Origin: Thermococcus radiotolerans
GTDB taxonomy: Archaea; Methanobacteriota_B; Thermococci; Thermococcales; Thermococcaceae
Reading direction: 5' to 3'
Length of the DNA stretch: 64,000 nt
Assembly (NCBI RefSeq): GCF_002214565.1
Contig: NZ_CP015106.1
Span: forward strand, 1,178,001-1,242,000
This document shows, piece by piece, positions 1 through 64,000 of this stretch. Below the pieces are notes generated by a model that was not told the origin of the DNA, ran no database searches, and saw nothing but the letters and a program-made list of their open reading frames with translations. The stretch's first letter is position 1. The number at the start of each line of letters is the position of its first letter. The position numbers were made by a program, and so were the translations under genes.

Positions 1-2
1 AC

Positions 3-638
3 TGCTTTGACGTGGACACAGATACCAAGAATCCAGCGAAGGTTAGAAAGAATCCCATAGCCTCTGGGGAACTGTCCTTAAAGGCCGGACTGTTGCTGTC
101 GGCTCTGCTCGCAACGGCCGGAACTGGCCTGGCCCTCACAACAAACCTCAAAGCGTTTGCGGTTTATTTAACCATGATTCTCCTCGCCACGGCCTATTCA
201 GCGCCGCCAAGGCTCAAGGCAAGGCCCATAGTGGACGTGCTGTCCCACGGCCTCTTCTTCGGAGGGCTGCCCTTCGTTTACGGGGCAATCGTCGATGGGA
301 ACCTGTCAGAAGTAGAGGTTCTCATGGCAATTGGGATAGCCATCTACTCCTTCGCCCTCGAGCTGAGGAACCACCTGGGGGACTACGAGAGCGACCTCAT
401 GGCGGGGCTGAAGACAACCCCGATAGCCATAGGAAAAGCAAGGAGCGAACTCCTTGTGGAGGTTTTCTCAATCCTGGCCATTGCAACGGTCCTCTACGCC
501 CTCAGACCACATCTGATAGTTGCCTCATCCCTGATGGTGGCGGGGCGCGGGTTAGGTATGAATCCAAGGACTGTCTACCGCATCTTCGACGCGGCGATGG
601 TCGGGGCCGTTTTAGCGGCAGGAGGGACAGTGTTATGA
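3..638 (+). CDS. UbiA-family membrane prenyltransferase, 5'-truncated by the window edge
   Basis: The frame is open from base 3, and the first in-frame GTG (base 12) lies inside the conserved first Asp-rich motif (CFDVDTDTKNP), so the true start is outside the window. UbiA enzymes transfer a polyprenyl chain from its diphosphate to an acceptor in the membrane. The second Asp motif (DYESDL, about visible residue 127) and several hydrophobic helices are present, so both Mg-diphosphate-binding motifs survive. The acceptor cannot be read from the sequence; archaeal lipid or quinone-type acceptors are the usual options. The gene overlaps the next one by 4 bases, opening an operon of membrane/glycan genes. 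A paralogue lies at 49526-50374. Confidence 0.88.
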   Translation, partial: CFDVDTDTKNPAKVRKNPIASGELSLKAGLLLSALLATAGTGLALTTNLKAFAVYLTMILLATAYSAPPRLKARPIVDVLSHGLFFGGLPFVYGAIVDGNLSEVEVLMAIGIAIYSFALELRNHLGDYESDLMAGLKTTPIAIGKARSELLVEVFSILAIATVLYALRPHLIVASSLMVAGRGLGMNPRTVYRIFDAAMVGAVLAAGGTVL

Positions 639-1531
639 AGAAAAGAACCCTCCTTTCAATCCTCGCCTTCCTGTTTTCCGTAGGATACATAGTACGCACA
701 ATCGAAATGGGGGAGCTGAGAGAAGCCCTCTCCACGGCAGACCCGAGGTTTCTTCTCCTTGCCTTCGGGATGGCATTTTCAGCGATACTCGTTTCGACCC
801 TAAGGTGGTACATCGTCCTCGGGAAGCTCCAGAAAACGAGCTTCAGGAAGACCCTCACCGCGATTCTGAGCGGTTTTTATATGATGGCCTTTCTCCCCCC
901 GAGTGTAGGACACGCTGCCAAGGTGAAGCTCGTCGGAGGGGACTACTTCAAGGCCCTCTCGGCCCTCGCCTTCGGAATTTCCCTAGAGGTTCTAATCCTC
1001 GCCGGCATCTCCCTCCTCGTATTTGGCGCAACTACGTGGGGCCTCCTTCTGCTTGGGATTCTCTTCCTGGCCCTCTTCTACGATAAGGGTGCCTACACAC
1101 TCCTCAGTAGAGGGATTGCCATAATCCGACCGCTCAGCCCCAAACTCGCCGAAAGGCTTGAAGACTATCTTGAGAGGACGTATTCAGGGTGGAAACGCTC
1201 CAGAAGGGACCCAACGACCTTTATGCTGTCCCTCCTCCTCTCGGTGCTCGCGGTGCTCCTGCAGGTGGCTGGTATAATCGCCGTTGGAAGGGCCTTCGGG
1301 CTCCCCGTTGAACCCCTTGATGCCTTCAAGGCCTTCATACTCAGCACGCTTTTTGCGAGCATAAGCGGTATTCCATCCGGCATAGGTGCGAACGAGCTCG
1401 GCATAACCCTCGCGCTGGGCTCATCGACAAAGAGCGCCGTGGTGGCGTTTACCTACAAGTTCGTCTACCAGTACGTATGGTCCTTTGTCGGGGCGGTTGA
1501 GTTTTACAGGGCCGTGGGGGGTAGGTCATGA
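635..1531 (+). CDS. flippase-like membrane protein (LPG synthase TM/UPF0104 family)
   Basis: A 298-residue protein made almost wholly of hydrophobic helices (about 7-9 predicted by eye), with the family signatures FLPPSVGHAAKVKL (about residues 85-98) and SGIPSGIGANELG (about 245-257). Relatives include the transmembrane part of lysylphosphatidylglycerol synthase and proteins proposed to move lipid-linked intermediates across membranes; the soluble aminoacyl-transfer domain is absent. It begins inside the stop of the prenyltransferase gene and its own end overlaps the glycosyltransferase start (ATGA), so the three genes are probably translated together. A role in lipid or glycolipid assembly is inferred from this context only. 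Confidence 0.8.
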   Translation: MKKRTLLSILAFLFSVGYIVRTIEMGELREALSTADPRFLLLAFGMAFSAILVSTLRWYIVLGKLQKTSFRKTLTAILSGFYMMAFLPPSVGHAAKVKLVGGDYFKALSALAFGISLEVLILAGISLLVFGATTWGLLLLGILFLALFYDKGAYTLLSRGIAIIRPLSPKLAERLEDYLERTYSGWKRSRRDPTTFMLSLLLSVLAVLLQVAGIIAVGRAFGLPVEPLDAFKAFILSTLFASISGIPSGIGANELGITLALGSSTKSAVVAFTYKFVYQYVWSFVGAVEFYRAVGGRS

Positions 1532-2682
1532 GGATAGCCCTCGTAAGCGACTGGTACTACCCGAAGGTCGGTGGCGTTGCAAGCCATATGCACCACCTAG
1601 CTATGCACCTGAAAAAGAGAGGGCACGAGGTTGCAATCGTGACCAACAATCTCAAAACGGGAAAGGAGGAGGAGCTTGAAGAGCTGGGCATTGAACTGAG
1701 AAAAATTCCAGGAACAGTCAGCCCTATTCTCGGAATAAACCTGACGTATGGCCTTAAATCGAACAGAGAACTCGGGGAGTACCTGAAAGATTTTGACGTG
1801 GTTCATTCCCACCACGCATTCACGCCCCTCGCCCTCAAGGCGGTGAAGGCCGGCAGAAACCTCGGAAAGGCAACCATTCTGACGACGCACAGCATATCAT
1901 TTTCCCATGAATCCCGACTCTGGGAGGCCCTTGGAATAACCATACCCCTGTTCAGCCACTACCTTCGCTACCCTCACCAGATAATAGCCGTCAGTAGGGC
2001 GGCGGAGGCGTTTATAAGGCACTTCACGGACGCTCCTGTAAGGGTCATCCCCAATGGAGTTGATGATGACGTTTTCAGGCCCCTCAGCGAGGGGGAGAAA
2101 GAGCGCCTTAAGGGGGAGCTCGGCATCGAGGGAGAGGTTGTCCTCTACGTGAGCAGGATGTCCCCAAGGAAGGGGCCTCACATTCTCCTCAACGCGTTTC
2201 AGAACCTTTCAAAGGAGATGGACGATGTTACCCTCGTCATGGCGGGTTCTGGAGAGATGCTCCCGTTCCTGAGGGCACAGGCGAAGTTTCTCGGGATAGA
2301 AGACAGGGTTCGCTTCCTAGGATACGTCGATGGGTCCCTCCTCCCCAGGCTCTTCGGAATGGCCGACGTCTTTGTCCTTCCCTCAACCACAGCGGAGGCC
2401 TTTGGAATAGTCATCCTTGAGGCTATGGCCGCAGGGGTCCCTGTGGTCGCCACGGACGTTGGGGGAATCCCTGAGATAATCAGGAACAGCAGGAGCGGGC
2501 TTCTGGTGCCCCCGGGCAATGAACTGGTACTAAAAGAAGCGGTTCAAAGGCTCCTACTGGACAAAGAGCTCGCTACAAACATGGGGAACAACGGCAGAAG
2601 TGCCGTCGAGAAGCACTACTCATGGAAAAAAGTCACCGAGGGAATAGAAAAGGCTTATGAGAACGTTATGCAAAGTGTTTAA
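1528..2682 (+). CDS. glycosyltransferase family 4 (GT-B fold)
   Basis: A 384-residue retaining-type glycosyltransferase. The N-terminal half has the glycine-rich acceptor-side loop PKVGGVASHMHHLA (about residues 12-25); the C-terminal half has RMSPRKGPHILLNAF and the EAFGIVILEAMAAGVPVVATD nucleotide-sugar region, whose two glutamates form the E-x7-E motif. Such enzymes add a sugar from a nucleotide donor to a lipid or glycan acceptor on the cytoplasmic face. It overlaps the flippase-like gene by four bases. The donor and acceptor sugars cannot be read; the operon suggests a lipid-linked product. Confidence 0.88.
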   Translation: MRIALVSDWYYPKVGGVASHMHHLAMHLKKRGHEVAIVTNNLKTGKEEELEELGIELRKIPGTVSPILGINLTYGLKSNRELGEYLKDFDVVHSHHAFTPLALKAVKAGRNLGKATILTTHSISFSHESRLWEALGITIPLFSHYLRYPHQIIAVSRAAEAFIRHFTDAPVRVIPNGVDDDVFRPLSEGEKERLKGELGIEGEVVLYVSRMSPRKGPHILLNAFQNLSKEMDDVTLVMAGSGEMLPFLRAQAKFLGIEDRVRFLGYVDGSLLPRLFGMADVFVLPSTTAEAFGIVILEAMAAGVPVVATDVGGIPEIIRNSRSGLLVPPGNELVLKEAVQRLLLDKELATNMGNNGRSAVEKHYSWKKVTEGIEKAYENVMQSV

Positions 2683-2693
2683 GGGGAAGATTC

Positions 2694-3410
2694 ATGCGGA
2701 TCGAAGAGCTCACCTGGCCCGAGTTCGAGGAACTGAAAAAGCATGTTGATACGGTTATACTCCCCATAGGGAGCGTTGAAGCCCACGGAAGACACCTGCC
2801 TCTGGGAACCGACGTCTTCGCCCCGCTGGAGATAGGAAAGAGGGTTGAAGAGAGGCTCCATGGGCTGGGGGTGGAGGTTCTCATGGCCCCGCCCGTGTGG
2901 TACGGACACACTTTCGTTCTCGATGTGTACCCCGGAACGATAAACGTTGCTTCAGATGCCCTGAAGGCCTACGTACGCGAGATAATGCGCGAGTTCGCCG
3001 CTGAGGGCTTTCGGAGGATAGTCCTCCTCAACGGGCACGGCGGCAACCACTCGCCGCTGGTTCTGGCGGCGGAAGAGGTCGCGGAGGAGTTCCCGGAGGT
3101 CGAAATCTGGCTCATAAACTGGTGGATAGACTTCAGGGAGGACATCCTGAGCATATGCTCCAGCCAGGGGCATGCAGGCCAGGACGAAACGTCCGTGATG
3201 CTCGCCATAAGGCCCGAACTTGTGAAGATGGAGAACGCCCGTGGGGAGAGGAGGAGCTCAAGGGTAAGGGTAATCCGGAAGGACATCGGAAGGGAGCTGT
3301 TTCCGGACGGCGTGAACGACGACCCATCCCTCGCGACGGCCGAGAAGGGCGAGGCAATTTTGAGCGTTGTGAGCGAGAAGATAGCCCGTCTCATAGCGGG
3401 GGAGGGATGA
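2694..3410 (+). CDS. creatininase-family amidohydrolase
   Basis: A 238-residue member of the creatininase/FAPy-deformylase fold. The metal-ligand motifs are all visible: GSVEAHGRHLPLGTD (about residues 24-38), NGHGGNH (about 111-117) and GHAGQDETS (about 158-166). Family members hydrolyse cyclic or formyl amides (creatinine, formamidopyrimidines such as the archaeal riboflavin/F420 intermediate). No residue in the sequence separates these substrates for me, so the reaction is left open. It starts 11 bases after the glycosyltransferase stop and the next gene begins at its stop codon, so it is in the same transcription unit. Confidence 0.85.
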   Translation: MRIEELTWPEFEELKKHVDTVILPIGSVEAHGRHLPLGTDVFAPLEIGKRVEERLHGLGVEVLMAPPVWYGHTFVLDVYPGTINVASDALKAYVREIMREFAAEGFRRIVLLNGHGGNHSPLVLAAEEVAEEFPEVEIWLINWWIDFREDILSICSSQGHAGQDETSVMLAIRPELVKMENARGERRSSRVRVIRKDIGRELFPDGVNDDPSLATAEKGEAILSVVSEKIARLIAGEG

Positions 3411-4051
3411 TGGGACGCGAAGAGGTTCTCGCGGAACTGGACAAGCGCATAAAGCGCCTTGAGGCCGAAGTTGAACTCGCGGAGGAGAGGCTACGCTACC
3501 TGGATGAGATAGGCGCCCCGTCGAGGTACAAAACTTTCCAGAGGAAGGACAACTCTGTCTACTACCTCCTCCTCATGGCCGTTTGGGTGCTCCTCGGCTT
3601 TCTCGCCCTGATGGCCATCAGCCACAGGCTTCCCTACGGCTTCAACTTCCCGCTGCTCCCCTACGTTCTCGTCGTGCTCGTCGTTGTGGTGCTTCCCCTG
3701 GCGTACTACTACCTGAGCCGGCGCGAGGAGCCGAAGACGCCGATGGACGAGCTCGAGGAGAGGGAAAGGCTCGCCAAACTCGTGCTCTCCTTATTCTACA
3801 GGCCGCTGAGGGAGGCCATTGAGAAGGACGACAGGAGGAAGATGGAGGGCCTGGCCGAGGATCTCCTGAACAACCCGATCCTGGCGGAGGCCATCGAGAG
3901 GACCAACGAGGGAGACCCAAAGGTCATGGCCTACGCACTGTACCTCTATGCCACATATCGCCCGGAGCTTGAGGACGAGGTGCGGGAGACCGTGAAGGTA
4001 GTCAACAACAAGCCCATCAAGGCGCTCCTCTCATCGCTGGTCGAGGGCTAA
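3410..4051 (+). CDS. membrane protein of unknown function with N-terminal coiled coil
   Basis: Not a family I recognise. The first 35 residues are charged and heptad-like (LDKRIKRLEAEVELAEERL), followed by two hydrophobic segments (about residues 48-70 and 82-103) and a cytosolic-looking charged C-terminal half rich in Glu and Arg. The open frame extends far upstream within the creatininase gene, but GGAGGG at 3401-3406 points to ATG 3410 (or 3407, which overlaps the upstream stop as ATGA). Translational coupling to the creatininase gene is therefore likely. No catalytic motif is visible. Confidence 0.7.
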   Translation: MGREEVLAELDKRIKRLEAEVELAEERLRYLDEIGAPSRYKTFQRKDNSVYYLLLMAVWVLLGFLALMAISHRLPYGFNFPLLPYVLVVLVVVVLPLAYYYLSRREEPKTPMDELEERERLAKLVLSLFYRPLREAIEKDDRRKMEGLAEDLLNNPILAEAIERTNEGDPKVMAYALYLYATYRPELEDEVRETVKVVNNKPIKALLSSLVEG

Positions 4052-4053
4052 GG

Positions 4054-4060
4054 TTATAAC
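4054..4060 (+). promoter_or_regulatory. TATA box for the gene at 4083
   Basis: TTATAAC centred about 26 bases before GTG 4083. This spacing puts the transcription start at or next to the start codon, so a leaderless mRNA is likely. Confidence 0.5.
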
Positions 4061-4082
4061 CGATGGCGCCCTTCTCCCTCCG

Positions 4083-4904
4083 GTGAGAGGCTTGAGGCTG
4101 GAGGTTCTAAGCAAGGACGATATGAACGCCCTCTCGAGGGAGCTGAGCAGGGCGGGGATTATGAACAGGACCCGGGAAGAGGTGACCCCCGAGATTTCCC
4201 ACTACGTGGTCGTGAAGGGCACCTACGCCGAGCTTGTGGAGAAGGCCGAGGGGATAGGACCCCTCCAGGAGAGTCTGGACGAACTTGAGTTCGCCTTCGA
4301 GGAGATAATATCCGACTGGGAAGTTGGAGCGGGGAAAGCCCTCGATGGCCTGTTCGACGAGTCCGACCTGGGCAGGCTACTCGTGCTCACGGCGCTGATA
4401 GAGAGCGGCGCCGTGGTTGAGGAGGACGGAAAACTGGTGCTCATGGAGAAGCCCGTTCTCGACGGCCTTAGGGTGGAGCTCCGCTTCCCGATAGACGAGA
4501 TCGAGGAGTATCTTGAAGAGCTTGAGAAGCGCTTTGAGACGGGGATGATAACCGAGTACACGATGGAGAAGAGGTACTTCGTCGAGGTAATGGAGGTCGA
4601 CAGGGAACTTGTCGAGGCGGCGCTTGAGATAGCGGAGGAGTACGCGACCGAGGAGAGCATAGTGGAGGCCATGTTCGACGGCATAGCCCGCTCGGTTCTG
4701 GCGGACGTAATCCTGGAGCTGGCGGAGAAGCACAGGAAGAAGAACGACCTCATAGACGCCCTTCTGGAGAGGGAGCCGATAGTCGTTGAGGGAGAGCGCG
4801 AGAGGCTCAACATATACTTCGACGAGGAAGCGATAGAGGACTTCCTCAAGGAGCTTCAAACGCTCGGCTACCTGAAGGTCAAGGGCAACCGGATATGGGT
4901 TTGA
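4083..4904 (+). CDS. conserved acidic protein of unknown function
   Basis: A 273-residue soluble protein, very rich in Glu and predicted to be mainly helical; I do not recognise the family. There is no signal peptide or membrane segment and no Cys/His metal motif. Two halves end in similar patterns (VVEEDGKLVLMEKP at about 118-131 and LGYLKVKGNRIWV at the C-terminus) that look like small winged-helix wings, so a DNA- or protein-binding helical bundle is possible. The GTG start is chosen because the TATA box lies about 26 bases upstream and no ribosome site is needed for a leaderless message. Confidence 0.65.
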   Translation: MRGLRLEVLSKDDMNALSRELSRAGIMNRTREEVTPEISHYVVVKGTYAELVEKAEGIGPLQESLDELEFAFEEIISDWEVGAGKALDGLFDESDLGRLLVLTALIESGAVVEEDGKLVLMEKPVLDGLRVELRFPIDEIEEYLEELEKRFETGMITEYTMEKRYFVEVMEVDRELVEAALEIAEEYATEESIVEAMFDGIARSVLADVILELAEKHRKKNDLIDALLEREPIVVEGERERLNIYFDEEAIEDFLKELQTLGYLKVKGNRIWV

Positions 4905-4977
4905 TTTCCCTTTCCCGCTTTCCCCATCCGTAAAATTTTAAAAGGGCTTTTCTCACCTAACGCCGGAGGTGGTGGCA

Positions 4978-5121
4978 GTGGCGGAGCTGAGGGCGGTTAT
5001 ATTCTACGACCGCGACGGCACCCGCTACTACCGCTGCCCGCGCTGCGGAATGCTCTTCAGGAACTCCAAGGACTACACAAGGCACGTCAACAAGGCGCAC
5101 GGCCATCTCTTCAAGAAGTGA
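4978..5121 (+). CDS. 47-residue C2H2 zinc-finger protein
   Basis: A short gene beginning at GTG 4978, seven bases after GGAGGT (4965-4970), and ending TGA 5119-5121. The product has one classical C2H2 finger: CPRC at residues 20-23, then HVNKAH (His36 and His41) after a YTR helix segment, with a basic C-terminus HGHLFKK. Such tiny zinc-finger proteins are common in Thermococcales and are thought to bind nucleic acid or proteins; the target is unknown. A TATA-like TTTTAAAA lies at about 4936-4943. Two upstream in-frame GTGs (4969, 4972) fit the ribosome site less well. Confidence 0.72.
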
Positions 5122-5197
5122 CCTCTCCTTTTTCTTCGGGATGAGGAGAACGGCCAGGCCTGAAAAAAGTGATGAGCGGTTTCGGGCTTGCCGACCG

Positions 5198-6205
5198 TCA
5201 CTCCCTGAGGATTATCTCCTTCGTGAGCTTGACTATGAAGGTCTTTCCGACTTTCTCCCTTTCGACGAGCTGCTTCTTCTCAAGCTCCTGGATGATCCTG
5301 CTTATCGTCGGCCTAGAGTAGCCAGTGAGCTCCGGCAGTTCCTCCTGCTTGATGACGCCGCCCTTCTCCAGGATGGCCTTGACAACTATGCGCTCCTTTT
5401 CAGTCAGCACCTCGATGGGAACCCTGTTGGCGGCCCAGCGCTTCTTGGCGTAGTAGAGGGAAACCGGAATCGCAACGGCCAGCGAGAGTATCACCGCGGC
5501 TATTATCAGCACCCAGTTGGTTTCCTTTGGCTGCTCCGGGAGCCTTATCTCCAGGTTCTCCTTGACCCAGTAGGTCTGGTAGCCCATGGCCTCTATCTTG
5601 GTCTGGACGTCCTTTGACATGCCGGCACCCATCAGCTCCACGAGCTCGGGATTGAGCTTCTTTATCGCGTTGGCCGTCGAATCGGAGAGCGCATCCTCCT
5701 GGGTGAGGAGGAGGGGGTAGCCGTATATCATCGCCCACCTGGCAGCGGCCAGAGCCGAGCCGTAGTCGCTGGAGCTGGCTACGACGACTATGTCCGCTCC
5801 GTTCGGATAGAAGTGAAGCGCCAGCTTTGCGGCCGTTTCAGTTCTAACCGCGCCGCCTATTCTCTCGACGACGAAGCCCATGTTCAGCAGTTCGTCCTGG
5901 ACTGTGTCGCTGACGGCCTGAGAGTCGCCTATTATGAGCACGTGGTTCCACCCGAACTGGGCGTAGCTCTGGAGCTGGGCTATCGTCCCCGGGTCGAGCT
6001 CCTTCGGGTTAACCGGAAGAATAGGAACGTCGAGCATCTTGGCGTAGGGAAGCGCGACGATGTAGTCAATCATATCGTCGTTCCTAACGATGATTAAATC
6101 GTACTTGGGCTTCTCCCCCTTCGCCCCCTGTGCGGAGGAGAGGGGGACGAGGAAGGACGAAAACACGAGCAGGATGAGCGCCAACGTCAAGGCCCTTTTA
6201 GCCAT
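5198..6205 (-). CDS. membrane-spanning regulator: CW_binding_2-like ectodomain, TM helix, winged helix
   Basis: A 335-residue protein with three parts. A signal peptide (LALILLVFSSFLVPLSSAQG, about residues 7-26) is followed by an alpha/beta ectodomain of about 200 residues resembling cell-wall-binding repeat 2 proteins (VLIIGDSQAVSD, DIVVVASSSDYGSALAA, VELMGAGMS). One membrane helix (about 233-254) leads to a cytosolic MarR-like winged helix (LTEKERIVVKAIL to VEREKVGKTFIVKLT, about 270-330). This is the layout of a one-component transmembrane transcription regulator that could pass a surface signal directly to DNA. It is transcribed alone, with GGTGATGG before ATG. The ligand and target genes are unknown. 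Confidence 0.75.
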   Translation of the reverse strand: MAKRALTLALILLVFSSFLVPLSSAQGAKGEKPKYDLIIVRNDDMIDYIVALPYAKMLDVPILPVNPKELDPGTIAQLQSYAQFGWNHVLIIGDSQAVSDTVQDELLNMGFVVERIGGAVRTETAAKLALHFYPNGADIVVVASSSDYGSALAAARWAMIYGYPLLLTQEDALSDSTANAIKKLNPELVELMGAGMSKDVQTKIEAMGYQTYWVKENLEIRLPEQPKETNWVLIIAAVILSLAVAIPVSLYYAKKRWAANRVPIEVLTEKERIVVKAILEKGGVIKQEELPELTGYSRPTISRIIQELEKKQLVEREKVGKTFIVKLTKEIILRE

Positions 6206-6250
6206 TCCATCACCTGAAAAAAGGGTAGGGAAAGCTCCTTAAAAGGTTTT

Positions 6251-6925
6251 TCAAAGCTCCAGGGTCTCCCCGGGTTTGAGGATTACCACCTCGGCCCTAT
6301 CCCCGACCAGCCTCCTGAACTCCTCGGGGTCGGCTGAAATCGGGGGCCAGGTGTTGTAGTGCATCGGAACGACCTTTCTCGGCCTGAGGAACTCCACGGC
6401 CTTGGCGGCCTCGCGCGGTCCCATCGTGAAGTGACCGCCTATCGGCAGCAGGGCAACGTCTATCGGCCCGTAGAGCTCGGCGAAGAGCTCCATGTCTCTG
6501 AAGACGAAGGTGTCGCCGGCGTGGTATATCTTGACGCCGTCGAGCTCGATTATGTAGCCGCAGGCGCTTCCTATGCTGTACTTGCCGTCGCTGCTGGAGT
6601 GCCAGGCCGGAACCTGGACGATCTTGACCCCATCGACCTCCGTCGGACCGTAGTTCATGCCGATGGTCGTTATGCCGCTCTCGCTCTCAACGAGGTAGTT
6701 GGCTATGTCGTACATGGCAACTATCTTCGCCCCGGTTCTCCTGGCTATCGCGGCAGCGTCGCCCACGTGATCGCCGTGGGCGTGTGTAACGAGTATCAGG
6801 TCCGCCTCAACCTCCTCGGGCTTGGCAGCAGCCACTGGATTGCCTGTCAGGAAGGGGTCTATCAGAATCCTCTTGCTTCCCTCGATCAGAAAGGCAGCGT
6901 GGCCCAGAAACTTCACCCTCACCAT
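6251..6925 (-). CDS. UPF0173 metal-dependent hydrolase (metallo-beta-lactamase fold)
   Basis: A 224-residue beta-lactamase-fold metallohydrolase. The metal motif THAHGDHVGD (about residues 47-56), the further histidine in GHFTMGPREAAKA and the C-terminal PMHYNTWPP match the UPF0173/YtkL-like family, whose physiological substrate is not established. The start ATG 6925 is preceded by GGGGTGATACC. It reads away from the symporter gene at 7186 and shares a 260-base intergenic region with it. Confidence 0.85.
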   Translation of the reverse strand: MVRVKFLGHAAFLIEGSKRILIDPFLTGNPVAAAKPEEVEADLILVTHAHGDHVGDAAAIARRTGAKIVAMYDIANYLVESESGITTIGMNYGPTEVDGVKIVQVPAWHSSSDGKYSIGSACGYIIELDGVKIYHAGDTFVFRDMELFAELYGPIDVALLPIGGHFTMGPREAAKAVEFLRPRKVVPMHYNTWPPISADPEEFRRLVGDRAEVVILKPGETLEL

Positions 6926-7142
6926 GGTATCACCCCGACGGATATAATAACCTGAGCTAACTTAAGTCTTTCGGGTTCATGGAGGGCACAGTTATTGTCA
7001 CCGAACGGTACAGGTACCCCCTCGGTAGTTCAAGTTACGAACGCATTGAAGTACGATATATCACGCAGTAACAGGAGTACAATGTAACAAAATGCACCGT
7101 TGCTGGACATAAAAAGGCAATTCTGTACAAAAAAGGGCAAGG

Positions 7143-7150
7143 TTTATAAA
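7143..7150 (+). promoter_or_regulatory. TATA box of the symporter gene
   Basis: TTTATAAA. A start about 25 bases downstream (near 7172) falls after two apparent ATG codons (7159, 7168), which supports the later GTG at 7186 as the true translation start. Confidence 0.6.
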
Positions 7151-7185
7151 CATGAACAATGTTGAATATGAGCGGTGATTCAATA

Positions 7186-8652
7186 GTGGAGGGCCAGACT
7201 CAAATACTGATCGTTCTGGTTCTGTACCTTTCGTTTTTGATAGGGTTCGGAGTTTATCAGGGAAGAAAGGCAAAGAGCGGCAAGGACTTCGCCATCGCAG
7301 GCAGGCAGCTTCCGGGCTGGATAGCGGCGCTCTCGGAGCGCGCCACCGGTGAGTCGGCGTGGGCACTCCTGGGCCTCCCCGGCTTCGCCTATGCCGCCGG
7401 TCTCTCGGCGATATGGGTCGCGGTTGGATGTGTGGCCGGTATCATCGTGGCGTGGACCGTCTTCGCTGGAAGGCTCAGGAGGGAGGCCGAGAAGTACGAC
7501 GCTACCACATTCATCGACTACATCGCTAGGCGCCATTCCGACGCCGAGAAGTGGATAAGAATCCTCGGCAGCGTTACAGTGGTGTTCTTCTTTTTCTTCT
7601 ACGTCGGTGCCCAGTTCCTCGGCGGCGGAAAGACGCTGAGCACTCTCTTCGGCGTTGATCCAAAGATTGGAATGCTGATAACCGCTGTGATAATCCTGCC
7701 CTACACCGTCCTCGGAGGCCTCAAGAGCGTCGCCTACACCGACACCGTCCAGGCGATAGTCATGATACTCACCCTCACCATAGCGCCAATAGTCGGTCTC
7801 GTCTACATCGCCAACCACCCGGATGTTTTCGCCCACTCGGTCTCCAGCGCCCTAGAGATGTCCGGGCCCGAGTACTCCACGATCCTCGGCGGCCTCGTTG
7901 GCGGCGCGGCGTTCGTCTTCGTCATAGCCGAGTTCTCCTGGTTCTTCGGCTACCTCGGTGGAATGCCCCAGCTCAGCATCAGGTTCATGGCGATCAAGGA
8001 CGAGAAGAACGCTAAACTCGCCAGGAACGTCGGCGTCAGCTGGACCATACTGGCCTACATCGGTGCCCTCCTCATAGGATGGATTGGAATAGCCATCTTC
8101 GGCCCGACCGGCCTCGAGGACCAGGAGGCCGTTATGCCCTCGGTTATGCTGAAGCTGTTCCCGCCCTTCCTCGCGGCGATATTCATAACCGGTGCGATAG
8201 CGGCCATGCTCTCGACGGCTGATTCACTGCTCATACTCTCCGCCACCGAGCTCTCGGAAAACCTGCTCAAGCCCTTCGTCTACAAGGACGACTTCGACCC
8301 GAAGAGGAGCCTCAAGCTCTCGAGAATTACCACCGTCGCCCTGGGAGTCATAGCGCTCGTTACAGCCTACCTCGTCCCGTCAAAGCTCATCTACACCATC
8401 GTCGGCTACACCTGGGCAGGAATAGGCGACACCTTCTCCGTGATAGTCATAATGACGCTGTTCTGGAAGAGGTTCCACGGAAGGGCCGTCCCGCCGACCA
8501 TCGTAACGGGACTGCTGTTCACCATCTTCTGGATCAGCTCGGGGCTTGAGAAGGTCGTCTCGGCAAGGCTCATGACCTTCATCGTGACCGCGGTGGTTGC
8601 GGTGATAGCGACCTACGCCCTGAAACCCAAGGAGGCAGCCGCCACCGCCTGA
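7186..8652 (+). CDS. sodium:solute symporter (SSF family, PutP-like)
   Basis: A 488-residue secondary transporter with about 13 hydrophobic helices. The SSF hallmarks are AGRQLPGWIAALSERATGES (loop after TM1), VVFFFFFYVGAQFLGGGKTL and ITGAIAAMLSTADSLLILSATE (about residues 335-356), the last holding sodium-site serine/threonine residues. It imports a small organic solute, in this family often proline or another amino acid, with Na+. GTG 7186 follows GGTGAT (7174-7179) by six bases and lies downstream of the expected transcription start; starts at 7159 or 7168 would precede it. Monocistronic, with a T-rich end. Confidence 0.88.
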   Translation: MEGQTQILIVLVLYLSFLIGFGVYQGRKAKSGKDFAIAGRQLPGWIAALSERATGESAWALLGLPGFAYAAGLSAIWVAVGCVAGIIVAWTVFAGRLRREAEKYDATTFIDYIARRHSDAEKWIRILGSVTVVFFFFFYVGAQFLGGGKTLSTLFGVDPKIGMLITAVIILPYTVLGGLKSVAYTDTVQAIVMILTLTIAPIVGLVYIANHPDVFAHSVSSALEMSGPEYSTILGGLVGGAAFVFVIAEFSWFFGYLGGMPQLSIRFMAIKDEKNAKLARNVGVSWTILAYIGALLIGWIGIAIFGPTGLEDQEAVMPSVMLKLFPPFLAAIFITGAIAAMLSTADSLLILSATELSENLLKPFVYKDDFDPKRSLKLSRITTVALGVIALVTAYLVPSKLIYTIVGYTWAGIGDTFSVIVIMTLFWKRFHGRAVPPTIVTGLLFTIFWISSGLEKVVSARLMTFIVTAVVAVIATYALKPKEAAATA

Positions 8653-8702
8653 GTTTTGTTTTTTATCCATTGATGTCCTTTTTAGCCCATCAGGGCTTTA
8701 CT
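8653..8702 (+). terminator. T-rich terminator and small hairpin after the symporter
   Basis: The run GTTTTGTTTTTTATCC follows the stop codon directly, and a hairpin AGCCC-ATCA-GGGCT (8684-8697) followed by further T residues lies just behind. T runs are the usual archaeal termination signal; the hairpin may be incidental. Confidence 0.4.
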
Positions 8703-8745
8703 TTTCCCCCTCCATGCTCATATTTGCCTCTCTGTCCTCTTTAGG

Positions 8746-8758
8746 AAAGCTTATATAC
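8746..8758 (+). promoter_or_regulatory. BRE/TATA element of the acd-ior operon
   Basis: AAAGC followed by TTATATAC, about 35 bases before GTG 8791, with GGTGA (8779-8783) as the ribosome site between them. Confidence 0.55.
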
Positions 8759-8790
8759 AATTCCACCGATGCCGTAACGGTGAGCGACAA

Positions 8791-10170
8791 GTGACGTTTG
8801 ATTACTTCTTCAAGCCAAAGGCTATAGCGGTTATTGGAGCATCCAACGACCCGCTCAAGCTTGGCTACGAGGTCTTCAAGAACCTTAAGGATTACAAGGA
8901 CGGCAAGGTCTATCCCGTGAACGTCAAGGACGAGGTCGTTCAGGGCGTCAAGGCTTACAAGAACGTGAAGGACATCCCGGACGAGGTTGACCTGGCGGTA
9001 GTCGTCGTTCCGAAGCGATTCGTCAAGGGCACCATAGTGGACTGCGGTGAGAAGGGCGTCAAGGGGATAATCCTCATCACCGCCGGTTTCGGTGAGGTCG
9101 GTGAGGAGGGCAAGAGGGAGGAGCGCGAGCTCGTTGAGATAGCCCACAGGTACGGCATGCGCATAGTCGGCCCCAACTGCGTCGGTATAATGAACACCCA
9201 CAACGCCATGAACGCCACCTTCGTGATGGACGCGAAGAGGGGCGACATAGCCTTCATAAGCCAGAGCGGCGCCCTCGGGGCGGGAATAATTTACAAGACC
9301 GTCAAGGAGGGAATAGGCTTCTCCAAGTTCGTCAGCATCGGCAACATGGCGGACGTTGACTTCTCCGAGTTTATGGAGTACCTCGCCGACACCGAGGAGG
9401 ACAAGGCCATAGCGCTCTACATCGAGGGCCTGAAGAACGGAAGGGCCTTCATGGAGATAGCCAAGCGCGTTACCAAGAAGAAGCCCGTCATAGTTCTCAA
9501 GGCAGGAAAGAGCGAGAGCGGGGCTAGGGCGGCTTCAAGCCACACGGGTTCACTCGCAGGCTCGTACAAGATATACGAGGCTGCCTTCAAGCAGAGCGGA
9601 ATAATCGTCGCGGACACGATAGACGACATGCTAAGCATGGCTCGCGCTTTCACCCAGCCGCTGCCGAAGGGAACCCGCGTCGCCATCATGACCAACGCCG
9701 GTGGACCTGGAGTCCTCACCGCGGACGAGATAGACAAGCGCGGGCTGAAGCTGGCCAACCTCGAGGAGGAGACCATCGAGGGACTTCGCTCGTTCCTCCC
9801 GCCGATGGCCGCTGTGAAGAACCCGGTCGATATGATCGCGAGCGCCAGGGGGGAGGACTACTACAAGACCGCAAAGCTTCTCCTCGAAGACCCCAACGTT
9901 GACATGCTCATCAGCATCTGTGTCGTTCCGACCTTCGCGGGTATGACGCCGACCGAGCACGCGGAAGGCGTCGTGAGAGCCGTCAAGGAGGTCAACAACG
10001 GCAAGCCGGTTCTCGGTCTGTTCATGGCAGGCTACGTGAGCGAGCCCGCGAAGGAGGTTCTCGAGAAGGCAGGCATTCCGAGCTACGAAAGGCCGGAGGA
10101 TGCTGCTGCTGCAGCCTACGCCCTCGTGGAGTTTGCAAAGGCTAAGGGAGTTTTGAAGGAAGAGGAATGA
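8791..10170 (+). CDS. acdA: ADP-forming acyl-CoA synthetase alpha subunit (ACD-II type)
   Basis: A 459-residue alpha subunit of the archaeal ADP-forming acetate/acyl-CoA ligase, which makes ATP from acyl-CoA, ADP and phosphate. Seen in order: CoA-binding Rossmann domain (AVIGASNDPLKLGYEV), succinyl-CoA-ligase-like domain (GPNCVGIMN, SQSGALGAG), and ASSHTGSLAGS, where His251 is the phosphohistidine. The gene lies directly before iorA and iorB, the order known in Pyrococcus furiosus for ACD-II, the isoenzyme accepting aryl-acetyl-CoA. It would therefore convert the product of IOR into an aryl acid with ATP gain. The beta subunit is not in the window. Confidence 0.9.
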   Translation: MTFDYFFKPKAIAVIGASNDPLKLGYEVFKNLKDYKDGKVYPVNVKDEVVQGVKAYKNVKDIPDEVDLAVVVVPKRFVKGTIVDCGEKGVKGIILITAGFGEVGEEGKREERELVEIAHRYGMRIVGPNCVGIMNTHNAMNATFVMDAKRGDIAFISQSGALGAGIIYKTVKEGIGFSKFVSIGNMADVDFSEFMEYLADTEEDKAIALYIEGLKNGRAFMEIAKRVTKKKPVIVLKAGKSESGARAASSHTGSLAGSYKIYEAAFKQSGIIVADTIDDMLSMARAFTQPLPKGTRVAIMTNAGGPGVLTADEIDKRGLKLANLEEETIEGLRSFLPPMAAVKNPVDMIASARGEDYYKTAKLLLEDPNVDMLISICVVPTFAGMTPTEHAEGVVRAVKEVNNGKPVLGLFMAGYVSEPAKEVLEKAGIPSYERPEDAAAAAYALVEFAKAKGVLKEEE

Positions 10171-10181
10171 GGTGATTTTGG

Positions 10182-12128
10182 ATGGCGAAGGTTACCGACA
10201 TTGTGTTGTGGGACAAACCCGGGGAGAAGGTCATACTCCTCGGCAACCAGGCCATAGCGAGGGGTGCCCTTGAGGCCAACATAGCGGTTTACGCGGCCTA
10301 CCCGGGAACCCCCAGTTCAGAGCTTACCGATACGATGGCGATGGTGGCAAAGAAGGCGGGAGTCTACATGGAGTACTCCACCAACGAGAAGGTTGCCTTT
10401 GAAACTGCCCTTTCCGCTGCCTGGAGCGGCCTCAGGGCCATGACGGCCATGAAGCACGTTGGACTGAACGTCGCGGCCGACACCTTCATGAGCGCCGTTG
10501 GAATGGGCGTTGAGGGCGGATTCGTCATAATGGTCGCCGACGACCCGAGCATGTGGAGCAGCCAGAACGAGCAGGACACCAGGGTTTACGCGAAGTTCGC
10601 CAACGTCCCCGTTCTCGAGCCCAGCGACCCGATGGAAGCCAAGGAGATGACGAAGTACGCCTTTGAGCTGAGCGAGAAGTTCAAGCACTTCGTCATCCTG
10701 AGGACGACCACGAGAACGTCGCACGCCAGGGGAGACATAATCCTCGGGGAACTTCCAGAGGAGATAAAGCAGGCAAAGAGGAAGTTCGGAAACTTCAAGA
10801 AGGACCCGAGCAGGTTCGTCGACATACCCGCCAACTCGAGGCGCTTCCACCCGCAGATTCTTGAGAAGATAGAGAAGATCCGCGAGGAGCTCAGCGAGTG
10901 CCCGTTCAACTGGATAGAGGGCGACGAGAGCGCCAAGGTCGGTATCATCGCTCCGGGACTTGCCTACTCCTACGTGAAGGAGGCCCTCCACTGGCTCGGC
11001 GTCGAGAACGTGAAGGTTCTTAAGCTCGGAACCCCGTTCCCTGTCCCCTACGGCCTTCTTGAGAAGTTCCTCGACGGTCTCGAGAAGGTCCTCATCGTTG
11101 AGGAGCTCGAGCCCGTCGTCGAGGAGCAGGTCAAGACCTGGGCCTACGACAAGGGACTGAAGATCCCGATCCATGGAAAGGACCTCGTGCCGAGGGTTTA
11201 CGAGATGACCACCAGGAGGGCCGTCGAGGCCGTAGCCAAGTTCCTCGGCCTTGAGACCCCGATAAACTTCGAGGAGCTCGACGAGAAGTACAAAAAGGTC
11301 CAGGCCATGGTTCCGCCGAGGCCGCCGAGCCTCTGTCCCGCCTGTCCGCACAGGAACACCTTCTACGCCATAAAGAAGGCCGCCACGCCGCGCGCCATAT
11401 TCCCGAGCGATATAGGCTGTTACACCCTCGGTGTCCTCCCGCCGCTCAAGGCCGTTGACACGACCGTCGCGATGGGCGGTTCAATCGGTGTCGCCCACGG
11501 TCTGGACGTCGCTTTGAACGGCGTTCCCGGTGAGGAGCAGCGCAAGACCGGCAAGGAGAAGAAGGTCATCGTGGCAACGATAGGTGACTCGACGTTCTTC
11601 CACACCGGACTTCCGGCCCTTGCCAACGCGATCTACAACCGCTCCAACGTCCTCATAGTCGTCGTCGACAACCTCGTCACGGCAATGACCGGCGACCAGC
11701 CGAACCCGGGAACCGGTGATACACCACACGGGCCAGGCAAGCAGATAAAGATCGAGGAGGTCGCCAAGGCACTCGGCGCCGACTTCGTCGAGGTCGTCGA
11801 CCCGTACGACATCAAGGCGACCGTCGAGACCATGAAGAGGGCCCTCCAGGTCGATGGAGTGAGCGTCGTCGTCACCAGGCGCGTCTGTGCCCTCCACAGG
11901 ATAGGAGAGCTCAGGAAGGCCAGGATACAGTGGCCGCTCTACCAGGTCAACGAGGAGAAGTGTACCGGCTGTAAGATATGTATCAACGCCTACGGCTGTC
12001 CGGCAATCTACTGGGACGCCGAGACCGGAAAGGCCAAGATAGACGAGCTCATGTGCTGGGGCTGCGGCGGATGTGCGCAGATCTGTCCGTTCGACGCCTT
12101 TGAGAAGGTCAGGGAGGGAGAGATATGA
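10182..12128 (+). CDS. iorA: indolepyruvate:ferredoxin oxidoreductase, alpha subunit
   Basis: A 648-residue thiamine-diphosphate-dependent subunit that decarboxylates aromatic 2-oxoacids to aryl-CoA while reducing ferredoxin. The N-terminal pyrimidine-binding part ([14 protein letters not shown]), the TPP domain ([33 protein letters not shown]) and two C-terminal iron-sulfur motifs ([26 protein letters not shown]) are all present. The zinc/iron-like CPACPHR motif precedes the TPP domain. It begins 11 bases after the synthetase gene behind AGGTGATTTTGG, and its stop overlaps iorB (ATGA). Confidence 0.95.
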
Positions 12129-12733
12129 AGGAGTACAACATCGTTATCACCGGAGTTGGCGGCCAGGGAATCCTCACCGCCGCCAACCTTCTCGGCTGGG
12201 CCGCCCTCCGCGCCGGCTACAAGGTCAGGATGGGAGAGGTCCACGGAATGAGCCAGCGCTTTGGTTCGGTCATCGCCTACGTCCGCTTTGGAGAGGAGGT
12301 CTACGGCGCGATGGTCCCCGAGGGGAAGGCCGACGTTATCCTCTCCTTCGAGCCGGTCGAGGCGCTCCGCTACATCAACTACCTCAAGAAGGGTGGCCTT
12401 GTCTTCACGAACGCCAGGCCGATACCGCCGGTCCAGGTTTCGATGGGCCTGGCCACCTATCCGAGCCTCGATGAGATAAAGAAGGTCGTCGAGGAGGACT
12501 TCCAGGCCAAGTTCATGGCCTTCGACGCCGAGGAGCTCGCGGTCAAGGCCGGCCACGTGATAACGACCAACGTCGTTCTCATAGGCGCGCTGACCCAGAC
12601 GCCCGGCTTCCCGCTCTCCGCGGAGCACGTTAAGGAGGTCATCCGCGTCAGCGTTCCGCCGAAGGCCGTCGATGTGAACATGAAGGCCTTCGACCTCGGT
12701 GTCCAGGCCGCAAAAGAGATGCTGGGGCTCTGA
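12125..12733 (+). CDS. iorB: indolepyruvate:ferredoxin oxidoreductase, beta subunit
   Basis: A 202-residue gamma/beta domain of the 2-oxoacid:ferredoxin oxidoreductase superfamily, with the opening [18 protein letters not shown] and the conserved [12 protein letters not shown]. It supplies the CoA-binding side of the complex with IorA. The start codon overlaps the iorA stop, so the subunits are made in step. It ends the operon; a T-rich stretch with TTTTCTTCT follows, in the short gap before the converging deacetylase gene. Confidence 0.95.
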
Positions 12734-12794
12734 TGCCCCCCTTCAATTTCCACTTTTCTTCTGAAGCTTGACAAACCAACTTATCCCTGGTAAG

Positions 12795-13805
12795 CTACAG
12801 CTCCCACCATTCCCTCTGAATCTCCACCACGCGGTGAACTGTGGACAGGGCCTCATAGCTCGGTTCTATCGGCCCCCTCTCCGGTTCACCTTTCAGGTAG
12901 CCATCGATGAAAGCCGGGAGCCCCTTCATCAGTCCCACATTGTAGCCGCCCTCGAAGATAACCGCCAGGGAATAGCGCGAGAGCGTTGCACCGGCGTAGC
13001 GGAAGAACCTCTCCGTCAGCCTGAGGGTCGTCAGAAGTTCACCCTGGAAGCCGTCGAAGCCGGCGGAGACCACCACAACTTTCGGTTTCACCGCCTCCAG
13101 AACGGGCAGAACAACCTCCCTCCACGCCAGTAGATAATCGTCATCCATCGAGTAGTGCGGCATGGGGACGTTTATCTTGCTCCCCTCGGCGTCCCTTCCC
13201 CCCACGTCGTGTTCGTAGCCGCTCCAGGGATAGATGTCGCGCTCGTGGAGGTCGATGTGGATTACACCGTCATCGTTCCAGAATATCTCCTGAGTTCCGT
13301 TGCCGTGGTGGGCGTCGAAGTCTATGACCAAGGCCTTTCCATCGAGCTCTTTGAGGGTGTGAGCCGCGAAGGCGCTGTTGTTGAAGATGCAGAAACCGAG
13401 GGTTGAGGCGTTGAAAGCCCTTCCGGATCTGCCAGCATGGTGTCCGGGGGGCCTGACGAGGGCCAGGTACAGGCCTTTTTTCTTCACCGCGGACTTTACG
13501 GCATTCCTCGCTGCGCCAAGGGCTGTGAGGGCCGCTTCCCACGTGCCGGGGGATACGTAGGTGTCGGGGTCGAGGTATTCGAATGTGTTCGCCAGTTCCC
13601 TGACGCGCTCCACGTACTCTTCATCGTGTATCATAAGGACATCGGAGGGCGATACTGACTCCGGCTCCAGAATCAGCTCTTCATCCCACAGACCATTTTC
13701 CGAGAGGCCCCTTATGGCGTAGTCCAGCCTGGTTGGGTTCTCGGGGTGATAGCCCTCCGGCCTGTGCTCCCTGAAAAGGGGGGAGTAAAAGATTCTGAGG
13801 GGCAA
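12795..13805 (-). CDS. histone deacetylase-like (arginase/deacetylase fold) zinc hydrolase
   Basis: A 336-residue enzyme of the HDAC/acetoin-utilisation/polyamine deacetylase superfamily. Zn and catalytic motifs seen: RPPGHHAGRSGRA (His-His pair), IDFDAHHGNGTQEIF (metal Asp and His) and the late VSAGFDGFQGE; a final EGGYNVG loop carries the usual Gly-Gly-Tyr. Substrates in archaea may be acetyl-lysine, acetylpolyamine or other amides; none can be read. The TTG start is chosen since GGTGA overlapping the TBP stop codon lies seven bases before it; the frame upstream is only a shadow of TBP. It is thus coupled to TBP. Confidence 0.85.
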   Translation of the reverse strand: MPLRIFYSPLFREHRPEGYHPENPTRLDYAIRGLSENGLWDEELILEPESVSPSDVLMIHDEEYVERVRELANTFEYLDPDTYVSPGTWEAALTALGAARNAVKSAVKKKGLYLALVRPPGHHAGRSGRAFNASTLGFCIFNNSAFAAHTLKELDGKALVIDFDAHHGNGTQEIFWNDDGVIHIDLHERDIYPWSGYEHDVGGRDAEGSKINVPMPHYSMDDDYLLAWREVVLPVLEAVKPKVVVVSAGFDGFQGELLTTLRLTERFFRYAGATLSRYSLAVIFEGGYNVGLMKGLPAFIDGYLKGEPERGPIEPSYEALSTVHRVVEIQREWWEL

Positions 13806-13812
13806 GAGGGTT

Positions 13813-14385
13813 TCACCACTCTTCCTCTTCCTCGATGAGACCGTACTTCTCCAGCTCGCGGAGGAGCTTTCTAACGGCTTCCCAGGCGTCGTGCTCACTC
13901 TTCGCTCCGGAGCAGACGATCTTCCCGGACGAGAAGAGCAGTATCACAGCCCTCGGCTCCTTGACGCGGTAGATAACGCCGGGGAACTGCTCGGGTTCGT
14001 ACTCACAGTTCGGCAGGCTCAGAGCGACTGCATCGAGGTTGAACTCCATGCCGATGTCTCCGCTGAAAACCATGTTCTGGATGTCTATCTGCGGGGCGCG
14101 GCCGAACTTGGCTCCTATCTTCTTGAGCATCTGGATGAGCTTGTTGACGGCGCGCTCTATGTCCTCGACGCTCTTTGCGCCAGTGACGACGAGCTTGCCG
14201 GAGCTGAATATAAGGAGCGCCACCTTGGGCTCCTCGAAACGGCATATTATCCCCGGGAACTCCTCGGGGTTGTACTTGGAGTTGGGACATATCTCTATGA
14301 CTTTTTCAAGGTTCAGCTGCGTAAAAAGATCCACAGAAGCAACGATGTTTTCGATTCTGAGCTTTACATTGCTCATGTCAACCAA
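13813..14385 (-). CDS. tbp: TATA-binding protein (TBP)
   Basis: A 190-residue archaeal TBP, the general factor that binds TATA boxes and recruits TFB and RNA polymerase. The two imperfect repeats are plain: [23 protein letters not shown] / TGAKS in the first half and [23 protein letters not shown] / SGAKS in the second. It ends in an acidic tail EEEEEW typical of Thermococcales. The TTG start is chosen because GGAGGTG lies six bases upstream; the next ATG would be too far. A 14-base palindrome lies between its TATA box and leader. Confidence 0.96.
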
Positions 14386-14405
14386 GGCTTACACCTCCAG
14401 ATGGT

Positions 14406-14428
14406 GGGTTTAAAAACCCTTTATAAAT
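14406..14428 (-). promoter_or_regulatory. TBP promoter: TATA box with adjacent palindrome
   Basis: On the minus strand TTTATAAA (14428-14421) is followed at once by the palindrome GGGTTT-TT-AAACCC (14419-14406), placed between TATA box and the expected transcription start. It could be an operator or a second TBP-binding site. Confidence 0.4.
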
Positions 14429-14521
14429 GAGGCGGGTTGAGTTTTTAAAGGTTTAGGTTCGACGAAGATGATACTTGGGGTGAGAAGGCTTAAAAGGTGC
14501 CGGCACAAGGAGAGCACGGTG

Positions 14522-14938
14522 ATGCGTATGAGAAACACGATGGTTTTAGTAAGGACCGACAACTTCCAGAAGGCCAGCATAGCCCTTGCCGACCTGGTGC
14601 GCTACGGCGGCATGGAGATACGCGGCGACCCAAGGATCATCCCCCCCGCCCTGTCCGACTGGGCCTTCGAGAAGATAAGCGGCGAGAAGCCGAGGAGGCG
14701 CTTCAGGGCGCACGTGATTGCCCAGATAAACCTTCCGCCGGCGAAGGCGATAGGAAGGCTCATGGACATCCACCCCCCGGCGCATATACTCGTGATACCC
14801 CCCGACAGCGAGGTCTGGGAGGAGCTGATTCGCCTCTGGGGCACCTTTGAGAAGCTCAAGGGATTCCACCCGCCGAAGAGAACCAAGGCGGAGGAACTCA
14901 GGAAGAAGAGAGAAGAGGAAGAACTGGAAGAGCTCTGA
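14522..14938 (+). CDS. DUF356-family protein
   Basis: A 138-residue small basic/acidic protein that I place in DUF356, an archaeal family of unknown function; the core MVLVRTDNFQKASIALADL and IHPPAHILVIPPDSEVWEEL is ordered alpha/beta, the C-terminus a charged helix (EELRKKREEEELEEL). AAGGAGAG (14507-14514) places the start at ATG 14522, or GTG 14519; the longer frame to 14468 begins before a TATA-like CTTAAAAG (about 14487) and is unlikely. The gene diverges from TBP and converges with MBF1, with a one-base gap at its end. Confidence 0.75.
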   Translation: MRMRNTMVLVRTDNFQKASIALADLVRYGGMEIRGDPRIIPPALSDWAFEKISGEKPRRRFRAHVIAQINLPPAKAIGRLMDIHPPAHILVIPPDSEVWEELIRLWGTFEKLKGFHPPKRTKAEELRKKREEEELEEL

Positions 14939-14939
14939 C

Positions 14940-15482
14940 TCACTTCTTCTTCCGCTTCTTGATCTTGATGTTGGCTATGTCACCGAGCGTTGGCTCGTAG
15001 TCCTTGGGAATCGAGGCCTTCTTCTCGATCTCGGTCTCGGCACGCTCGATGAGGGTTATCTTGAAGTACTTCTCCAGCTTTCTTGCTTCCTTTATCGTCG
15101 GCTCGCGGTAGCCATGGGCTATGGCCCTCAGGTCGTTCATCGAAAGGCCTATCTCATGGGAAAGCTCCTCGTAGCTCTTCCCCGAGCGCTGTATAGCCCT
15201 GTAAACCCTCTCGGCGTAATCCTCAACTATCTCCTCGGTGTAGAGCGGCCTCTCGGTCCTGGGCTTGGATGATGGCCTCGGCCTGGCCGGCCGTGAATAG
15301 GTTCTCCTCGCCGGCTGCCTGCCGGTCGGCATGATGCTGAACGTTCCGGGCTTCTTTCCACCGTACTTCTCGTAACAGCGGTTGCAAACGAGAACCTCCG
15401 CCCCCTCAAGCCTTATCTTGTGGCCGGGTCCCCTTATTGGAGCACCGCATATCTCGCAGTATCTAGGCTTGGCTTTCCCCAT
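14940..15482 (-). CDS. multiprotein bridging factor 1 homologue (aMBF1)
   Basis: A 180-residue protein with an N-terminal zinc ribbon (CEICGAPIRG and CNRCYEKYG, about residues 9-43), a flexible Arg/Pro-rich linker and a C-terminal HTH_3 domain (KSYEELSHEIGLSMNDLRAIAHGYREP). This is the archaeal MBF1 layout; in archaea it has been linked to the ribosome as well as transcription. ATG 15482 follows GGTGGTTGAG; the longer open frame upstream runs into the divergent acetyltransferase gene and is a shadow. Confidence 0.9.
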   Translation of the reverse strand: MGKAKPRYCEICGAPIRGPGHKIRLEGAEVLVCNRCYEKYGGKKPGTFSIMPTGRQPARRTYSRPARPRPSSKPRTERPLYTEEIVEDYAERVYRAIQRSGKSYEELSHEIGLSMNDLRAIAHGYREPTIKEARKLEKYFKITLIERAETEIEKKASIPKDYEPTLGDIANIKIKKRKKK

Positions 15483-15552
15483 CTCAACCACCTTCTTGCC
15501 ACACTTAAGGCTCGGAGTCAGGCTTTTTAAACCCCACGATGAGCTTATATTG

Positions 15553-16062
15553 ATGAGCGGGGTAAGGATAGAGAGGCTCCAACGGCTCGACCAAGAAACG
15601 TTGGAGAGGCTCATTGAAATCTACATGCGAGGCTACGAGGGAATGCGCGAGTACGGCGGGGAAGGGGAGAGCTACGCGAAGCGCTACCTTCGGTGGTGCT
15701 GGGACAAGGCGAAGGACGGCTTCTTCATCGCAAAGGTCGGCGACGAGATAGCGGGCTTCATAGTCTGCGACAACGACTGGTACAGCAAGTACGAGGGGAG
15801 AACGGTCGGGGCGATTCACGAGTTCGTGGTGGACAGGCGCTTCCAGGGACACGGCATAGGGCACTTGCTTATGGAGAAGTGCCTGGAGTACCTGGGGAAG
15901 CACAACGATAGGATAGAGCTCTGGGTGGGCGAGAGGAACGAGAAGGCCATCAAGTTCTACGAGGACTACGGCTTCAGGCGCGTCGGCCAGAGCGGGATAT
16001 GGGTGCGCATGGTGAAAGACCTGCAAAAGGATGATAATAGAAAACCGCTGAGGGATGGTTGA
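15553..16062 (+). CDS. GNAT-family N-acetyltransferase
   Basis: A 169-residue acetyl-CoA-dependent transferase. The acetyl-CoA loop is RRFQGHGIGHLLMEKC (motif A, R/Q-x-x-G-x-G/A) near residue 99, followed by NEKAIKFYEDYGFRRVG (motif B). The substrate, protein N-terminus or small amine, cannot be told. No ribosome site lies before ATG 15553, but TTTTTAAA at about 15523-15530 is 27 bases upstream, so the message is probably leaderless. It diverges from aMBF1 over a 70-base shared control region and its stop overlaps the next gene's ATG. Confidence 0.82.
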   Translation: MSGVRIERLQRLDQETLERLIEIYMRGYEGMREYGGEGESYAKRYLRWCWDKAKDGFFIAKVGDEIAGFIVCDNDWYSKYEGRTVGAIHEFVVDRRFQGHGIGHLLMEKCLEYLGKHNDRIELWVGERNEKAIKFYEDYGFRRVGQSGIWVRMVKDLQKDDNRKPLRDG

Positions 16063-16355
16063 TGCCGTGCATAAAACCACCCCAGCCTGAGAGGGTGAAA
16101 GATTTGAAGGAAGAGAGCTTCATACGCGAAGGTAAGGGCAAGCTGAAGGTTGTTATAGAGAGCGAGGGGGAGAGGATCGAAACTACCATTAACGGCTCCC
16201 TGAAGAGCGTTGACGAGATGGCCGAGATGCTGGGCGTCGAGGTTAGGGACGGAAGGATAGACGCCGTCGTTGACGGGGTGAAAGTCAGGGCCAAACGCGG
16301 AAGGCTGGAGATGGAGTTCGAGAACGGGGACAGGATGAGGATCGAGAGAGCATGA
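16062..16355 (+). CDS. small protein of unknown function
   Basis: A 97-residue protein, not recognised. After a short CIKPPQPERVKDL start it is a regular pattern of beta strands (KLKVVIESEGERIETTI, GVEVRDGRIDAVV, VRAKRGRLEMEFENG), suggesting a small beta sheet or barrel. One cysteine only. Its ATG shares bases with the upstream GNAT stop (TGATG), so it is likely co-translated with it and may act with the acetyltransferase. Confidence 0.6.
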   Translation: MPCIKPPQPERVKDLKEESFIREGKGKLKVVIESEGERIETTINGSLKSVDEMAEMLGVEVRDGRIDAVVDGVKVRAKRGRLEMEFENGDRMRIERA

Positions 16356-16356
16356 G

Positions 16357-17211
16357 TCAGCCCGTTGAGATGAGGATTATCCCGACGCCCGTGAGGATTA
16401 TGGCGTAGAGAAGTCTCCTGGTGAAGGGCTCCTTCAGGAAAAGCACGGCCAGGAGGGCAGCCAGAATCGGGCTGGACTCCGCCGCAGGAGTGGCAATGCT
16501 CGAACCAGCCTCTTTTATTGCCGTCGTGAAGAAGCAGTGACCAAGGAAGGTTCCCAGGAACGCAACGAGGAAGACCGTCGCCCAGTTCATGACCGCCATT
16601 CTCCTGACGTCCGGCAGTATCTTCGGCACGAAGATAAGGGCACCGAGGGCGCCGAAGCTTATCCTGAGGCCGGCTATGACGAGGGGGTTGTTGCCCGTGA
16701 CGAGCCAGTCGGTCATGACGACCGCGGCGGCCCAGAGAACCTGCGCGCCGGCGCTGAAGAGGACTCCCCTGGGGTCAAGCCTCCCCTCCCTCGATTCGCC
16801 CATGAGTATCGTTACCGCAAGGATTATCAGGAAAGCCCCCACACCGATCTGGATGGTCAGAGGTCTTCCGAGGAAGATGTGAGCCAGAAGCATCGTGAGT
16901 ATTGGATAGGGCGTCACGAGGAGGGCCGCCCTGGAGACGCCGAGTATTTTGATGGACTCAAAAAAGAGCCAGTCCCCTAGTGTGAAGCCGATCAGGGCCG
17001 AGGAGATGAGGATCAAAAAGCCCCGGGTTCCGAGGGGAGGAATGCCGTAGATGGCCAGAACCACGAGGTACAGAAGGGCGCCCATGAAGAGCCTCAGAAC
17101 GTTGAGCGAGAGTGAACTGATGCCCCGCATGGAGACCCTGGCGAGCAGCGAGCCAACCGCCCACAGAAGGGCCGCGGAGAGTGCAAAGATCACGCCAAGG
17201 ATGATGCTCAT
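16357..17211 (-). CDS. EamA/DMT-superfamily transporter
   Basis: A 284-residue membrane protein with ten hydrophobic helices in two EamA repeats (opening ILGVIFALSAALLWAVGSL and GVLFSAGAQVLWAAAVVMTD). DMT carriers export metabolites such as amino acids or nucleotide sugars; the substrate is unknown. ATG 17211 is the first in-frame start outside the upstream gene's shadow; no ribosome site is clear, so the start is less sure. It converges with the small gene at 16062 with one base between stops. Confidence 0.83.
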   Translation of the reverse strand: MSIILGVIFALSAALLWAVGSLLARVSMRGISSLSLNVLRLFMGALLYLVVLAIYGIPPLGTRGFLILISSALIGFTLGDWLFFESIKILGVSRAALLVTPYPILTMLLAHIFLGRPLTIQIGVGAFLIILAVTILMGESREGRLDPRGVLFSAGAQVLWAAAVVMTDWLVTGNNPLVIAGLRISFGALGALIFVPKILPDVRRMAVMNWATVFLVAFLGTFLGHCFFTTAIKEAGSSIATPAAESSPILAALLAVLFLKEPFTRRLLYAIILTGVGIILISTG

Positions 17212-17273
17212 GGTGGGGGATGGGGCGCCGGGGCTAATAAGGGTAACGATTGAAAAAGAACAGAAAAAAGACC

Positions 17274-17678
17274 TCACTTCAGCGGAGGCCTGAACTTGTA
17301 GCCGTAGAGGATTATTCCGTCCTCCTCGAACTCCCTTATCTTCTTGGTGACGACCTCGACCTCCATGCCGAAGTCTATCTCCTCCGGGTCGACGTCCGTC
17401 AGCTGGGCGAGGACGACGGGCCCCTCTTCGAGCTCCACGAGCGCCAGCGGGAAGGGCTTGTAGTACTCGAAGCCGCTGGGCGGGTTCCTGACGATGGTCC
17501 AGCTGAGGACCTTGCCCTTGCCGCTCAGCTCGATTTCCTCGATCTTCCTCGAGCCGCAGACCGGGCAGACGGACCTCTTCGGGAAGTGCACGTGGCCGTT
17601 CTCGCACTTTCCGCCTATGAGCATGTACTTCTCACGGAAGTGCCTCCAGTAGCGGGAAACCTGCATCGGGCGCGCCAT
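17274..17678 (-). CDS. DUF35 zinc-ribbon/OB-fold protein of the thiolase-HMG-CoA synthase complex
   Basis: A 134-residue DUF35 protein. A rubredoxin-like zinc ribbon (CENGHVHFPKRSVCPVCGS, about residues 25-43) is followed by an OB fold (GKGKVLSWTIVRNPPSGFEYY and the LAQLTDVDPEEIDFGMEVEV strand pair). In archaea this protein bridges acetoacetyl-CoA thiolase and HMG-CoA synthase and passes the acetoacetyl-CoA between them. The gene lies one base after the thiolase gene on the same strand, with GGAGGGTCTGAA before its ATG. It is the last gene of this mevalonate-entry operon. Confidence 0.92.
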   Translation of the reverse strand: MARPMQVSRYWRHFREKYMLIGGKCENGHVHFPKRSVCPVCGSRKIEEIELSGKGKVLSWTIVRNPPSGFEYYKPFPLALVELEEGPVVLAQLTDVDPEEIDFGMEVEVVTKKIREFEEDGIILYGYKFRPPLK

Positions 17679-17679
17679 T

Positions 17680-18840
17680 TCAGACCCTCCTAAAGACGTT
17701 AACGGTTATGTTCGAACCGGTTCCACCTATGTTCTGGGTCAGGCCGATTTCCGCGTCAGGCACCTGGCTCGGCGCCTCACCGCGGAGCTGGAGGACGGCC
17801 TCAACCGTCTGGTAAACTCCTGTGGCCCCGACCGGGTGACCGCGAGCCTTGAGACCTCCCATGGTCTGTATCGGGTAGTCCGCGTCAATCGCTATCTGCC
17901 CCTCCTTGGCCAGCTTCGCTCCCTCTCCCTTCTTGGCAACGCCGAGGGCCTCGAGGCTGAGTGCCGCCATGACGGTGAAGGCATCGTGAACCTCGAAGAA
18001 GTCGATGTCCTTGGCCTCAACGCCGGCCATCTTGTAGGCCCTTTCGGCGGCGACTTTGGCGGCCTTCAGAACGAGGAGGTCCTCCCTGTTGGCGAGGTTT
18101 ATTGTGTCTATGGCGCGCCCCATTCCTGCAACCTCGACCCACTTCTCCTTCGGAACGCCTAGCTCCTTCGCCTTCTCGGGCGTTGTGATTATCACCGATG
18201 CCGCACCGTCACAGACCGGCGAGGCGTCGAAGAGCTTGAGCGGGTCGGCAACGTAGGGGCTCTTGAGAACGGTCTCAACCTTAATCGGGCGCTTGAACAT
18301 GGCGTAGGGGTTCTTGGCGCCGTTGGCGTGCGCGTTAACTGCGAAGAGTGCCAGATCCTCCTCGGTGTAGCCATAGGTCTTCATGTAATAGCGCATCACG
18401 AGCGCGTTTAGGGCTACGAAACTTGCCCCGTGGAACAGCTCCCACTCGGCATCGGCAGCGTAGGCAAGGTATCTGGTGGCGTCGCTCGGCCAGGCGTCGG
18501 TCATCTTCTCGACGCCGACGACAGCGACCACGTCTTCCAGCCCGCTGAGGACGGCCTTAACGCCCTCCTGAACCGCGGCACCGCCGCTGGCACAGGCGGC
18601 CTCGATTTTAACGGCAGGGATGTTTCCAAGTCCGGCCCAGTCGGCTATGAGCGCGCCGAGGTTCTCCTGCTCAACGAAGGATCCTGAGATCATGTTTCCA
18701 ACGTATAGAGAATCGACCCTGTCTATCCCAGCGTCGTCCATCGCGTTGAGGAGCGCCTCGACTGCGAGGTCCCTCAATCCGAGCTTCCAGTGCTCCCCAA
18801 CCGGGGTCATACCGGCACCGATTATGACTGCCTTCCTCAT
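17680..18840 (-). CDS. acetoacetyl-CoA thiolase (archaeal thiolase)
   Basis: A 386-residue thiolase that condenses two acetyl-CoA to acetoacetyl-CoA, the first mevalonate step. The nucleophile Cys is in KIEAACASGGAAVQEG (about residue 86); the catalytic His is in EVHDAF and the C-terminal GGLKARGHPVGATG carries the GHP site. ATG 18840 is chosen with GAGGTG six bases before it; GTG 18849 is an alternative. It sits between HMG-CoA synthase and the DUF35 bridge, the order known from the characterised archaeal channelling complex. Confidence 0.93.
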   Translation of the reverse strand: MRKAVIIGAGMTPVGEHWKLGLRDLAVEALLNAMDDAGIDRVDSLYVGNMISGSFVEQENLGALIADWAGLGNIPAVKIEAACASGGAAVQEGVKAVLSGLEDVVAVVGVEKMTDAWPSDATRYLAYAADAEWELFHGASFVALNALVMRYYMKTYGYTEEDLALFAVNAHANGAKNPYAMFKRPIKVETVLKSPYVADPLKLFDASPVCDGAASVIITTPEKAKELGVPKEKWVEVAGMGRAIDTINLANREDLLVLKAAKVAAERAYKMAGVEAKDIDFFEVHDAFTVMAALSLEALGVAKKGEGAKLAKEGQIAIDADYPIQTMGGLKARGHPVGATGVYQTVEAVLQLRGEAPSQVPDAEIGLTQNIGGTGSNITVNVFRRV

Positions 18841-18850
18841 CTCAACCACC

Positions 18851-19903
18851 TCACAGGATGTACTTCCTCCTCGCCTTCGCGTAGAGGGCGTAGTCTATGT
18901 ACTTCTTCCTGTTCACGTAGTCCATGGTCTTCGGAGCCAGCTCACGCTTCTCCTCGATGGCGTCCTGAACGACTATGCTGAAGGCGTCGCTTCCCGCGCC
19001 GGAGCCAAAGCTGACCCACAGAATCCTGTCGCCGGGCTTGGCTATGTCGAGAACCGCTGAAACACCGACCATCGTTGCACCGCTGTAGGTGTTTCCAATG
19101 ATGCCCGAGAGAAGTCCGGGGAGTATCTTCTCCTTTGGAATTCCAAGTATCTTACCGATGGTAAGCGGGAACTTGACGTTCGGCTGGTGGAAGACTGCAT
19201 AATCAAACTCATCCACAGTGAGGTCTAATTCCTCCATGAGAATCTTAGCCGCGTTGACTATGTGGTGGAAGTAGGCAGGCTCACCGGTGAACCTGTTGCC
19301 GTGCCTTGGGTAGTGCTCGTGCTGGCGCCTCCAGAAGTCCGGCGTGTCTGTAACGTAGGAGTAGCTGCCCTCGAAGTAGGCGACGGTCTCGCTGCTCTTC
19401 TCACCGACTATGAAGGCCGCTCCACCCGCTCCAGCGGTGAACTCGAGGTGGTCGCCGGGCCTTCCCTGTGCGGTGTCGGCACCGATGGCCATGGCGTAGT
19501 CGGCCATCTCGGAGCCGACGAAACCTATGGCAGTCTGTAGTGCCTCGGTTCCGGCCTTACAGGCGAACTCGAAGTCGGCCGTGCTTACATCGGGTGTGGC
19601 GCCGATGGCCTCGGCTATGACCGTGCCGGTGGGCTTGACGGCGTAGGGCTTGCTCTCGCTTCCAAACCACACGGCCCTGATGAGCGCCGGGTTTATGCGA
19701 GCCCTCCTGAGTGCGTTTCTCGCGGCCTCAATTCCTATCGTGAGCGCGTCCTCGTCGAGACCGGGGACGGCCTTCTCCTGTATCGGGAAGCTGGAAACTC
19801 CCCAGACCCTTCCTATCTCTTCGGCTTTGATTCTATACATTGGGACGTAGACACCGTAGCCGACGATGCCGACTTCGCGCCTTGGCTTCAGGAGCTTTTT
19901 CAT
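18851..19903 (-). CDS. hydroxymethylglutaryl-CoA synthase
   Basis: A 350-residue archaeal HMG-CoA synthase that adds acetyl-CoA to acetoacetyl-CoA on the route to isoprenoid membrane lipids. The catalytic Cys is in [11 protein letters not shown], the general base Glu region in the [11 protein letters not shown] segment and the His in [10 protein letters not shown]. The start [17 protein letters not shown] matches the family N-terminus; GTAGGTGATGCCCC supplies the ribosome site. First gene of the operon with the thiolase and DUF35 genes; TTTTATAA at about 19954-19962 (minus strand) is a likely TATA box. Confidence 0.95.
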
Positions 19904-20035
19904 GGGGCATCACCTACAAAAGCTGAACGTAACTTCGGCTAAGGTTCATGAGCGAGTTATAAAAGTCTTTCGGTGAAAGTGAAAGGCTTTTTCGACGATT
20001 GGCGATAAAAAAGGACGGAAAACGAAGGAACGTCT

Positions 20036-20716
20036 TTATGGCTTCCTCACAACGAACAGCGCGTGGTCCTTCTCGTAGGGTTCGAGCGAAAGCCTCTCAA
20101 CGACCTCGAAGTAGCTCGCGAGCTCCTTCTCGACCTCCTTGAAGACCTGCCCCGGCTCCTTGGTCACGTCGATGCTCCTGCTCTTGACGCTTATCATGCC
20201 GTAGCCGCCGCTCTTGAGGTAGATCTTGGCGTTGTCTATGAGTATCTTCGCCTGCGTCGGCTGGGCGACGTCCTCAAAGATGACGTCGACCTTAGGCACG
20301 AGCGCACGGTAACCCTCAGGCTTTGTCGCATCGCCGAGTATCGGCACGATGTTCCTGCGCTCATCAACCAGCGGGACGAGCTCCCTCAGGACCCTAGGTG
20401 AGAATTCCACGCCAAAGACCTTCCCCTCCCAGCCGACGATGTCGCTGACGTGGGAAGCGGTCGTTCCGCTCGCGACTCCAAGGTAGAGAACCTTCGAGCC
20501 CGGCTTTATCGGGAAGTTCTCCAGGCCGTTGAGTATGGCAGCGGCGAGCTTTGAGCGCCTCGGATTCCAGACCCGATACTCCTCGCCCTCGAACTTAATC
20601 AGCCTCTCGCCGTAGACCTTCTGGCCCGGAACGAGGTTCTTGGTGGCTATCTTCTCGCTACCGTCCTCATCAACGAAGACGTAAACGCCGGGGAACCTGC
20701 CCTTCTTAATCCTCAT
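20036..20716 (-). CDS. flpA: fibrillarin-like rRNA/tRNA 2'-O-methyltransferase
   Basis: A 226-residue S-adenosylmethionine methyltransferase of archaeal C/D-box ribonucleoprotein. Visible: fibrillarin N-terminal beta domain ([23 protein letters not shown]), SAM-binding [20 protein letters not shown] (about residues 74-93), and catalytic-region EDVAQPTQA and KSRSIDVT. It methylates 2'-OH groups directed by guide sRNAs. It lies five bases after the NOP5 gene, its direct partner, in one operon. Confidence 0.95.
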
Positions 20717-20721
20717 CTACC

Positions 20722-21993
20722 TCACCTCTTGCCCTTCTTCTTTTTCTTTCCGCCTTTCTCGCCCTTCTTACCCTTTCCTGCCTTTTCCTTCTTCTTTCCA
20801 CCGAAGCCCTTGCCCCGCTTTTCTTTCCCCTTGAACTTCTTCTTTTTCTTCTTTTCAGGCTTGGCCTTCCTCTTGGGCGGGTTCGGATACTTCTGCTTTA
20901 TCTCCTGGATGCGCTGCTCTATCTCCTGCTTCAGCTCCTCGGCTATGTATTCACCGGAGAAGTAGTCAACCCTGGCAGCTATGGCGAGCTTTCCAGCTAA
21001 TGCCCTCGCTATCTTACCCCTCTGCCACCACGGCGAGCGGTTTATGGCAGGATACTGGAAGATGACGCCGTGCTTAGGTGGCTTGGCACCACTCCTCAGG
21101 TGCCTGAAGAGCGCCTTCTCGGCACCGAGAACCTGTATGGTCGATGCCGGCATCATGGCGAGCTCTTTGAGCCCGCCGGCGAGGCTGAGCAGCCTGGCAC
21201 CGAGCTTGGCACCGACCAGAGCCTTCAGGTTCGGCGCGACCTCGTCCATTGCCATCTCGAGATAGTCCTCTATCTCCTCCCTCAGCTTGTAGAGGTCGCT
21301 TATCTCGCTCGCGAGCTTCATTATGATGTCAGCGTCGAACTTGCCAAGGGGAGCGCCCATCGAGGTTTCGGCCGCCTTCAGAATCTTCTCCACCTTGCCC
21401 TCGGGGAGGCCGAGGCTCTTGAGCTTCTCCTCGCTCACGTTCTCCCTCGGGCCGACGGTCTTGACGAAGGCAACGTACTGCCCGTGCTTGGGCAGTATCT
21501 CGTCGAGCTCAGGGAAGTGAAGGCTGTACCACTCCCTCAAGCGAGAAACGAGCAGGTTGATGACCTTGTCGATGTCGTCGAGGGACTCGATGGCCTGGAT
21601 TATCATCTTGTCCCTTGCCCCGCTCTGCTCCTGTATGCGGAGCCTCGTCAGGGCAACGCCGACGCTGAAGTACTCGTCGAACCAGTTCTCGCCGAGGAAC
21701 TCCTCAGGGCTTGAGCGGAGCTTTTCTCCTGCGATGTTCGGAAACTCAGCGGTAGCGTTGTAGCCGAGCTCCTTCAGGTTCCTGCTCAGCTCCGAGTCCT
21801 CGAGGATGAACTCGTCGTAGCCCCTCTCCTTAAGCTCGTCGAGGAAAGAAATCAGCTCGTCGCTTGGCTCGCCCTTCAGAAGCCTGTCGAGGCTCACCTC
21901 CGGCCTTCCGGAGAAGACCCTCTGATCAATGAGATTACCGCTCTCGTCAAAGGCGTAGATGCCCCTGACGTTCTCAGCCACGTAAGCTTTCAT
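20722..21993 (-). CDS. NOP5/NOP56-family C/D-box RNP scaffold protein
   Basis: A 423-residue scaffold that joins fibrillarin to L7Ae and the guide sRNA. The N-terminal domain binds fibrillarin; a long coiled coil (about residues 125-245) and the Nop domain (APNLKALVGAKLGARLLSLAGGL, then HGVIFQYPAINRSPWWQRGKIARALAGK) follow. The C-terminus is a very long Lys/Gly-rich tail (about 50 residues), likely RNA-binding. GTGATGATGATG gives four possible starts; ATG 21993 has the best distance from GGGTGAT. TATA-like sequences lie at about 22025-22045 on this strand. Confidence 0.94.
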   Translation of the reverse strand: MKAYVAENVRGIYAFDESGNLIDQRVFSGRPEVSLDRLLKGEPSDELISFLDELKERGYDEFILEDSELSRNLKELGYNATAEFPNIAGEKLRSSPEEFLGENWFDEYFSVGVALTRLRIQEQSGARDKMIIQAIESLDDIDKVINLLVSRLREWYSLHFPELDEILPKHGQYVAFVKTVGPRENVSEEKLKSLGLPEGKVEKILKAAETSMGAPLGKFDADIIMKLASEISDLYKLREEIEDYLEMAMDEVAPNLKALVGAKLGARLLSLAGGLKELAMMPASTIQVLGAEKALFRHLRSGAKPPKHGVIFQYPAINRSPWWQRGKIARALAGKLAIAARVDYFSGEYIAEELKQEIEQRIQEIKQKYPNPPKRKAKPEKKKKKKFKGKEKRGKGFGGKKKEKAGKGKKGEKGGKKKKKGKR

Positions 21994-22369
21994 CATCATC
22001 ACCCTCTCAGTTTTTGTTTCTGAAGTATAAAAGGGTTAGGCGTTTTAAACCCTTGCGTGTATTCGTTCAGCACTGGCACCAACAGAGGCACGCCGGCAGT
22101 CGAAAGGTCAGGCCGGTTTGGGTTTAAGTATCATCGATCCGCATTCCACAGGTTTATGTTATGAGCAACGGCTTGGAATTTATACCAATACAGCGGGGTT
22201 TTAGCTAAGTTTTCACTTCGGATGATAGAAAGAATTAAATAGCAGAATGCTCTATTGTGTAACACAAACTCCATTGGAATACATATAACGAACTTGAAAA
22301 CCCTCATTGGTGTTACTGGGAGACATTCCAAAATATCAGCTCCCTCGGATATCTGGAGGTGGCTCCAAA
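21994..22369. other. 376-base intergenic region with divergent promoters
   Basis: The left part holds the minus-strand promoter of the NOP5-fibrillarin operon. The right part serves the anchored-protein gene at 22370: TTAAATA at 22235-22241, a perfect 13-base palindrome TTGTGT-A-ACACAA (22255-22267) and a second TATA-like ACATATAAC near 22281. No convincing gene or C/D-box sRNA was seen. Confidence 0.5.
22235..22267 (+). promoter_or_regulatory. promoter element shared with the paralogue at 28.7 kb
   Basis: TTAAATA followed at fixed distance by CTAT..TGTAAC. The same arrangement, 28 bases from the first T of TTAAATA to the last C of GTAAC, occurs at 28626-28654 before the paralogous gene. Here the distal part is also the palindrome TTGTGT-A-ACACAA. 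Confidence 0.45.
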
Positions 22370-23236
22370 ATGGATAAGAACGTAAAGATTGCTATCCTTG
22401 TCTTTTCCATTGCTGTAGTTCTCACATTGGGTTACTACATATCCGGAAGCCAATTACCAAGCCAAGACTCCAGTGAGGGAATAGACTACTCCACCATAAC
22501 CTGCACGCTTGAGACGGAGCCCCAATTCACCCCCGCAAACGCCTGGACCGGCTGGAGCGTCAGAGAGCTTGTAGACAACCGCATGGTGGAGTTCACTGAT
22601 TTCCTAGAGTTCGTTCCCAGGGTATCGCTGAGTGAAGGAACGAGTAGCGGTTTCCTGCACGCAGAGGACTGGCCGACCGAGATGGGAATAGCGCCCAAGT
22701 GCACCCTGGCCGGCAGTGCCGTCTTCTTCGAGAACAAAGATACCGGAAGGGGAATGTACTACCCAGTGGTTGCCGGAAACAGGGGGGCGATAAAAAGGCA
22801 GGACATCGAACTGCCTGCGGGGGACGTTTACTTCGCCCACTATGTGATACCAGTGAAGAACGCCACCTGGGAAGTAACAGAGAACCTCGCGAACTCGAAC
22901 GGGACGGACTTCCTGAGGAGCGGCGGCATCTCAGAGAGGAGAAGAACACAGCTCACCGGGGCCTGCACCTGCCCCGTTGAAGCTGTAATTGCCCAACTCG
23001 ACGAGGCCATAAAAGCGAAGGGATTCGAGGAAGTTACCTTAGAGAAAAAACCCGCGGAGAATGAATATTTCAGGCCGTTGAGTGCCAAACTATACCGCAG
23101 AGGCGATGATTACCTCTACGTGGAATTCGCCAAAGTTAAGGACATGGATCTCGTCAGAGTCCTCATGATAATGGGCGATGAGGAAGTCGTGAAGGCCTAC
23201 GCGGAAGCCTTCACCGCGGGAAGCGTCGAAGGCTAA
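22370..23236 (+). CDS. membrane-anchored extracytoplasmic protein, unknown function (paralogue of 28709-29551)
   Basis: A 288-residue protein with one N-terminal membrane helix (IAILVFSIAVVLTLGYYI, residues 7-24) and an outside domain with cysteines (TCTLE, PKCTLAG, GACTCP). Not a family I know. The C-terminal DDYLYVEFAKVKDMDLVRVLMIMGDE (pattern, about 250-275) and the central WPTEMGIAPKC segment match the gene at 28709, where WATELGITPPC is found. GGAGGT at 22355-22360 fixes ATG 22370; the frame open from 22307 lacks a ribosome site. The leader is long for this organism, over 60 bases if the nearer TATA box is used. Confidence 0.75.
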   Translation: MDKNVKIAILVFSIAVVLTLGYYISGSQLPSQDSSEGIDYSTITCTLETEPQFTPANAWTGWSVRELVDNRMVEFTDFLEFVPRVSLSEGTSSGFLHAEDWPTEMGIAPKCTLAGSAVFFENKDTGRGMYYPVVAGNRGAIKRQDIELPAGDVYFAHYVIPVKNATWEVTENLANSNGTDFLRSGGISERRRTQLTGACTCPVEAVIAQLDEAIKAKGFEEVTLEKKPAENEYFRPLSAKLYRRGDDYLYVEFAKVKDMDLVRVLMIMGDEEVVKAYAEAFTAGSVEG

Positions 23237-23288
23237 AGCCTTTCACTTTTCACAATCGACAGGGCGGGGAATAAAGAGAAGAAGAGCC

Positions 23289-24350
<1,062 letters not shown>

Positions 24351-24372
24351 TTAAAAATACCTTCACCGAGCA

Positions 24373-24420
24373 GTTTACAAATGTAAACGGCACTAACGAC
24401 CATTGCAGAAAGATTTATAA
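24373..24420 (+). promoter_or_regulatory. palindromic operator and TATA box of the aminotransferase gene
   Basis: GTTTACA-AA-TGTAAAC (24373-24388) is a perfect palindrome lying 25 bases before TTTATAA (24414-24420). An upstream position suits an activator or a repressor that blocks TFB. Confidence 0.5.
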
Positions 24421-24441
24421 CCAATCGCCGCTACCCCTTAA

Positions 24442-25752
24442 GTGTATAGATTTGATGACGTGCTCAAAAGTGTGCATCTGATGGGGGGAACGGAAGTGGA
24501 GGAAAAACTTATGCGCAAGCTGAGTTCAGGGTCACTGGATTTTGAGACGTACTTCTCGGACAAGGCTCAGGGTATGAAGGCCTCGGAGATTAGGGAGCTC
24601 CTCAAGCTCGTTGAAGCTGGAGACGTCATCTCCCTTGCCGGCGGCCTTCCCGCTCCCGAAACCTTCCCGGTTGAGACCATAAAGGAGATAGCCGCCGAGA
24701 TTCTCACCCACCACGCCGACAAGGCCCTGCAGTACGGAACCACCAAGGGCTTCACGCCGCTCCGCCTCGCTCTGGCGGACTGGATGGAGAAGCGCTACGG
24801 CATCCCGACTAGCAAGGTCGAGATAATGATGGTCGCCGGTTCGCAGCAGGCGCTCGACCTCATAGGAAGGGTCTTCATAAACCCCGGCGATATAGTCGTG
24901 GTCGAGGGGCCGACATATCTCGCGGCACTCAACGCGTTCAAGTACTACGACCCCGAGTTCCTCAGCATCCCCATGGACGACAACGGTATGATGGTTGACC
25001 TCCTCGAGGAGAAGCTCAGGAAGCTCAACGCTGAGGGCAAGAAGGTCAAGTTCGTCTACACCGTTTCAACCTTCCAGAACCCGATGGGCGTCACGATGAG
25101 CCTGGACAGGAGGAAGAGGCTCATAGAACTCGCCAGGGAATACGACTTCCTCATCGTCGAGGACAGCCCGTACAGCGAGCTCAGGTATTCGGGCGAGCCC
25201 ATACCGCCCATAAAGCACTTCGACGACGAGGGCCGCGTCATGTACCTCGGAACCTTCTCGAAGATACTCTCCCCGGGAATGAGGCTCGGTTGGATAGCAG
25301 CTCACCCGCACTTCATCAGGAAGATAGAGATAGCCAAGCAGGCCGTTGACCTCTGCGCCAACACCCTCAGCCAGGTCATAGCCTGGAAGTACGTGGCGGA
25401 CGGCCACCTCGACGAGCACATACCGAAGATAATAGAGTTCTACAAGCCGCGCAGGGACGCCATGCTGGAGGCCCTGGAGGAGTACATGCCCGAGGGCGTC
25501 AAGTGGACCAAGCCCGATGGAGGAATGTTCATCTGGGTCACCCTCCCAGAGGGCATTGACACCAAGGTGATGGCCGAGAAGGCCATAAGCAGGGGCGTTG
25601 CCTACGTGCCCGGCGAGGCATTCTTCGCCCACCGCGAGGTCAAGAACGCCATGCGTCTGAACTTCACCTACGTGCCCGAGGAGAAGATACGCGACGGCGT
25701 TAAGAGGCTCGCCGAGGTCATAGAGGAAGAGATGAAGGCCCTTAAGGGCTGA
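24442..25752 (+). CDS. PLP-dependent aminotransferase (class I, aromatic/2-aminoadipate type)
   Basis: A fold-type I aminotransferase of up to 436 residues. Seen: SLAGGLPAPETFP, GSQQALDLIGRVFINPGD, TFQNPMGVTMS, and the PLP-lysine motif GTFSKILSPGMRLGW. It resembles the Thermococcales aromatic/multisubstrate aminotransferases, which would supply aromatic 2-oxoacids for IOR at 10-12.7 kb. GTG 24442 lies 25 bases after the TATA centre and would be leaderless; GTG 24496 (VEEKLMRKLSSG) is where several relatives seem to begin and is a fair alternative. The exact amino acid preference cannot be read. Confidence 0.88.
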   Translation: MYRFDDVLKSVHLMGGTEVEEKLMRKLSSGSLDFETYFSDKAQGMKASEIRELLKLVEAGDVISLAGGLPAPETFPVETIKEIAAEILTHHADKALQYGTTKGFTPLRLALADWMEKRYGIPTSKVEIMMVAGSQQALDLIGRVFINPGDIVVVEGPTYLAALNAFKYYDPEFLSIPMDDNGMMVDLLEEKLRKLNAEGKKVKFVYTVSTFQNPMGVTMSLDRRKRLIELAREYDFLIVEDSPYSELRYSGEPIPPIKHFDDEGRVMYLGTFSKILSPGMRLGWIAAHPHFIRKIEIAKQAVDLCANTLSQVIAWKYVADGHLDEHIPKIIEFYKPRRDAMLEALEEYMPEGVKWTKPDGGMFIWVTLPEGIDTKVMAEKAISRGVAYVPGEAFFAHREVKNAMRLNFTYVPEEKIRDGVKRLAEVIEEEMKALKG

Positions 25753-25819
25753 CGTCCCTTCTTTTCTTCCCACAAAGCTTTTTATTCTGACGTGAACACA
25801 TCACTAGGTGGTGGTACTT

Positions 25820-26665
25820 ATGAGGCCATTGATAGGCATAATAGGTCAGGTTGACCCCTCCAAAAACAGGCTTTTTCTTGACCGCAGGCACGTTGAGAAG
25901 GTCACCGCTGCCGGGGGCGTTCCGGCGGTTTTCAACGTAAACTCCTCCCCCGAGGAGGTTCTTGAGCACGTGGACGGTGTGCTGCTCATCGAGGGGCCAG
26001 ACGTCCATCCCCACTTCTACGGAGAGGACCCCTCGGGCGCGATAAAATACGTTGATGTTGACAGGGACGAGTTTGAGATACGGCTCGTGAAGAGGGCCGT
26101 GGAGATGGGCGTTCCGATACTCGGCATATCCCGCGGGATGCACGTGATAAACGTGGCCCTCGGGGGAACGCTCTATCAGGACCTGAACGACATCCCAAAG
26201 GCCATAAAGCACGACTGGGACGTCGAGCTGATTGGACCGACCCAGAGGGTTCACGGCGTCAGGATAAAGACCAGCTCCACCCTCTACGAGATACTCAAGG
26301 ACGAACTGGACATAGAGGGAACCAACGAGGTCTACCTCAGGGTCAACAGCTTCCACCACCAGGCGGTTAAGAGGGTCGGTGAGGGAATAAAGCCAGTTGC
26401 CTACGCCGTGGACGGTCTGATAGAGGCCATCGAGGGAACCGAGGGATTCATAATTGGCCTGCAGTGGCAGCCGGAGTACCTGCCCGAGATGGACAGGGTC
26501 TTCGAGGCCTTCGTCAAAGCCGCCGCCGAGTACCGCAGGGACAAGCTTGAGATGGAGAAGATAGAGATAGAGGCCGAGCTCAGGGAGGAGCTCACAAGGG
26601 AACAAGATGAGAGCCATCACAGCTCGGAAACGACCGATAGCCCTCCCGACACGAACCAAACGTGA
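25820..26665 (+). CDS. class I glutamine amidotransferase-like (peptidase C26) pseudoenzyme
   Basis: A 281-residue protein of the gamma-glutamyl-GABA hydrolase/C26 family (opening PLIGIIGQVDPSKNR, IEGPDVHPHFYGED, SFHHQAVK). The nucleophile elbow that normally reads G-x-C-R-G is GISRGMH with Ser104, and the usual Q-W-H-P-E is QWQPE with Gln217, so both the Cys and His of the Cys-His-Glu triad are gone while Glu219 remains. It is probably inactive as an amidase and may bind a ligand. AGGTGGT sets ATG 25820. The last 74 bases overlap the converging radical SAM gene, giving a low-complexity Ser/Thr tail. Confidence 0.82.
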   Translation: MRPLIGIIGQVDPSKNRLFLDRRHVEKVTAAGGVPAVFNVNSSPEEVLEHVDGVLLIEGPDVHPHFYGEDPSGAIKYVDVDRDEFEIRLVKRAVEMGVPILGISRGMHVINVALGGTLYQDLNDIPKAIKHDWDVELIGPTQRVHGVRIKTSSTLYEILKDELDIEGTNEVYLRVNSFHHQAVKRVGEGIKPVAYAVDGLIEAIEGTEGFIIGLQWQPEYLPEMDRVFEAFVKAAAEYRRDKLEMEKIEIEAELREELTREQDESHHSSETTDSPPDTNQT

Positions 26666-27434
26666 TCCCTTTCCCCAAAACCTTCCTCTCCGCCTCCCTT
26701 AGGATTTCAAACCTCAGCTCGCGGGGCAGGTAGTGGTATCCCCCAATCCTCTCCCCCTTCTCGTAGAGGGGCCACAGCTTTTCCATTAGCTCCGGAAACT
26801 TGGCGAACATCCTCCTCTTTGAATCGGGCCTCAGTTTGAGTGTCGAGACGGTTATGTGGCTCACGAAGCTCAGGGCATCGAGGGTTTCATCGAAGTCCTC
26901 CCAGGTGTAGAACGGTATTATTGGGTCGATGCGGGCGTAAACTGGAATACCGGCATCCTTCGCCTTCTCAAGCGCCCGGATTCTCGCCCTTGGGGAAGGG
27001 GCGTTCGGCTCCAGCAGCTTCGCCTTCCGTTTATCCACTGTGGTCACGGTTATCCCGACGGCGCACTTGAGATCGCTCAGAACGTCCAGGTCGCGCTCAA
27101 AGATGTCGGACTTCGTAAGGAGCAGGCAGCGGACGTCGTAGCGCCTGAAGAGCTTGAGAACGCTCCGGGTTATGCCCAACTCACGTTCAATCGTTGGATA
27201 CGGGTCGGAGGAGTAGGAGAGCGCTATTATGTGGCGCCGGTCAAAACGCCTCAGCTCGCGCTCCAGCTTCGGCAGGAGACCCTCTTTAGTCCGCACGCGG
27301 AAGGCATTGGAGATGTAGCTCGTTATATAGCAGTAAACGCACGCGTGGTCGCAACCGGTATAGACGTTGAGAGTGTACTTGAAGGGACAGGTGCAGAGCT
27401 TAGCCTTCCACGGGTCGAAGGGCCGGATATACAT
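26592..27434 (-). CDS. SPL-like radical SAM protein
   Basis: A 280-residue radical SAM enzyme of the spore-photoproduct-lyase-like family (COG1533). Cluster motif C28-x3-C32-x2-C35 (GCDHACVYCY), preceded by KLCTCPFKYTLN; then IIALSYSSDPYPTIE and GITVTTVDKRKAKLLEPNAPSPRARI, typical of this family. It cleaves SAM to a 5'-deoxyadenosyl radical; the substrate is unknown, possibly DNA or RNA repair. It diverges from the OsmC-like gene (58 bases between) and overlaps the end of the C26-like gene on the other strand. Confidence 0.87.
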   Translation of the reverse strand: MYIRPFDPWKAKLCTCPFKYTLNVYTGCDHACVYCYITSYISNAFRVRTKEGLLPKLERELRRFDRRHIIALSYSSDPYPTIERELGITRSVLKLFRRYDVRCLLLTKSDIFERDLDVLSDLKCAVGITVTTVDKRKAKLLEPNAPSPRARIRALEKAKDAGIPVYARIDPIIPFYTWEDFDETLDALSFVSHITVSTLKLRPDSKRRMFAKFPELMEKLWPLYEKGERIGGYHYLPRELRFEILREAERKVLGKGITFGSCREGYRSFPSCDGSHLVPL

Positions 27435-27492
27435 ATTCCTGCCTACGAAAAGTCCTTAAAAGGGATTGCGTCTACACCAACGGGTGAAAAAG

Positions 27493-27900
27493 ATGACAAA
27501 TGAAGTTAGAGGACGGGTTAAGTGGGTCGAGAACATGCAGTTCGTGGGAAAGATGGACACCGACCAGTGCGCGATAATCCTCGGAGACGGCGGTATAAGT
27601 CCCATGAAGCTCCTTCTTCTGAGCGTTGCCGGTTGCACCGCCTACGACGTGGTTATGATCCTCCAGAAGATGCGCGAGCCCATTGAAGGACTGGAGGTCG
27701 AGATTTCAGGCGAGAGGCGCGATGAGCACCCGAAGATATACGACAGGGTGCACCTCCACTACAGGATATACGGGGACGTGAGGGAGGAAAAGGCCAGGCG
27801 TGCGATAGAGCTGAGCCAGGACAAGTACTGCTCGGCATCCGCCCACGTGAAGCTCAGCGGCGCTGAAGTTACGTATTCCTTCGAGATAATCAGGGGTTAG
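27493..27900 (+). CDS. OsmC/Ohr-family protein
   Basis: A 135-residue OsmC-like protein. Family marks: ISPMKLLLLSVAGCTAYDVVMILQKMR (the redox Cys in AGCTAYD, about residue 49) and the C-terminal ELSQDKYCSASAHVKLSGAEVTYSFEI with the second Cys (about 115). OsmC proteins reduce organic hydroperoxides with a Cys pair, so an antioxidant role is likely. GGGTGA (27482-27487) sets ATG 27493. Confidence 0.88.
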   Translation: MTNEVRGRVKWVENMQFVGKMDTDQCAIILGDGGISPMKLLLLSVAGCTAYDVVMILQKMREPIEGLEVEISGERRDEHPKIYDRVHLHYRIYGDVREEKARRAIELSQDKYCSASAHVKLSGAEVTYSFEIIRG

Positions 27901-27939
27901 GTTTTTAACCTCCTCTTCTTCCCGCCTTCGGGTGGTGAC

Positions 27940-28581
27940 GTGATAGAGCTGGTCAAGCACTTCGTGATACTCTACGGTGGGCTGTTCGCGATAACAAACC
28001 CGGTTGGAGCCGTTCCGGTGTTCCTTGGAGTCACTCACGACCTTTCCAGGAGGGAAAGGCGGGAGATAGCCAGAAAGACCGCGATAACCGTGGTCGTTAC
28101 ACTCGTAACCTTTGCCCTCATAGGGGAGTGGATATTCAAGTTCTTCGGCTCCAGCACGGACGCCTTCGCGATAGCCGGTGGGATACTGCTCTTCAAGATG
28201 GCTATGGAGATGCTCTCAGGGAAGCTTTCCTCGGTCAAGATAAGCAGGGAAGAAACCGAGGAGTTCAGCGAGGAAGTCGTCACCCTCGAGGAGGTCGCTG
28301 TGATTCCCCTAGCGATCCCGTTGATTTCCGGCCCCGGCGCGATAACGACGGTGATGCTCTACATGGCTAAGAGCACATCCATACCTGAGAAAGGGGCGGT
28401 CATAGCAAGCATAGCTGCGATAGCCGTAACCGTCTGGCTCATCCTCTGCTCGTCCAACGGGATACAGAGGAGGCTCGGCAGGGTGGGAATAAAGGTCATG
28501 ACGAGGATGATGGGGCTGATACTGACGTCCATGGCGGTGCAGATGATAATCAACGGCATCAAGGGGGCGTTTGGAATTTAG
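27940..28581 (+). CDS. MarC-family integral membrane protein
   Basis: A 213-residue protein of six hydrophobic helices with the MarC marks ITNPVGAVPVFLGVT (about residues 18-32) and IPLAIPLISGPGAITTVMLY (about 123-142). The family was once taken for antibiotic-efflux proteins, but its role is not settled. GTG 27940 follows GGTGGTGA directly. It is separated from OsmC by 39 bases including T-rich DNA. Confidence 0.85.
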   Translation: MIELVKHFVILYGGLFAITNPVGAVPVFLGVTHDLSRRERREIARKTAITVVVTLVTFALIGEWIFKFFGSSTDAFAIAGGILLFKMAMEMLSGKLSSVKISREETEEFSEEVVTLEEVAVIPLAIPLISGPGAITTVMLYMAKSTSIPEKGAVIASIAAIAVTVWLILCSSNGIQRRLGRVGIKVMTRMMGLILTSMAVQMIINGIKGAFGI

Positions 28582-28625
28582 GCCCCTAAATCTCATTCTT
28601 CACCATTTTTAACAACTCGAAAAAG

Positions 28626-28654
28626 TTAAATATCATAAGCGTTCTATATGTAAC
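28626..28654 (+). promoter_or_regulatory. promoter element shared with the paralogue at 22.4 kb
   Basis: TTAAATA then CTATATGTAAC at the same spacing as at 22235-22263. It lies about 83 bases before ATG 28709, so a leader of about 55 bases is expected. Confidence 0.45.
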
Positions 28655-28708
28655 GGATTCGGAAAGTAAAAACACGCACTGTTCGTTATCTGTACTCGGG
28701 GGTCACCC

Positions 28709-29551
28709 ATGGGGAAGGGAGCAACCGGTCTGGTGCTCGCGCTGGCCGTTATATTCCTCGTGCTTTTTGGGGCGGTTATTTTAAAGAGAGGGGACGAGAG
28801 CCCAAAAACCTGCATTTTCTCCTCGGATTTTCCCCTCGTTCAGTCGCCACACGTCATAAACGTAGCGTACTACCCCGAGAACGGCTCCAAGGTAAGCTTC
28901 AGTGAAGGCTTCGGAGCCTGGCCGATTAGTGGGGGAAGCGGGTATTCCATAATAGACGAATGGGCCACAGAGCTCGGCATAACTCCACCCTGCCATATCC
29001 AGCGCGGAGAGGTCAGGGTCAAGATAGAGAAAGGTGCCAAGGCCTCCCACAGCGTTCACCTCTGCCATCACAATCCGAATCCGACGGATCCACTCTGGGA
29101 GAAGTGCCTCAAAGAATACACTCTCAGGACGGAGCTAATGATTCCGTCAGGAGAAGTGAAGATTGCCACCTTCGTCGTTCCCATAGGCGGAGGAAGCTGG
29201 AAGAAGACCGACATGCCCTTCTGCGGGAAGGCCCTCAACCTAACATCCGCCGGGGCCTGCCCACCTGCGACTGCCTGGGTCAACGGGACCTGCAGTTGCA
29301 CTCCGGAGGAAATTCTGAAGATCACGGTGAAGAGGTTAGAGTCAGCCGGCTTCATGAAGCATGAGGATGTGAAGGTCTTGGAAACGGAAGTACTGAAACC
29401 CATGTACTCGGCCCTCTTTGTTAAGGACGATGAGTACCTCTACGTGGAATTCGTGGAAGTCAAGGGCATGAATCTGATGAGAGTCCTCATGATAATGGGC
29501 GATGAAAAAACCGTCAGAGCCTACGCGGGGGCATTCAGTAGTGCCCCCTGA
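28709..29551 (+). CDS. membrane-anchored extracytoplasmic protein, unknown function (paralogue of 22370-23236)
   Basis: A 280-residue protein with one N-terminal membrane helix (GLVLALAVIFLVLFGAVIL, residues 7-25) and an outside domain with at least eight cysteines (KTCIF, PPCHI, HLCHHN, EKCLK, MPFCGK, AGACPP, GTCSCTPEE), more than its paralogue. Shared parts are WATELGITPPC and the C-terminal DDEYLYVEFVEVKGMNLMRV-type block ending LMIMGDE. Disulfides are likely. No known domain recognised. The two paralogues lie about 5.5 kb apart with unrelated genes between. Confidence 0.75.
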   Translation: MGKGATGLVLALAVIFLVLFGAVILKRGDESPKTCIFSSDFPLVQSPHVINVAYYPENGSKVSFSEGFGAWPISGGSGYSIIDEWATELGITPPCHIQRGEVRVKIEKGAKASHSVHLCHHNPNPTDPLWEKCLKEYTLRTELMIPSGEVKIATFVVPIGGGSWKKTDMPFCGKALNLTSAGACPPATAWVNGTCSCTPEEILKITVKRLESAGFMKHEDVKVLETEVLKPMYSALFVKDDEYLYVEFVEVKGMNLMRVLMIMGDEKTVRAYAGAFSSAP

Positions 29552-29599
29552 GCAATCACCCTTTTAAACTTCCCCACCAACTCTCTAATGGTGTTGAAG

Positions 29600-29881
29600 A
29601 TGCGTGGAGACCTGATCCGTGTTCTGAGCACCGTGGAGGAGAAGGCCAACGAGCTGAAGCTCGACGGCTACGAACCCGACATAGTCCTCCTTGGAAAGGA
29701 GGCGTACGAGTTCATAAGGGCGCAGATAAACGAGGAGTTCGGCGACGAGGAAGAGGTTTTCGAGCTCTCCGGGCTCAAGATACGCACCCTCGACGAACTC
29801 GACGGTGACGCCGTCGTCGTGGACAGCAAGGCGCTGGGCCTCGGTCTGGGCGGGGCGAAGCGCTTCAAGGTCGTCCTATGA
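29600..29881 (+). CDS. DUF1884-family small protein
   Basis: A 93-residue protein that strongly recalls Pyrococcus furiosus PF0899 (DUF1884, structure known, function unknown): RGDLIRVLSTVEEKANELKLDGYEPDI, then GKEAYEFI and VVVDSKALGLGLGGAKRFKVVL. The start is taken at ATG 29600, since a TATA box CTTTTAAAC at about 29562-29570 puts transcription near 29590; GTG 29591 is possible. Its end overlaps the converging CitG-like gene by 17 bases. Confidence 0.78.
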   Translation: MRGDLIRVLSTVEEKANELKLDGYEPDIVLLGKEAYEFIRAQINEEFGDEEEVFELSGLKIRTLDELDGDAVVVDSKALGLGLGGAKRFKVVL

Positions 29882-30791
29882 CTCCCCAGACCCTTCCGTT
29901 TCTCAATTCTATCCTTAATCCCCTGAGAACGAGCAGGCTGAGCGAGACGGCCATGACGTCCGCCAGGCTGCCCGGGTTTCTCAGGTCGCCCCTCTCGCGC
30001 ATGAAGGCATCGAACTCCTCAACGCCGAGCTCTCCGGCGAGAACCTTCCCGGCATTCTCCCGAACGAGCTTCGCCTCCTCCAGGCCTGCCTTTCTGACTA
30101 TCAGCGTGTCGAGGTTTGTTGCAAGCAGCTCAACGAAGGCCCTCACGACGGCGTCCTCCAGCGGGAGCTCCTTTATCAGCTCGTAGAGCCTTCCGAAGGT
30201 GGAGTAGCTCAGCTCGTATTCCTTGAGCCACTCGCAGAATATCAGCTCTCGTTCACAGCTTATCTCGGCGAGCCTGGCGAGGTTAATCCCATCCTGGAAA
30301 AGTTCCCTGAAGGAATCGTCGGAATAAACGTCGTACTTGACGCCACTGGGGATTCCCTTGGGATTGGCTATTCTTATCGCCCGGTAGAGCTCCATCGTGT
30401 CCCTGACCGTCGATTCCTCTATCAGCAGCCTCGCCTTTTTCCTCGCATCGAGCATGTTCCTCCCAATCGTCATCCCCATTATAAGGGGAAGCGAGAGGGC
30501 CACAACGCCAAAGTTGGGGTTGGCGTCCTGGGCCTCGCGCGATGCCTGAACCGCCCGCTTTATCAGCTCCCCGAGTCCCGCTTCCCGGGGCTCGAGGATG
30601 CCCTTCCGCAGAAGCTCCGCCGTCTTCACGGCCTCGTAGTAAACTCCCGTGACGGCCGTGTCGGCGAAGAGAAAGTGGTAGAAGGTGAGGTCGTCGAAAT
30701 CCCTGAGCCTGCTCACGTTGCCCGGTTTTGGAACCGCGGCCTCGAGGAGCGGACCGAGGGTGAAGGCGCGGACTATTCTCCACCTCTCCAT
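29865..30791 (-). CDS. triphosphoribosyl-dephospho-CoA synthase-like protein (CitG/MdcB family)
   Basis: A 308-residue protein with the CitG marks EAAVPKPGNVSRLRDFDDLTFYHF (about residues 17-40), NPNFGVVALSLPLIMG and, near the end, HPGS-type RNPGSLADVMAVSLS. In bacteria the enzyme makes the citrate-lyase or malonate-decarboxylase prosthetic group from ATP and dephospho-CoA; no lyase genes are present here and the archaeal role is not known. It may form another 2'-phosphoribosyl-type cofactor. It starts next to the small membrane gene at 30792 and shares its strand. Confidence 0.82.
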   Translation of the reverse strand: MERWRIVRAFTLGPLLEAAVPKPGNVSRLRDFDDLTFYHFLFADTAVTGVYYEAVKTAELLRKGILEPREAGLGELIKRAVQASREAQDANPNFGVVALSLPLIMGMTIGRNMLDARKKARLLIEESTVRDTMELYRAIRIANPKGIPSGVKYDVYSDDSFRELFQDGINLARLAEISCERELIFCEWLKEYELSYSTFGRLYELIKELPLEDAVVRAFVELLATNLDTLIVRKAGLEEAKLVRENAGKVLAGELGVEEFDAFMRERGDLRNPGSLADVMAVSLSLLVLRGLRIELRNGRVWGVIGRP

Positions 30792-31019
30792 TCAGACCAC
30801 CAGGTAGAGGAGCAGATAAATCAGGTAGGCAGCTATTACGAGCTTCCTCGCCGTTCTCTTGGTCAGGAAGTACAGGCCTATCGCGATGAGGGTAACCCCT
30901 CCGAACGCCTCCTTGATGTAGGGCGCGTAGGGCTGGAGCCAGCCGAGGAACGCGGGGTCGAACTCCCTGAGGAGGACGAGCAGGCCTATGAAAACGAGTA
31001 TTATCCCGAGGGTTCTCAT
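30792..31019 (-). CDS. small membrane protein of the PspC group
   Basis: A 75-residue protein with two or three membrane helices (LGIILVFIGLLVLLREF, FGGVTLIAIGLYFLT, LVIAAYLIYLLLYLVV). Its layout recalls the small DUF5668/LiaI-type membrane proteins that accompany PspC and DUF4097 proteins. ATG 31019 is set by AGGTGATTGAG, which overlaps the stop of the PspC gene, so the two are coupled. Confidence 0.65.
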   Translation of the reverse strand: MRTLGIILVFIGLLVLLREFDPAFLGWLQPYAPYIKEAFGGVTLIAIGLYFLTKRTARKLVIAAYLIYLLLYLVV

Positions 31020-31020
31020 C

Positions 31021-31455
31021 TCAATCACCTTTCACCAGCAGTATTATGCCTATCACGAGGAAGACGACCGCCAGGGCGGTTTTGGGGTCAACAACCGGCA
31101 TCACCAGCGGGAAGAACGGGCCGGCCAGTAGAATCGCACCCAGGATTATGAGAACTATCGCAAGGGCTTTGGAGTTCTCGCTTCCCGAGAAAACCTCCCC
31201 GAGCCTCTCCCCGGTCTCGTCCACGAGCTCGGTGATTTTATCCCCTAGGGGCTTTTCTTCCCCCTCCTCCCCCTCTTCGGGTATTATCAGGGCCACTATG
31301 AAGTAGAGCAGTCCCATAGCCACAGGGTTGGAGACGAAGAGCACCGCGAAGATGATCCTGACCAGCGTTGGGTCAACGTCCAGATGCTCCGCTATGCCGC
31401 CAAGAACCCCCAGGAGGATTCTGTCCTTCCGCGAGCGTGTGAGCTTCCTCGCCAT
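31021..31455 (-). CDS. PspC-domain membrane protein
   Basis: A 144-residue protein. The N-terminal PspC domain (RSRKDRILLGVLGGIAEHLDVDPTLVRIIF and a helix ending ALIIPEE) covers about residues 5-60; an acidic linker and two more membrane helices follow. PspC proteins take part in membrane-stress sensing in bacteria. GGTGG precedes ATG 31455; CTTTTTAAG at about 31485-31494 (minus strand) is the likely TATA box. It is followed directly by a small membrane gene and preceded, on the same strand, by a DUF4097-like gene. Confidence 0.82.
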   Translation of the reverse strand: MARKLTRSRKDRILLGVLGGIAEHLDVDPTLVRIIFAVLFVSNPVAMGLLYFIVALIIPEEGEEGEEKPLGDKITELVDETGERLGEVFSGSENSKALAIVLIILGAILLAGPFFPLVMPVVDPKTALAVVFLVIGIILLVKGD

Positions 31456-31495
31456 GGTTTCCACCAGAGGTAAGAAAATCCGGGGGCTTAAAAAG

Positions 31496-32215
31496 TCATC
31501 CCCCCACAGTGATGTCGCCCACCACGTCCCTCACTGTGATGACGACGGTGCCGTTCTTCCCATTGGCCGTGTTGGTCACGTCCCCCACGATGTCCTTGAC
31601 GGTAAGCACCGCCCCAAAGCCCGGGGGAACGGTTATGGTCACGTCGCCAACCACGTCGCTTATCGTCGCCCTCCCTGCGACGTTGAGGGAGACACCGCCC
31701 ACGATGTCAGAGAGGTCGTAATCGTTCCAGGAGGTTCCCATCACCTTCCCCACAACGTCAGTAATGTCGATTCCAGCCGAGTCCGCGGCCACCAGAACAT
31801 CCCCAACAACATCGTGGACGTTCAGACCCAGCAGCCTCCCAGGAACCTCGACTATAACGGTACCGTTCCTGTAATCGTTGCAGACGTTCCTGTGGCTGAT
31901 GCCAACCCTCTTCGTGGGGCAGTAGACGGTAAGAACCCCGTTCTCCAGGCTGGCGTTTATCGGCAGGTTGCTCCTAACCACGATCTCGCTCACGTTGGCG
32001 CCGACGACCGAGACGTCGCCGACCACGGCCGTCACCTCCAGAACGGAGGCGTTGAATTCGCCAATCTCGACGACCTTCCCCGCCACTTTCCTCGGGGTTA
32101 TCCCGTCTATGCTGATGTCTCCCCTGATGGCCAGGACTGTGAGAACCGCACCGATCAGAAGGACCGCGAGGGCCACGCCGAGCACTGCTCCCAGGACACC
32201 ACCTCTTCGTCTCAT
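31496..32215 (-). CDS. DUF4097-like beta-repeat protein, membrane-anchored
   Basis: A 239-residue protein with an N-terminal membrane helix (VLGAVLGVALAVLLIGAVLTVLAI, residues 7-30) and an outside part built from repeats of the type DVVGDV (at least six copies, e.g. TAVVGDVSVVGA, NVHDVVGDVLVAA, TISDVVGDVTITV, VKDIVGDVTNTA, VRDVVGDITVGG), a pattern for a right-handed beta-solenoid. DUF4097/DUF2154-type proteins often lie next to PspC proteins in envelope-stress operons. Two cysteines (VYCPT and RNVCNDY) could form a disulfide. Confidence 0.78.
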   Translation of the reverse strand: MRRRGGVLGAVLGVALAVLLIGAVLTVLAIRGDISIDGITPRKVAGKVVEIGEFNASVLEVTAVVGDVSVVGANVSEIVVRSNLPINASLENGVLTVYCPTKRVGISHRNVCNDYRNGTVIVEVPGRLLGLNVHDVVGDVLVAADSAGIDITDVVGKVMGTSWNDYDLSDIVGGVSLNVAGRATISDVVGDVTITVPPGFGAVLTVKDIVGDVTNTANGKNGTVVITVRDVVGDITVGG

Positions 32216-32292
32216 GAATCACACCGATGAAAATATTCTCATTTTCCGTATAAAGTTTACGCCCGGCAAGAGTTACAAAGAAAAGTTGAAGG

Positions 32293-32793
32293 TCAGCGGA
32301 GGAGCTTGACGAACTCCCTCATCCAGGCGTAGAGGTCACCGGGATGCCTCGAGCTGACCCAGTTGCCGTCAACCACGACCTCTGAGTCTATCCACTCTGC
32401 CCCCGCGTTCCTCACGTCGTCCCTGATGGTTATCGTGCTCGTTCCCTTTCTGCCCCTCAGAACGCCGGCCGAGATGAGTATCTGCGGGCCGTGGCAGATG
32501 CTCGCTACCGGCTTTCCTGCCTCGAACATCCTCTTGGTTATCTCAACGACCTTCTCGTTGAGCCTGACTATCTCTGGAGCCTTTCCTCCGGGCAGAACCA
32601 GGGCATCGAACTCGTCCGGGTCAGTCTCGTCAAAAGTCAGGTCAACGTTCACGGAATAACCGTGCTTTCCGGTTATCTTTCCCCTCTCGAAGCTCGCCAC
32701 GTAGACCTCGTGGTTCTCCTCTTTAAGCCTGTGGAGCGGGTATATAAGCTCCAGGTCCTCGAAGCCGTCGGCACTCAGAAACAGCACCCTCAT
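32293..32793 (-). CDS. pfpI: DJ-1/PfpI-family protein (intracellular protease/deglycase-like)
   Basis: A 166-residue PfpI protein, a size typical of the family. The nucleophile elbow VASICHGPQIL holds Cys100, with the neighbouring His101, and Glu12 lies in GFEDLELIYP; these form the known PfpI catalytic set. The archaeal protein forms hexameric rings and has been described as a protease and as a deglycase. It is transcribed alone between the DUF4097 and Lrp genes. Confidence 0.93.
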   Translation of the reverse strand: MRVLFLSADGFEDLELIYPLHRLKEENHEVYVASFERGKITGKHGYSVNVDLTFDETDPDEFDALVLPGGKAPEIVRLNEKVVEITKRMFEAGKPVASICHGPQILISAGVLRGRKGTSTITIRDDVRNAGAEWIDSEVVVDGNWVSSRHPGDLYAWMREFVKLLR

Positions 32794-32867
32794 TCAGAAC
32801 ACCCCCATCCAAACGCTCAGAGAGAAATAGAAAGGGGACATTTATAATCCTTTCTGGGCAGAAATGG

Positions 32868-33320
32868 TCAGAGCGGAAGCTCCGTGGTCTCCTTGTGAAC
32901 CTTGAGGACGACCATCGTATGAGTAGCCACGACGCCGTCAATCTCGCCGATGGTGTCCAGGAACTCGTTGAGCTCCTCGCTTCCGCGGGTTCTTATCTTG
33001 ACGAGCATGTCGTAATCGCCGGTGGTCTCGAATATCTCAACGATCTCGGGGTACTTCTTAAGCTCACTCGCGACGTACGAGTACTTGCCGGCCTTGGCCT
33101 TTATCAGTATGAACGCCAGAATCTTGAAGCCGAGGGACCCGGGATCCAGTATGACGGTGAACTTCTTTATTATTCCACGCTCCTTAAGCTTTTTAATCCT
33201 CTCGTAAACGGTCGATTCGGCGAGATTGACCTCTTTCGAGATCTCCCTCAGGGGCGTTCTGCTGTTCTTTTGGAGGATGGCGAGAATCTTTCTGTCCACA
33301 TCGTCCAAACCCGTTCGCAT
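32868..33320 (-). CDS. Lrp/AsnC-family transcription regulator
   Basis: A 150-residue regulator. The N-terminal winged helix (LDDVDRKILAILQKNSRTPLREI, VNLAESTVYERIKKLKERGII) is followed by the RAM ligand/oligomerisation domain (about residues 65-145) with the GDYDMLVKIRTRG segment. It is about the size of P. furiosus LrpA and may respond to an amino acid. Minus-strand TTTATAAAA at about 33354-33361 is its TATA box and lies back-to-back with the promoter of the Drg GTPase. Confidence 0.9.
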   Translation of the reverse strand: MRTGLDDVDRKILAILQKNSRTPLREISKEVNLAESTVYERIKKLKERGIIKKFTVILDPGSLGFKILAFILIKAKAGKYSYVASELKKYPEIVEIFETTGDYDMLVKIRTRGSEELNEFLDTIGEIDGVVATHTMVVLKVHKETTELPL

Positions 33321-33386
33321 GAGCATCACCGTCTGTAAAAAATTTTCGGAAGATTTTATAAACTTGCCGATTTCAGAACCACAGCG

Positions 33387-33394
33387 TTTATAAA
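33387..33394 (+). promoter_or_regulatory. TATA box of the Drg GTPase gene
   Basis: TTTATAAA, set inside the small palindrome CGTTTATAAAACG; 43-50 bases before ATG 33438. Confidence 0.5.
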
Positions 33395-33437
33395 ACGCCG
33401 CTCGCCTCTTACTTCAGAGCTTCTGGGAGGGTCAGGG

Positions 33438-34604
33438 ATGCCAACCAACGTAACAGCGGAATACCTAGCGGCGGAGGAGGAGTACAGAAACGCCAAGACT
33501 ATTCCAGAGAAGATTCGGGCCCTCGAAAAGATGTACGCCACCGTCCCGAAGCACAAGGGGACGGAAAAGCTCAGACTGCAGATAAAGAGAAAGCTCGCCG
33601 AGCTGAGGAAGGAGCTGGAGAAGCAGCGCCAGATGAAGAAGGGCGGCGGCGGGCCGTCGATGTCTGTGAGAAAGGAGGGCGCGGCGCAGATCGTTCTCGC
33701 AGGTCTTCCCAACGTCGGAAAGAGCTCACTCATGAAGGCCCTGACCAACGTGGATATAGACGTTGCCGATTACGCATTCACCACGGTTGAACCTATCCCG
33801 GGCATGATGCACCACAAAGACGTCCAGATCCAGCTCGTTGAGGTTCCGGGCCTCGTTGAAGGTGCCGCCCTTGGAAAGGGGATGGGACCGCAGCTCCTCA
33901 GCGTCGTGAGAAACGCCGATGCGATAGCCATCGTGGTTGACCTCTCCCAGGACCCGGTGAAGCAGATGGAGACCCTCCTCAAGGAGTTTGAGAGGGCCGG
34001 AATAAAGCTGAACAAGCGCCGTCCGAGAGTCGAGATAAAGAGGACGGCTATGGGCGGAATCGTCATCAACGGCCAAGAGAACATCAAGGGAGACATCAGC
34101 GAAGTCATGAAGATGCTCAGGGAAGAGCGCATTCACTCAGCCGAGATAACCGTCAAGGAACCGGTAACGCTGGAGGAGTTCGCCGATGCCCTGGATGAAA
34201 GCCTCGTCTGGAGGAGGGCGATAATCATAGCCAACAAGGGTGACGCCCCCGGAAGCAAGGAGAACTACGAGAAACTCGTTGAGGCCTACGGTGACAGGTT
34301 CAAGATAATTCCCGTCTCGGCGAAGAGGAAGATACAGCTGGACAGGCTCAAGGACGAACTCTACGAGCTGGCCGGAATCATCCGCGTCTTCACCAAGAGT
34401 CCCGGCGAGGATCCGGCTTACCCGCCCGTGCCGCTGAAGAAGGGCTCAACCGTTATGGATTTAGCTGAGAGGATTCACAAGGACTTCGCCAAGAACTTCC
34501 GCTATGCTAGAGTCTGGGGCAAGAGCGTGAAATTCCCTGGCCAGCGCGTTGGGGCCGACCACGTGCTTGAAGATGGAGATATAGTGGAGATTCACGCGAG
34601 GTAG
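33438..34604 (+). CDS. Drg/Obg-family GTPase with TGS domain
   Basis: A 388-residue GTPase related to eukaryotic DRG. After an N-terminal helical region (residues 1-75) come the P-loop AGLPNVGKSSLMKAL (about 87-101), G2 DVADYAFTTVEPIPGMM, G3 VEVPGLVEGAALGKGMG, G4 ANKGD (normally NKxD) and a C-terminal TGS domain (about 300-388, ending EDGDIVEIHAR). Such proteins bind ribosomes and help translation under stress. Ribosome site GGGAGGGTCAGGG precedes ATG 33438. Monocistronic. Confidence 0.93.
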   Translation: MPTNVTAEYLAAEEEYRNAKTIPEKIRALEKMYATVPKHKGTEKLRLQIKRKLAELRKELEKQRQMKKGGGGPSMSVRKEGAAQIVLAGLPNVGKSSLMKALTNVDIDVADYAFTTVEPIPGMMHHKDVQIQLVEVPGLVEGAALGKGMGPQLLSVVRNADAIAIVVDLSQDPVKQMETLLKEFERAGIKLNKRRPRVEIKRTAMGGIVINGQENIKGDISEVMKMLREERIHSAEITVKEPVTLEEFADALDESLVWRRAIIIANKGDAPGSKENYEKLVEAYGDRFKIIPVSAKRKIQLDRLKDELYELAGIIRVFTKSPGEDPAYPPVPLKKGSTVMDLAERIHKDFAKNFRYARVWGKSVKFPGQRVGADHVLEDGDIVEIHAR

Positions 34605-34614
34605 AAAGGTTTTT

Positions 34615-34638
34615 CTTGATAATCTTCAACATATCAAG
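34615..34638 (+). promoter_or_regulatory. inverted repeat before the UPF0175/DUF3368 pair
   Basis: CTTGATA (34615-34621) and TATCAAG (34632-34638) are exact reverse complements separated by ten bases, ending two bases before the ribosome site. A likely operator for autoregulation by the antitoxin. Confidence 0.45.
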
Positions 34639-34649
34639 TGGGTGGAAGT

Positions 34650-34892
34650 ATGGAAAGCACAACGCCTGAGGGGTTTCGTGACTTTCTCGGCCCAAGGCCA
34701 GAGAGGGAGCTTCTTCTCCTCGCCGCCATAGAACTCTACCGGGAGGGGAAGCTGAGCCTTGGAAAGGCCGCTGAATTTGCAAGTTTGAGCGTGAGAGAAT
34801 TCCTCTACGAGTTGAGAAAGAGAGACGTGCCGATAAACTACACCAAGGAAGAGGCCGAGGCGGACATCAGGACCATTGAGGGTCTGGGATGA
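34650..34892 (+). CDS. UPF0175-family protein, probable antitoxin
   Basis: An 80-residue protein with a helix-turn-helix-like core (AIELYREGKLSLGKAAEFASLSVREFLYELRKR, about residues 27-59), the hallmark of UPF0175. These proteins are encoded with DUF3368 PIN-like proteins as toxin-antitoxin pairs, and the next gene is such a protein, overlapping by four bases (ATGA). GGTGG at 34641-34645 precedes ATG 34650. Confidence 0.82.
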   Translation: MESTTPEGFRDFLGPRPERELLLLAAIELYREGKLSLGKAAEFASLSVREFLYELRKRDVPINYTKEEAEADIRTIEGLG

Positions 34893-35341
34893 TTGTGATA
34901 TCAAACACGAGCCCCTTGATAAGATTATCAAACATCGGGAAGCTTGGAATATTCCATGAGCTTTTTGGAGAAGTTCTTGTGCCACCGGCGGCTGCTAGAG
35001 AATTTGGTGAAAGCCTTCCGGAGTGGATAGCAGTTAAGCATCCCAAAGATGATCCTCTCGTCAGCGCCCTTTCAAAACTCCTTGGAGACCGTGAATCCGA
35101 GGCGATAGCCCTCGCCATTGAACCCAATGCCGATTTTCTGATACTCGACGATCTGAAGGCAAGGAAAATTGCAAAAGATATGGGAATCAAAGTCATCGGA
35201 ACCGCAGGTGTTCTATTGCTTGCGAAAAAGAGGGGCATTGTTAATGAGGTGAAGCCGCTCCTCATGGCGCTTGTGGATAGGGGATTCAGAATCTCCAATG
35301 ACGTTATCGAGGTTATACTCAAAGCGGCGGGAGAGGGTTAG
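34889..35341 (+). CDS. DUF3368-family PIN-like protein, probable toxin
   Basis: A 150-residue PIN-like nuclease: ISNTSPLIRLSNIG (first acidic/Ser position at the N-terminus), LGDRESEAIALAIE (central Glu) and FLILDDLKARKIAKDMGIKVIGTAGVLL (Asp pair) mark DUF3368. Such proteins are putative RNA-cleaving toxins held by UPF0175 antitoxins. The start overlaps the antitoxin stop. Codon use and composition are slightly more A+T-rich than neighbouring housekeeping genes, as expected for a mobile pair. Confidence 0.82.
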   Translation: MIVISNTSPLIRLSNIGKLGIFHELFGEVLVPPAAAREFGESLPEWIAVKHPKDDPLVSALSKLLGDRESEAIALAIEPNADFLILDDLKARKIAKDMGIKVIGTAGVLLLAKKRGIVNEVKPLLMALVDRGFRISNDVIEVILKAAGEG

Positions 35342-35367
35342 TCATAAGGTACTGGAGGAGTTTTCGC

Positions 35368-35850
35368 TTACCTGCACCACGGTCCCTTGCACTTCCTTCC
35401 GTCCTTCCCAACGAGCCTCTCTAGGCTGAACTCCTTTCCGTCAAGACTGTCCAGGAGGAACTTCTCCCCGTCCTTCTCGAAAATCCAGAAGACCTTGTAT
35501 GCCTGGGCATCACGGATTATCTCTATCCTCGGAAGCCACCACGAGACGACCCTTGAGTTGCCCCAGGTTATCGCGCTTTCAAAGGCCTTCATCCTCGCCT
35601 CCTCGTAGTCCACCAGCGGCTCCATGACCTTTTTCTCATCGACGTCCCACTCGTAGAGGTCTATGAAGCCGTCACCCCTCTCCGCCCCGAGACGGTACAG
35701 GTCGACGTAGGCGAAGTAGTCAAAGACCCTGTCGCTTCTGCCCAGACGCTTGTAGAACAGCTTCAGGTGGAATATGTGGTAGGGGTATAGAACGAAGTCG
35801 GCATCCGGCACCTCGGGTTTGAATATAGGTCTCATGACGTTGACCCTCAT
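35368..35850 (-). CDS. protein of unknown function
   Basis: A 160-residue soluble protein that I do not recognise. It is rich in aromatic residues (FVLYPYHIFHLKLFYKR, SWWLPRIEIIRD, KVFWIFEKDG) and ends KDGRKCKGPWC, two cysteines five apart that could bind a metal. The alternating pattern suggests an alpha/beta fold with a meander of strands in the C-terminal half. It lies alone between the toxin-antitoxin pair (converging) and the symporter operon (diverging). Confidence 0.6.
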   Translation of the reverse strand: MRVNVMRPIFKPEVPDADFVLYPYHIFHLKLFYKRLGRSDRVFDYFAYVDLYRLGAERGDGFIDLYEWDVDEKKVMEPLVDYEEARMKAFESAITWGNSRVVSWWLPRIEIIRDAQAYKVFWIFEKDGEKFLLDSLDGKEFSLERLVGKDGRKCKGPWCR

Positions 35851-35957
35851 ATTTCAGCCCCAAATCTACGTACCCCCATGGCCTATTAACTGTTACCCTT
35901 TGTTTGTCACGGCCGCTCAACATCCCGTTCTCAACGGGGAACTGGTAAACCAATATG

Positions 35958-35964
35958 TTTATAT
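35958..35964 (+). promoter_or_regulatory. TATA box of the symporter/flavoprotein cluster
   Basis: TTTATAT, 66-72 bases before ATG 36030, so a leader of about 45 bases is expected. Confidence 0.45.
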
Positions 35965-36029
35965 TTTCAAACGTCCATAGTGTGGTCTGATGTCCTTTAG
36001 TTTACACCAATGGATTGAGGTGGAGTAAG

Positions 36030-36209
36030 ATGGGCTTGAGTGGTTCAGCCTGGGCAACACTTTTGGTGCCGACACTTTTGGGTATTTTGACGATGCTGCT
36101 GTATGGCTTTTGGGACAAAATAACGGGCAAGGAGTACTACGTGGACGACGAGATTCTGGCCTACGACGAAGACCTCATGACAACTCTCAAGGAGGAGGGT
36201 AAGCTATGA
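36030..36209 (+). CDS. small membrane partner of the downstream symporter
   Basis: A 59-residue protein with one long hydrophobic helix (SAWATLLVPTLLGILTMLLYGFW, residues 6-28) and an acidic cytosolic tail (YYVDDEILAYDEDLMTTLKEEG). ATG 36030 follows GAGGTGGAG. It overlaps the symporter gene by four bases (ATGA), the arrangement of SSF transporters that have a tiny accessory subunit. It probably helps folding or regulation of the transporter. Confidence 0.72.
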   Translation: MGLSGSAWATLLVPTLLGILTMLLYGFWDKITGKEYYVDDEILAYDEDLMTTLKEEGKL

Positions 36210-37825
36210 ACAGCGGGATACTGTTTGGTTTTCTGGTGTATCTCGCACTGCTGGCGTACATAGGCTGGTGGGCCAACAGGTACACCAAGACCGAGGATCA
36301 GTACTTCGTCGGAGGCAGGAGGGTTCACGTCCTGGCCGCGACCCTCTCCGACAAGGCGAGTGACTTCTCCGGATGGCTGATGCTCGGTTATCCAGGTGCA
36401 GCATTCTCCAGCGGTCTCGGTGCTTTCTGGGCGGGAATCGGCTGTCTCTTCGGTACCCTCGCCGATTACGTCCTTATCGGACCGAGGTTGAGAATATACG
36501 CAGGTAAATTCAGGGCAATAACCGTGCCCGACTACCTGGAGGCAAGGCTCAAGGACGACACCAAGCTGATAAGGGTTCTGAGCGCGCTGATAATCATAAT
36601 CTTCATGACCGCCTACGTTGCAGCGCAGTTCACAGCAGGCGGAAAGACCTTCGCCGAGGGCTTCGGCATAAGCGACAACACGGGAATTCTCATAACCGTC
36701 ATCATCCTGACGGCCTACGTTATCACCGGTGGGTTCTTCGCGGTCGTCTGGACCGACGTCGTTCAGGCAATGTTCATGCTGCTGACACTCATAATAGTGC
36801 CGTTCCTTGCGCTCTCAAAGATAGGGGGCTTTGATAAGGCCACGCAGATAATAGGTGCCGCCGACCCTGCAAAGCTCCACCCGTTCGGTGGTGCCACGGG
36901 AATAGCGGCCATAGTTTTCGCCATCGGATACGCCTCATGGATAGTCGGCTACCTCGGCCAGCCCCACATAGTCACCCGTTACATGAGCGTTGAGGACCCG
37001 AGGAAACTCAGGAGGCCGGGTATCTTCATCAGCGGTACCTGGACCATACTCGTCCTGTGGGGAGCGTTCTTCGCGGGCTTCCTCGGCTTCGCCATGTACC
37101 AGGCAGGAATCCTAAGCGTCAGCGACCCGGAGAAGGTCATCCCGGCCATGGCCGTTGAGCTGATGCCCGGCTGGCTCGCTGGTTTCGTGATAGCGGGTAT
37201 AATCTCGGCCGTCATGAGTACCGCGGATTCACAGCTGCTCGTCGCCTCCTCGGCAATAGCGAGGGACTTCTACCACAAGGTCCTTGGAAAGGAAGTCGGT
37301 AAGAAGCAGATGGTCAACATATCGAGGCTTGTCGTTGCCGCCGTTGCTCTGCTGGGTCTCTGGTTCGCTCTCAGCGGTCCAAAGGTCATCTACCAGATGG
37401 TCGCTACCGCCTGGGGTGGCTTGGCCGTTGGCTTCGGCCCGATACTCACGCTGAGCCTCTGGTGGAAGAGGGCCACCAAGGAGGGCGCCATAGTCGGCAT
37501 GGCCTACGGTCTCATCAGCGAGGTCATCTTCGAGGCAAAGATATACGGCTGGGCCTTCAACCCGGACGCTCCGGGCTTCTTCGGAACGATAGGCGGCTGG
37601 TTCAACGGCATACCAGTGTTCTTCATCAACTTCTTCGTGACGCTGATAGTCATCATAATCGTCAGCCTCCTCACCAAGCCACCCGAAGACGTCGTCAAGC
37701 TCCACGAGGAGATATTCAAGAAGGTTCCCGTCGAGGGAACCGGCAAGAAGAGCATCACCGAGACCAGGGCCAAGAGCCAGGTCGAGAACGTCGCCGAGTT
37801 CGTCCTTGCCAAGGGAATCGCCTGA
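36206..37825 (+). CDS. sodium:proline-type symporter (SSF family)
   Basis: A 539-residue SSF transporter with about 13 helices: GGRRVHVLAATLSDKASDFSGW after TM1, TAYVAAQFTAGGKTFAEGFG, WIVGYLGQPHIVTRYM and VIAGIISAVMSTADSQLLVASSA with the sodium-site residues. GQPHI and SDKASDFSGW are close to the PutP proline carrier. Its position before two flavoprotein dehydrogenase-like subunits suggests that it imports their substrate. A GIISAVMSTADSQ helix and a polar C-terminal tail are present. A gap of 148 bases with its own promoter separates it from the flavoprotein genes. Confidence 0.88.
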   Translation: MNSGILFGFLVYLALLAYIGWWANRYTKTEDQYFVGGRRVHVLAATLSDKASDFSGWLMLGYPGAAFSSGLGAFWAGIGCLFGTLADYVLIGPRLRIYAGKFRAITVPDYLEARLKDDTKLIRVLSALIIIIFMTAYVAAQFTAGGKTFAEGFGISDNTGILITVIILTAYVITGGFFAVVWTDVVQAMFMLLTLIIVPFLALSKIGGFDKATQIIGAADPAKLHPFGGATGIAAIVFAIGYASWIVGYLGQPHIVTRYMSVEDPRKLRRPGIFISGTWTILVLWGAFFAGFLGFAMYQAGILSVSDPEKVIPAMAVELMPGWLAGFVIAGIISAVMSTADSQLLVASSAIARDFYHKVLGKEVGKKQMVNISRLVVAAVALLGLWFALSGPKVIYQMVATAWGGLAVGFGPILTLSLWWKRATKEGAIVGMAYGLISEVIFEAKIYGWAFNPDAPGFFGTIGGWFNGIPVFFINFFVTLIVIIIVSLLTKPPEDVVKLHEEIFKKVPVEGTGKKSITETRAKSQVENVAEFVLAKGIA

Positions 37826-37882
37826 TTCCCCCTTTTCTTTCCACCGTTATTTTTCGATCGCACTACAGAGGGATATTAAACC

Positions 37883-37937
37883 AAAGGTTTTGAACCTTTT
37901 TTGGCCAACCTAACGTTTATAAGCATTGGTGTATAAA
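37883..37937 (+). promoter_or_regulatory. palindrome and two TATA boxes before the flavoprotein genes
   Basis: AAAGGTT-TTG-AACCTTT (37883-37899) is a perfect palindrome whose core GTTTTGAAC fits GTTnnnAAC, the half of the SurR site. TTTATAAG (37916-37923) and TATAAA (37932-37937) follow; ATG 37974 has GAGGTGGGAGC before it. Confidence 0.5.
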
Positions 37938-37973
37938 TGATGACGTCCTTTGTAAAATCTTCGAGGTGGGAGC

Positions 37974-39464
37974 ATGAGGCCACTCGACCTGACCGAGAAG
38001 GACCCTTCTAAGAGGATCACCATCTATTTTGAAGGAAAGCCATATGAGGCCTACGAGGGAGAAAAGATTACAGTCGCACTCCTCGCCAACGGGGTGTACT
38101 GGCTCACCACGAGCACCGAGGGAAGGAAGAGGGGAGCGTTCACCTTCGGGCCGGTTCCCATGGTGGTGAACGGGATAAAGAACGTGAACGCGCGCAAGAC
38201 GAAGGTCAGAGACGGCATGAGGCTGGAGAGGCGGGGCTACGGGGACTTCCAGGAAACCGTGGAGATAGACGAGGGCAAGCCCGTTGAAAGGCTGGTCGTT
38301 GACGTGGCCGTCATCGGCGGCGGCCCGGCTGGAATCGGAACCGTTCTCGAGGTTCAGGATCACCTGACCGTCGCCCTGGTGGAGGAGAAGGGATGGCTCG
38401 GAGGCGACCTCTGGCTTAAGGGTCTTCCCCAGGAAGGTTTTGGAGAGGAATCTCCCCAGGAAGTCGTTAGGGAGCTCACCGGAAAGTTCAACGAGAACGT
38501 TAGGGTTTTCAAGGGCACGATAGCCCTCGGAGTCTTCGACAAGGGCGAATACTTCCTCGTGCCGATAGTCACCGGGGGAAACCAGCTCATCGAGGTAATG
38601 GCCAAGCGCGTCGTTCTTGCCGTTGGGGCCGTTGACAACATCCACCTCTTCGAGAACAACGACATGCCGGGTGTATTCAGGCGCTCCGACCTCCTGGAGG
38701 TTCTCAACGTCTGGGGAGTTGCCCCAGGAAGGAAGGTCGCGGTCGTGGGGGGCAAACCGGGGGAGATAACGGCGGAGCTCGACCGCTGGGGCATCGAGTA
38801 CATCGTAGTCCCGAATCCCAAGCGCGTTGAGGGGGATGAGAAGGTCGAGAGGCTCATCGACACGAACGGCAACGTCTATGAGGTCGATGCCGTCATAATG
38901 GCCGAGGGAAGAAGGCCGGACATCAACCCGCCGACCCAGGCCGGTGGAAAGCTGGCGTTCAAGCACGGCTACTACGTGCCGGTTCTCGACTCACAGCACA
39001 GGATCCGCGACGGAATCTACGTCACCGGTAGCGCCGCTTCAATAAAGCCGCACTACGCGAACTACCTAGAGGGCAGGCTCGTCGGGGCCTACATCCTCAG
39101 GGAGTTCGGCTTCGACGCCGAGCCGTGCATCTACGCGGAGAAACTGGAGGAGTACGAACCGGAGGCGGTGCAGGTTCAGAGCATAGACTTCGGAAGCCTC
39201 AACCTTGAGGACGTCCAGATATGCGGCTGCGACGTCTCCCTGAGGAAGGTAGACGACGTGGTCAGGGCCGGAATAACGGACCTGCAGATAATCAAGCGCT
39301 TAACGCACCTCGCGATGGGCTTCTGCCAGGGCCGCTTCTGCCTGTTCAACGGCGCGGTTGTTGTTTCACAGAGGACGGGGACGCCAATGGACAAGCTGGA
39401 CATACCCGTCGCGAGACCGCCGCTCAAGAACGTTAAGATGAAGGTCACCGCGGGGAGGGATTGA
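37974..39464 (+). CDS. proline dehydrogenase alpha-like flavoprotein with degenerate cofactor sites and fused BFD-like domain
   Basis: A 496-residue homologue of the PdhA-type alpha subunit at 54467-55903. The N-terminal domain keeps the fold (ITIYFEGKPYEAYEGEKITV) but where the other protein has four Fe-S cysteines (GLFCAIGKCSSC and RSC) this one reads GAFTFGPVPMVVNG and NARKTKV: none remains. FAD motif VAVIGGGPAGIG is kept; the second Rossmann GxGxxG is replaced by VVGGKPGEIT, and the C-terminal AGDSAG by TGSAAS. A C-terminal BFD-like domain with ICGCDVS and GFCQGRFC is fused, where the other operon has a separate gene. It may be a structural/electron-wire subunit for the following gene. 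Confidence 0.8.
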   Translation: MRPLDLTEKDPSKRITIYFEGKPYEAYEGEKITVALLANGVYWLTTSTEGRKRGAFTFGPVPMVVNGIKNVNARKTKVRDGMRLERRGYGDFQETVEIDEGKPVERLVVDVAVIGGGPAGIGTVLEVQDHLTVALVEEKGWLGGDLWLKGLPQEGFGEESPQEVVRELTGKFNENVRVFKGTIALGVFDKGEYFLVPIVTGGNQLIEVMAKRVVLAVGAVDNIHLFENNDMPGVFRRSDLLEVLNVWGVAPGRKVAVVGGKPGEITAELDRWGIEYIVVPNPKRVEGDEKVERLIDTNGNVYEVDAVIMAEGRRPDINPPTQAGGKLAFKHGYYVPVLDSQHRIRDGIYVTGSAASIKPHYANYLEGRLVGAYILREFGFDAEPCIYAEKLEEYEPEAVQVQSIDFGSLNLEDVQICGCDVSLRKVDDVVRAGITDLQIIKRLTHLAMGFCQGRFCLFNGAVVVSQRTGTPMDKLDIPVARPPLKNVKMKVTAGRD

Positions 39465-39465
39465 A

Positions 39466-40626
39466 ATGCCGAGCAAAGAGCTTCCCGAGAGGAGTGAAAT
39501 CGTCATCATCGGTGGTGGAATAATCGGAGTCACCATAGCGCACGAGCTCGCCAAGCGCGGGGAGGAGGTCACGGTAATAGAGAAGCGCTTCATCGGCTCC
39601 GGCTCCACTTTCCGCTGCGGAACGGGAATAAGGCAGCAGTTCAACGATGAGGCGAACGTTCAGGTCATGAAGCGCTCCGTGGAGCTGTGGAAGCGCTATA
39701 GTGAGGAGTACGGCTTCTCCTTCGAGCAGACCGGCTACCTCTTCCTGCTCTACGACGACGATGAGGTCGAGGAGTTCAAGCGCAACATAGCGATTCAGAA
39801 CCGCTTCGGAGTTCCAACGAGGCTCATAACGCCCGAGGAGGCGAAGGAGATAGTCCCACTCCTCGACATCAGCGAGGTTATAGCGGCATCCTGGAACCCG
39901 ACCGACGGAAAGGCGGACCCGTTCCACTCCACGGCCAAGTTCGCCCTCCACGCGGAGGAGTTCGGGGCGAAGATGGTCGAGTACACCGAGGTCAAGGACT
40001 TCATCATCGAGAACGGCGAGATAAAGGGGCTGAAGACGAACAGGGGAACCATTAAGACCGGCACCGTCATCAACGCCACCAACGCCTGGGCCAAGCTCAT
40101 AAACGCGATGGCAGGGATAAAGACCCAGATACCCATAGAGCCCTACAAGCACCAGGCGGTCATCACGCAACCGATAAAGAAGGGCTCGATAAACCCGATG
40201 GTCATCTCCTTCAAGTACGGCCACGCCTACCTCACCCAGACCGCCCACGGAGGTGTCGTTGGCGGCGTCGGCTACGAGCTGGGCCCGACCTACGACCTCA
40301 ACCCGACCTACGAGTTCCTCCGCGAGGTGAGCTACTACTTCACCAAGATTATCCCGGCACTGAGGGAGCTCCTCATACTGAGGACGTGGGCAGGTTACTA
40401 CGCGAAGACACCGGACAGCAACGCCGCCATAGGAAGGATAGAGGAGCTGAGCGACTACTACATAGCGGCGGGCTTCTCCGGTCACGGCTTCATGATGGCG
40501 CCGGCGGTTGCCGAGATGGTGGCGGACCTGGTTACGAAGGGAAGAACCGACCTACCCGCGGAGTGGTACGACCCCTACCGCTTCGAAAGGGGAGAACTGA
40601 GAACGACTGCGATTCAGATGGGCTGA
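39466..40626 (+). CDS. FAD-dependent amino acid oxidoreductase, proline dehydrogenase beta-like
   Basis: A 386-residue DAO-family flavoenzyme: GGGIIGVTIAHELAKRGEEVTVIE (FAD motif, about residues 15-38), GSGSTFRCGTGIRQQF, TNAWAKLINAMAG and the C-terminal YIAAGFSGHGFMMAPAVAEM. It is close to the PdhB-type beta subunit at 52530-53696 (shared GSGSTFRC, WNPxDGKA, ETPDSN-type TPDSNAAIG, AAGFSGHGFMMAPA). It probably oxidises proline, sarcosine or another secondary amine. It begins one base after the alpha-like gene, so the two form a pair, with the symporter upstream. Confidence 0.85.
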   Translation: MPSKELPERSEIVIIGGGIIGVTIAHELAKRGEEVTVIEKRFIGSGSTFRCGTGIRQQFNDEANVQVMKRSVELWKRYSEEYGFSFEQTGYLFLLYDDDEVEEFKRNIAIQNRFGVPTRLITPEEAKEIVPLLDISEVIAASWNPTDGKADPFHSTAKFALHAEEFGAKMVEYTEVKDFIIENGEIKGLKTNRGTIKTGTVINATNAWAKLINAMAGIKTQIPIEPYKHQAVITQPIKKGSINPMVISFKYGHAYLTQTAHGGVVGGVGYELGPTYDLNPTYEFLREVSYYFTKIIPALRELLILRTWAGYYAKTPDSNAAIGRIEELSDYYIAAGFSGHGFMMAPAVAEMVADLVTKGRTDLPAEWYDPYRFERGELRTTAIQMG

Positions 40627-40688
40627 GCTTTCCTTTTCTCCCTCGTTATCCTTAAATATTTTCGAACCTAACCCATCTGGGTGGAATC

Positions 40689-41750
40689 ATGTACCGCGTT
40701 GATTCTCCTGGGAGGGTCAATCTGATCGGGGAGCACACGGACTACGCGCTCGGCTACGTCATGCCGATGGCGATAGACCTCTACACGGTCCTGCACGCCC
40801 AGGCCGATGAGAGGGTGAGGCTCTACTCCCAGATATCCAGGGAAGTGAAGGAGTTCGACCTCGATGAAATCAGGAAAGCCAACGACTGGGCCGACTACGT
40901 CAGAGGAATCTTCTGGGTTCTCAGGGAGGAAGGTCACAGGATTGGAGGGATGAAGGGCATCATTGGGGGGGACCTCCCGATAGGTTCCGGACTGAGTTCC
41001 TCGGCGAGCCTTGAGCTGGCCGTTTTGGCATTCCTCAACGAAGCCTATAAGCTAAACCTCCTTCCGATAGAGATGGCCCTTCTCGCCCAGAAAGCGGAGA
41101 ACGAGTTCGTTGGTGTCCCCTGCGGGATACTCGACCAGTTCGCGATCGTCCATGGGAAGAAGGACCACCTCATTTTCCTAGACACTGACACGCTACAGCA
41201 CGAGTACCTCCGGTTCCCGAGCGATGTCCAGGTTCTGGTGTTCTACACCGGAGTTAAGAGGGAACTGGCGGAGTCGAGCCACATGGAAGGGAGGAAGGTC
41301 GCGGAGGAAGCCCTCCGGCTACTCGGAAAAAGAACCTCCAAGGAGGTCGAAGAGGAGGAGCTGAGGAACCTCCCCTCACTCTACCGGCGCTTCTTCGGTT
41401 ACATAGTGAGAGAAAATCGGCGCGTCCTCGAGGCGAGGGACGCCCTGAGGAGCGGCGACGTCAGGGCCTTCGGCGAGCTGATGACCGCCTCGCACTGGGA
41501 TTTGGCCAGAAACTACGACGTCTCAAGCGAGGAGCTCGACTTCTTCGTGAGGAAGGCGGTTGAATTCGGCGCCTACGGTGCCAAACTGACCGGTGCCGGC
41601 TTCGGCGGTTCCGCGGTGGCCATAGTGCCCGAGGAGCTGGCCCTAGATATCGCTATGAGGGTCACAGACGAGTACGTCAGGCACTTCAACTGGGAGCCGG
41701 ACTACCACCTCGTTAGCCCGAGCGACGGAGTGAGCGTGAGGAGGGTCTGA
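40689..41750 (+). CDS. galK: galactokinase
   Basis: A 353-residue GHMP kinase. Galactokinase signature at the N-terminus (RVDSPGRVNLIGEHTDYALGYV, about residues 3-24, written here as its core GRVNLIGEHTDY), ATP loop GDLPIGSGLSSSASLELA, catalytic Asp region GILDQFAIVHG and final TGAGFGGSAVA. It phosphorylates galactose at C1. The next gene is a truncated GH57 homologue of the Pyrococcus alpha-galactosidase that is found next to galK, and galT is absent, so the pathway looks incomplete here. Confidence 0.95.
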   Translation: MYRVDSPGRVNLIGEHTDYALGYVMPMAIDLYTVLHAQADERVRLYSQISREVKEFDLDEIRKANDWADYVRGIFWVLREEGHRIGGMKGIIGGDLPIGSGLSSSASLELAVLAFLNEAYKLNLLPIEMALLAQKAENEFVGVPCGILDQFAIVHGKKDHLIFLDTDTLQHEYLRFPSDVQVLVFYTGVKRELAESSHMEGRKVAEEALRLLGKRTSKEVEEEELRNLPSLYRRFFGYIVRENRRVLEARDALRSGDVRAFGELMTASHWDLARNYDVSSEELDFFVRKAVEFGAYGAKLTGAGFGGSAVAIVPEELALDIAMRVTDEYVRHFNWEPDYHLVSPSDGVSVRRV

Positions 41751-41751
41751 G

Positions 41752-42072
41752 TTGATCGCTCTCCTCCTCCACGGCAACCTCCAGTACGCGGAGATTCCAA
41801 AGGCGAAGATAGGAAGGGTCATCGAGAGGGCCTACGTGCCGGTTCTCTCGGCGCTCCTCAAAAGGGAAATCCCCTTCGCACTCAACATCACGGGCTTCAC
41901 GCTCGAACTCCTCCCTGAGGACGTGTTGAGACTCGTACGCGAGGGAATCGAATCCGGGCTGGTCGAGATAACCGGGACGGCATACACCCACGCGATACTG
42001 CCCCTCCTCCCCCTTGATCGAGCGGAGGCCCAGATCCAGCGCGACAGGGAGGTAAAGGAGAGTCTCCTAGAA
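41752..42072 (+). pseudogene. truncated GH57 (alpha-galactosidase-like) gene, N-terminal part only
   Basis: TTG 41752, with GGAGGG before it, opens a protein of about 107 matching residues: ALLLHGNLQYAEIPKAKIG, FALNITGFTLELLP, EITGTAYTHAILPLLP, DREVKESLLEV. This fits the N-terminus of the GH57 alpha-galactosidase next to galK in Pyrococcus furiosus (about 364 residues). After about base 42072 the family sequence ends and DNA coding for an MFS transporter tail begins in another frame; the frame then closes at 42129. About two thirds of the enzyme, with the catalytic domain's later motifs, is missing, so it is a remnant. Confidence 0.75.
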
Positions 42073-42359
42073 GTCTCCCCGAGGACAGGGGGACGGTTTT
42101 CGGCCTCTTCAACATCCTCGACAACGTAGGAAAGGCGACCGGCCCGCTCTTCGGCGGCTTCCTGATAGAGACCCTCCGGAGCATGGGGTACTCGAACGCC
42201 CTGGCCTACGAGTACACACTCATAATAGGTGCCCTCTTCTGGATTCCCTGCGCCCTTGTGTGGCTCTGGATAAGGAAGCAGTACCCCGAGGACAGGGACA
42301 GAATAAAGGAGACCCTGAGAAAAAGGGCAGAAGAACTGGCGAGGGGTTCAGCCACCTGA
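42066..42359 (+). pseudogene. C-terminal fragment of an MFS transporter
   Basis: In the frame one base on from the GH57 remnant the DNA codes for LPEDRGTVFGLFNILDN, ATGPLFGGFLIETLRS and a last membrane helix LIIGALFWIPCALVWLWI followed by a charged tail ending TGA 42357-42359. These are the last two helices of a major facilitator transporter (RGtvfG and G-x-x-x-G-P-x-x-G-G motifs). No start codon or N-terminal part is present. Its tail overlaps the end of the converging GH1 gene by 12 bases. Possibly part of the same gene as, or a relative of, the broken MFS gene at 44937. Confidence 0.72.
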
Positions 42360-43601
42360 CATCCCATATCTCCCAAGCAGCTCGTCATTTATCTCCCCAT
42401 TTTTCGCGATTTCACCGTAGATGTGGGCGCTCCTCCGAGGCCTTCTCTCGAAGGTCTCGTAGTCGACCTCTACCAGTCCAAAGCGCGGTCTAAAACCTTC
42501 TGCCCACTCGTAGTTGTCTATGAGCGACCAGTAGAAGTAGCCTCTCACGTCGATGCCCTCTTCCAAGGCCCTGTGGACGTACTGGAGGTGCTGGACTATG
42601 AACTCCACCCGCCACTCGTCGTCGAGCGTCGCTATGCCGTTCTCGGTGACGTAGAGCGGAAGGTCGTACTCCGAAAAGGCCTTCAGCCCCTCGTAGATGC
42701 CCCTCGGGTAGACGCTCCAGCCCATGTCGGTTTTCCTGCTCACGTCGGCGTCCTCGACGGCGAAGCGTCTGAGCGGGTTCCGCACTGCCCTAACCTTCAT
42801 GATGTTGTAGTAGTTCATCCCAAGCCAGTCGAGGCCGCTCACCGGGACCTCAAAGGTTCTCATGAAGCCCTTGAATTCTCCCGTTAGGATTCCGTCCAAG
42901 AGCGAGCGGTTGAAGGTGTAGTCTATCTCCTCGGTAGCTTTCCTGTCCCTCTCGGAATCGCTCGCCGGAATGAAGTGCGGGCGGTTCTTCACCATCCCGA
43001 CCCTGAACTTGCCGTGAAGAATCTCGTAGGCGATGGTGTGGGCTTTAATCAGGTTTACCGCAACTTTCTCCGCCTTCAGCGGGTTCTTCCTGAAGGGTGG
43101 CCACATCCCCTCGACGTATGAGGCCACGACGTAGACCATCGGCTCGTTGAAGGTCGCCACCAGCTCAACGCCCTCGATGTTGTCGGCTATCAGCTCAACG
43201 TAGCTCCTCCAGTGCTCAAGGTTCTCCTCCCTCTCGAAGCCGCCTTTGAGGGCGAACCACGCCGGCAGGGTGAAGTGGTGGAGCGTGAGCATCGGGGTAA
43301 TCCCGTTCTCTCTGAGCAGGTCGATTATCCCCTGGTAGCGCATTAACGCCTCCTCGTTCGGTTTTCTCTCCTCGGGAAAGACCCTGCCCCATTCGATGGA
43401 GAAGCGGTAGGCCGCATAACCCAGCCCGGCCATCAGTTCGATGTCTTTCTCGTACAGCTCCCAGGAGTTGCAGGCCTTTCCGGCAGGGGGAAGCTTTCCT
43501 TTTTCAGCCCAGTACCACCAGTCGCTCCAGACGTTGTCGCCCTCTATCTGGTAGGAAGAGGTTGCCGTTCCGAGGAGAAATCCATCCGGAAACCTGAGCA
43601 T
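42348..43601 (-). CDS. GH1 beta-glycosidase (archaeal BGPh-like)
   Basis: A 417-residue glycoside hydrolase family 1 enzyme. FPDGFLLGTATSSYQIEG opens it; the acid/base Glu is in ATFNEPMVYV (about residue 153) and the nucleophile Glu in LYVTENGIATLDD (about 322). The size and N-terminus fit the shorter Thermococcales beta-glycosidases such as that of P. horikoshii, which act on alkyl- or aryl-glucosides/mannosides. ATG 43601 follows GGAGGGTTGAGG, overlapping the stop of the C69 gene. The gene looks intact although it lies between two transporter remnants. Confidence 0.9.
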   Translation of the reverse strand: MLRFPDGFLLGTATSSYQIEGDNVWSDWWYWAEKGKLPPAGKACNSWELYEKDIELMAGLGYAAYRFSIEWGRVFPEERKPNEEALMRYQGIIDLLRENGITPMLTLHHFTLPAWFALKGGFEREENLEHWRSYVELIADNIEGVELVATFNEPMVYVVASYVEGMWPPFRKNPLKAEKVAVNLIKAHTIAYEILHGKFRVGMVKNRPHFIPASDSERDRKATEEIDYTFNRSLLDGILTGEFKGFMRTFEVPVSGLDWLGMNYYNIMKVRAVRNPLRRFAVEDADVSRKTDMGWSVYPRGIYEGLKAFSEYDLPLYVTENGIATLDDEWRVEFIVQHLQYVHRALEEGIDVRGYFYWSLIDNYEWAEGFRPRFGLVEVDYETFERRPRRSAHIYGEIAKNGEINDELLGRYGMSGG

Positions 43602-43603
43602 CC

Positions 43604-44878
43604 TCAACCCTCCAGCTTAAGTCCAGCCTCCTCGTTAACCTTCCTCCAGCTCCGCCCGAAAAGAAAGGGAAGTCTTCCGGGCTTCACAATCTTCTCCCAC
43701 CTTTCGAGGAGCTTGGCCTCCTCCCTGAATGCCCACTCCGTTAAAGCTTTCAGATCCTCCGGCGTCTTCTCAATCTCTCTCGCCTTCTCCACTATCTCGG
43801 CCTGCAGTCTATCCCTCTCGCGGGCGAAGTCATCGATGTAGCTCCGGTAGTTCGTCAGGAACCTCCTGTGAAAGGCCTCGAAGCGCCACCAGTATGCCTC
43901 GGGATCGTAGCGGTCGGTGGGTTCCTTTCCGAGGTCAGGGAGGCCGCCCTCGAATGTCACCGGCTTGAAGATGCTCATGCAGGGGTTTGACGTGCCCGTG
44001 AACCAGTGAAAGCCCTTTCCAAGCTCGGAAACCTGAGAAGAGGCAGTCTGAGATGGCCTCGTTAGGCCGCCGTAGTGCATGCATATGTCCCTCATCGAGC
44101 CCTTCTCCGGGCGGTAGGGCTCAAAGGAGTGGGAGCGAAGAAGGGACATCATGTACCCGAGCGTTATCTCGCCCTCGCGCTCCTTCAGCCTCTTCAGTGT
44201 GAAGGCCCTCCGCTCCCTGCCGTGGGCAAAGTGGGTGTAAAACCTGTCCGAGAAGTGTTTCGCGAAGCTGAAGGAGCCCCTTCTCGCGAGCCTCTCAACG
44301 CCTTCCGATGCCATGTCCCAGTCGCCTTCTATCGTGAGGGCGTTGGAGATGGAGTAAACGCCCTCTATCTTCTTTGCGGCCCACTCCTTTCCGACCGTCT
44401 CAAGAACCCACGCCTCCCTTGGGTCGGCTATTATGAAGGAGCTGAAGTAGTAGAGCCTGTGGCCCTTGCTCCCGTTTCCACCCTGTGAGCCATTCTCAAC
44501 GATGCCGGTTATGAATGTCAGAGCCTCCCTCGCGCTCTTCGTCCTCTCAAGCGCCAAACGTATCATGTCCATTCCGGTTATTCCTTTCTCCGGCACCTTG
44601 ACCTTTGTGAAGACGGCGGTGTTGCCTATTGCAACTTCAAACTCGTTCACGCCCATCTCTGCCCCCCACATCCACCAGGGGCGGGATAGGATTACCGCGT
44701 AGGTTTCCTTGACCTGAGGAAAGTCCACGTAGGTTAACCTGACCTTCTCCTCCTCGTGCTTGGTCCCCGGTGTGAACTCAAGGATCTGCGCTTCGTTCGG
44801 CTCGCGGTCGCTGTTCTTGGCGAAGAGAGTTATTCCCTCCTTGGTGGCCTCGGGAGTAGCCACGAGAATATCGCACAT
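43604..44878 (-). CDS. C69-family dipeptidase (Ntn hydrolase)
   Basis: A 424-residue peptidase of family C69/U34. The start M-C-D-I-L-V-A puts Cys2 at the N-terminus as nucleophile after Met removal, as in other Ntn hydrolases, followed by ATKEGITLFAKNSDREPNEAQ. It cleaves dipeptides. ATG 44878 with GGGTGAAACC is clear; the frame open upstream is a shadow. It reads away from the broken MFS gene across 58 bases and is coupled to the GH1 gene downstream. Confidence 0.9.
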   Translation of the reverse strand: MCDILVATPEATKEGITLFAKNSDREPNEAQILEFTPGTKHEEEKVRLTYVDFPQVKETYAVILSRPWWMWGAEMGVNEFEVAIGNTAVFTKVKVPEKGITGMDMIRLALERTKSAREALTFITGIVENGSQGGNGSKGHRLYYFSSFIIADPREAWVLETVGKEWAAKKIEGVYSISNALTIEGDWDMASEGVERLARRGSFSFAKHFSDRFYTHFAHGRERRAFTLKRLKEREGEITLGYMMSLLRSHSFEPYRPEKGSMRDICMHYGGLTRPSQTASSQVSELGKGFHWFTGTSNPCMSIFKPVTFEGGLPDLGKEPTDRYDPEAYWWRFEAFHRRFLTNYRSYIDDFARERDRLQAEIVEKAREIEKTPEDLKALTEWAFREEAKLLERWEKIVKPGRLPFLFGRSWRKVNEEAGLKLEG

Positions 44879-44906
44879 GGTTTCACCCGTAAACCATTGG
44901 GAGAAG

Positions 44907-44914
44907 TTTATAAG
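44907..44914 (+). promoter_or_regulatory. TATA box of the broken MFS gene
   Basis: TTTATAAG, its centre 27 bases before ATG 44937, so the gene was probably leaderless when intact. Confidence 0.5.
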
Positions 44915-44936
44915 AAGCTTTCCGTAGGACCGGCCG

Positions 44937-45537
44937 ATGGGGAGGGAGCTGACGGTACTGTAGGGGCAAGGAGAAGGCGGGAAAGCCGAGGATGCTGAAG
45001 GTAAAAGGAAGAACGTTTTCGTGTTAACCGTCTCCATGTTCCTCGCCAACGTCGCCTTTGGGATGGCCTTTCCCTATTTGAGTGTTTACATGCACCTCCT
45101 CGGCGGGACGATGGTCATGGTCGGCCTTTTGAGCGTCGCCTTCAACCTGACCTCGACAGTCTTCCAGTACCCCTTCGGCTGGCTCTCCGATTCAACCGGC
45201 AACAGGAAGGGCCTCATAGCCCTCGGCCTGTTCTCGACTGGAGTGTTCTACACCGCCATGGCGCTCGTTTCAACTCATCTCGCCCTCCCTGCCTTTAGGA
45301 CAGCCCAGGGGCGTTGGATTCGGCGATGATGCCCGCGAAGTCCGCCCTCATAGCCGAGTTCTCCACGAGGATATAGGCTCCGCCTACTGCATCTTCTCCA
45401 CCGTTGAGAACTCGGGTTTCACGGTGGATACCTTCCTCGGCGGCTACCTCCCGGGGATAAGCTTCACGCTCAACTTCCTCAGCACTCTGATTCCTCTTGA
45501 ACTGGCGTTCGTATTTGCAACTAAGTTAAAAAGTTAA
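44937..45537 (+). pseudogene. broken MFS transporter gene, N-terminal half
   Basis: ATG 44937 is placed right for a leaderless message, but the ninth codon is TAG (44961). Reading on in the same frame gives FVLTVSMFLANVAFGMAFPY, TSTVFQYPFGWLSDSTGNRKG (MFS loop 2-3) to about 45300. A frameshift then leads to ALDSAMMPAKSALIAEF, and a second (TAG at about 45372) to GSAYCIFSTVENSGF and a sixth helix ending LELAFVFATKLKS-stop at 45537. The C-terminal six helices are missing. At least three lesions show that it is not functional. A sugar or peptide carrier is likely from its neighbours. Confidence 0.78.
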
Positions 45538-45541
45538 TAAC

Positions 45542-46405
45542 TCATAACTGTATTTCCATGTAAACCCCACTAGCATCGTCACTTGGCTTTAGTCTTGGGA
45601 ATTTTATACAATTTGGGTCATTATTTTCAATATTTCTCAACAAGACATAGGCTGTTTTTAGCTCCTTTTGATGAGCAATAAACGCCATGAGTTTTTGGTA
45701 TGAGTTGAATAATTTATATGTCGAGATAATAGCATCAAATCCATCTGTTAATGCTAAGATGCGAGCGTTTTCGTTTATCCTTTCCTTTCCATATATTGCA
45801 TGGTCAATAGCTTCCTCTTGAAAACTAAGAACCCAATACCCTTTAGGCGTATTTTTGAGAGATCTATGTTTCCTAAGAATAGGTAGGATCTTTTTTCTTG
45901 CAACCTCATATGAGTATCCCTTTTGTAGATATGAACTAAGAATAGATACTGCTTTCGAGTCTAACTTCTCAAGAGTTTTGTCTTTAACTACTTTGGACAA
46001 GTTTTTGTCTATTATAAAGGAGAGAACACTATCCCCCAATACTAAATACTCGAACTCAGTATAATCTTTAGCAAATCGAACAATAACCAAAGAGGAAGAG
46101 GGTTCTGCATATGGTGGGAGGTATTCTATCCCTTTTTTATCCAGTAGTTTTTGCCATTTTTTTTGAACATAATAAACTCCTTTTTTGACAATATCTTTAA
46201 GAGGGCTTTTTTTTGTTATGTTCTTAGTAAGGTATATATCAAATTCTTTAACAAACCAATGCGCATCACTTTTCCCCGCTAGCTGAACATCCCATAATCC
46301 AGTCGCCCCATCCATTACCCAAAATGATCTATATCCAAATCCAACTAGATCTTCATTTATTTTCCCAGCACCTTCTGATAAAACTGCCATGTTTATGTGA
46401 ACCAT
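45542..46405 (-). CDS. PP2C-family protein phosphatase in an A+T-rich island
   Basis: A 287-residue PP2C-type phosphatase with all metal-site motifs: NED (residues 17-19), DGATG (32-36), LGDSVLSFI (about 122-130), LTDGFDAI (about 217-224) and SDDASGV near the end. It should remove phosphate from Ser/Thr of proteins using Mn/Mg. It starts inside the last codons of the TPR/membrane gene upstream (13-base overlap), so the two are translated together. The DNA is far more A+T-rich than its surroundings (17 G+C in the 60 bases from 46441), a sign of recent transfer. No cognate kinase gene is in the window. Confidence 0.82.
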   Translation of the reverse strand: MVHINMAVLSEGAGKINEDLVGFGYRSFWVMDGATGLWDVQLAGKSDAHWFVKEFDIYLTKNITKKSPLKDIVKKGVYYVQKKWQKLLDKKGIEYLPPYAEPSSSLVIVRFAKDYTEFEYLVLGDSVLSFIIDKNLSKVVKDKTLEKLDSKAVSILSSYLQKGYSYEVARKKILPILRKHRSLKNTPKGYWVLSFQEEAIDHAIYGKERINENARILALTDGFDAIISTYKLFNSYQKLMAFIAHQKELKTAYVLLRNIENNDPNCIKFPRLKPSDDASGVYMEIQL

Positions 46406-47562
46406 CTCCCCATCCCTCCTATTATGATGAACACAGAAAGTAATATAGACAATGCAATTACAATAACACTAAAGAGGTCTAGCTTTTTCCTATCAAAGAT
46501 GATTAAATTTAGCCCAAAAGGAAGAAGTACAAATAATAATAATATCCCACCCAACACAAGAATTAGGTTTATTATGTTTATATTATTGGAACTAGCGGGT
46601 AAGGTAGTACCAGTAGTTACAAGGACACCTATAATTGCAGTGAAGATGGCCAATATCTCAATATTCCTTAGTCTCTCAGTTGACAAAAATTCCATAATCT
46701 TCGATTTTTCTTGCTCAAACAATTGCATAATTTCCAATTCCTCTCGTTTAATTTCATTTTTTAGTGCCTTCAGTAATTTCGCATAGTATAAATACATCAT
46801 ATACTGGGATAATCTTAGTGTATAGTCCTTTTCCGTCGGATCCTCTAATGATATTCCCCTAGTTATTAATTCAATCGCCCTCTTAAATTCCCCTTTTATT
46901 ATGTATAATCTACCCAATGTTATGTAGAATTTAGGATAATCCCCCTTGTCAATGGCTTCATTCAAGTATTTTTCCGCCATATTTAATAGTTCTTTTGGAG
47001 TAAACGACTCAGTATATATATCAATTTTCTCGGCATCCTCAAAATCTATTTCATTCCACTCAAATAATTCTACCACGCTTTCAGCAAAATTATGTAACAC
47101 TCCTGGGTTCTCTCTAAGGATTGGGTCTTTAACTGCTCTATAAGCAGCTTCTAATGATTTTTTGAATTCATTTAGATTTTTATATGCCATGGCTTTTAAA
47201 TGCCACAAAAAAGGAACATCTTTAAATTCTTGATCATATCTTTTGATGAGATCTATTAATTTATCATAGTTACCTATGCGCCGATGAAATGTAAATAACA
47301 CAAAAAACAAGGTAAAGCCTATATTTTTATTATCTTCGTCTCTTATTCTTAATTGTATTTTATCTTCCAGATATTTTTTGTTTTTTAATTTTTCAATTAA
47401 ACTCTTACTCACTAATTTAGTGATCGCTAATTCATACTCTCTCGTACCAACCTCATAGTTTTCAAGTATTTTTTTGATCTCCTCAAGAATCTCTTTGAGG
47501 ATTATATCTTGTTGGCTGTGGTAGGTTGTAATATCTTCGTGAGGCACTTCTTGCCCTGACAT
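46393..47562 (-). CDS. TPR protein with C-terminal membrane helices, partner of the PP2C gene
   Basis: A 389-residue protein. The N-terminal two thirds is helical with TPR-like repeats (FLWHLKAMAYKNLNEFKKSLEAA at about 130, KFYITLGRLYIIKGEFKRAIEL at about 215); then come three membrane helices (NIEILAIFTAIIGVLVTTG, NLILVLGGILLLFVLLPFGL, FSVIVIALSILLSVFIIIGGM), ending at the membrane. The TPR part likely binds partner proteins in the cytoplasm. ATG 47562 is chosen because TTTATAAA (47600-47593, minus strand) lies 35 bases before it; ATG 47613 would be upstream of that TATA box. No known family recognised. Confidence 0.7.
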   Translation of the reverse strand: MSGQEVPHEDITTYHSQQDIILKEILEEIKKILENYEVGTREYELAITKLVSKSLIEKLKNKKYLEDKIQLRIRDEDNKNIGFTLFFVLFTFHRRIGNYDKLIDLIKRYDQEFKDVPFLWHLKAMAYKNLNEFKKSLEAAYRAVKDPILRENPGVLHNFAESVVELFEWNEIDFEDAEKIDIYTESFTPKELLNMAEKYLNEAIDKGDYPKFYITLGRLYIIKGEFKRAIELITRGISLEDPTEKDYTLRLSQYMMYLYYAKLLKALKNEIKREELEIMQLFEQEKSKIMEFLSTERLRNIEILAIFTAIIGVLVTTGTTLPASSNNINIINLILVLGGILLLFVLLPFGLNLIIFDRKKLDLFSVIVIALSILLSVFIIIGGMGRWFT

Positions 47563-47592
47563 GAGGATCCCAGAATTGGATATTGAAAAGAT

Positions 47593-47600
47593 TTTATAAA
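47593..47600 (-). promoter_or_regulatory. TATA box of the TPR-PP2C pair
   Basis: TTTATAAA on the minus strand, with a T-run before it, 31-38 bases ahead of ATG 47562. Confidence 0.45.
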
Positions 47601-47720
47601 AATTATCACCCATATCTCTAGCTCTCTCTGCGAGTAGCGGAGAATGTATGCCATCAGCCTGCTAACTTTAACCCTCGGCGGCATGGAGAAAAGTGGGAGA
47701 AAGGAGTTAAAAACCAAACC

Positions 47721-49466
47721 TCACGGCAGTTCAATGACCGCCCACACCGGCCTGTGGTCAGAAACCTCAATGTCACAGAGGCAACCGTAGTCCTTCACCC
47801 TAGCCGGCCAGTCTCTCTTGAGCAGGATGTAGTCGATGTTCTCCTCGTCCCTGACGCCGTTGCGCTCCCAGAGGAATGTGTAGGGCGGCCTCTCCGGGAA
47901 GGCATCCTTGTAGTCGCGGGTGAGTATCTCTATCGCCCTCTCGTCCGGCTCGGCGTTGGTGTCGCCGGCTATTATCTGGGCCACCGGCGAGGCCTCGGCG
48001 AACTTCAGAAGCTCCTCGGCCTGCATGGCCCTCTCCTCCTCGCTGAGGCCCATGTGAACGTTCACGAGGGTTACCCCGAGCTCCTCGATGGAGACCTTCT
48101 GGGCCGGTCTCGCCTGACCCATGCTCGGGAGGTTCAGCTCGGCCTCGGTCTTCATGTGCCAGTGGGAGAAGACCGCTATGCCGTAGGTTCCCTCTATGGC
48201 CGGCTTGTACTCATAGGCGTAGCCGAGGTGAGCGGAGATGAAGAGCGGAACGTCCTGGTAGCCGTTGCCTATCATTCCCCCGACGACCTCCTGGGCAAAC
48301 CAGATGTCAGGATTCTTTTCGGAGAGGAGGTTCACCAGCTCGTAGCCGTTGAAGGTTCCGTCGTACGGCCCGAAGCCCTGGTGGACGTTGTAGGTCCACA
48401 CGAGAACGTCCTTCTTGGCCTCATCATAGGTGGGTCCCGCGTTGAAGAGGGCGAGTACTATAACAGAAGCCACCACAACGCCGAGGAGTGGGCCGGCAAC
48501 CTCCTTTACGCTCGGAAGGCTTACCTCGGTGCCCTTCCCGTAGGTGTTGAGGGCGTAGATGATGGAGACGGCCAGGATCAGTGCCTCAAGCCTGTCCTCC
48601 ATGAAGGGCAAGCCTATGTCCCTGCCGACGTAGGCCCCGAGGGCGAGCGTGGCGACGAGGAACAGGTAAACGGCCCCGATAATTCCCCCTCTGCTGCCCT
48701 TCGCATTCTTAACGAGGGCTATGGCAGAGGCGAGTGCCAGAGGAAGGCCGACCAGTGAGAGGGGCTTGAGGAAGAGCGTCGCTGAGCCGATTATCAGGAG
48801 CGCCATCGCAACTGTCGGCTTCCTCGCGAGGTATGGGCCGAGCAGTATCGCCAAGGCAAGGAGCAGGGAGAAGCCGACGAACTCAGGGAGATAATAGACA
48901 GTCATCCCGGAGTAGCGCATCACCGCGTTGGGGTAAATCAGCCCCAGCTCAAGGAGCGCCGCGAAGGCGTAGAGACCGAAGCCGGGCTTTTTGAGCGTTC
49001 CAGGTTCCTTCCAGAGAGCATAGGCTCCCAGAAGCAGGAAGAGCGTCAGAACAACCCTCGTGTATGGGAAGTCGGCCGGCTCGGCACCGACAGCTAGCAC
49101 GCGGAGTGAAAGGTCCGCAACGAGTCCCATGGCGAGGTACTTGACGTCAAGCTCCTTGACGAGCGCAAGGGCAACGGGCAGGGCGAATGCCGCTAAGAGA
49201 TGGACGTACTCGGTCGCGTCGGTGGCGAGGAGTACAAGGGCGTAGGCTGCCATTATTGCTGCCCCGACCTTCCTGCTGAGCCTGCCGACGAGAAAGGCCG
49301 CCAGAAGGAGCAGGAGAATTCCCAGTCCGGATGGGAAGTTCATTCCATAGAAGAAAGTCTTCTCCAGACTTGAGTACGCTCCGGCCACAAAGACCCTGAG
49401 GGACGAGGCCAGCAGCACCCCAGTTCCAAGACCGAGCAGTATTTTATCCCTCTCGTCCAAGTTCAT
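47721..49466 (-). CDS. membrane protein with C-terminal endonuclease/exonuclease/phosphatase domain
   Basis: A 581-residue fusion. About 335 residues of hydrophobic helices (roughly ten) come first, then an EEP-superfamily domain: LVWTYNVHQGFGPYDG, WFAQEVVGGMIGNG (catalytic Glu), TLVNVHMGLSEEE, IIAGDTNAEPDE and the end SDHRPVWAVIEL with the Asp-His pair. All EEP metal and catalytic residues are visible, so it should cut phosphodiesters or phosphomonoesters, perhaps of lipids or inositol phosphates, at the membrane. ATG 49466 follows AGGTGATGGGT. Confidence 0.83.
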   Translation of the reverse strand: MNLDERDKILLGLGTGVLLASSLRVFVAGAYSSLEKTFFYGMNFPSGLGILLLLLAAFLVGRLSRKVGAAIMAAYALVLLATDATEYVHLLAAFALPVALALVKELDVKYLAMGLVADLSLRVLAVGAEPADFPYTRVVLTLFLLLGAYALWKEPGTLKKPGFGLYAFAALLELGLIYPNAVMRYSGMTVYYLPEFVGFSLLLALAILLGPYLARKPTVAMALLIIGSATLFLKPLSLVGLPLALASAIALVKNAKGSRGGIIGAVYLFLVATLALGAYVGRDIGLPFMEDRLEALILAVSIIYALNTYGKGTEVSLPSVKEVAGPLLGVVVASVIVLALFNAGPTYDEAKKDVLVWTYNVHQGFGPYDGTFNGYELVNLLSEKNPDIWFAQEVVGGMIGNGYQDVPLFISAHLGYAYEYKPAIEGTYGIAVFSHWHMKTEAELNLPSMGQARPAQKVSIEELGVTLVNVHMGLSEEERAMQAEELLKFAEASPVAQIIAGDTNAEPDERAIEILTRDYKDAFPERPPYTFLWERNGVRDEENIDYILLKRDWPARVKDYGCLCDIEVSDHRPVWAVIELP

Positions 49467-49525
49467 ACCCATCACCTAAAACTCAAGTTGTTGGGGGAAC
49501 ACTTAAGCTTTGTTGATGTTCCGAC

Positions 49526-50374
49526 TCACAGGCAGAAGGGGACGAGGAAAGCGGCCGCGCCCAGCAGGAAGGAGGCCTCCAGTTTTTTGAAGACCTTCCT
49601 TCTGTCGGCCCCCTCCAACCAGCGGTGGAGCTGGAAGGTGGCGTAGACCATGAACGGAAGAAAGGAGAGCGAGAGGAGCGGATAGTAGCCCAGGAGGCAG
49701 TAGGCGACCACCATCGCCGAAGCGATGACAAAGATCGCCATGCCAACCTTTATTCCCCTCTCGCGTCCGAGGAACGTCGCGGAGGTTCTCGCACCGAGGG
49801 CGAGGTCTTCCTCTATGGTGGGGACGGCGAGGAGCATATGTCCGGCGGAGAGGAGGACGAGGAATGGAAGAGAGTAGACAACGGCCCATCTGACGGGAAG
49901 ACCGAGGGATTCGAAGACGAGCCCCATGGTAACCGGCCCGTAGGTGAGGCCGTTGGTGAGGGAGTCAACGAGGGGTCTCGCCTTGAAGCGCAGGGGTGGG
50001 GCGGAGTATGCTACCGCGAGAAAAGATGCGACGAGGGTTATTGCGATGGCCCTGAGGGATATTATCCCAGCGAGAAGAATGGCCGGAAGAAAGAGGCCGT
50101 AACCGAGTAGCTTGGCCGTTCTGAGGCTCACCTTTCCACTCACGAGGGGGAGTTCGGTTCTGTTCGCGAGGACGTCGAGGTCGTAGTCGTGGTACTCGTT
50201 GATGACGAGACCGGCGGAGGTAACGAGAAACACCACGAGCATCGCAACGAGAAAATCTACAGTGAAGAAAACGCCGTAGTGATAGCGCGCTATGGTGAAT
50301 GCAATTAACCCGGGAACGATTGAGGGGAGGGCGAACTTGGGGCGAAGAAGGGAGAAAAGAGCCCGAGGCTCCAC
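49526..50374 (-). CDS. UbiA-family prenyltransferase
   Basis: A 282-residue membrane prenyltransferase of nine or so helices. First Asp motif NEYHDYDLDVLANRTELPLV (about residues 59-78), then FKARPLVDSLTNGLTYGP and second motif TIEEDLALGARTSATFLGRERG. Both diphosphate-binding sites are intact. The acceptor is unknown; a lipid or quinone-like compound is usual. GTG 50374 begins at the stop of the NADH oxidase gene, with GGAGG nine bases before. Confidence 0.87.
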   Translation of the reverse strand: MEPRALFSLLRPKFALPSIVPGLIAFTIARYHYGVFFTVDFLVAMLVVFLVTSAGLVINEYHDYDLDVLANRTELPLVSGKVSLRTAKLLGYGLFLPAILLAGIISLRAIAITLVASFLAVAYSAPPLRFKARPLVDSLTNGLTYGPVTMGLVFESLGLPVRWAVVYSLPFLVLLSAGHMLLAVPTIEEDLALGARTSATFLGRERGIKVGMAIFVIASAMVVAYCLLGYYPLLSLSFLPFMVYATFQLHRWLEGADRRKVFKKLEASFLLGAAAFLVPFCL

Positions 50375-51694
50375 TCAGCGGAACCTCCTGAGGGCCATCT
50401 CCGCCGCAACGGTTATCGGGTCTATCGTCGGGCTTATCGGCGGGGCGTAGGCGGTTTCAAGATAGACCACGTCCTCCACCGTCGCTCCCTTTTGGGCCAG
50501 AGCAGAGAGGGTCATTATCCTGCCCCAGACGCGCTCGCCGCCGACTATCTGGGCGCCGATGAGCTTCCTGTCCGACTTTCTGAAGATGACCTTGACCGTT
50601 ATCGGCTTTCCGCCGGGGTAGTACTCCGGCTTGGTTGAGCCTTTGAACTTGCCGACGGCTATCTCAACCCCCGCCTTCTTCGCCCGCTCCTCGGTTATCC
50701 CGAAGGTGCCTATCTCAAGACCGAAGAGCTCGGTTATCGCCGTGTTGAAGACCGGCCTGAAGGAGGCGTCCTTTCCGGCTATGTGTTCAGCGGCAACCTT
50801 TGCCATCCTTACCGCGCTCGTTCCGAGCTGGCTGAGCGTTCTCTCGCCGGTTACCGCGTCGATTACCTCGGCGCAGTCGCCTATCGCGTAGATGTCAGGG
50901 TCGCTGGTCTGGAGGTGCTCGTTCACGACGATGCCCCAGTGTACGTCTAGGCCCGCCGCCTTTGCAAGGTCGGTGTTGGCCCTGACACCTGTAGCGACGA
51001 GAACGAGGTCAGCCGGGACTTCCTCCTCGCCTATTTTCACGGCTCTAACCGGACTGCCGATTATCTCGCTAACCCCCTCGTTGAACCTGAAGGAAACGCC
51101 GTGCTCCTCCATTTCCTTCTGGACGATCTTTGCCGTATCTTTGTCGAGCATCGTCGGCATGAGCCTGTTCATAAGCTCGACGACCAGAACCTCCATGCCG
51201 AGCTTCGCGAAGGCTTCAGCCCCTTCGAGGCCTATTAAGCCAGCGCCGATGACGACGGCCCTCTTCGGCTTCCTCTCGGCGATGTAGGCCTTGATTTTGC
51301 GCACGTCGTCAAGACTCTTAAGGGTGAAGACGCCCTCGTTCTCAACGCCCTTGATCGGCGGGACAAAGGCCTTCGAGCCAACCGCCAGAACGAGCTTGTC
51401 GTAGGGGACTTCACCCTTATCGGTGACCACGACCTTCCTCTTGCGGTCGATGGATTTGACCTCCGTTCCGAGCATGAGGTTAATCTTCTGCCTCTCGTAG
51501 AACTCGTTCGGGAAGACGATAACATCTTCGGGCTTCTCGATCGTGCCGCTGATGACGTGCGGCAGGGCGCAGGGGGAGTACTGCATGGTCTCCTCCTTTC
51601 CGATGACGGTTATCTCGGCCTTCCTGTCGAGCTTGCGCATGAACAGCGCGAAGTTGCTTCCGGCTGTGCCAGAACCGACGACCACGATTTTCAT
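50375..51694 (-). CDS. CoA-disulfide reductase/NAD(P)H oxidase (flavoprotein)
   Basis: A 439-residue FAD/NAD(P)-linked flavoprotein. FAD motif VVVGSGTAGSNFAL (residues 4-17); Cys42 in QYSPCALPHVISG, the redox cysteine; NAD motif VVIGAGLIGLEGAEAFAKLG; FAD motif IYAIGDCAEV; C-terminal dimer domain. It matches the Pyrococcus CoA-disulfide reductase (about 440 residues), also an NADH oxidase, which keeps CoA reduced and may respond to sulfur or oxygen. ATG 51694 with GGTGGTGCTC before it; the frame upstream has no ribosome site. Confidence 0.9.
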   Translation of the reverse strand: MKIVVVGSGTAGSNFALFMRKLDRKAEITVIGKEETMQYSPCALPHVISGTIEKPEDVIVFPNEFYERQKINLMLGTEVKSIDRKRKVVVTDKGEVPYDKLVLAVGSKAFVPPIKGVENEGVFTLKSLDDVRKIKAYIAERKPKRAVVIGAGLIGLEGAEAFAKLGMEVLVVELMNRLMPTMLDKDTAKIVQKEMEEHGVSFRFNEGVSEIIGSPVRAVKIGEEEVPADLVLVATGVRANTDLAKAAGLDVHWGIVVNEHLQTSDPDIYAIGDCAEVIDAVTGERTLSQLGTSAVRMAKVAAEHIAGKDASFRPVFNTAITELFGLEIGTFGITEERAKKAGVEIAVGKFKGSTKPEYYPGGKPITVKVIFRKSDRKLIGAQIVGGERVWGRIMTLSALAQKGATVEDVVYLETAYAPPISPTIDPITVAAEMALRRFR

Positions 51695-51761
51695 GAGCAC
51701 CACCGGAGGGAGAAGGGCGAGGAGGTATAAAAAGTTGGTCGTGGTGTAAAAGGCTAGGAAC

Positions 51762-52529
<768 letters not shown>

Positions 52530-53696
52530 TCAGCCTATCTGGAAGGCGCTCGTGCGGAGCTCGCCGCGCTCGAAGCGGTACGGGTCGTACCACTCCCAGT
52601 CGAGCGGAACCTTCGAGCGGCCCTTTGAAATCAGCTCGGCCATCGCCTCCCCAACGGCCGGCGCCATCATGAACCCGTGCCCGCTGAAGCCCGCCGCTAT
52701 GTAGAAGTTGTCGAGGAGCCTTCCGATGGCAGGATTGCTGTCCGGCGTCTTTGCGTAGAAGCCCGCCCACTGCCTAACGACGTGAGCGTAGCGAAGCGGC
52801 GGGGCGATTCTAACGGCATAATCCAGAACTCCGCGCAGGAAGTCGTAGGTCGGCTCGTAGTCGTCGAGGCTCTTGGCCTTGTGCTCTATCCCGGCACCGC
52901 AGATTATTCCGCCGTCCTCACCGTCCTGGATTATGTAGGCGTCGTTCCAGCTCGGCGGGCAGACCAGCGGCTCGGCCTGTCCGGGTTCCAGAGGTTCGGT
53001 CTTGACGAGCTGGTGCTTGTATGCCGTGATGGGGACGAGGTCCCACTTTAAGCCGGCCATCTCGTTGATGAGCGGCGCCCAGGCGTTGGCCGCGTTCAGA
53101 ACTGCGTCAACCTTAACGCTCTCGACCTTTCCGTTGTTCCTGAACTTCACGGCGGTTATGGTATCCCCCTCGCGCTCGAAGCCTATGACCTCGGTGTGCT
53201 CCCTCGCATCAACGCCGAGCTCCTTAGCCTTGAAAAGGTAGGCAAAGAGCGTCTTGAAGGGGTTCGCCTTGCCGTCCTTCGGGTTCCAGGCTCCGGCCAA
53301 GAAGGGCTCGGTGTTGAGAATCGGCACTATCTCCTTGGCCTCGTCCATGTCGATGAGCCTCGTTGGAACGCCGAATTTGTTCTGGAGCTTTATGTTCGCC
53401 TTAAACGCCTCGACCTCCTCCTCGCTCGCCGCGAGGAACAGGTAGCCGGTCTGCCTGAAGACGATGTCGCTCTCCAGCTCCTCCTCAAGCTTCTCCCACC
53501 TCTCAACGGAGTGCTTCATCAGCCTGATGTTCGCCTCGTCCGTGAACTGGGCGCGGATTCCAGTGGCACAGCGGAAGGTGGAGCCCGAGCCGAAGTAGTT
53601 CTTCTCGAAGAGGATTACCTCCTCGCCGAGCTTCGCCAGCTCGTAGGCGGTGACAACGCCTATTATTCCGCCGCCGATGATGGCTATTTTACTCAT
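52530..53696 (-). CDS. pdhB: L-proline dehydrogenase, catalytic beta subunit
   Basis: A 388-residue DAO-family flavoenzyme. FAD motif IIGGGIIGVVTAYELAKLG (residues 5-23), GSGSTFRCATGIRAQF, GAWNPKDGKANPF, ANAWAPLINEMAG and YIAAGFSGHGFMMAPAVGE. In the Thermococcales dye-linked proline dehydrogenase complex this subunit oxidises proline to pyrroline-5-carboxylate. It is the last gene of a four-gene operon (alpha, ferredoxin-like, BFD-like, beta), the order reported in Thermococcus profundus. GGTGGTGCCG precedes ATG 53696, which overlaps the end of the BFD-like gene. Confidence 0.92.
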   Translation of the reverse strand: MSKIAIIGGGIIGVVTAYELAKLGEEVILFEKNYFGSGSTFRCATGIRAQFTDEANIRLMKHSVERWEKLEEELESDIVFRQTGYLFLAASEEEVEAFKANIKLQNKFGVPTRLIDMDEAKEIVPILNTEPFLAGAWNPKDGKANPFKTLFAYLFKAKELGVDAREHTEVIGFEREGDTITAVKFRNNGKVESVKVDAVLNAANAWAPLINEMAGLKWDLVPITAYKHQLVKTEPLEPGQAEPLVCPPSWNDAYIIQDGEDGGIICGAGIEHKAKSLDDYEPTYDFLRGVLDYAVRIAPPLRYAHVVRQWAGFYAKTPDSNPAIGRLLDNFYIAAGFSGHGFMMAPAVGEAMAELISKGRSKVPLDWEWYDPYRFERGELRTSAFQIG

Positions 53697-53961
53697 CGGC
53701 ACCACCCACTATGACCTCTACGCGAACGGGCCTCGTGGGGACCCTAGCCTTTGGAAGCGGTATCTCCTCCTGCCTCTTTCCGGTCTTCCTCGCGAGGATC
53801 GACAGCACTATGGGAATGCAGGTCCTTCCCTGGCAGGGGCCCATTCCTATGCGGAGAAGCCTTTTAATCTCTTCAATGTCGGTGACGCCGGAATCGATGA
53901 GCGCCTCAACCTCCTCAACGGTGACGTCGTTACAGCGACAGACGATTTTCTTTCCCCCCAT
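53689..53961 (-). CDS. pdhX: BFD-like [2Fe-2S] subunit of proline dehydrogenase
   Basis: A 90-residue protein with the BFD cysteine pattern: IVCRCNDVT near the N-terminus and GPCQGRTCIP about 35 residues on. It is probably a [2Fe-2S] electron carrier in the complex. A domain with the same pattern (ICGCDVS, GFCQGRFC) is fused to the alpha-like gene at 37974. GAGGTGATTGAA precedes ATG 53961. It overlaps pdhB by eight bases. Confidence 0.85.
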   Translation of the reverse strand: MGGKKIVCRCNDVTVEEVEALIDSGVTDIEEIKRLLRIGMGPCQGRTCIPIVLSILARKTGKRQEEIPLPKARVPTRPVRVEVIVGGADE

Positions 53962-53966
53962 TTCAA

Positions 53967-54470
53967 TCACCTCTCAACCCTCACGGCGCGGACGTCCCAG
54001 GCCAGCTCTATCGGCACCTCGACGATGATTATCGGCGTGTCACCCTTGCTCTTCTCCCTCGGCACGACCGTGAGCACCTTCCCCTTTCCAACGGGCTCGC
54101 CGACCCTGTTGAGGAGGACGACCTCCTCGCCCTTCTCTGGAACCGGAAGGAGCTCGTGGGGCATAGTTATCCTCGCTTTATCGCCGACGTAGTGCACCAT
54201 GAAGAAGGCCAGACCAGGGCAGATCTGAACGCAGAGGGAGCAGCCGATGCACTTGTCGTAATCGACTATCGGCAGGTCGTTCGGAGTGGGCATGCTTATG
54301 GCCCCGGTGGGGCATATCTCCCTGCACGGAGCGCAGGGTATCTCCTGCGGGCACTCCGGAACGGCGACGGGCCTCTTCCTGAGCCTCTCCTCGCTCGGCA
54401 GGGGGATGAACTTTTCAAGCTCCTCAGGGGTGATGTAGCCCTTTCTAAGGTACTCCGGAATCTCGCTCAT
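53967..54470 (-). CDS. pdhF: ferredoxin-like iron-sulfur subunit of proline dehydrogenase
   Basis: A 167-residue protein with two 4Fe-4S motifs, CPQEIPCAPCREICPTG (about residues 40-56) and CIGCSLCVQICPG (about 74-86), plus a C-terminal beta domain with no cysteines. It would pass electrons from the flavin subunits to the cell's acceptor, probably ferredoxin. It starts at the stop of pdhA (four-base overlap) and ends just before the BFD-like gene, so all four subunits are co-translated. Confidence 0.9.
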   Translation of the reverse strand: MSEIPEYLRKGYITPEELEKFIPLPSEERLRKRPVAVPECPQEIPCAPCREICPTGAISMPTPNDLPIVDYDKCIGCSLCVQICPGLAFFMVHYVGDKARITMPHELLPVPEKGEEVVLLNRVGEPVGKGKVLTVVPREKSKGDTPIIIVEVPIELAWDVRAVRVER

Positions 54471-55903
54471 TCTCTCACCACCAGTGCCTTCTTTATGCCC
54501 TCGAGCACGTGCCTGCCGAAGGGCCCGGAGCGGAACTCCAGGAGGTCTTTCTGGGCCTTCTCCATCTCCTTGAGCCAGCCCTCGTCCGCTATGCCCAGCC
54601 GAAGCGCGGCGGCAATTCCTGCGACCTTACCCTCAAGCATCGCGGTCGTTGCCTCCTCTATTCCAGCGGAGTCGCCAGCCACGAAGATTCCCCTGACGGT
54701 GGTCTCCATCCACTCGTCGCGGACGGCCACGTGACCGCTGAGCTCACGGACGTACCTTATCTGGCAGCCGGCCTGGTGAAGGAGCTCGATGCTGGGCCTC
54801 AAGCCGACGGCGAGTGCTATAACGTCGACCTCAAAGGTTCTCTCCGTTCCGGGGATTACCTGCCAGTTCTCGTCGAGCTGGGCAACAACAGCTCTCTCGA
54901 CCTTCTCCTTCCCCTCGGCGCGAAGGATGGTGTGCCTCGTGAGTATCGGAACGCCCAGGCGCCTGACCTTTGCCGCGTGGACGAAATAACCGCCGACCTT
55001 CGGCATGGCCTCAACTATCGCCTTCACCTCAACGCCGGCCTGGATGAGCTGATACGCCAGAATAAGTCCCACATTTCCGGCTCCAACGATTAGAACCCTA
55101 TCGCCGGGTTTGACGCCGTAGGTGTTCATAAGCGTCTGAATCGCGCCGGCACCGTAGATTCCGGGCAGATCGTTGTTCTCGAAGGGTATCATCTTCTCCA
55201 TCGCGCCGGTGGCGACTATGACCGCCCTTCCGCGGAACTCTATCAGCTCGCGGTTGTTCTTAACGGCCAGGACGAGCTTCTCGTCGCCCTCCTGGAAAAT
55301 GCCGACGGCGGAGGTTTCAAGGAAGATTTCAACGTTCTCCCGCTTCCTTGCTTCATTCTCAAGGATTTTCGCTATCTCTACCCCCCTGACTCCTGCAAAC
55401 TGCTCGCGTTTGCCGAAGAACTTGTGAGTCTGCTTGACGAGCTGGCCGCCGAGCATGGGTTGCTCATCGATCAGTATAACACTGGCCCCTGCATCTGCTG
55501 CATGTATGGCCGCCATCAGCCCGGCCGGACCGCCGCCAACTACAACGACATCCGCCTTGACGACCTTCGCGTCCTTGAACTCGGGCGGCTTTGCCTCCCT
55601 CGGCAGCTTGGCCTTTCCGCGCTGAGGCTCGATTCTCATGCCGTCTTCAACGAGGGTTATGCAGGAGCGAACGTTTGGGATTCCGTTCACGACCATCAGA
55701 CACGAGGAGCATTTGCCGATGGCACAGAAGAGCCCCCTGGGCCGCTTCTCGTTGGCGGAGTAGTTCAGAACCCTCACGCCAGCGGCGTGAAGGGCCGTCG
55801 CTATCGTTTCCCCCTCGTATGCCTTGATCGGCCGTCCTTCAAAGTATATTGTAACCTCCCTGCCACGCTCAAAACGCAGAACAGGATGCTCAGTTAAGCG
55901 CAC
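54467..55903 (-). CDS. pdhA: L-proline dehydrogenase alpha subunit (NAD(P)H dehydrogenase-like)
   Basis: A 478-residue subunit, first in its operon. N-terminal [2Fe-2S] domain (YEGETIATALHAAGV, cysteines in GLFCAIGKCSSC and VRSC), FAD motif VVVGGGPAGLMAAIHAADAG, second Rossmann VLIVGAGNVGLILAYQL, and FVAGDSAGIEEATTAMLEGK. In the characterised complex alpha is reported to have NADH-dependent diaphorase activity. GTG 55903 with GGGTGATACACC; an ATG is lacking. Compare the degenerate copy at 37974. Confidence 0.9.
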   Translation of the reverse strand: MRLTEHPVLRFERGREVTIYFEGRPIKAYEGETIATALHAAGVRVLNYSANEKRPRGLFCAIGKCSSCLMVVNGIPNVRSCITLVEDGMRIEPQRGKAKLPREAKPPEFKDAKVVKADVVVVGGGPAGLMAAIHAADAGASVILIDEQPMLGGQLVKQTHKFFGKREQFAGVRGVEIAKILENEARKRENVEIFLETSAVGIFQEGDEKLVLAVKNNRELIEFRGRAVIVATGAMEKMIPFENNDLPGIYGAGAIQTLMNTYGVKPGDRVLIVGAGNVGLILAYQLIQAGVEVKAIVEAMPKVGGYFVHAAKVRRLGVPILTRHTILRAEGKEKVERAVVAQLDENWQVIPGTERTFEVDVIALAVGLRPSIELLHQAGCQIRYVRELSGHVAVRDEWMETTVRGIFVAGDSAGIEEATTAMLEGKVAGIAAALRLGIADEGWLKEMEKAQKDLLEFRSGPFGRHVLEGIKKALVVRE

Positions 55904-55995
55904 GGTGTATCACCCATGCACCTATTCGTTCACGCATTTATGAAAATTTTTCAATCCGAAGGTTCTTCACCTTTGGTTTCAGGGAGTACCAAAGC

Positions 55996-56003
55996 TTTAT
56001 ATA
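55996..56003 (+). promoter_or_regulatory. TATA box of the SRP RNA gene
   Basis: TTTATATA, its centre about 26 bases before the start of the RNA helix at 56025. Confidence 0.65.
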
Positions 56004-56024
56004 TCGGGCGGCGGATAAGTTAGC

Positions 56025-56344
56025 TGGCGGCGGGCTAGGCCGGGGGGTTCGGCGTCCCCTGTAACCGGAAACCGTCGATATGCCGGGGCCGAAGCCCGGG
56101 GGGCGGTTCCCAAAGCCGTCCCCGGAAGCCGGGGCACAACGGTGATCCCTCGTCCCACGGGGCCGGCGGTGGGAGGGGCCCGGCTGGAGGGCCGGGCTAA
56201 CTCCCTTTGCCCGCCGAACCCCGCCAGGCCCGGAAGGGAGCAGCGGTAGGCGGGACGTTCGGCGCTCGTGGGGTAGCGGGGGTGAGCGAGCCCCGGTGGA
56301 AGGGGACGGTGGAGGGTTCCCACCCCCGGGCGCGCCCGCTGCCA
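56025..56344 (+). ncRNA. ffs: signal recognition particle 7S RNA
   Basis: About 320 bases of very G+C-rich sequence with no coding pattern. It holds the universal SRP helix 8 sequence GCCAGGCCCGGAAGGGAGCAG (here split: GCCAGGCC at 56223-56230 then CGGAAGGGAGCAGC). The 5' end (GGCGGCGGGC, 56026-56035) pairs with the 3' end (GCCCGCTGCC, 56334-56343), forming the archaeal helix 1. A TATA box is in place, and T-rich CTAAACTTTTAG follows. It is the RNA core that, with SRP54 and SRP19, directs membrane and secreted proteins to the translocon. Open frames over it are accidental. Confidence 0.97.
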
Positions 56345-56390
56345 CTAAACTTTTAGCGCTTCTTCACGTATTCAGGTACGGTGATTCCAG

Positions 56391-57389
56391 ATGCATCCAA
56401 AGATAGACTCTCTTCTCGCCAGGTTTCCAAGGGTGGAGCTCATCGGCTGGGAAACGCCGATCCAGTACCTTCCGAAGATAAGCTCGATGGTCGGCGTTGA
56501 CGTCTACGTCAAGCGCGATGACCTCACAGGCTTTGGAATCGGCGGGAATAAGATAAGAAAGCTCGAATTCCTCCTGGGCGATGCGATGGCCAAGGGCGCC
56601 GATACCGTGATAACCCTCGGTGCGGTCCACTCGAACCACGCTTTCGTGACGGCCCTGGCCGCAAAGAGCTTAGGTCTAGATGCTCTCCTCGTTCTCCGCG
56701 GGAGGGAGGAGCTCAAGGGCAACTACCTCCTCGACAAGCTGGTCGGGATAGAGACGAGGGTCTTCAAGGCCGAGAAGACGACCGACCTGATTCCTATGGC
56801 GGAGGAGATAGCCGGGGAGCTGAGGGCAGAGGGCAGAAAGCCGTACCTGATCCCGATAGGCGGCGCTTCCCCAATCGGAACCCTCGGGTACGTGAGGGGA
56901 GTTGGAGAAATCGCCTCGCAGGCAAACGGGCTTGGCCTCGAGTTCGACACGGTAGTTGACGCCGTCGGCAGCGGCGGCACTTTAGCGGGAATAACCCTCG
57001 GCCTTAGCCTCCTTGGAGCGGAGACGGAGCCCGTAGGAATGGGCGTCGGGATATTCGCCGGCGACATGGAGGGGAGAGTCGTGGAACTAGCCGAGGAGAC
57101 GCAGAAGCTTCTGGGAACCAAATGCAGGATCAAAAAGCCGAGGATACACGACTACAGCTTCGGCGCCTACGGGAAGATTGTGAAAGAGGTGGGGGAAACG
57201 ATAAGGCTCGTGGCGAAGCTTGAGGGAATACTCCTCGACCCGGTCTACACCGGAAAGGCCTTCCACGGCCTCATGGAGATGGCCCAGACCGACGAGCTCG
57301 GCGAAACCGTGCTCTTCATCCACACGGGAGGGACCCCCGGCCTGTTCCACTACGGAGAGGAGATGCTCAGGCTCATGGAAAAGCCTTAA
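56391..57389 (+). CDS. PLP-dependent D-cysteine desulfhydrase/ACC deaminase-family enzyme
   Basis: A 332-residue fold-type II PLP enzyme. PLP lysine in GIGGNKIRKLEFLLGDA (about residue 52-54), TLGAVHSNHAFVTALAA with the Ser-Asn-His site, and phosphate-loop AVGSGGTLAGITLGL. Thermococcales members are usually named ACC deaminase, yet many act on D-cysteine or D-serine, and no residue here settles it. It follows the SRP RNA by 46 bases and precedes pyrD. Confidence 0.87.
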   Translation: MHPKIDSLLARFPRVELIGWETPIQYLPKISSMVGVDVYVKRDDLTGFGIGGNKIRKLEFLLGDAMAKGADTVITLGAVHSNHAFVTALAAKSLGLDALLVLRGREELKGNYLLDKLVGIETRVFKAEKTTDLIPMAEEIAGELRAEGRKPYLIPIGGASPIGTLGYVRGVGEIASQANGLGLEFDTVVDAVGSGGTLAGITLGLSLLGAETEPVGMGVGIFAGDMEGRVVELAEETQKLLGTKCRIKKPRIHDYSFGAYGKIVKEVGETIRLVAKLEGILLDPVYTGKAFHGLMEMAQTDELGETVLFIHTGGTPGLFHYGEEMLRLMEKP

Positions 57390-57425
57390 AGCCATCCTCC
57401 ACCTTTTTGCCTTCGGGGTGTCAAG

Positions 57426-58328
57426 ATGGTCAGCCTTGAAGTGGAGCTTTTCGGGATAAGGTTCGAGAATCCCCTCATTCTCGCATCGGGAATAAACGAC
57501 AAGGTTCCTGAGCAGTGGATTAGGGCGCACGAGGAGGGCGCCGGCGGGGTGGTCACTAAATCAATCGGAATCGAGCCGAGGGCAGGTTACGATAATCCAA
57601 CGATTGTGGAGCTCCCCTACGGCCTGATAAACGCGATGGGCCTGCCGAACCCCGGCTGGAGGGGCTTCCTTGAGATGGTCGAAGGATACACCTTTGACTT
57701 CCCGCTCATAGTCTCGATTTTCGGCGGAACGCCAGAGGAGTTCGCCTTCCTTGCGGAGAAGCTGAGCGATGTCGCCGATGCCTTCGAGCTGAACCTCAGC
57801 TGTCCCCACGCGAAGGGCTACGGGATGGAGATCGGCCAGAAGCCGGAGAACGTATATGAAGTGGTCAGGGCAGTTAAAGACGCCACGGACAAGCCCGTCA
57901 TCGCGAAGCTGACGCCGAACATAGACGACATCACGAAGCTCGGTCTTGCGGCCGAGAAAGCGGGAGCAGATGCAGTCTCTGCTATAAACACGCTGAAGGC
58001 GGTGGCTATAGACGTCTACGCGAGGAAGCCGATACTGAGCAACCACGTCGGTGGCTACTCGGGGCCAGGCGTGAAGCCGGTAGCTTTGAGGGCCGTCTAC
58101 GACCTCGCGAGAACGCTTGAAATCCCGGTCATAGGCATCGGCGGCATAACGACGTGGCAGGACGCGGTGGAGTTTCTCCTCGCCGGAGCCTCGGCCATTC
58201 AGGTTGGTACCGCCGTCTCGCTCCGTGGGTGGAAGGTATTCCGGGAGATAAACGAGGGAATAGATGGATACCTCGAAAGCGAGGGCTTTTCGAGCGTGAG
58301 GGATATAGTCGGCCTGGCGCTGGAGTAA
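57426..58328 (+). CDS. pyrD: dihydroorotate dehydrogenase (class 1B)
   Basis: A 300-residue FMN enzyme of pyrimidine synthesis. LILASGINDKVPEQW, LNLSCPHAKGYGME with the catalytic Cys of class 1, INTLKAVAIDV, and PVIGIGGITTWQDAVEFLLAGASAIQVGTA (phosphate/FMN loop) are all present. Class 1B enzymes need an iron-sulfur partner PyrK, which is not in this window. GGTGTCAAG precedes ATG 57426. A toxin-antitoxin pair begins 44 bases on. Confidence 0.93.
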   Translation: MVSLEVELFGIRFENPLILASGINDKVPEQWIRAHEEGAGGVVTKSIGIEPRAGYDNPTIVELPYGLINAMGLPNPGWRGFLEMVEGYTFDFPLIVSIFGGTPEEFAFLAEKLSDVADAFELNLSCPHAKGYGMEIGQKPENVYEVVRAVKDATDKPVIAKLTPNIDDITKLGLAAEKAGADAVSAINTLKAVAIDVYARKPILSNHVGGYSGPGVKPVALRAVYDLARTLEIPVIGIGGITTWQDAVEFLLAGASAIQVGTAVSLRGWKVFREINEGIDGYLESEGFSSVRDIVGLALE

Positions 58329-58332
58329 GACA

Positions 58333-58356
58333 TTTATAGTAGAAAACTCTACTATA
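58333..58356 (+). promoter_or_regulatory. VapB operator overlapping the TATA box
   Basis: TATAGTAGA (58335-58343), spacer AAAC, TCTACTATA (58348-58356): a perfect 22-base inverted repeat that starts within TTTATAG. Binding there would block TBP/TFB, fitting autorepression by the antitoxin. Confidence 0.65.
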
Positions 58357-58365
58357 CTATGGTGA

Positions 58366-58996
<631 letters not shown>

Positions 58997-59000
<4 letters not shown>

Positions 59001-59716
59001 AGCGCGCTGTGGTGTTGTTCTCGGGTGGGCTTGACTCGACGGCCTGCCTCTACTGGGCGAAGAGGAACTACGACGAGGTCATCCTGCTCACCGTGAACTA
59101 CGGAAGCAACGAGGAGAGGGTCACGAACAAAGTTGCCGAGTTCTTCTCGAAGGAGCTGGGCGTCCCGCTGAAGATAGTCCGCCTCGACTTCCTCGAGGAG
59201 TTCTCAAAGCTGAGGGGGACGACCCTCGTTGGAGGTGAGACGCCGAAGGTTACTGCCGAGGAGCTTGAGGACATGAGCGTTGCACAGGAGACGGCGAAAA
59301 GCGTCTGGGTTCCGGCAAGAAACGTCGTGCTGATAAGCGTCGCGGCTTCGCTCCTCGATGCACTCGGAGGCGGGGACATAATAGTCGGCTTCAACGCTGA
59401 AGAGGGGGCAACGTTCCCGGACAACACCCCGGAGTTCGTCGAGAGGATGAACGAGATGCTAAAGTACGGAACCATGGCCGATGTGAGGGTCGTCGCTCCG
59501 CTCATAGACCTTGACAAGAGGGGCATAGCCAGGCTCCTTAAGGAGCTGGACGCGAAGTACGAGTACTCCAACTCCTGCTACATGCCGAGGGGCTTCACGG
59601 AGGACGGCAAGCCGATACACTGCGGCCAGTGCGAGAGCTGTGTGAGGCGCCACCGCGGTCTGATCGAGGCCATCGGGGAGGACAGGACAGTTTACGCCGT
59701 GGAGCCGAGGATATGA
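58997..59716 (+). CDS. queC: 7-cyano-7-deazaguanine synthase (archaeosine pathway)
   Basis: A 239-residue ATP-dependent enzyme. PP-loop [17 protein letters not shown] (residues 5-21), then [21 protein letters not shown] and the zinc site SNSCYMP / [12 protein letters not shown]. It makes preQ0, the precursor of archaeosine at position 15 of tRNA. GGAGGA lies six bases before ATG 58997, inside vapC. Two tRNA genes follow downstream. Confidence 0.94.
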
Positions 59717-59771
59717 CCTCCTCCCCAAACCCTCTCCGTTTCAACGGCCCCGCTTCTGAGCCACCGCAAGA

Positions 59772-59779
59772 TTTATAAA
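59772..59779 (+). promoter_or_regulatory. TATA box of the tRNA pair
   Basis: TTTATAAA, 29-36 bases before the 5' end of tRNA-Phe. Confidence 0.6.
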
Positions 59780-59807
59780 TTCGCTCTCTACCCTATCCAT
59801 TGGGCGT

Positions 59808-59884
59808 GGGGCGGTAGCTCAGCCTGGGAGAGCGCCGGACTGAAGATCCGGGTGTCGGGGGTTCAAATCCCCCTCGCCCCACCA
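59808..59884 (+). tRNA. tRNA-Phe (anticodon GAA), CCA encoded
   Basis: Cloverleaf: acceptor GGGGCGG/TCGCCCC, D arm GCTC..GAGC, anticodon stem CCGGA/TCCGG with GAA at 59842-59844, T arm GGGGG-TTCAAAT-CCCCC, discriminator A and encoded CCA. It shares a transcript with the next tRNA. Confidence 0.96.
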
Positions 59885-59897
59885 CTTTCTCAGCAAC

Positions 59898-59975
59898 GCG
59901 GTGGTAGTCTAGCCTGGTCTAGGACACCGGCCTTCCAAGCCGGTGACCCGGGTTCAAATCCCGGCCACCGCACCA
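59898..59975 (+). tRNA. tRNA-Gly (anticodon TCC), CCA encoded
   Basis: Cloverleaf: acceptor GCGGTGG/CCACCGC, anticodon stem CCGGC/GCCGG with TCC at 59934-59936, T arm CCGGG-TTCAAAT-CCCGG, discriminator A and encoded CCA. It begins 13 bases after tRNA-Phe. Confidence 0.95.
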
Positions 59976-60082
59976 TTCTAACAAACTTCTCCCGGGTCAA
60001 GCTCGTCAGCCATTATTTTCCGGTTTTCACCGACTTAAATTGATCCGAGGGTTCTCCGCTGCCCACATCTGTCCACTAAACG

Positions 60083-60090
60083 TTATAAAG
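60083..60090 (+). promoter_or_regulatory. TATA box of the AOR maturase gene
   Basis: TTATAAAG, 35-42 bases before TTG 60125, whose ribosome site is AGGTGGG (60113-60119). Confidence 0.5.
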
Positions 60091-60124
60091 GCCACCGTTT
60101 TACTTCGTCTTTAGGTGGGTTACG

Positions 60125-61252
60125 TTGGAGAAAGACGCTCATAGGTTCGAGCTCAACGGTGCTTTCGTTCTTATCCCCAAAAAACCTGATTTGAAGTATC
60201 TCTACATCGAAATAACCAACAGGTGCAACCTCCGCTGCGAGATGTGCTTCAAGCAGTACTGGGAGGACCCCGAGGGGGATATGGACTGGGAACTCTTCAT
60301 GAAGATTCTAGACGATGCGGAGGAGCTTCCTGAGCTGGAGATGATATACTTCGGAGGAATAGGCGAGCCCACGGTTCATCCGAGGTTCATGGACATGGCC
60401 AAGGAGGTCAAGAGGAGAGGATTTGCGCTGGGAATAAGCACCAACGGCTTTCTTCTCACCGACAAACGCATAGAGGAGCTCGTTGAGCTCGGCCTCGATC
60501 TGATATACTTCTCGGTGGACTCCGTGCCCACCCAACCGGTGGATATAGGGCACATAAAGCCAGACGTTACGGGTTCCAGGATCAGGAAGATCCAGGAGGT
60601 CAAGAAGAAGCTCGGAAGCGACGTCCCGCACATAGGGGTCGAGGTGGTGGTCACCAAGGAGAACTACGCCGAGCTCATAGACATAGTACACTACGTGGGG
60701 TCGCTGGGCGTGGACACCGTCCTCATCTCAAACCTGATTCCAATAACGAAGGAGCACGCGAAGCTGATAGTCTACGACGGAAGCGTTGACATGAAGCCGA
60801 TAGTAGACAAGCTCGAGGCCGTGTACCACGGCTACATCTACAAGCTCGCGGAGTTCTCCCTGAGGACGGAGAGGCACTGCGAGTTCGTGGAGAAGAACGT
60901 GGCCGTCATACGCTGGGACGGCGAGGTCGCCCCGTGCTACCGCTTCCTGCACACATACCCGGAGATAGTCTTCGGAAGGGAGAAGAGGGTAATAGCGTAC
61001 TCATTTGGGAACGTTAAGGAGAAGAGCCTCAAGGAGATATGGACCAGCAGGGATTACTCCTGGTTCCGCTTCGTCGTCAAGAATTCGCTGTATCCAAGCT
61101 GCGCGGATTGTCCGCTCAACGAGTCCTGTTCCTTCGTGTGGGATACTGAGTCAGACTGCTGGAGCAACAAGCCGAGCTGCGCCGACTGCCTCTGGGCGAG
61201 GCGCATAGTGCTCTGCCCGATACCCGAAAAAGGCATGAAAGGATATTGGTGA
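60125..61252 (+). CDS. radical SAM/SPASM maturase of tungsten oxidoreductase
   Basis: A 375-residue radical SAM enzyme. Cluster motif C34-x3-C38-x2-C41 (NRCNLRCEMCF), FGGIGEPTVHP, and a Cys-rich SPASM end (CADCPLNESC, CWSNKPSCADCLWARRIVLC). This is the family found next to tungstopterin aldehyde oxidoreductases and thought to mature them or their cofactor. TTG start with AGGTGGG. AOR follows after 190 bases on the same strand. Confidence 0.88.
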   Translation: MEKDAHRFELNGAFVLIPKKPDLKYLYIEITNRCNLRCEMCFKQYWEDPEGDMDWELFMKILDDAEELPELEMIYFGGIGEPTVHPRFMDMAKEVKRRGFALGISTNGFLLTDKRIEELVELGLDLIYFSVDSVPTQPVDIGHIKPDVTGSRIRKIQEVKKKLGSDVPHIGVEVVVTKENYAELIDIVHYVGSLGVDTVLISNLIPITKEHAKLIVYDGSVDMKPIVDKLEAVYHGYIYKLAEFSLRTERHCEFVEKNVAVIRWDGEVAPCYRFLHTYPEIVFGREKRVIAYSFGNVKEKSLKEIWTSRDYSWFRFVVKNSLYPSCADCPLNESCSFVWDTESDCWSNKPSCADCLWARRIVLCPIPEKGMKGYW

Positions 61253-61352
61253 AGTTAAATCCATACTTTTATCAACATTTTTTCAGCAGGCCTCAAAATT
61301 TTTAAGTTCGAAAAAACTCTCCTCGATGTTTGTTAAACTAATGTGCTTACCA

Positions 61353-61404
61353 TAGCATCAATGTTGCATTCTTTTGCTTTCGTCAAATTTATTAGCATCA
61401 ATGT
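61353..61404 (+). promoter_or_regulatory. AOR promoter with a 12-base direct repeat
   Basis: TAGCATCAATGT occurs at 61353-61364 and again at 61393-61404, exactly 40 bases (about four DNA turns) apart, on either side of the TATA-like TTTATTA (61388-61394). Probably binding sites for a regulator of AOR. Confidence 0.5.
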
Positions 61405-61442
61405 ACAAAAATGCTTCCAAGAACTGCTGGAGGCTTCGAAAT

Positions 61443-63260
61443 ATGTTTGCGTATTGGGGAAAAATTTTGAGAGTGAACTTGACGAACGGAACCATTAAGG
61501 AAGAGCACTTTGACGAGGAGTTCGCGAAGAAGTGGCTGGGCACGAGAGGTTTCGGCATTTACTACCTCCTCAAGGAGATGGACGCCACCGCGGACCCGCT
61601 GAGCCCGGAGAATAAGATTATATACGCCACCGGCCCGCTGACTGGCACAACCGCGCCCACCGGCGGAAGGTACATGGTTATCACCAAGAGCCCGCTGACC
61701 GGTTACATCGCCATGGCAAACTCCGGCGGCTTCTTCGGTGCGGAGCTGAAGTTTGCCGGCTGGGACGCCATCATAGTTGAGGGCGCCTCCGACCACCCGG
61801 TTTATCTGTACATCAACGACGAGAGTGTCGAGCTTAGAGATGCGAGTCATCTCTGGGGCAAAACCTCGAGCGAGACTGAGGAGGCCCTTAAGGAGGAGAT
61901 CGGCGACAAGCGCATCAGGATAGCGCTGATAGGCCCTGCCGGTGAAAACCTCGTGAGGTTCTCGGCCGTTATGAACGACGAGCACCGTGCCGCCGCCAGG
62001 GGTGGCGTTGGAGCCGTCATGGGCAGCAAGAAGCTCAAGGCGATAGTAGTCCGCGGCCACAAGCGCGTTGAGGTCGCCGACAGGGCGAAGTTCACGAGCG
62101 TCGTCAAGGAGAAGACCGACAAGCTGAGGAACGACCCCGTTGCCGGTGGCGGTCTGCCGAAGTACGGAACGGCAGTTCTCGTCAACATCATCAACCAGAA
62201 CGGCCTGTATCCGACGAGAAACTTCCAGTACAGCCAGTTTGAGTACGCGGAGGAGCAGAGCGGTGAGGCCATGACCGCGAAGTACCTCATCAGGAACAAG
62301 CCGTGTTACGCCTGTCCGATCGGCTGTGGAAGGGTCAACAAGCTCCCAACCCTCGGAATAACCGAAGGGCCAGAGTATGAGAGCATCTGGGCGCTTGGAG
62401 CACACAACGGCATAAACGACCTTGCGAGCATAATCCACGCCAACCACATGGCGGACGAGTACGGTCTGGACACCATAAGCCTCGGTGGAACCCTCGCAAC
62501 GGCCATGGAGCTCTATGAGAAGGGTATTCTCAAGCAGGAAGACCTCGGAGAGGAGGCTCCCCCGTTCAGGTGGAGCAACAGCGAGGTTCTCCACTACTAC
62601 ATCGAGAAGATCGCCAAGAGGGAGGGCTTCGGTGACAAGCTGGCTGAAGGCGGCTACCGCCTCGCCGAGATGTACGGCCACACCGAGTACTTCATGGGCG
62701 TCAAGAAGCAGGAGCTTCCGGCTTACGACCCGCGCGGAGCTGAAGGCCACGGCCTCGGTTACGCCACCAACAACCGTGGCGGCTGTCACATCAAGCAGTA
62801 CATGATCAGCCCCGAGATTCTCGGTTACCCGTACAAGATGGATCCGCACGACATCGGCGACGAGAAGGTCAAGATGGTCATCCTCTTCCAAGACTTAACC
62901 GCTTTGATAGACGCCGCGGGAATGTGCGTCTTCACGACCTTCGGTCTCGGGGCGGACGACTACCGCGACCTGCTGAACGCGGCTATGGGCTGGGACCTCT
63001 CGACCGAGGACTACCTAAAGATAGGCGAGCGCATCTGGAACGCCGAGAGGCTCTTCAACCTGAAGGCAGGCCTCGACCCGCTCAAGGAGGACACCCTGCC
63101 GAAGAGACTCCTCGAGGAGCCCGTCAGGAACGGTCCGAACAAGGGGCACGTCGTCAGACTGCACCTGATGCTTCCGAAGTACTACAAGTTCCGCGGCTGG
63201 ACCGAGGACGGAAAGATAACCGAGGAGAAGATGAAGGAACTCGGAATCGAAGAATTCTGA
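61443..63260 (+). CDS. aor: tungsten aldehyde:ferredoxin oxidoreductase
   Basis: A 605-residue protein, the same length as the P. furiosus AOR and very similar to it. It oxidises aldehydes to acids and reduces ferredoxin, with tungstopterin and a [4Fe-4S] cluster. Cluster cysteines: C288, C291 and C295 in CYACPIGCG and C495 in AAGMCVFTTFG; pterin loops AARGGVGAVMG and AYDPRGAEGHGLGYATNNRGG. It removes aldehydes arising in amino acid fermentation. ATG 61443 (MFAYWGKILRVNL) matches the family N-terminus; GGAGG lies nine bases before. The longer open frame back to 61374 is not coding. Confidence 0.96.
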   Translation: MFAYWGKILRVNLTNGTIKEEHFDEEFAKKWLGTRGFGIYYLLKEMDATADPLSPENKIIYATGPLTGTTAPTGGRYMVITKSPLTGYIAMANSGGFFGAELKFAGWDAIIVEGASDHPVYLYINDESVELRDASHLWGKTSSETEEALKEEIGDKRIRIALIGPAGENLVRFSAVMNDEHRAAARGGVGAVMGSKKLKAIVVRGHKRVEVADRAKFTSVVKEKTDKLRNDPVAGGGLPKYGTAVLVNIINQNGLYPTRNFQYSQFEYAEEQSGEAMTAKYLIRNKPCYACPIGCGRVNKLPTLGITEGPEYESIWALGAHNGINDLASIIHANHMADEYGLDTISLGGTLATAMELYEKGILKQEDLGEEAPPFRWSNSEVLHYYIEKIAKREGFGDKLAEGGYRLAEMYGHTEYFMGVKKQELPAYDPRGAEGHGLGYATNNRGGCHIKQYMISPEILGYPYKMDPHDIGDEKVKMVILFQDLTALIDAAGMCVFTTFGLGADDYRDLLNAAMGWDLSTEDYLKIGERIWNAERLFNLKAGLDPLKEDTLPKRLLEEPVRNGPNKGHVVRLHLMLPKYYKFRGWTEDGKITEEKMKELGIEEF

Positions 63261-63263
63261 TTC

Positions 63264-63941
63264 CTATTTTCTTACCTTTTCTGCCATTTTCTTCACCCTG
63301 GATAGCACGAACTCCCTGAGGAAGCGCTCGTCGAACCCCGTCTTCCTGCCGTCGAGGTAGGCGCTGTATATCCTCACGGCGTCCTCGTCCCTGAGTTTCC
63401 GCAGGGTGCTCAGCACGTCCTCCTTCGTGAGGCTGGAGCCGTTCAGAAAGGCCATCAACCTTGCCGTTTCGCCGGCCAGGATGTGGAGCATCTTCCGGTT
63501 CCCCGAAAAGCGCTCGAGGTTTCTCAAAATGCACTCCAGCCTTCCAGGGAGGAGTTCGTCCAAGGGGTACTCCGGAATGATGTCAACCACGTCCTCCCCG
63601 AGCAGGACAACGTGATTTTCTCTGAAATCCCGCTGGTAGACCGTCAGAAACTTGTAGGGATAGCCCAAGTTGATGGGGTCGCTTAGATTTGAGAGCCATT
63701 CCCAGGCGACGTCAACCTCCACCGGGTTGAGGGACGATGAGCACTCCTCGAGAACCGGCTTTATCTCCAGGAGAACGGACTCCGGGTCGGTTCCGTCCTC
63801 AAGGACCACAAAGAAGTCCACGTCGCTCGTTCCAGGAACGAAGTCGCCCCTAACGAGGGAACCGTACAGAATGAGGGAATGGAGGCCGGAGACCCGGCCG
63901 AGCTTCTCCCGTATGCAGTCCGCGAGCCTTTTGGCCCTCAT
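63264..63941 (-). CDS. nucleotidyltransferase-domain protein
   Basis: A 225-residue protein. The N-terminus is a minimal nucleotidyltransferase (LILYGSLVRGDFVPGTSDVDFFVV, G-S-x-D-x-D, about residues 22-45); the third acid is in VEVDVAWEW. The C-terminal 110 residues are helical (LECILRNLERFSGNRKMLHILAGETARLM), recalling a HEPN-like bundle. It may be a substrate-modifying or antitoxin-like enzyme; the reaction is unknown. ATG 63941 overlaps the stop of the preceding partial gene. Confidence 0.8.
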   Translation of the reverse strand: MRAKRLADCIREKLGRVSGLHSLILYGSLVRGDFVPGTSDVDFFVVLEDGTDPESVLLEIKPVLEECSSSLNPVEVDVAWEWLSNLSDPINLGYPYKFLTVYQRDFRENHVVLLGEDVVDIIPEYPLDELLPGRLECILRNLERFSGNRKMLHILAGETARLMAFLNGSSLTKEDVLSTLRKLRDEDAVRIYSAYLDGRKTGFDERFLREFVLSRVKKMAEKVRK

Positions 63942-64000
63942 GTGGTCGAGGCCTCTTCGTCGTTGTAGAGCTCGTCGCCGACCGTAATCCTCTCCTCGAA
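63938..64000 (-). CDS. 3' end of a gene continuing beyond the window
   Basis: The last 63 bases are the open C-terminal frame of a minus-strand gene (ending FEERITVGDELYNDEEASTT-stop at 63938). Its TGA overlaps the ATG of the nucleotidyltransferase gene by four bases, so the two are in one operon. Too little is present to name the product. Confidence 0.6.
   Translation of the reverse strand, partial: FEERITVGDELYNDEEASTT

Follow-up and report, generated by a model that had tools for sequence, protein, structure and literature searches.

A 2111-bp segment of foreign DNA, horizontally acquired and holding just two genes, lies at positions 45519..47629 of the 64,000-nucleotide window of the Thermococcus radiotolerans chromosome analysed here (contig NZ_CP015106.1). 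The two adjacent genes that it carries, encoding a TPR protein and a PP2C-type phosphatase, recur together across archaea and bacteria in both gene orders, and on related TPR domains a three-helix membrane region (3TM) is exchanged for a TIR domain. We consider the chances about even that this pair is a small mobile toxin-antitoxin-like immune module, in which the PP2C would restrain a TPR sensor/killer until infection.

The foreign origin of this DNA was established from its G+C content (33.1% against 57.1 ± 2.0%, with a minimum of 51.8%, in all other 2.1-kb windows) and from its absence at the matching site in close relatives. Homology to the closest relative (L175, genome G033) ends at position 45518 and restarts at 47630, with flanks aligning at 89-90% identity, and codon use differs sharply between the segment and the rest (AAA 0.80 versus 0.27; TTA 0.37 versus 0.02). 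The first-pass annotation had described an A+T-rich, recently acquired island at 45538-47650; composition, codon use and the empty site in relatives support both properties, whereas the true limits, 45519-47629, leave approximately 17 bp ahead of the TPR start codon and 23 bp past the last stop codon. No homologue of either protein was found in the 93 other Thermococcales genomes searched, and the pair, present in one of 94 such genomes and foreign in composition, is not a conserved Thermococcus locus. No flanking repeats and no plasmid or mobile-element signature were found at the segment ends, and a transposon or integron cassette was ruled out by the lack of terminal repeats and of any recombinase within the acquired DNA. 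Scans of IMG/VR returned no relatives that would indicate a viral origin, and the single "phage" match (MT836178) is to a fecal contig, unverified and bearing genes of chromosomal type, and was rejected as viral evidence.

The segment took the place of approximately 488 bp of ancestral DNA, which held the last part of an MFS transporter gene and almost the whole of kptA. The transporter remnant (45021..45518, plus strand), initially noted as a broken gene beside the pair, carries a 620-bp internal deletion and frameshifts and has lost its 3' end, and an intact 411-aa homologue is present in L175. On the other side, the segment boundary truncates kptA, which encodes RNA 2'-phosphotransferase, after about 18 codons (47630..47684, minus strand), a feature missed in the first-pass annotation. 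The gene is intact in relatives (family match NF002013, 2.6e-87), and of 24 further genomes of the genus that were examined, 20 have a KptA match. No other KptA match was found in this genome, which thus presents a natural loss of kptA. The TPR gene starts about 17 bp inside the kptA-side junction, and expression of the pair probably depends on the kptA promoter. Beyond it, the EEP-family gene (47721..49475, minus strand) is intact, as had been reported; it lies outside the system and served as an anchor for the empty-site comparison.

Both acquired genes are on the minus strand, intact and overlapping by 13 bp, in agreement with their initial description. The first (46393..47613, minus strand), delineated by its open reading frame, Pfam, hydropathy and an AlphaFold2 model, encodes a 406-aa TPR-coiled-coil-3TM protein. 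Its predicted TPR/helical-repeat sensor domain spans approximately residues 28-272 (46798..47532, minus strand), based on the conserved family alignment and on the model, which places helices at residues 28-256 with the repeats at a pLDDT of about 90, and Pfam identifies a TPR_8 match (E=1.9e-7). The domain is followed by a long helix and three transmembrane helices (residues 264-405; 46399..46824, minus strand), the portion replaced by TIR in gut Clostridia. The three terminal membrane helices originally read from the sequence correspond to hydrophobic helices at residues 320-338, 350-368 and 380-398, in a part of the model that is of low confidence (pLDDT of about 50-60). Searches of PADLOC-DB 2.0 with this protein returned only PDC-M71B (0.0028), a match that spans the TPR repeats and is not convincing.

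The second gene (45542..46405, minus strand), whose start provides the overlap with the end of the TPR gene, encodes a PP2C-type phosphatase of 287 aa. The protein itself (P0001) matches no Pfam model above cut-off and no PADLOC-DB 2.0 model, and its homologues match PF13672 (PP2C_2). In Foldseek searches its AlphaFold2 model (pLDDT 95.4, pTM 0.92) matched Mycobacterium tuberculosis PstP (E=3e-11), with other PP2Cs scoring more weakly. Every motif on which the enzyme had been called a complete PP2C (NED, DGATG, GDS, TDG and DDA) is present. Across 22 homologues, N17/D19, D32/G33, D125, D221/G222 and D276/D277 are invariant and the metal-binding aspartate set (motifs NED, DG, GD, DG and DD) is complete, with E18 replaced by Q in one homologue, and N185, G189-Y190 and R271 constitute subfamily-specific invariant residues. 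A phosphate-binding arginine in motif 1 is a feature of PP2C/PPM phosphatases. No arginine is conserved before NED across the 22 homologues; the invariant R271 may act as its substitute, and membership in the PP2C fold is not overturned. Neither NCBIfam nor PHROGs provided a convincing model for the phosphatase or for the TPR protein.

The pairing was recovered from both directions, by searching for the PP2C and then for the TPR gene and vice versa, with weak matches to generic TPR proteins excluded from membership. Adjacent TPR and PP2C genes were identified at ten loci in five lineages, comprising the Thermococcales, a Clostridia MAG, three Moorella-class genomes, three haloarchaea and gut Clostridia. 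A scan of one genome per species across 84,980 species yielded 80 PP2C loci. At two of them, in L009 (the Clostridia MAG) and L012 (Moorella mulderi), the PP2C is immediately preceded by a TPR-3TM gene. In plasmid and phage collections searched with the PP2C, the relatives were full-length but unpaired, except on one fecal contig (L006), where the PP2C overlaps a TPR gene; an alignment search with the TPR-3TM protein identified the three Moorella-class genomes, about ten haloarchaea and gut Clostridia. Most loci follow the TPR-to-PP2C order, which is reversed in haloarchaea L144-L146, where the PP2C gene is immediately upstream of the TPR gene and one of the three PP2Cs is frameshifted. In gut-Clostridia locus L153 the PP2C gene lies downstream of the TPR gene, and the L154 contig ends before that point. 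Neighbourhoods of the pair vary between lineages, in several of which it is more A+T-rich than its own locus (G+C of 0.49-0.51 versus 0.59 in L144). Ten loci with differing neighbourhoods in five lineages thus bear out repeated linkage at variable locations. TPR-3TM genes also occur without a PP2C in haloarchaea L147-L152, on a Natrinema plasmid (L008:7722-8950, frameshifted) and in the Bacillota-group locus L235 (7210-8328). Plasmids yielded no intact pair, the sole plasmid TPR-3TM being without a PP2C.

The phosphatase does not constitute a pair-specific family, as paired PP2Cs do not form one clade (AU p=5e-55), nor can the whole family be assigned to defence, because lone members of the subfamily have other settings. 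In Sphingomonadaceae (L004:5996-9762 and L003:5659-9964) lone PP2Cs lie beside anhydro-N-acetylmuramic acid kinase, nagA and SIS-type genes, the Sphingopyxis copy adjoining the kinase with nagA nearby, and a role in cell-wall recycling is possible for these proteins. A sigma-factor-like regulator and a subfamily PP2C make up a recurrent candidate pair on actinobacterial plasmids (L005:7109-8873 and L007:5247-6834), several records of which are annotated "integrase" or "UTRA". The PP2C is fused to an apparent glycosyltransferase in Peptostreptococcus anaerobius (L018:5959-8061), and PP2C and glycosyltransferase-like genes are separate neighbours in P. porci and Peptostreptococcus sp. D1; in Salinibacillus (L022:4657-9483) a subfamily PP2C lies, as judged by eye, among apparent sigma-factor and ylm/sepF cell-division genes. 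The first-pass annotation had named lone homologues with an assigned metabolic role as grounds for refuting its reading; this applies in part, since lone PP2C homologues lie in settings of metabolic appearance and none was seen for the TPR protein.

Two gut-Clostridia loci, L006 and L153, carry a TIR_2 domain (E=1e-16 and 6e-16) after the TPR domain, in place of the 3TM part. The domain, which also matches ThsB and antiphage-TIR models, keeps a conserved glutamate (YVRMEI/FVRNEI), and glutamate at this position is catalytic in TIR NADases. In a tree of TPR domains, the TIR forms make up a 100/98 clade among 3TM forms, demonstrating exchange of TM and TIR on related TPR domains. A 91/91 branch separates all PP2C-linked TPRs from the PP2C-less haloarchaeal TPR-3TMs, and L235, which has no PP2C, falls inside the PP2C-linked clade. 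It is typical of abortive-infection systems that TIR and TM replace each other on a single sensor whose neighbouring partner stays conserved, and the 3TM/TIR exchange here provides such repeated linkage with exchangeable effectors. The TPR protein had been proposed to sense or to anchor; because relatives carry TIR instead of membrane helices, that proposal needs revision, and the comparison of sequences suggests that the membrane part is better read as an effector.

The long-helix/TM profile also matches proteins with other N-termini. In a Clostridia genome (L159:7643-8350 and 8583-9611) a long-helix/TM protein (E=4e-10) is encoded beside an Abi_2 gene, possibly another effector context of this module. 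At L160 (7096-7944 and 7944-8453), the gene for a candidate membrane toxin, weakly similar to the 3TM part (E=6e-4), shares a 1-base overlap with a SocA/Panacea antitoxin gene, and no further Panacea-linked TM toxins were found on plasmids.

Genomic context links the pair to defence at a single locus. In Moorella mulderi it adjoins a PD-T4-4-like ATPase (E=5e-45), the only clear defence neighbour among the copies; most copies have ordinary neighbours and the window copy lies outside any defence island, so that co-occurrence with defence genes holds for Moorella mulderi and fails for the window copy and most others. Virus defence by the pair is plausible. The initial assertion that no known defence locus consists of just this pair agrees with the models of PADLOC-DB 2.0, NCBIfam and PHROGs, and a full-text literature search of largely open-access papers found no described TPR+PP2C system.

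Several described systems share components with the pair. The kinase-kinase-phosphatase (KKP) phage-defence module places a PP2C-type phosphatase, the proposed brake in our case, beside a toxic partner, as the pair would; in KKP the phosphatase PfpC is an antitoxin that neutralises toxic kinases and is inhibited by a phage protein (PMC11341870). The KKP toxin, however, is a Ser/Thr kinase pair; in the present system that place is taken by a TPR protein whose putative effector part is TM or TIR, and the acquired DNA, holding only two genes, has no Ser/Thr kinase genes by the phosphatase. PanAT systems also comprise two genes with interchangeable toxin domains; PanT toxins for which TM helices are predicted cause membrane depolarisation, and one of them combines a coiled-coil N-terminus with C-terminal helices (PMC8832971), resembling the helical stalk and C-terminal TM helices that make the TPR protein a candidate membrane-depolarising toxin. 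The PanAT antitoxin, in contrast, is a Panacea domain, and Pfam detected no Panacea match (PF13274) in the TPR protein or in the PP2C, which takes its place here. The TIR_2 domain of the gut-Clostridia form, through its matches to ThsB and antiphage-TIR models, recalls Thoeris, CBASS and short Argonaute systems, but the pair has a TPR sensor and a PP2C and lacks ThsA, cyclase, SAVED and Argonaute. With PP2C/PPM enzymes such as PstP the phosphatase shares fold and metal-binding aspartates, differing in its own invariant residues and in the absence of the conserved motif-1 arginine and of a kinase partner gene. The TerY-P triad is a putative conflict locus with a PP2C. The GAP1-N2 conflict systems (PP2C+kinase+vWA; PMC7159879) similarly place a PP2C inside putative conflict loci, but no vWA, kinase or GTPase accompanies the pair described here. 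The pair is best called a variant of modular toxin-antitoxin/abortive-infection systems, with a putative function.

In the proposed immune module, the TPR protein would combine a sensor and a killing domain in one chain. In the 3TM form, the three membrane helices, following a long helical stalk, would open or depolarise the membrane, and in the TIR form of gut Clostridia the effector would destroy NAD+. The PP2C would act as a dedicated partner that keeps the effector off, most likely by taking a phosphate off the TPR protein or off some factor that activates it. A virus that blocks or titrates the phosphatase, or that triggers the TPR sensor, would cause the effector to fire, and the infected cell would stop growing or die. 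Restraint by dephosphorylation, toxicity, a viral trigger and virus defence are all inferred from the linkage and domain composition described above, together with a patchy, foreign-composition distribution. Counted against this model are the lack of a kinase in the module, the unpaired relatives of both proteins, the metabolic-looking settings of lone PP2Cs, the ordinary neighbours of most copies, the polyphyly of the paired PP2Cs and the weakness of the similarity that connects the 3TM part with Panacea-type toxins.

The strongest rival, which we nonetheless regard as unlikely, is membrane-anchored phospho-signalling in host physiology (stress or envelope), in which the TPR protein, as a scaffold, would gather phosphatase and substrate at the membrane and no cell death would follow. 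TPR, TM and PP2C are all commonplace in signalling, and the lone PP2C relatives near anhydro-MurNAc kinase/nagA-type genes and sigma-like regulators fit such a role, but the replacement of TM by a TIR with an NADase-type glutamate and the patchy acquisition of a bare pair with no fixed neighbourhood argue against it. A doubtful alternative reverses the sign of the phosphatase, such that upon infection the PP2C would dephosphorylate, and thereby fire, a TPR effector that is inert or phosphorylated in peace. The linkage data fit this alternative as well as they fit a brake, and the survival of PP2C-less TPR-3TMs in haloarchaea would be odd if the PP2C were the sole brake; the locus, however, holds no kinase to keep the effector off, and in the known precedent, KKP, the phosphatase is the brake. 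That the pair is a selfish addiction cassette, persisting without defending the cell, appears improbable: it is a bare two-gene unit of foreign composition whose insertion disrupted two host genes, but the segment ends lack any plasmid or mobile-element signature and plasmids yielded just one TPR-3TM, unpaired. A non-functional passenger of illegitimate recombination is very improbable, for although the acquired DNA has no promoter region of its own, its start codon lying some 17 bp from the junction, and is a singleton within the Thermococcales, both frames are open with all catalytic and structural positions kept, and the upstream kptA promoter could serve.

Returning to the immune module with the PP2C as its brake, we tentatively propose, with a confidence that falls somewhat short of even, that the pair represents an undescribed archaeal-bacterial immune family, in which a PP2C would restrain a TPR protein with an interchangeable 3TM or TIR killer and the kinase would come from the host or the virus. 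Among the systems found here, only KKP, which carries its own kinases, offers a clear earlier case of a phosphatase brake in prokaryotic immunity. If the proposal is true, bacteria and hyperthermophilic archaea would share a compact, portable two-gene system of 2.1 kb, combining a PP2C with a swappable TM/TIR part, that places cell suicide under phosphorylation control using a host or viral kinase instead of its own, and the question would arise of which kinase the PP2C opposes. It would also provide the Thermococcales with a defence candidate located outside the defence islands to which guilt-by-association searches are confined.
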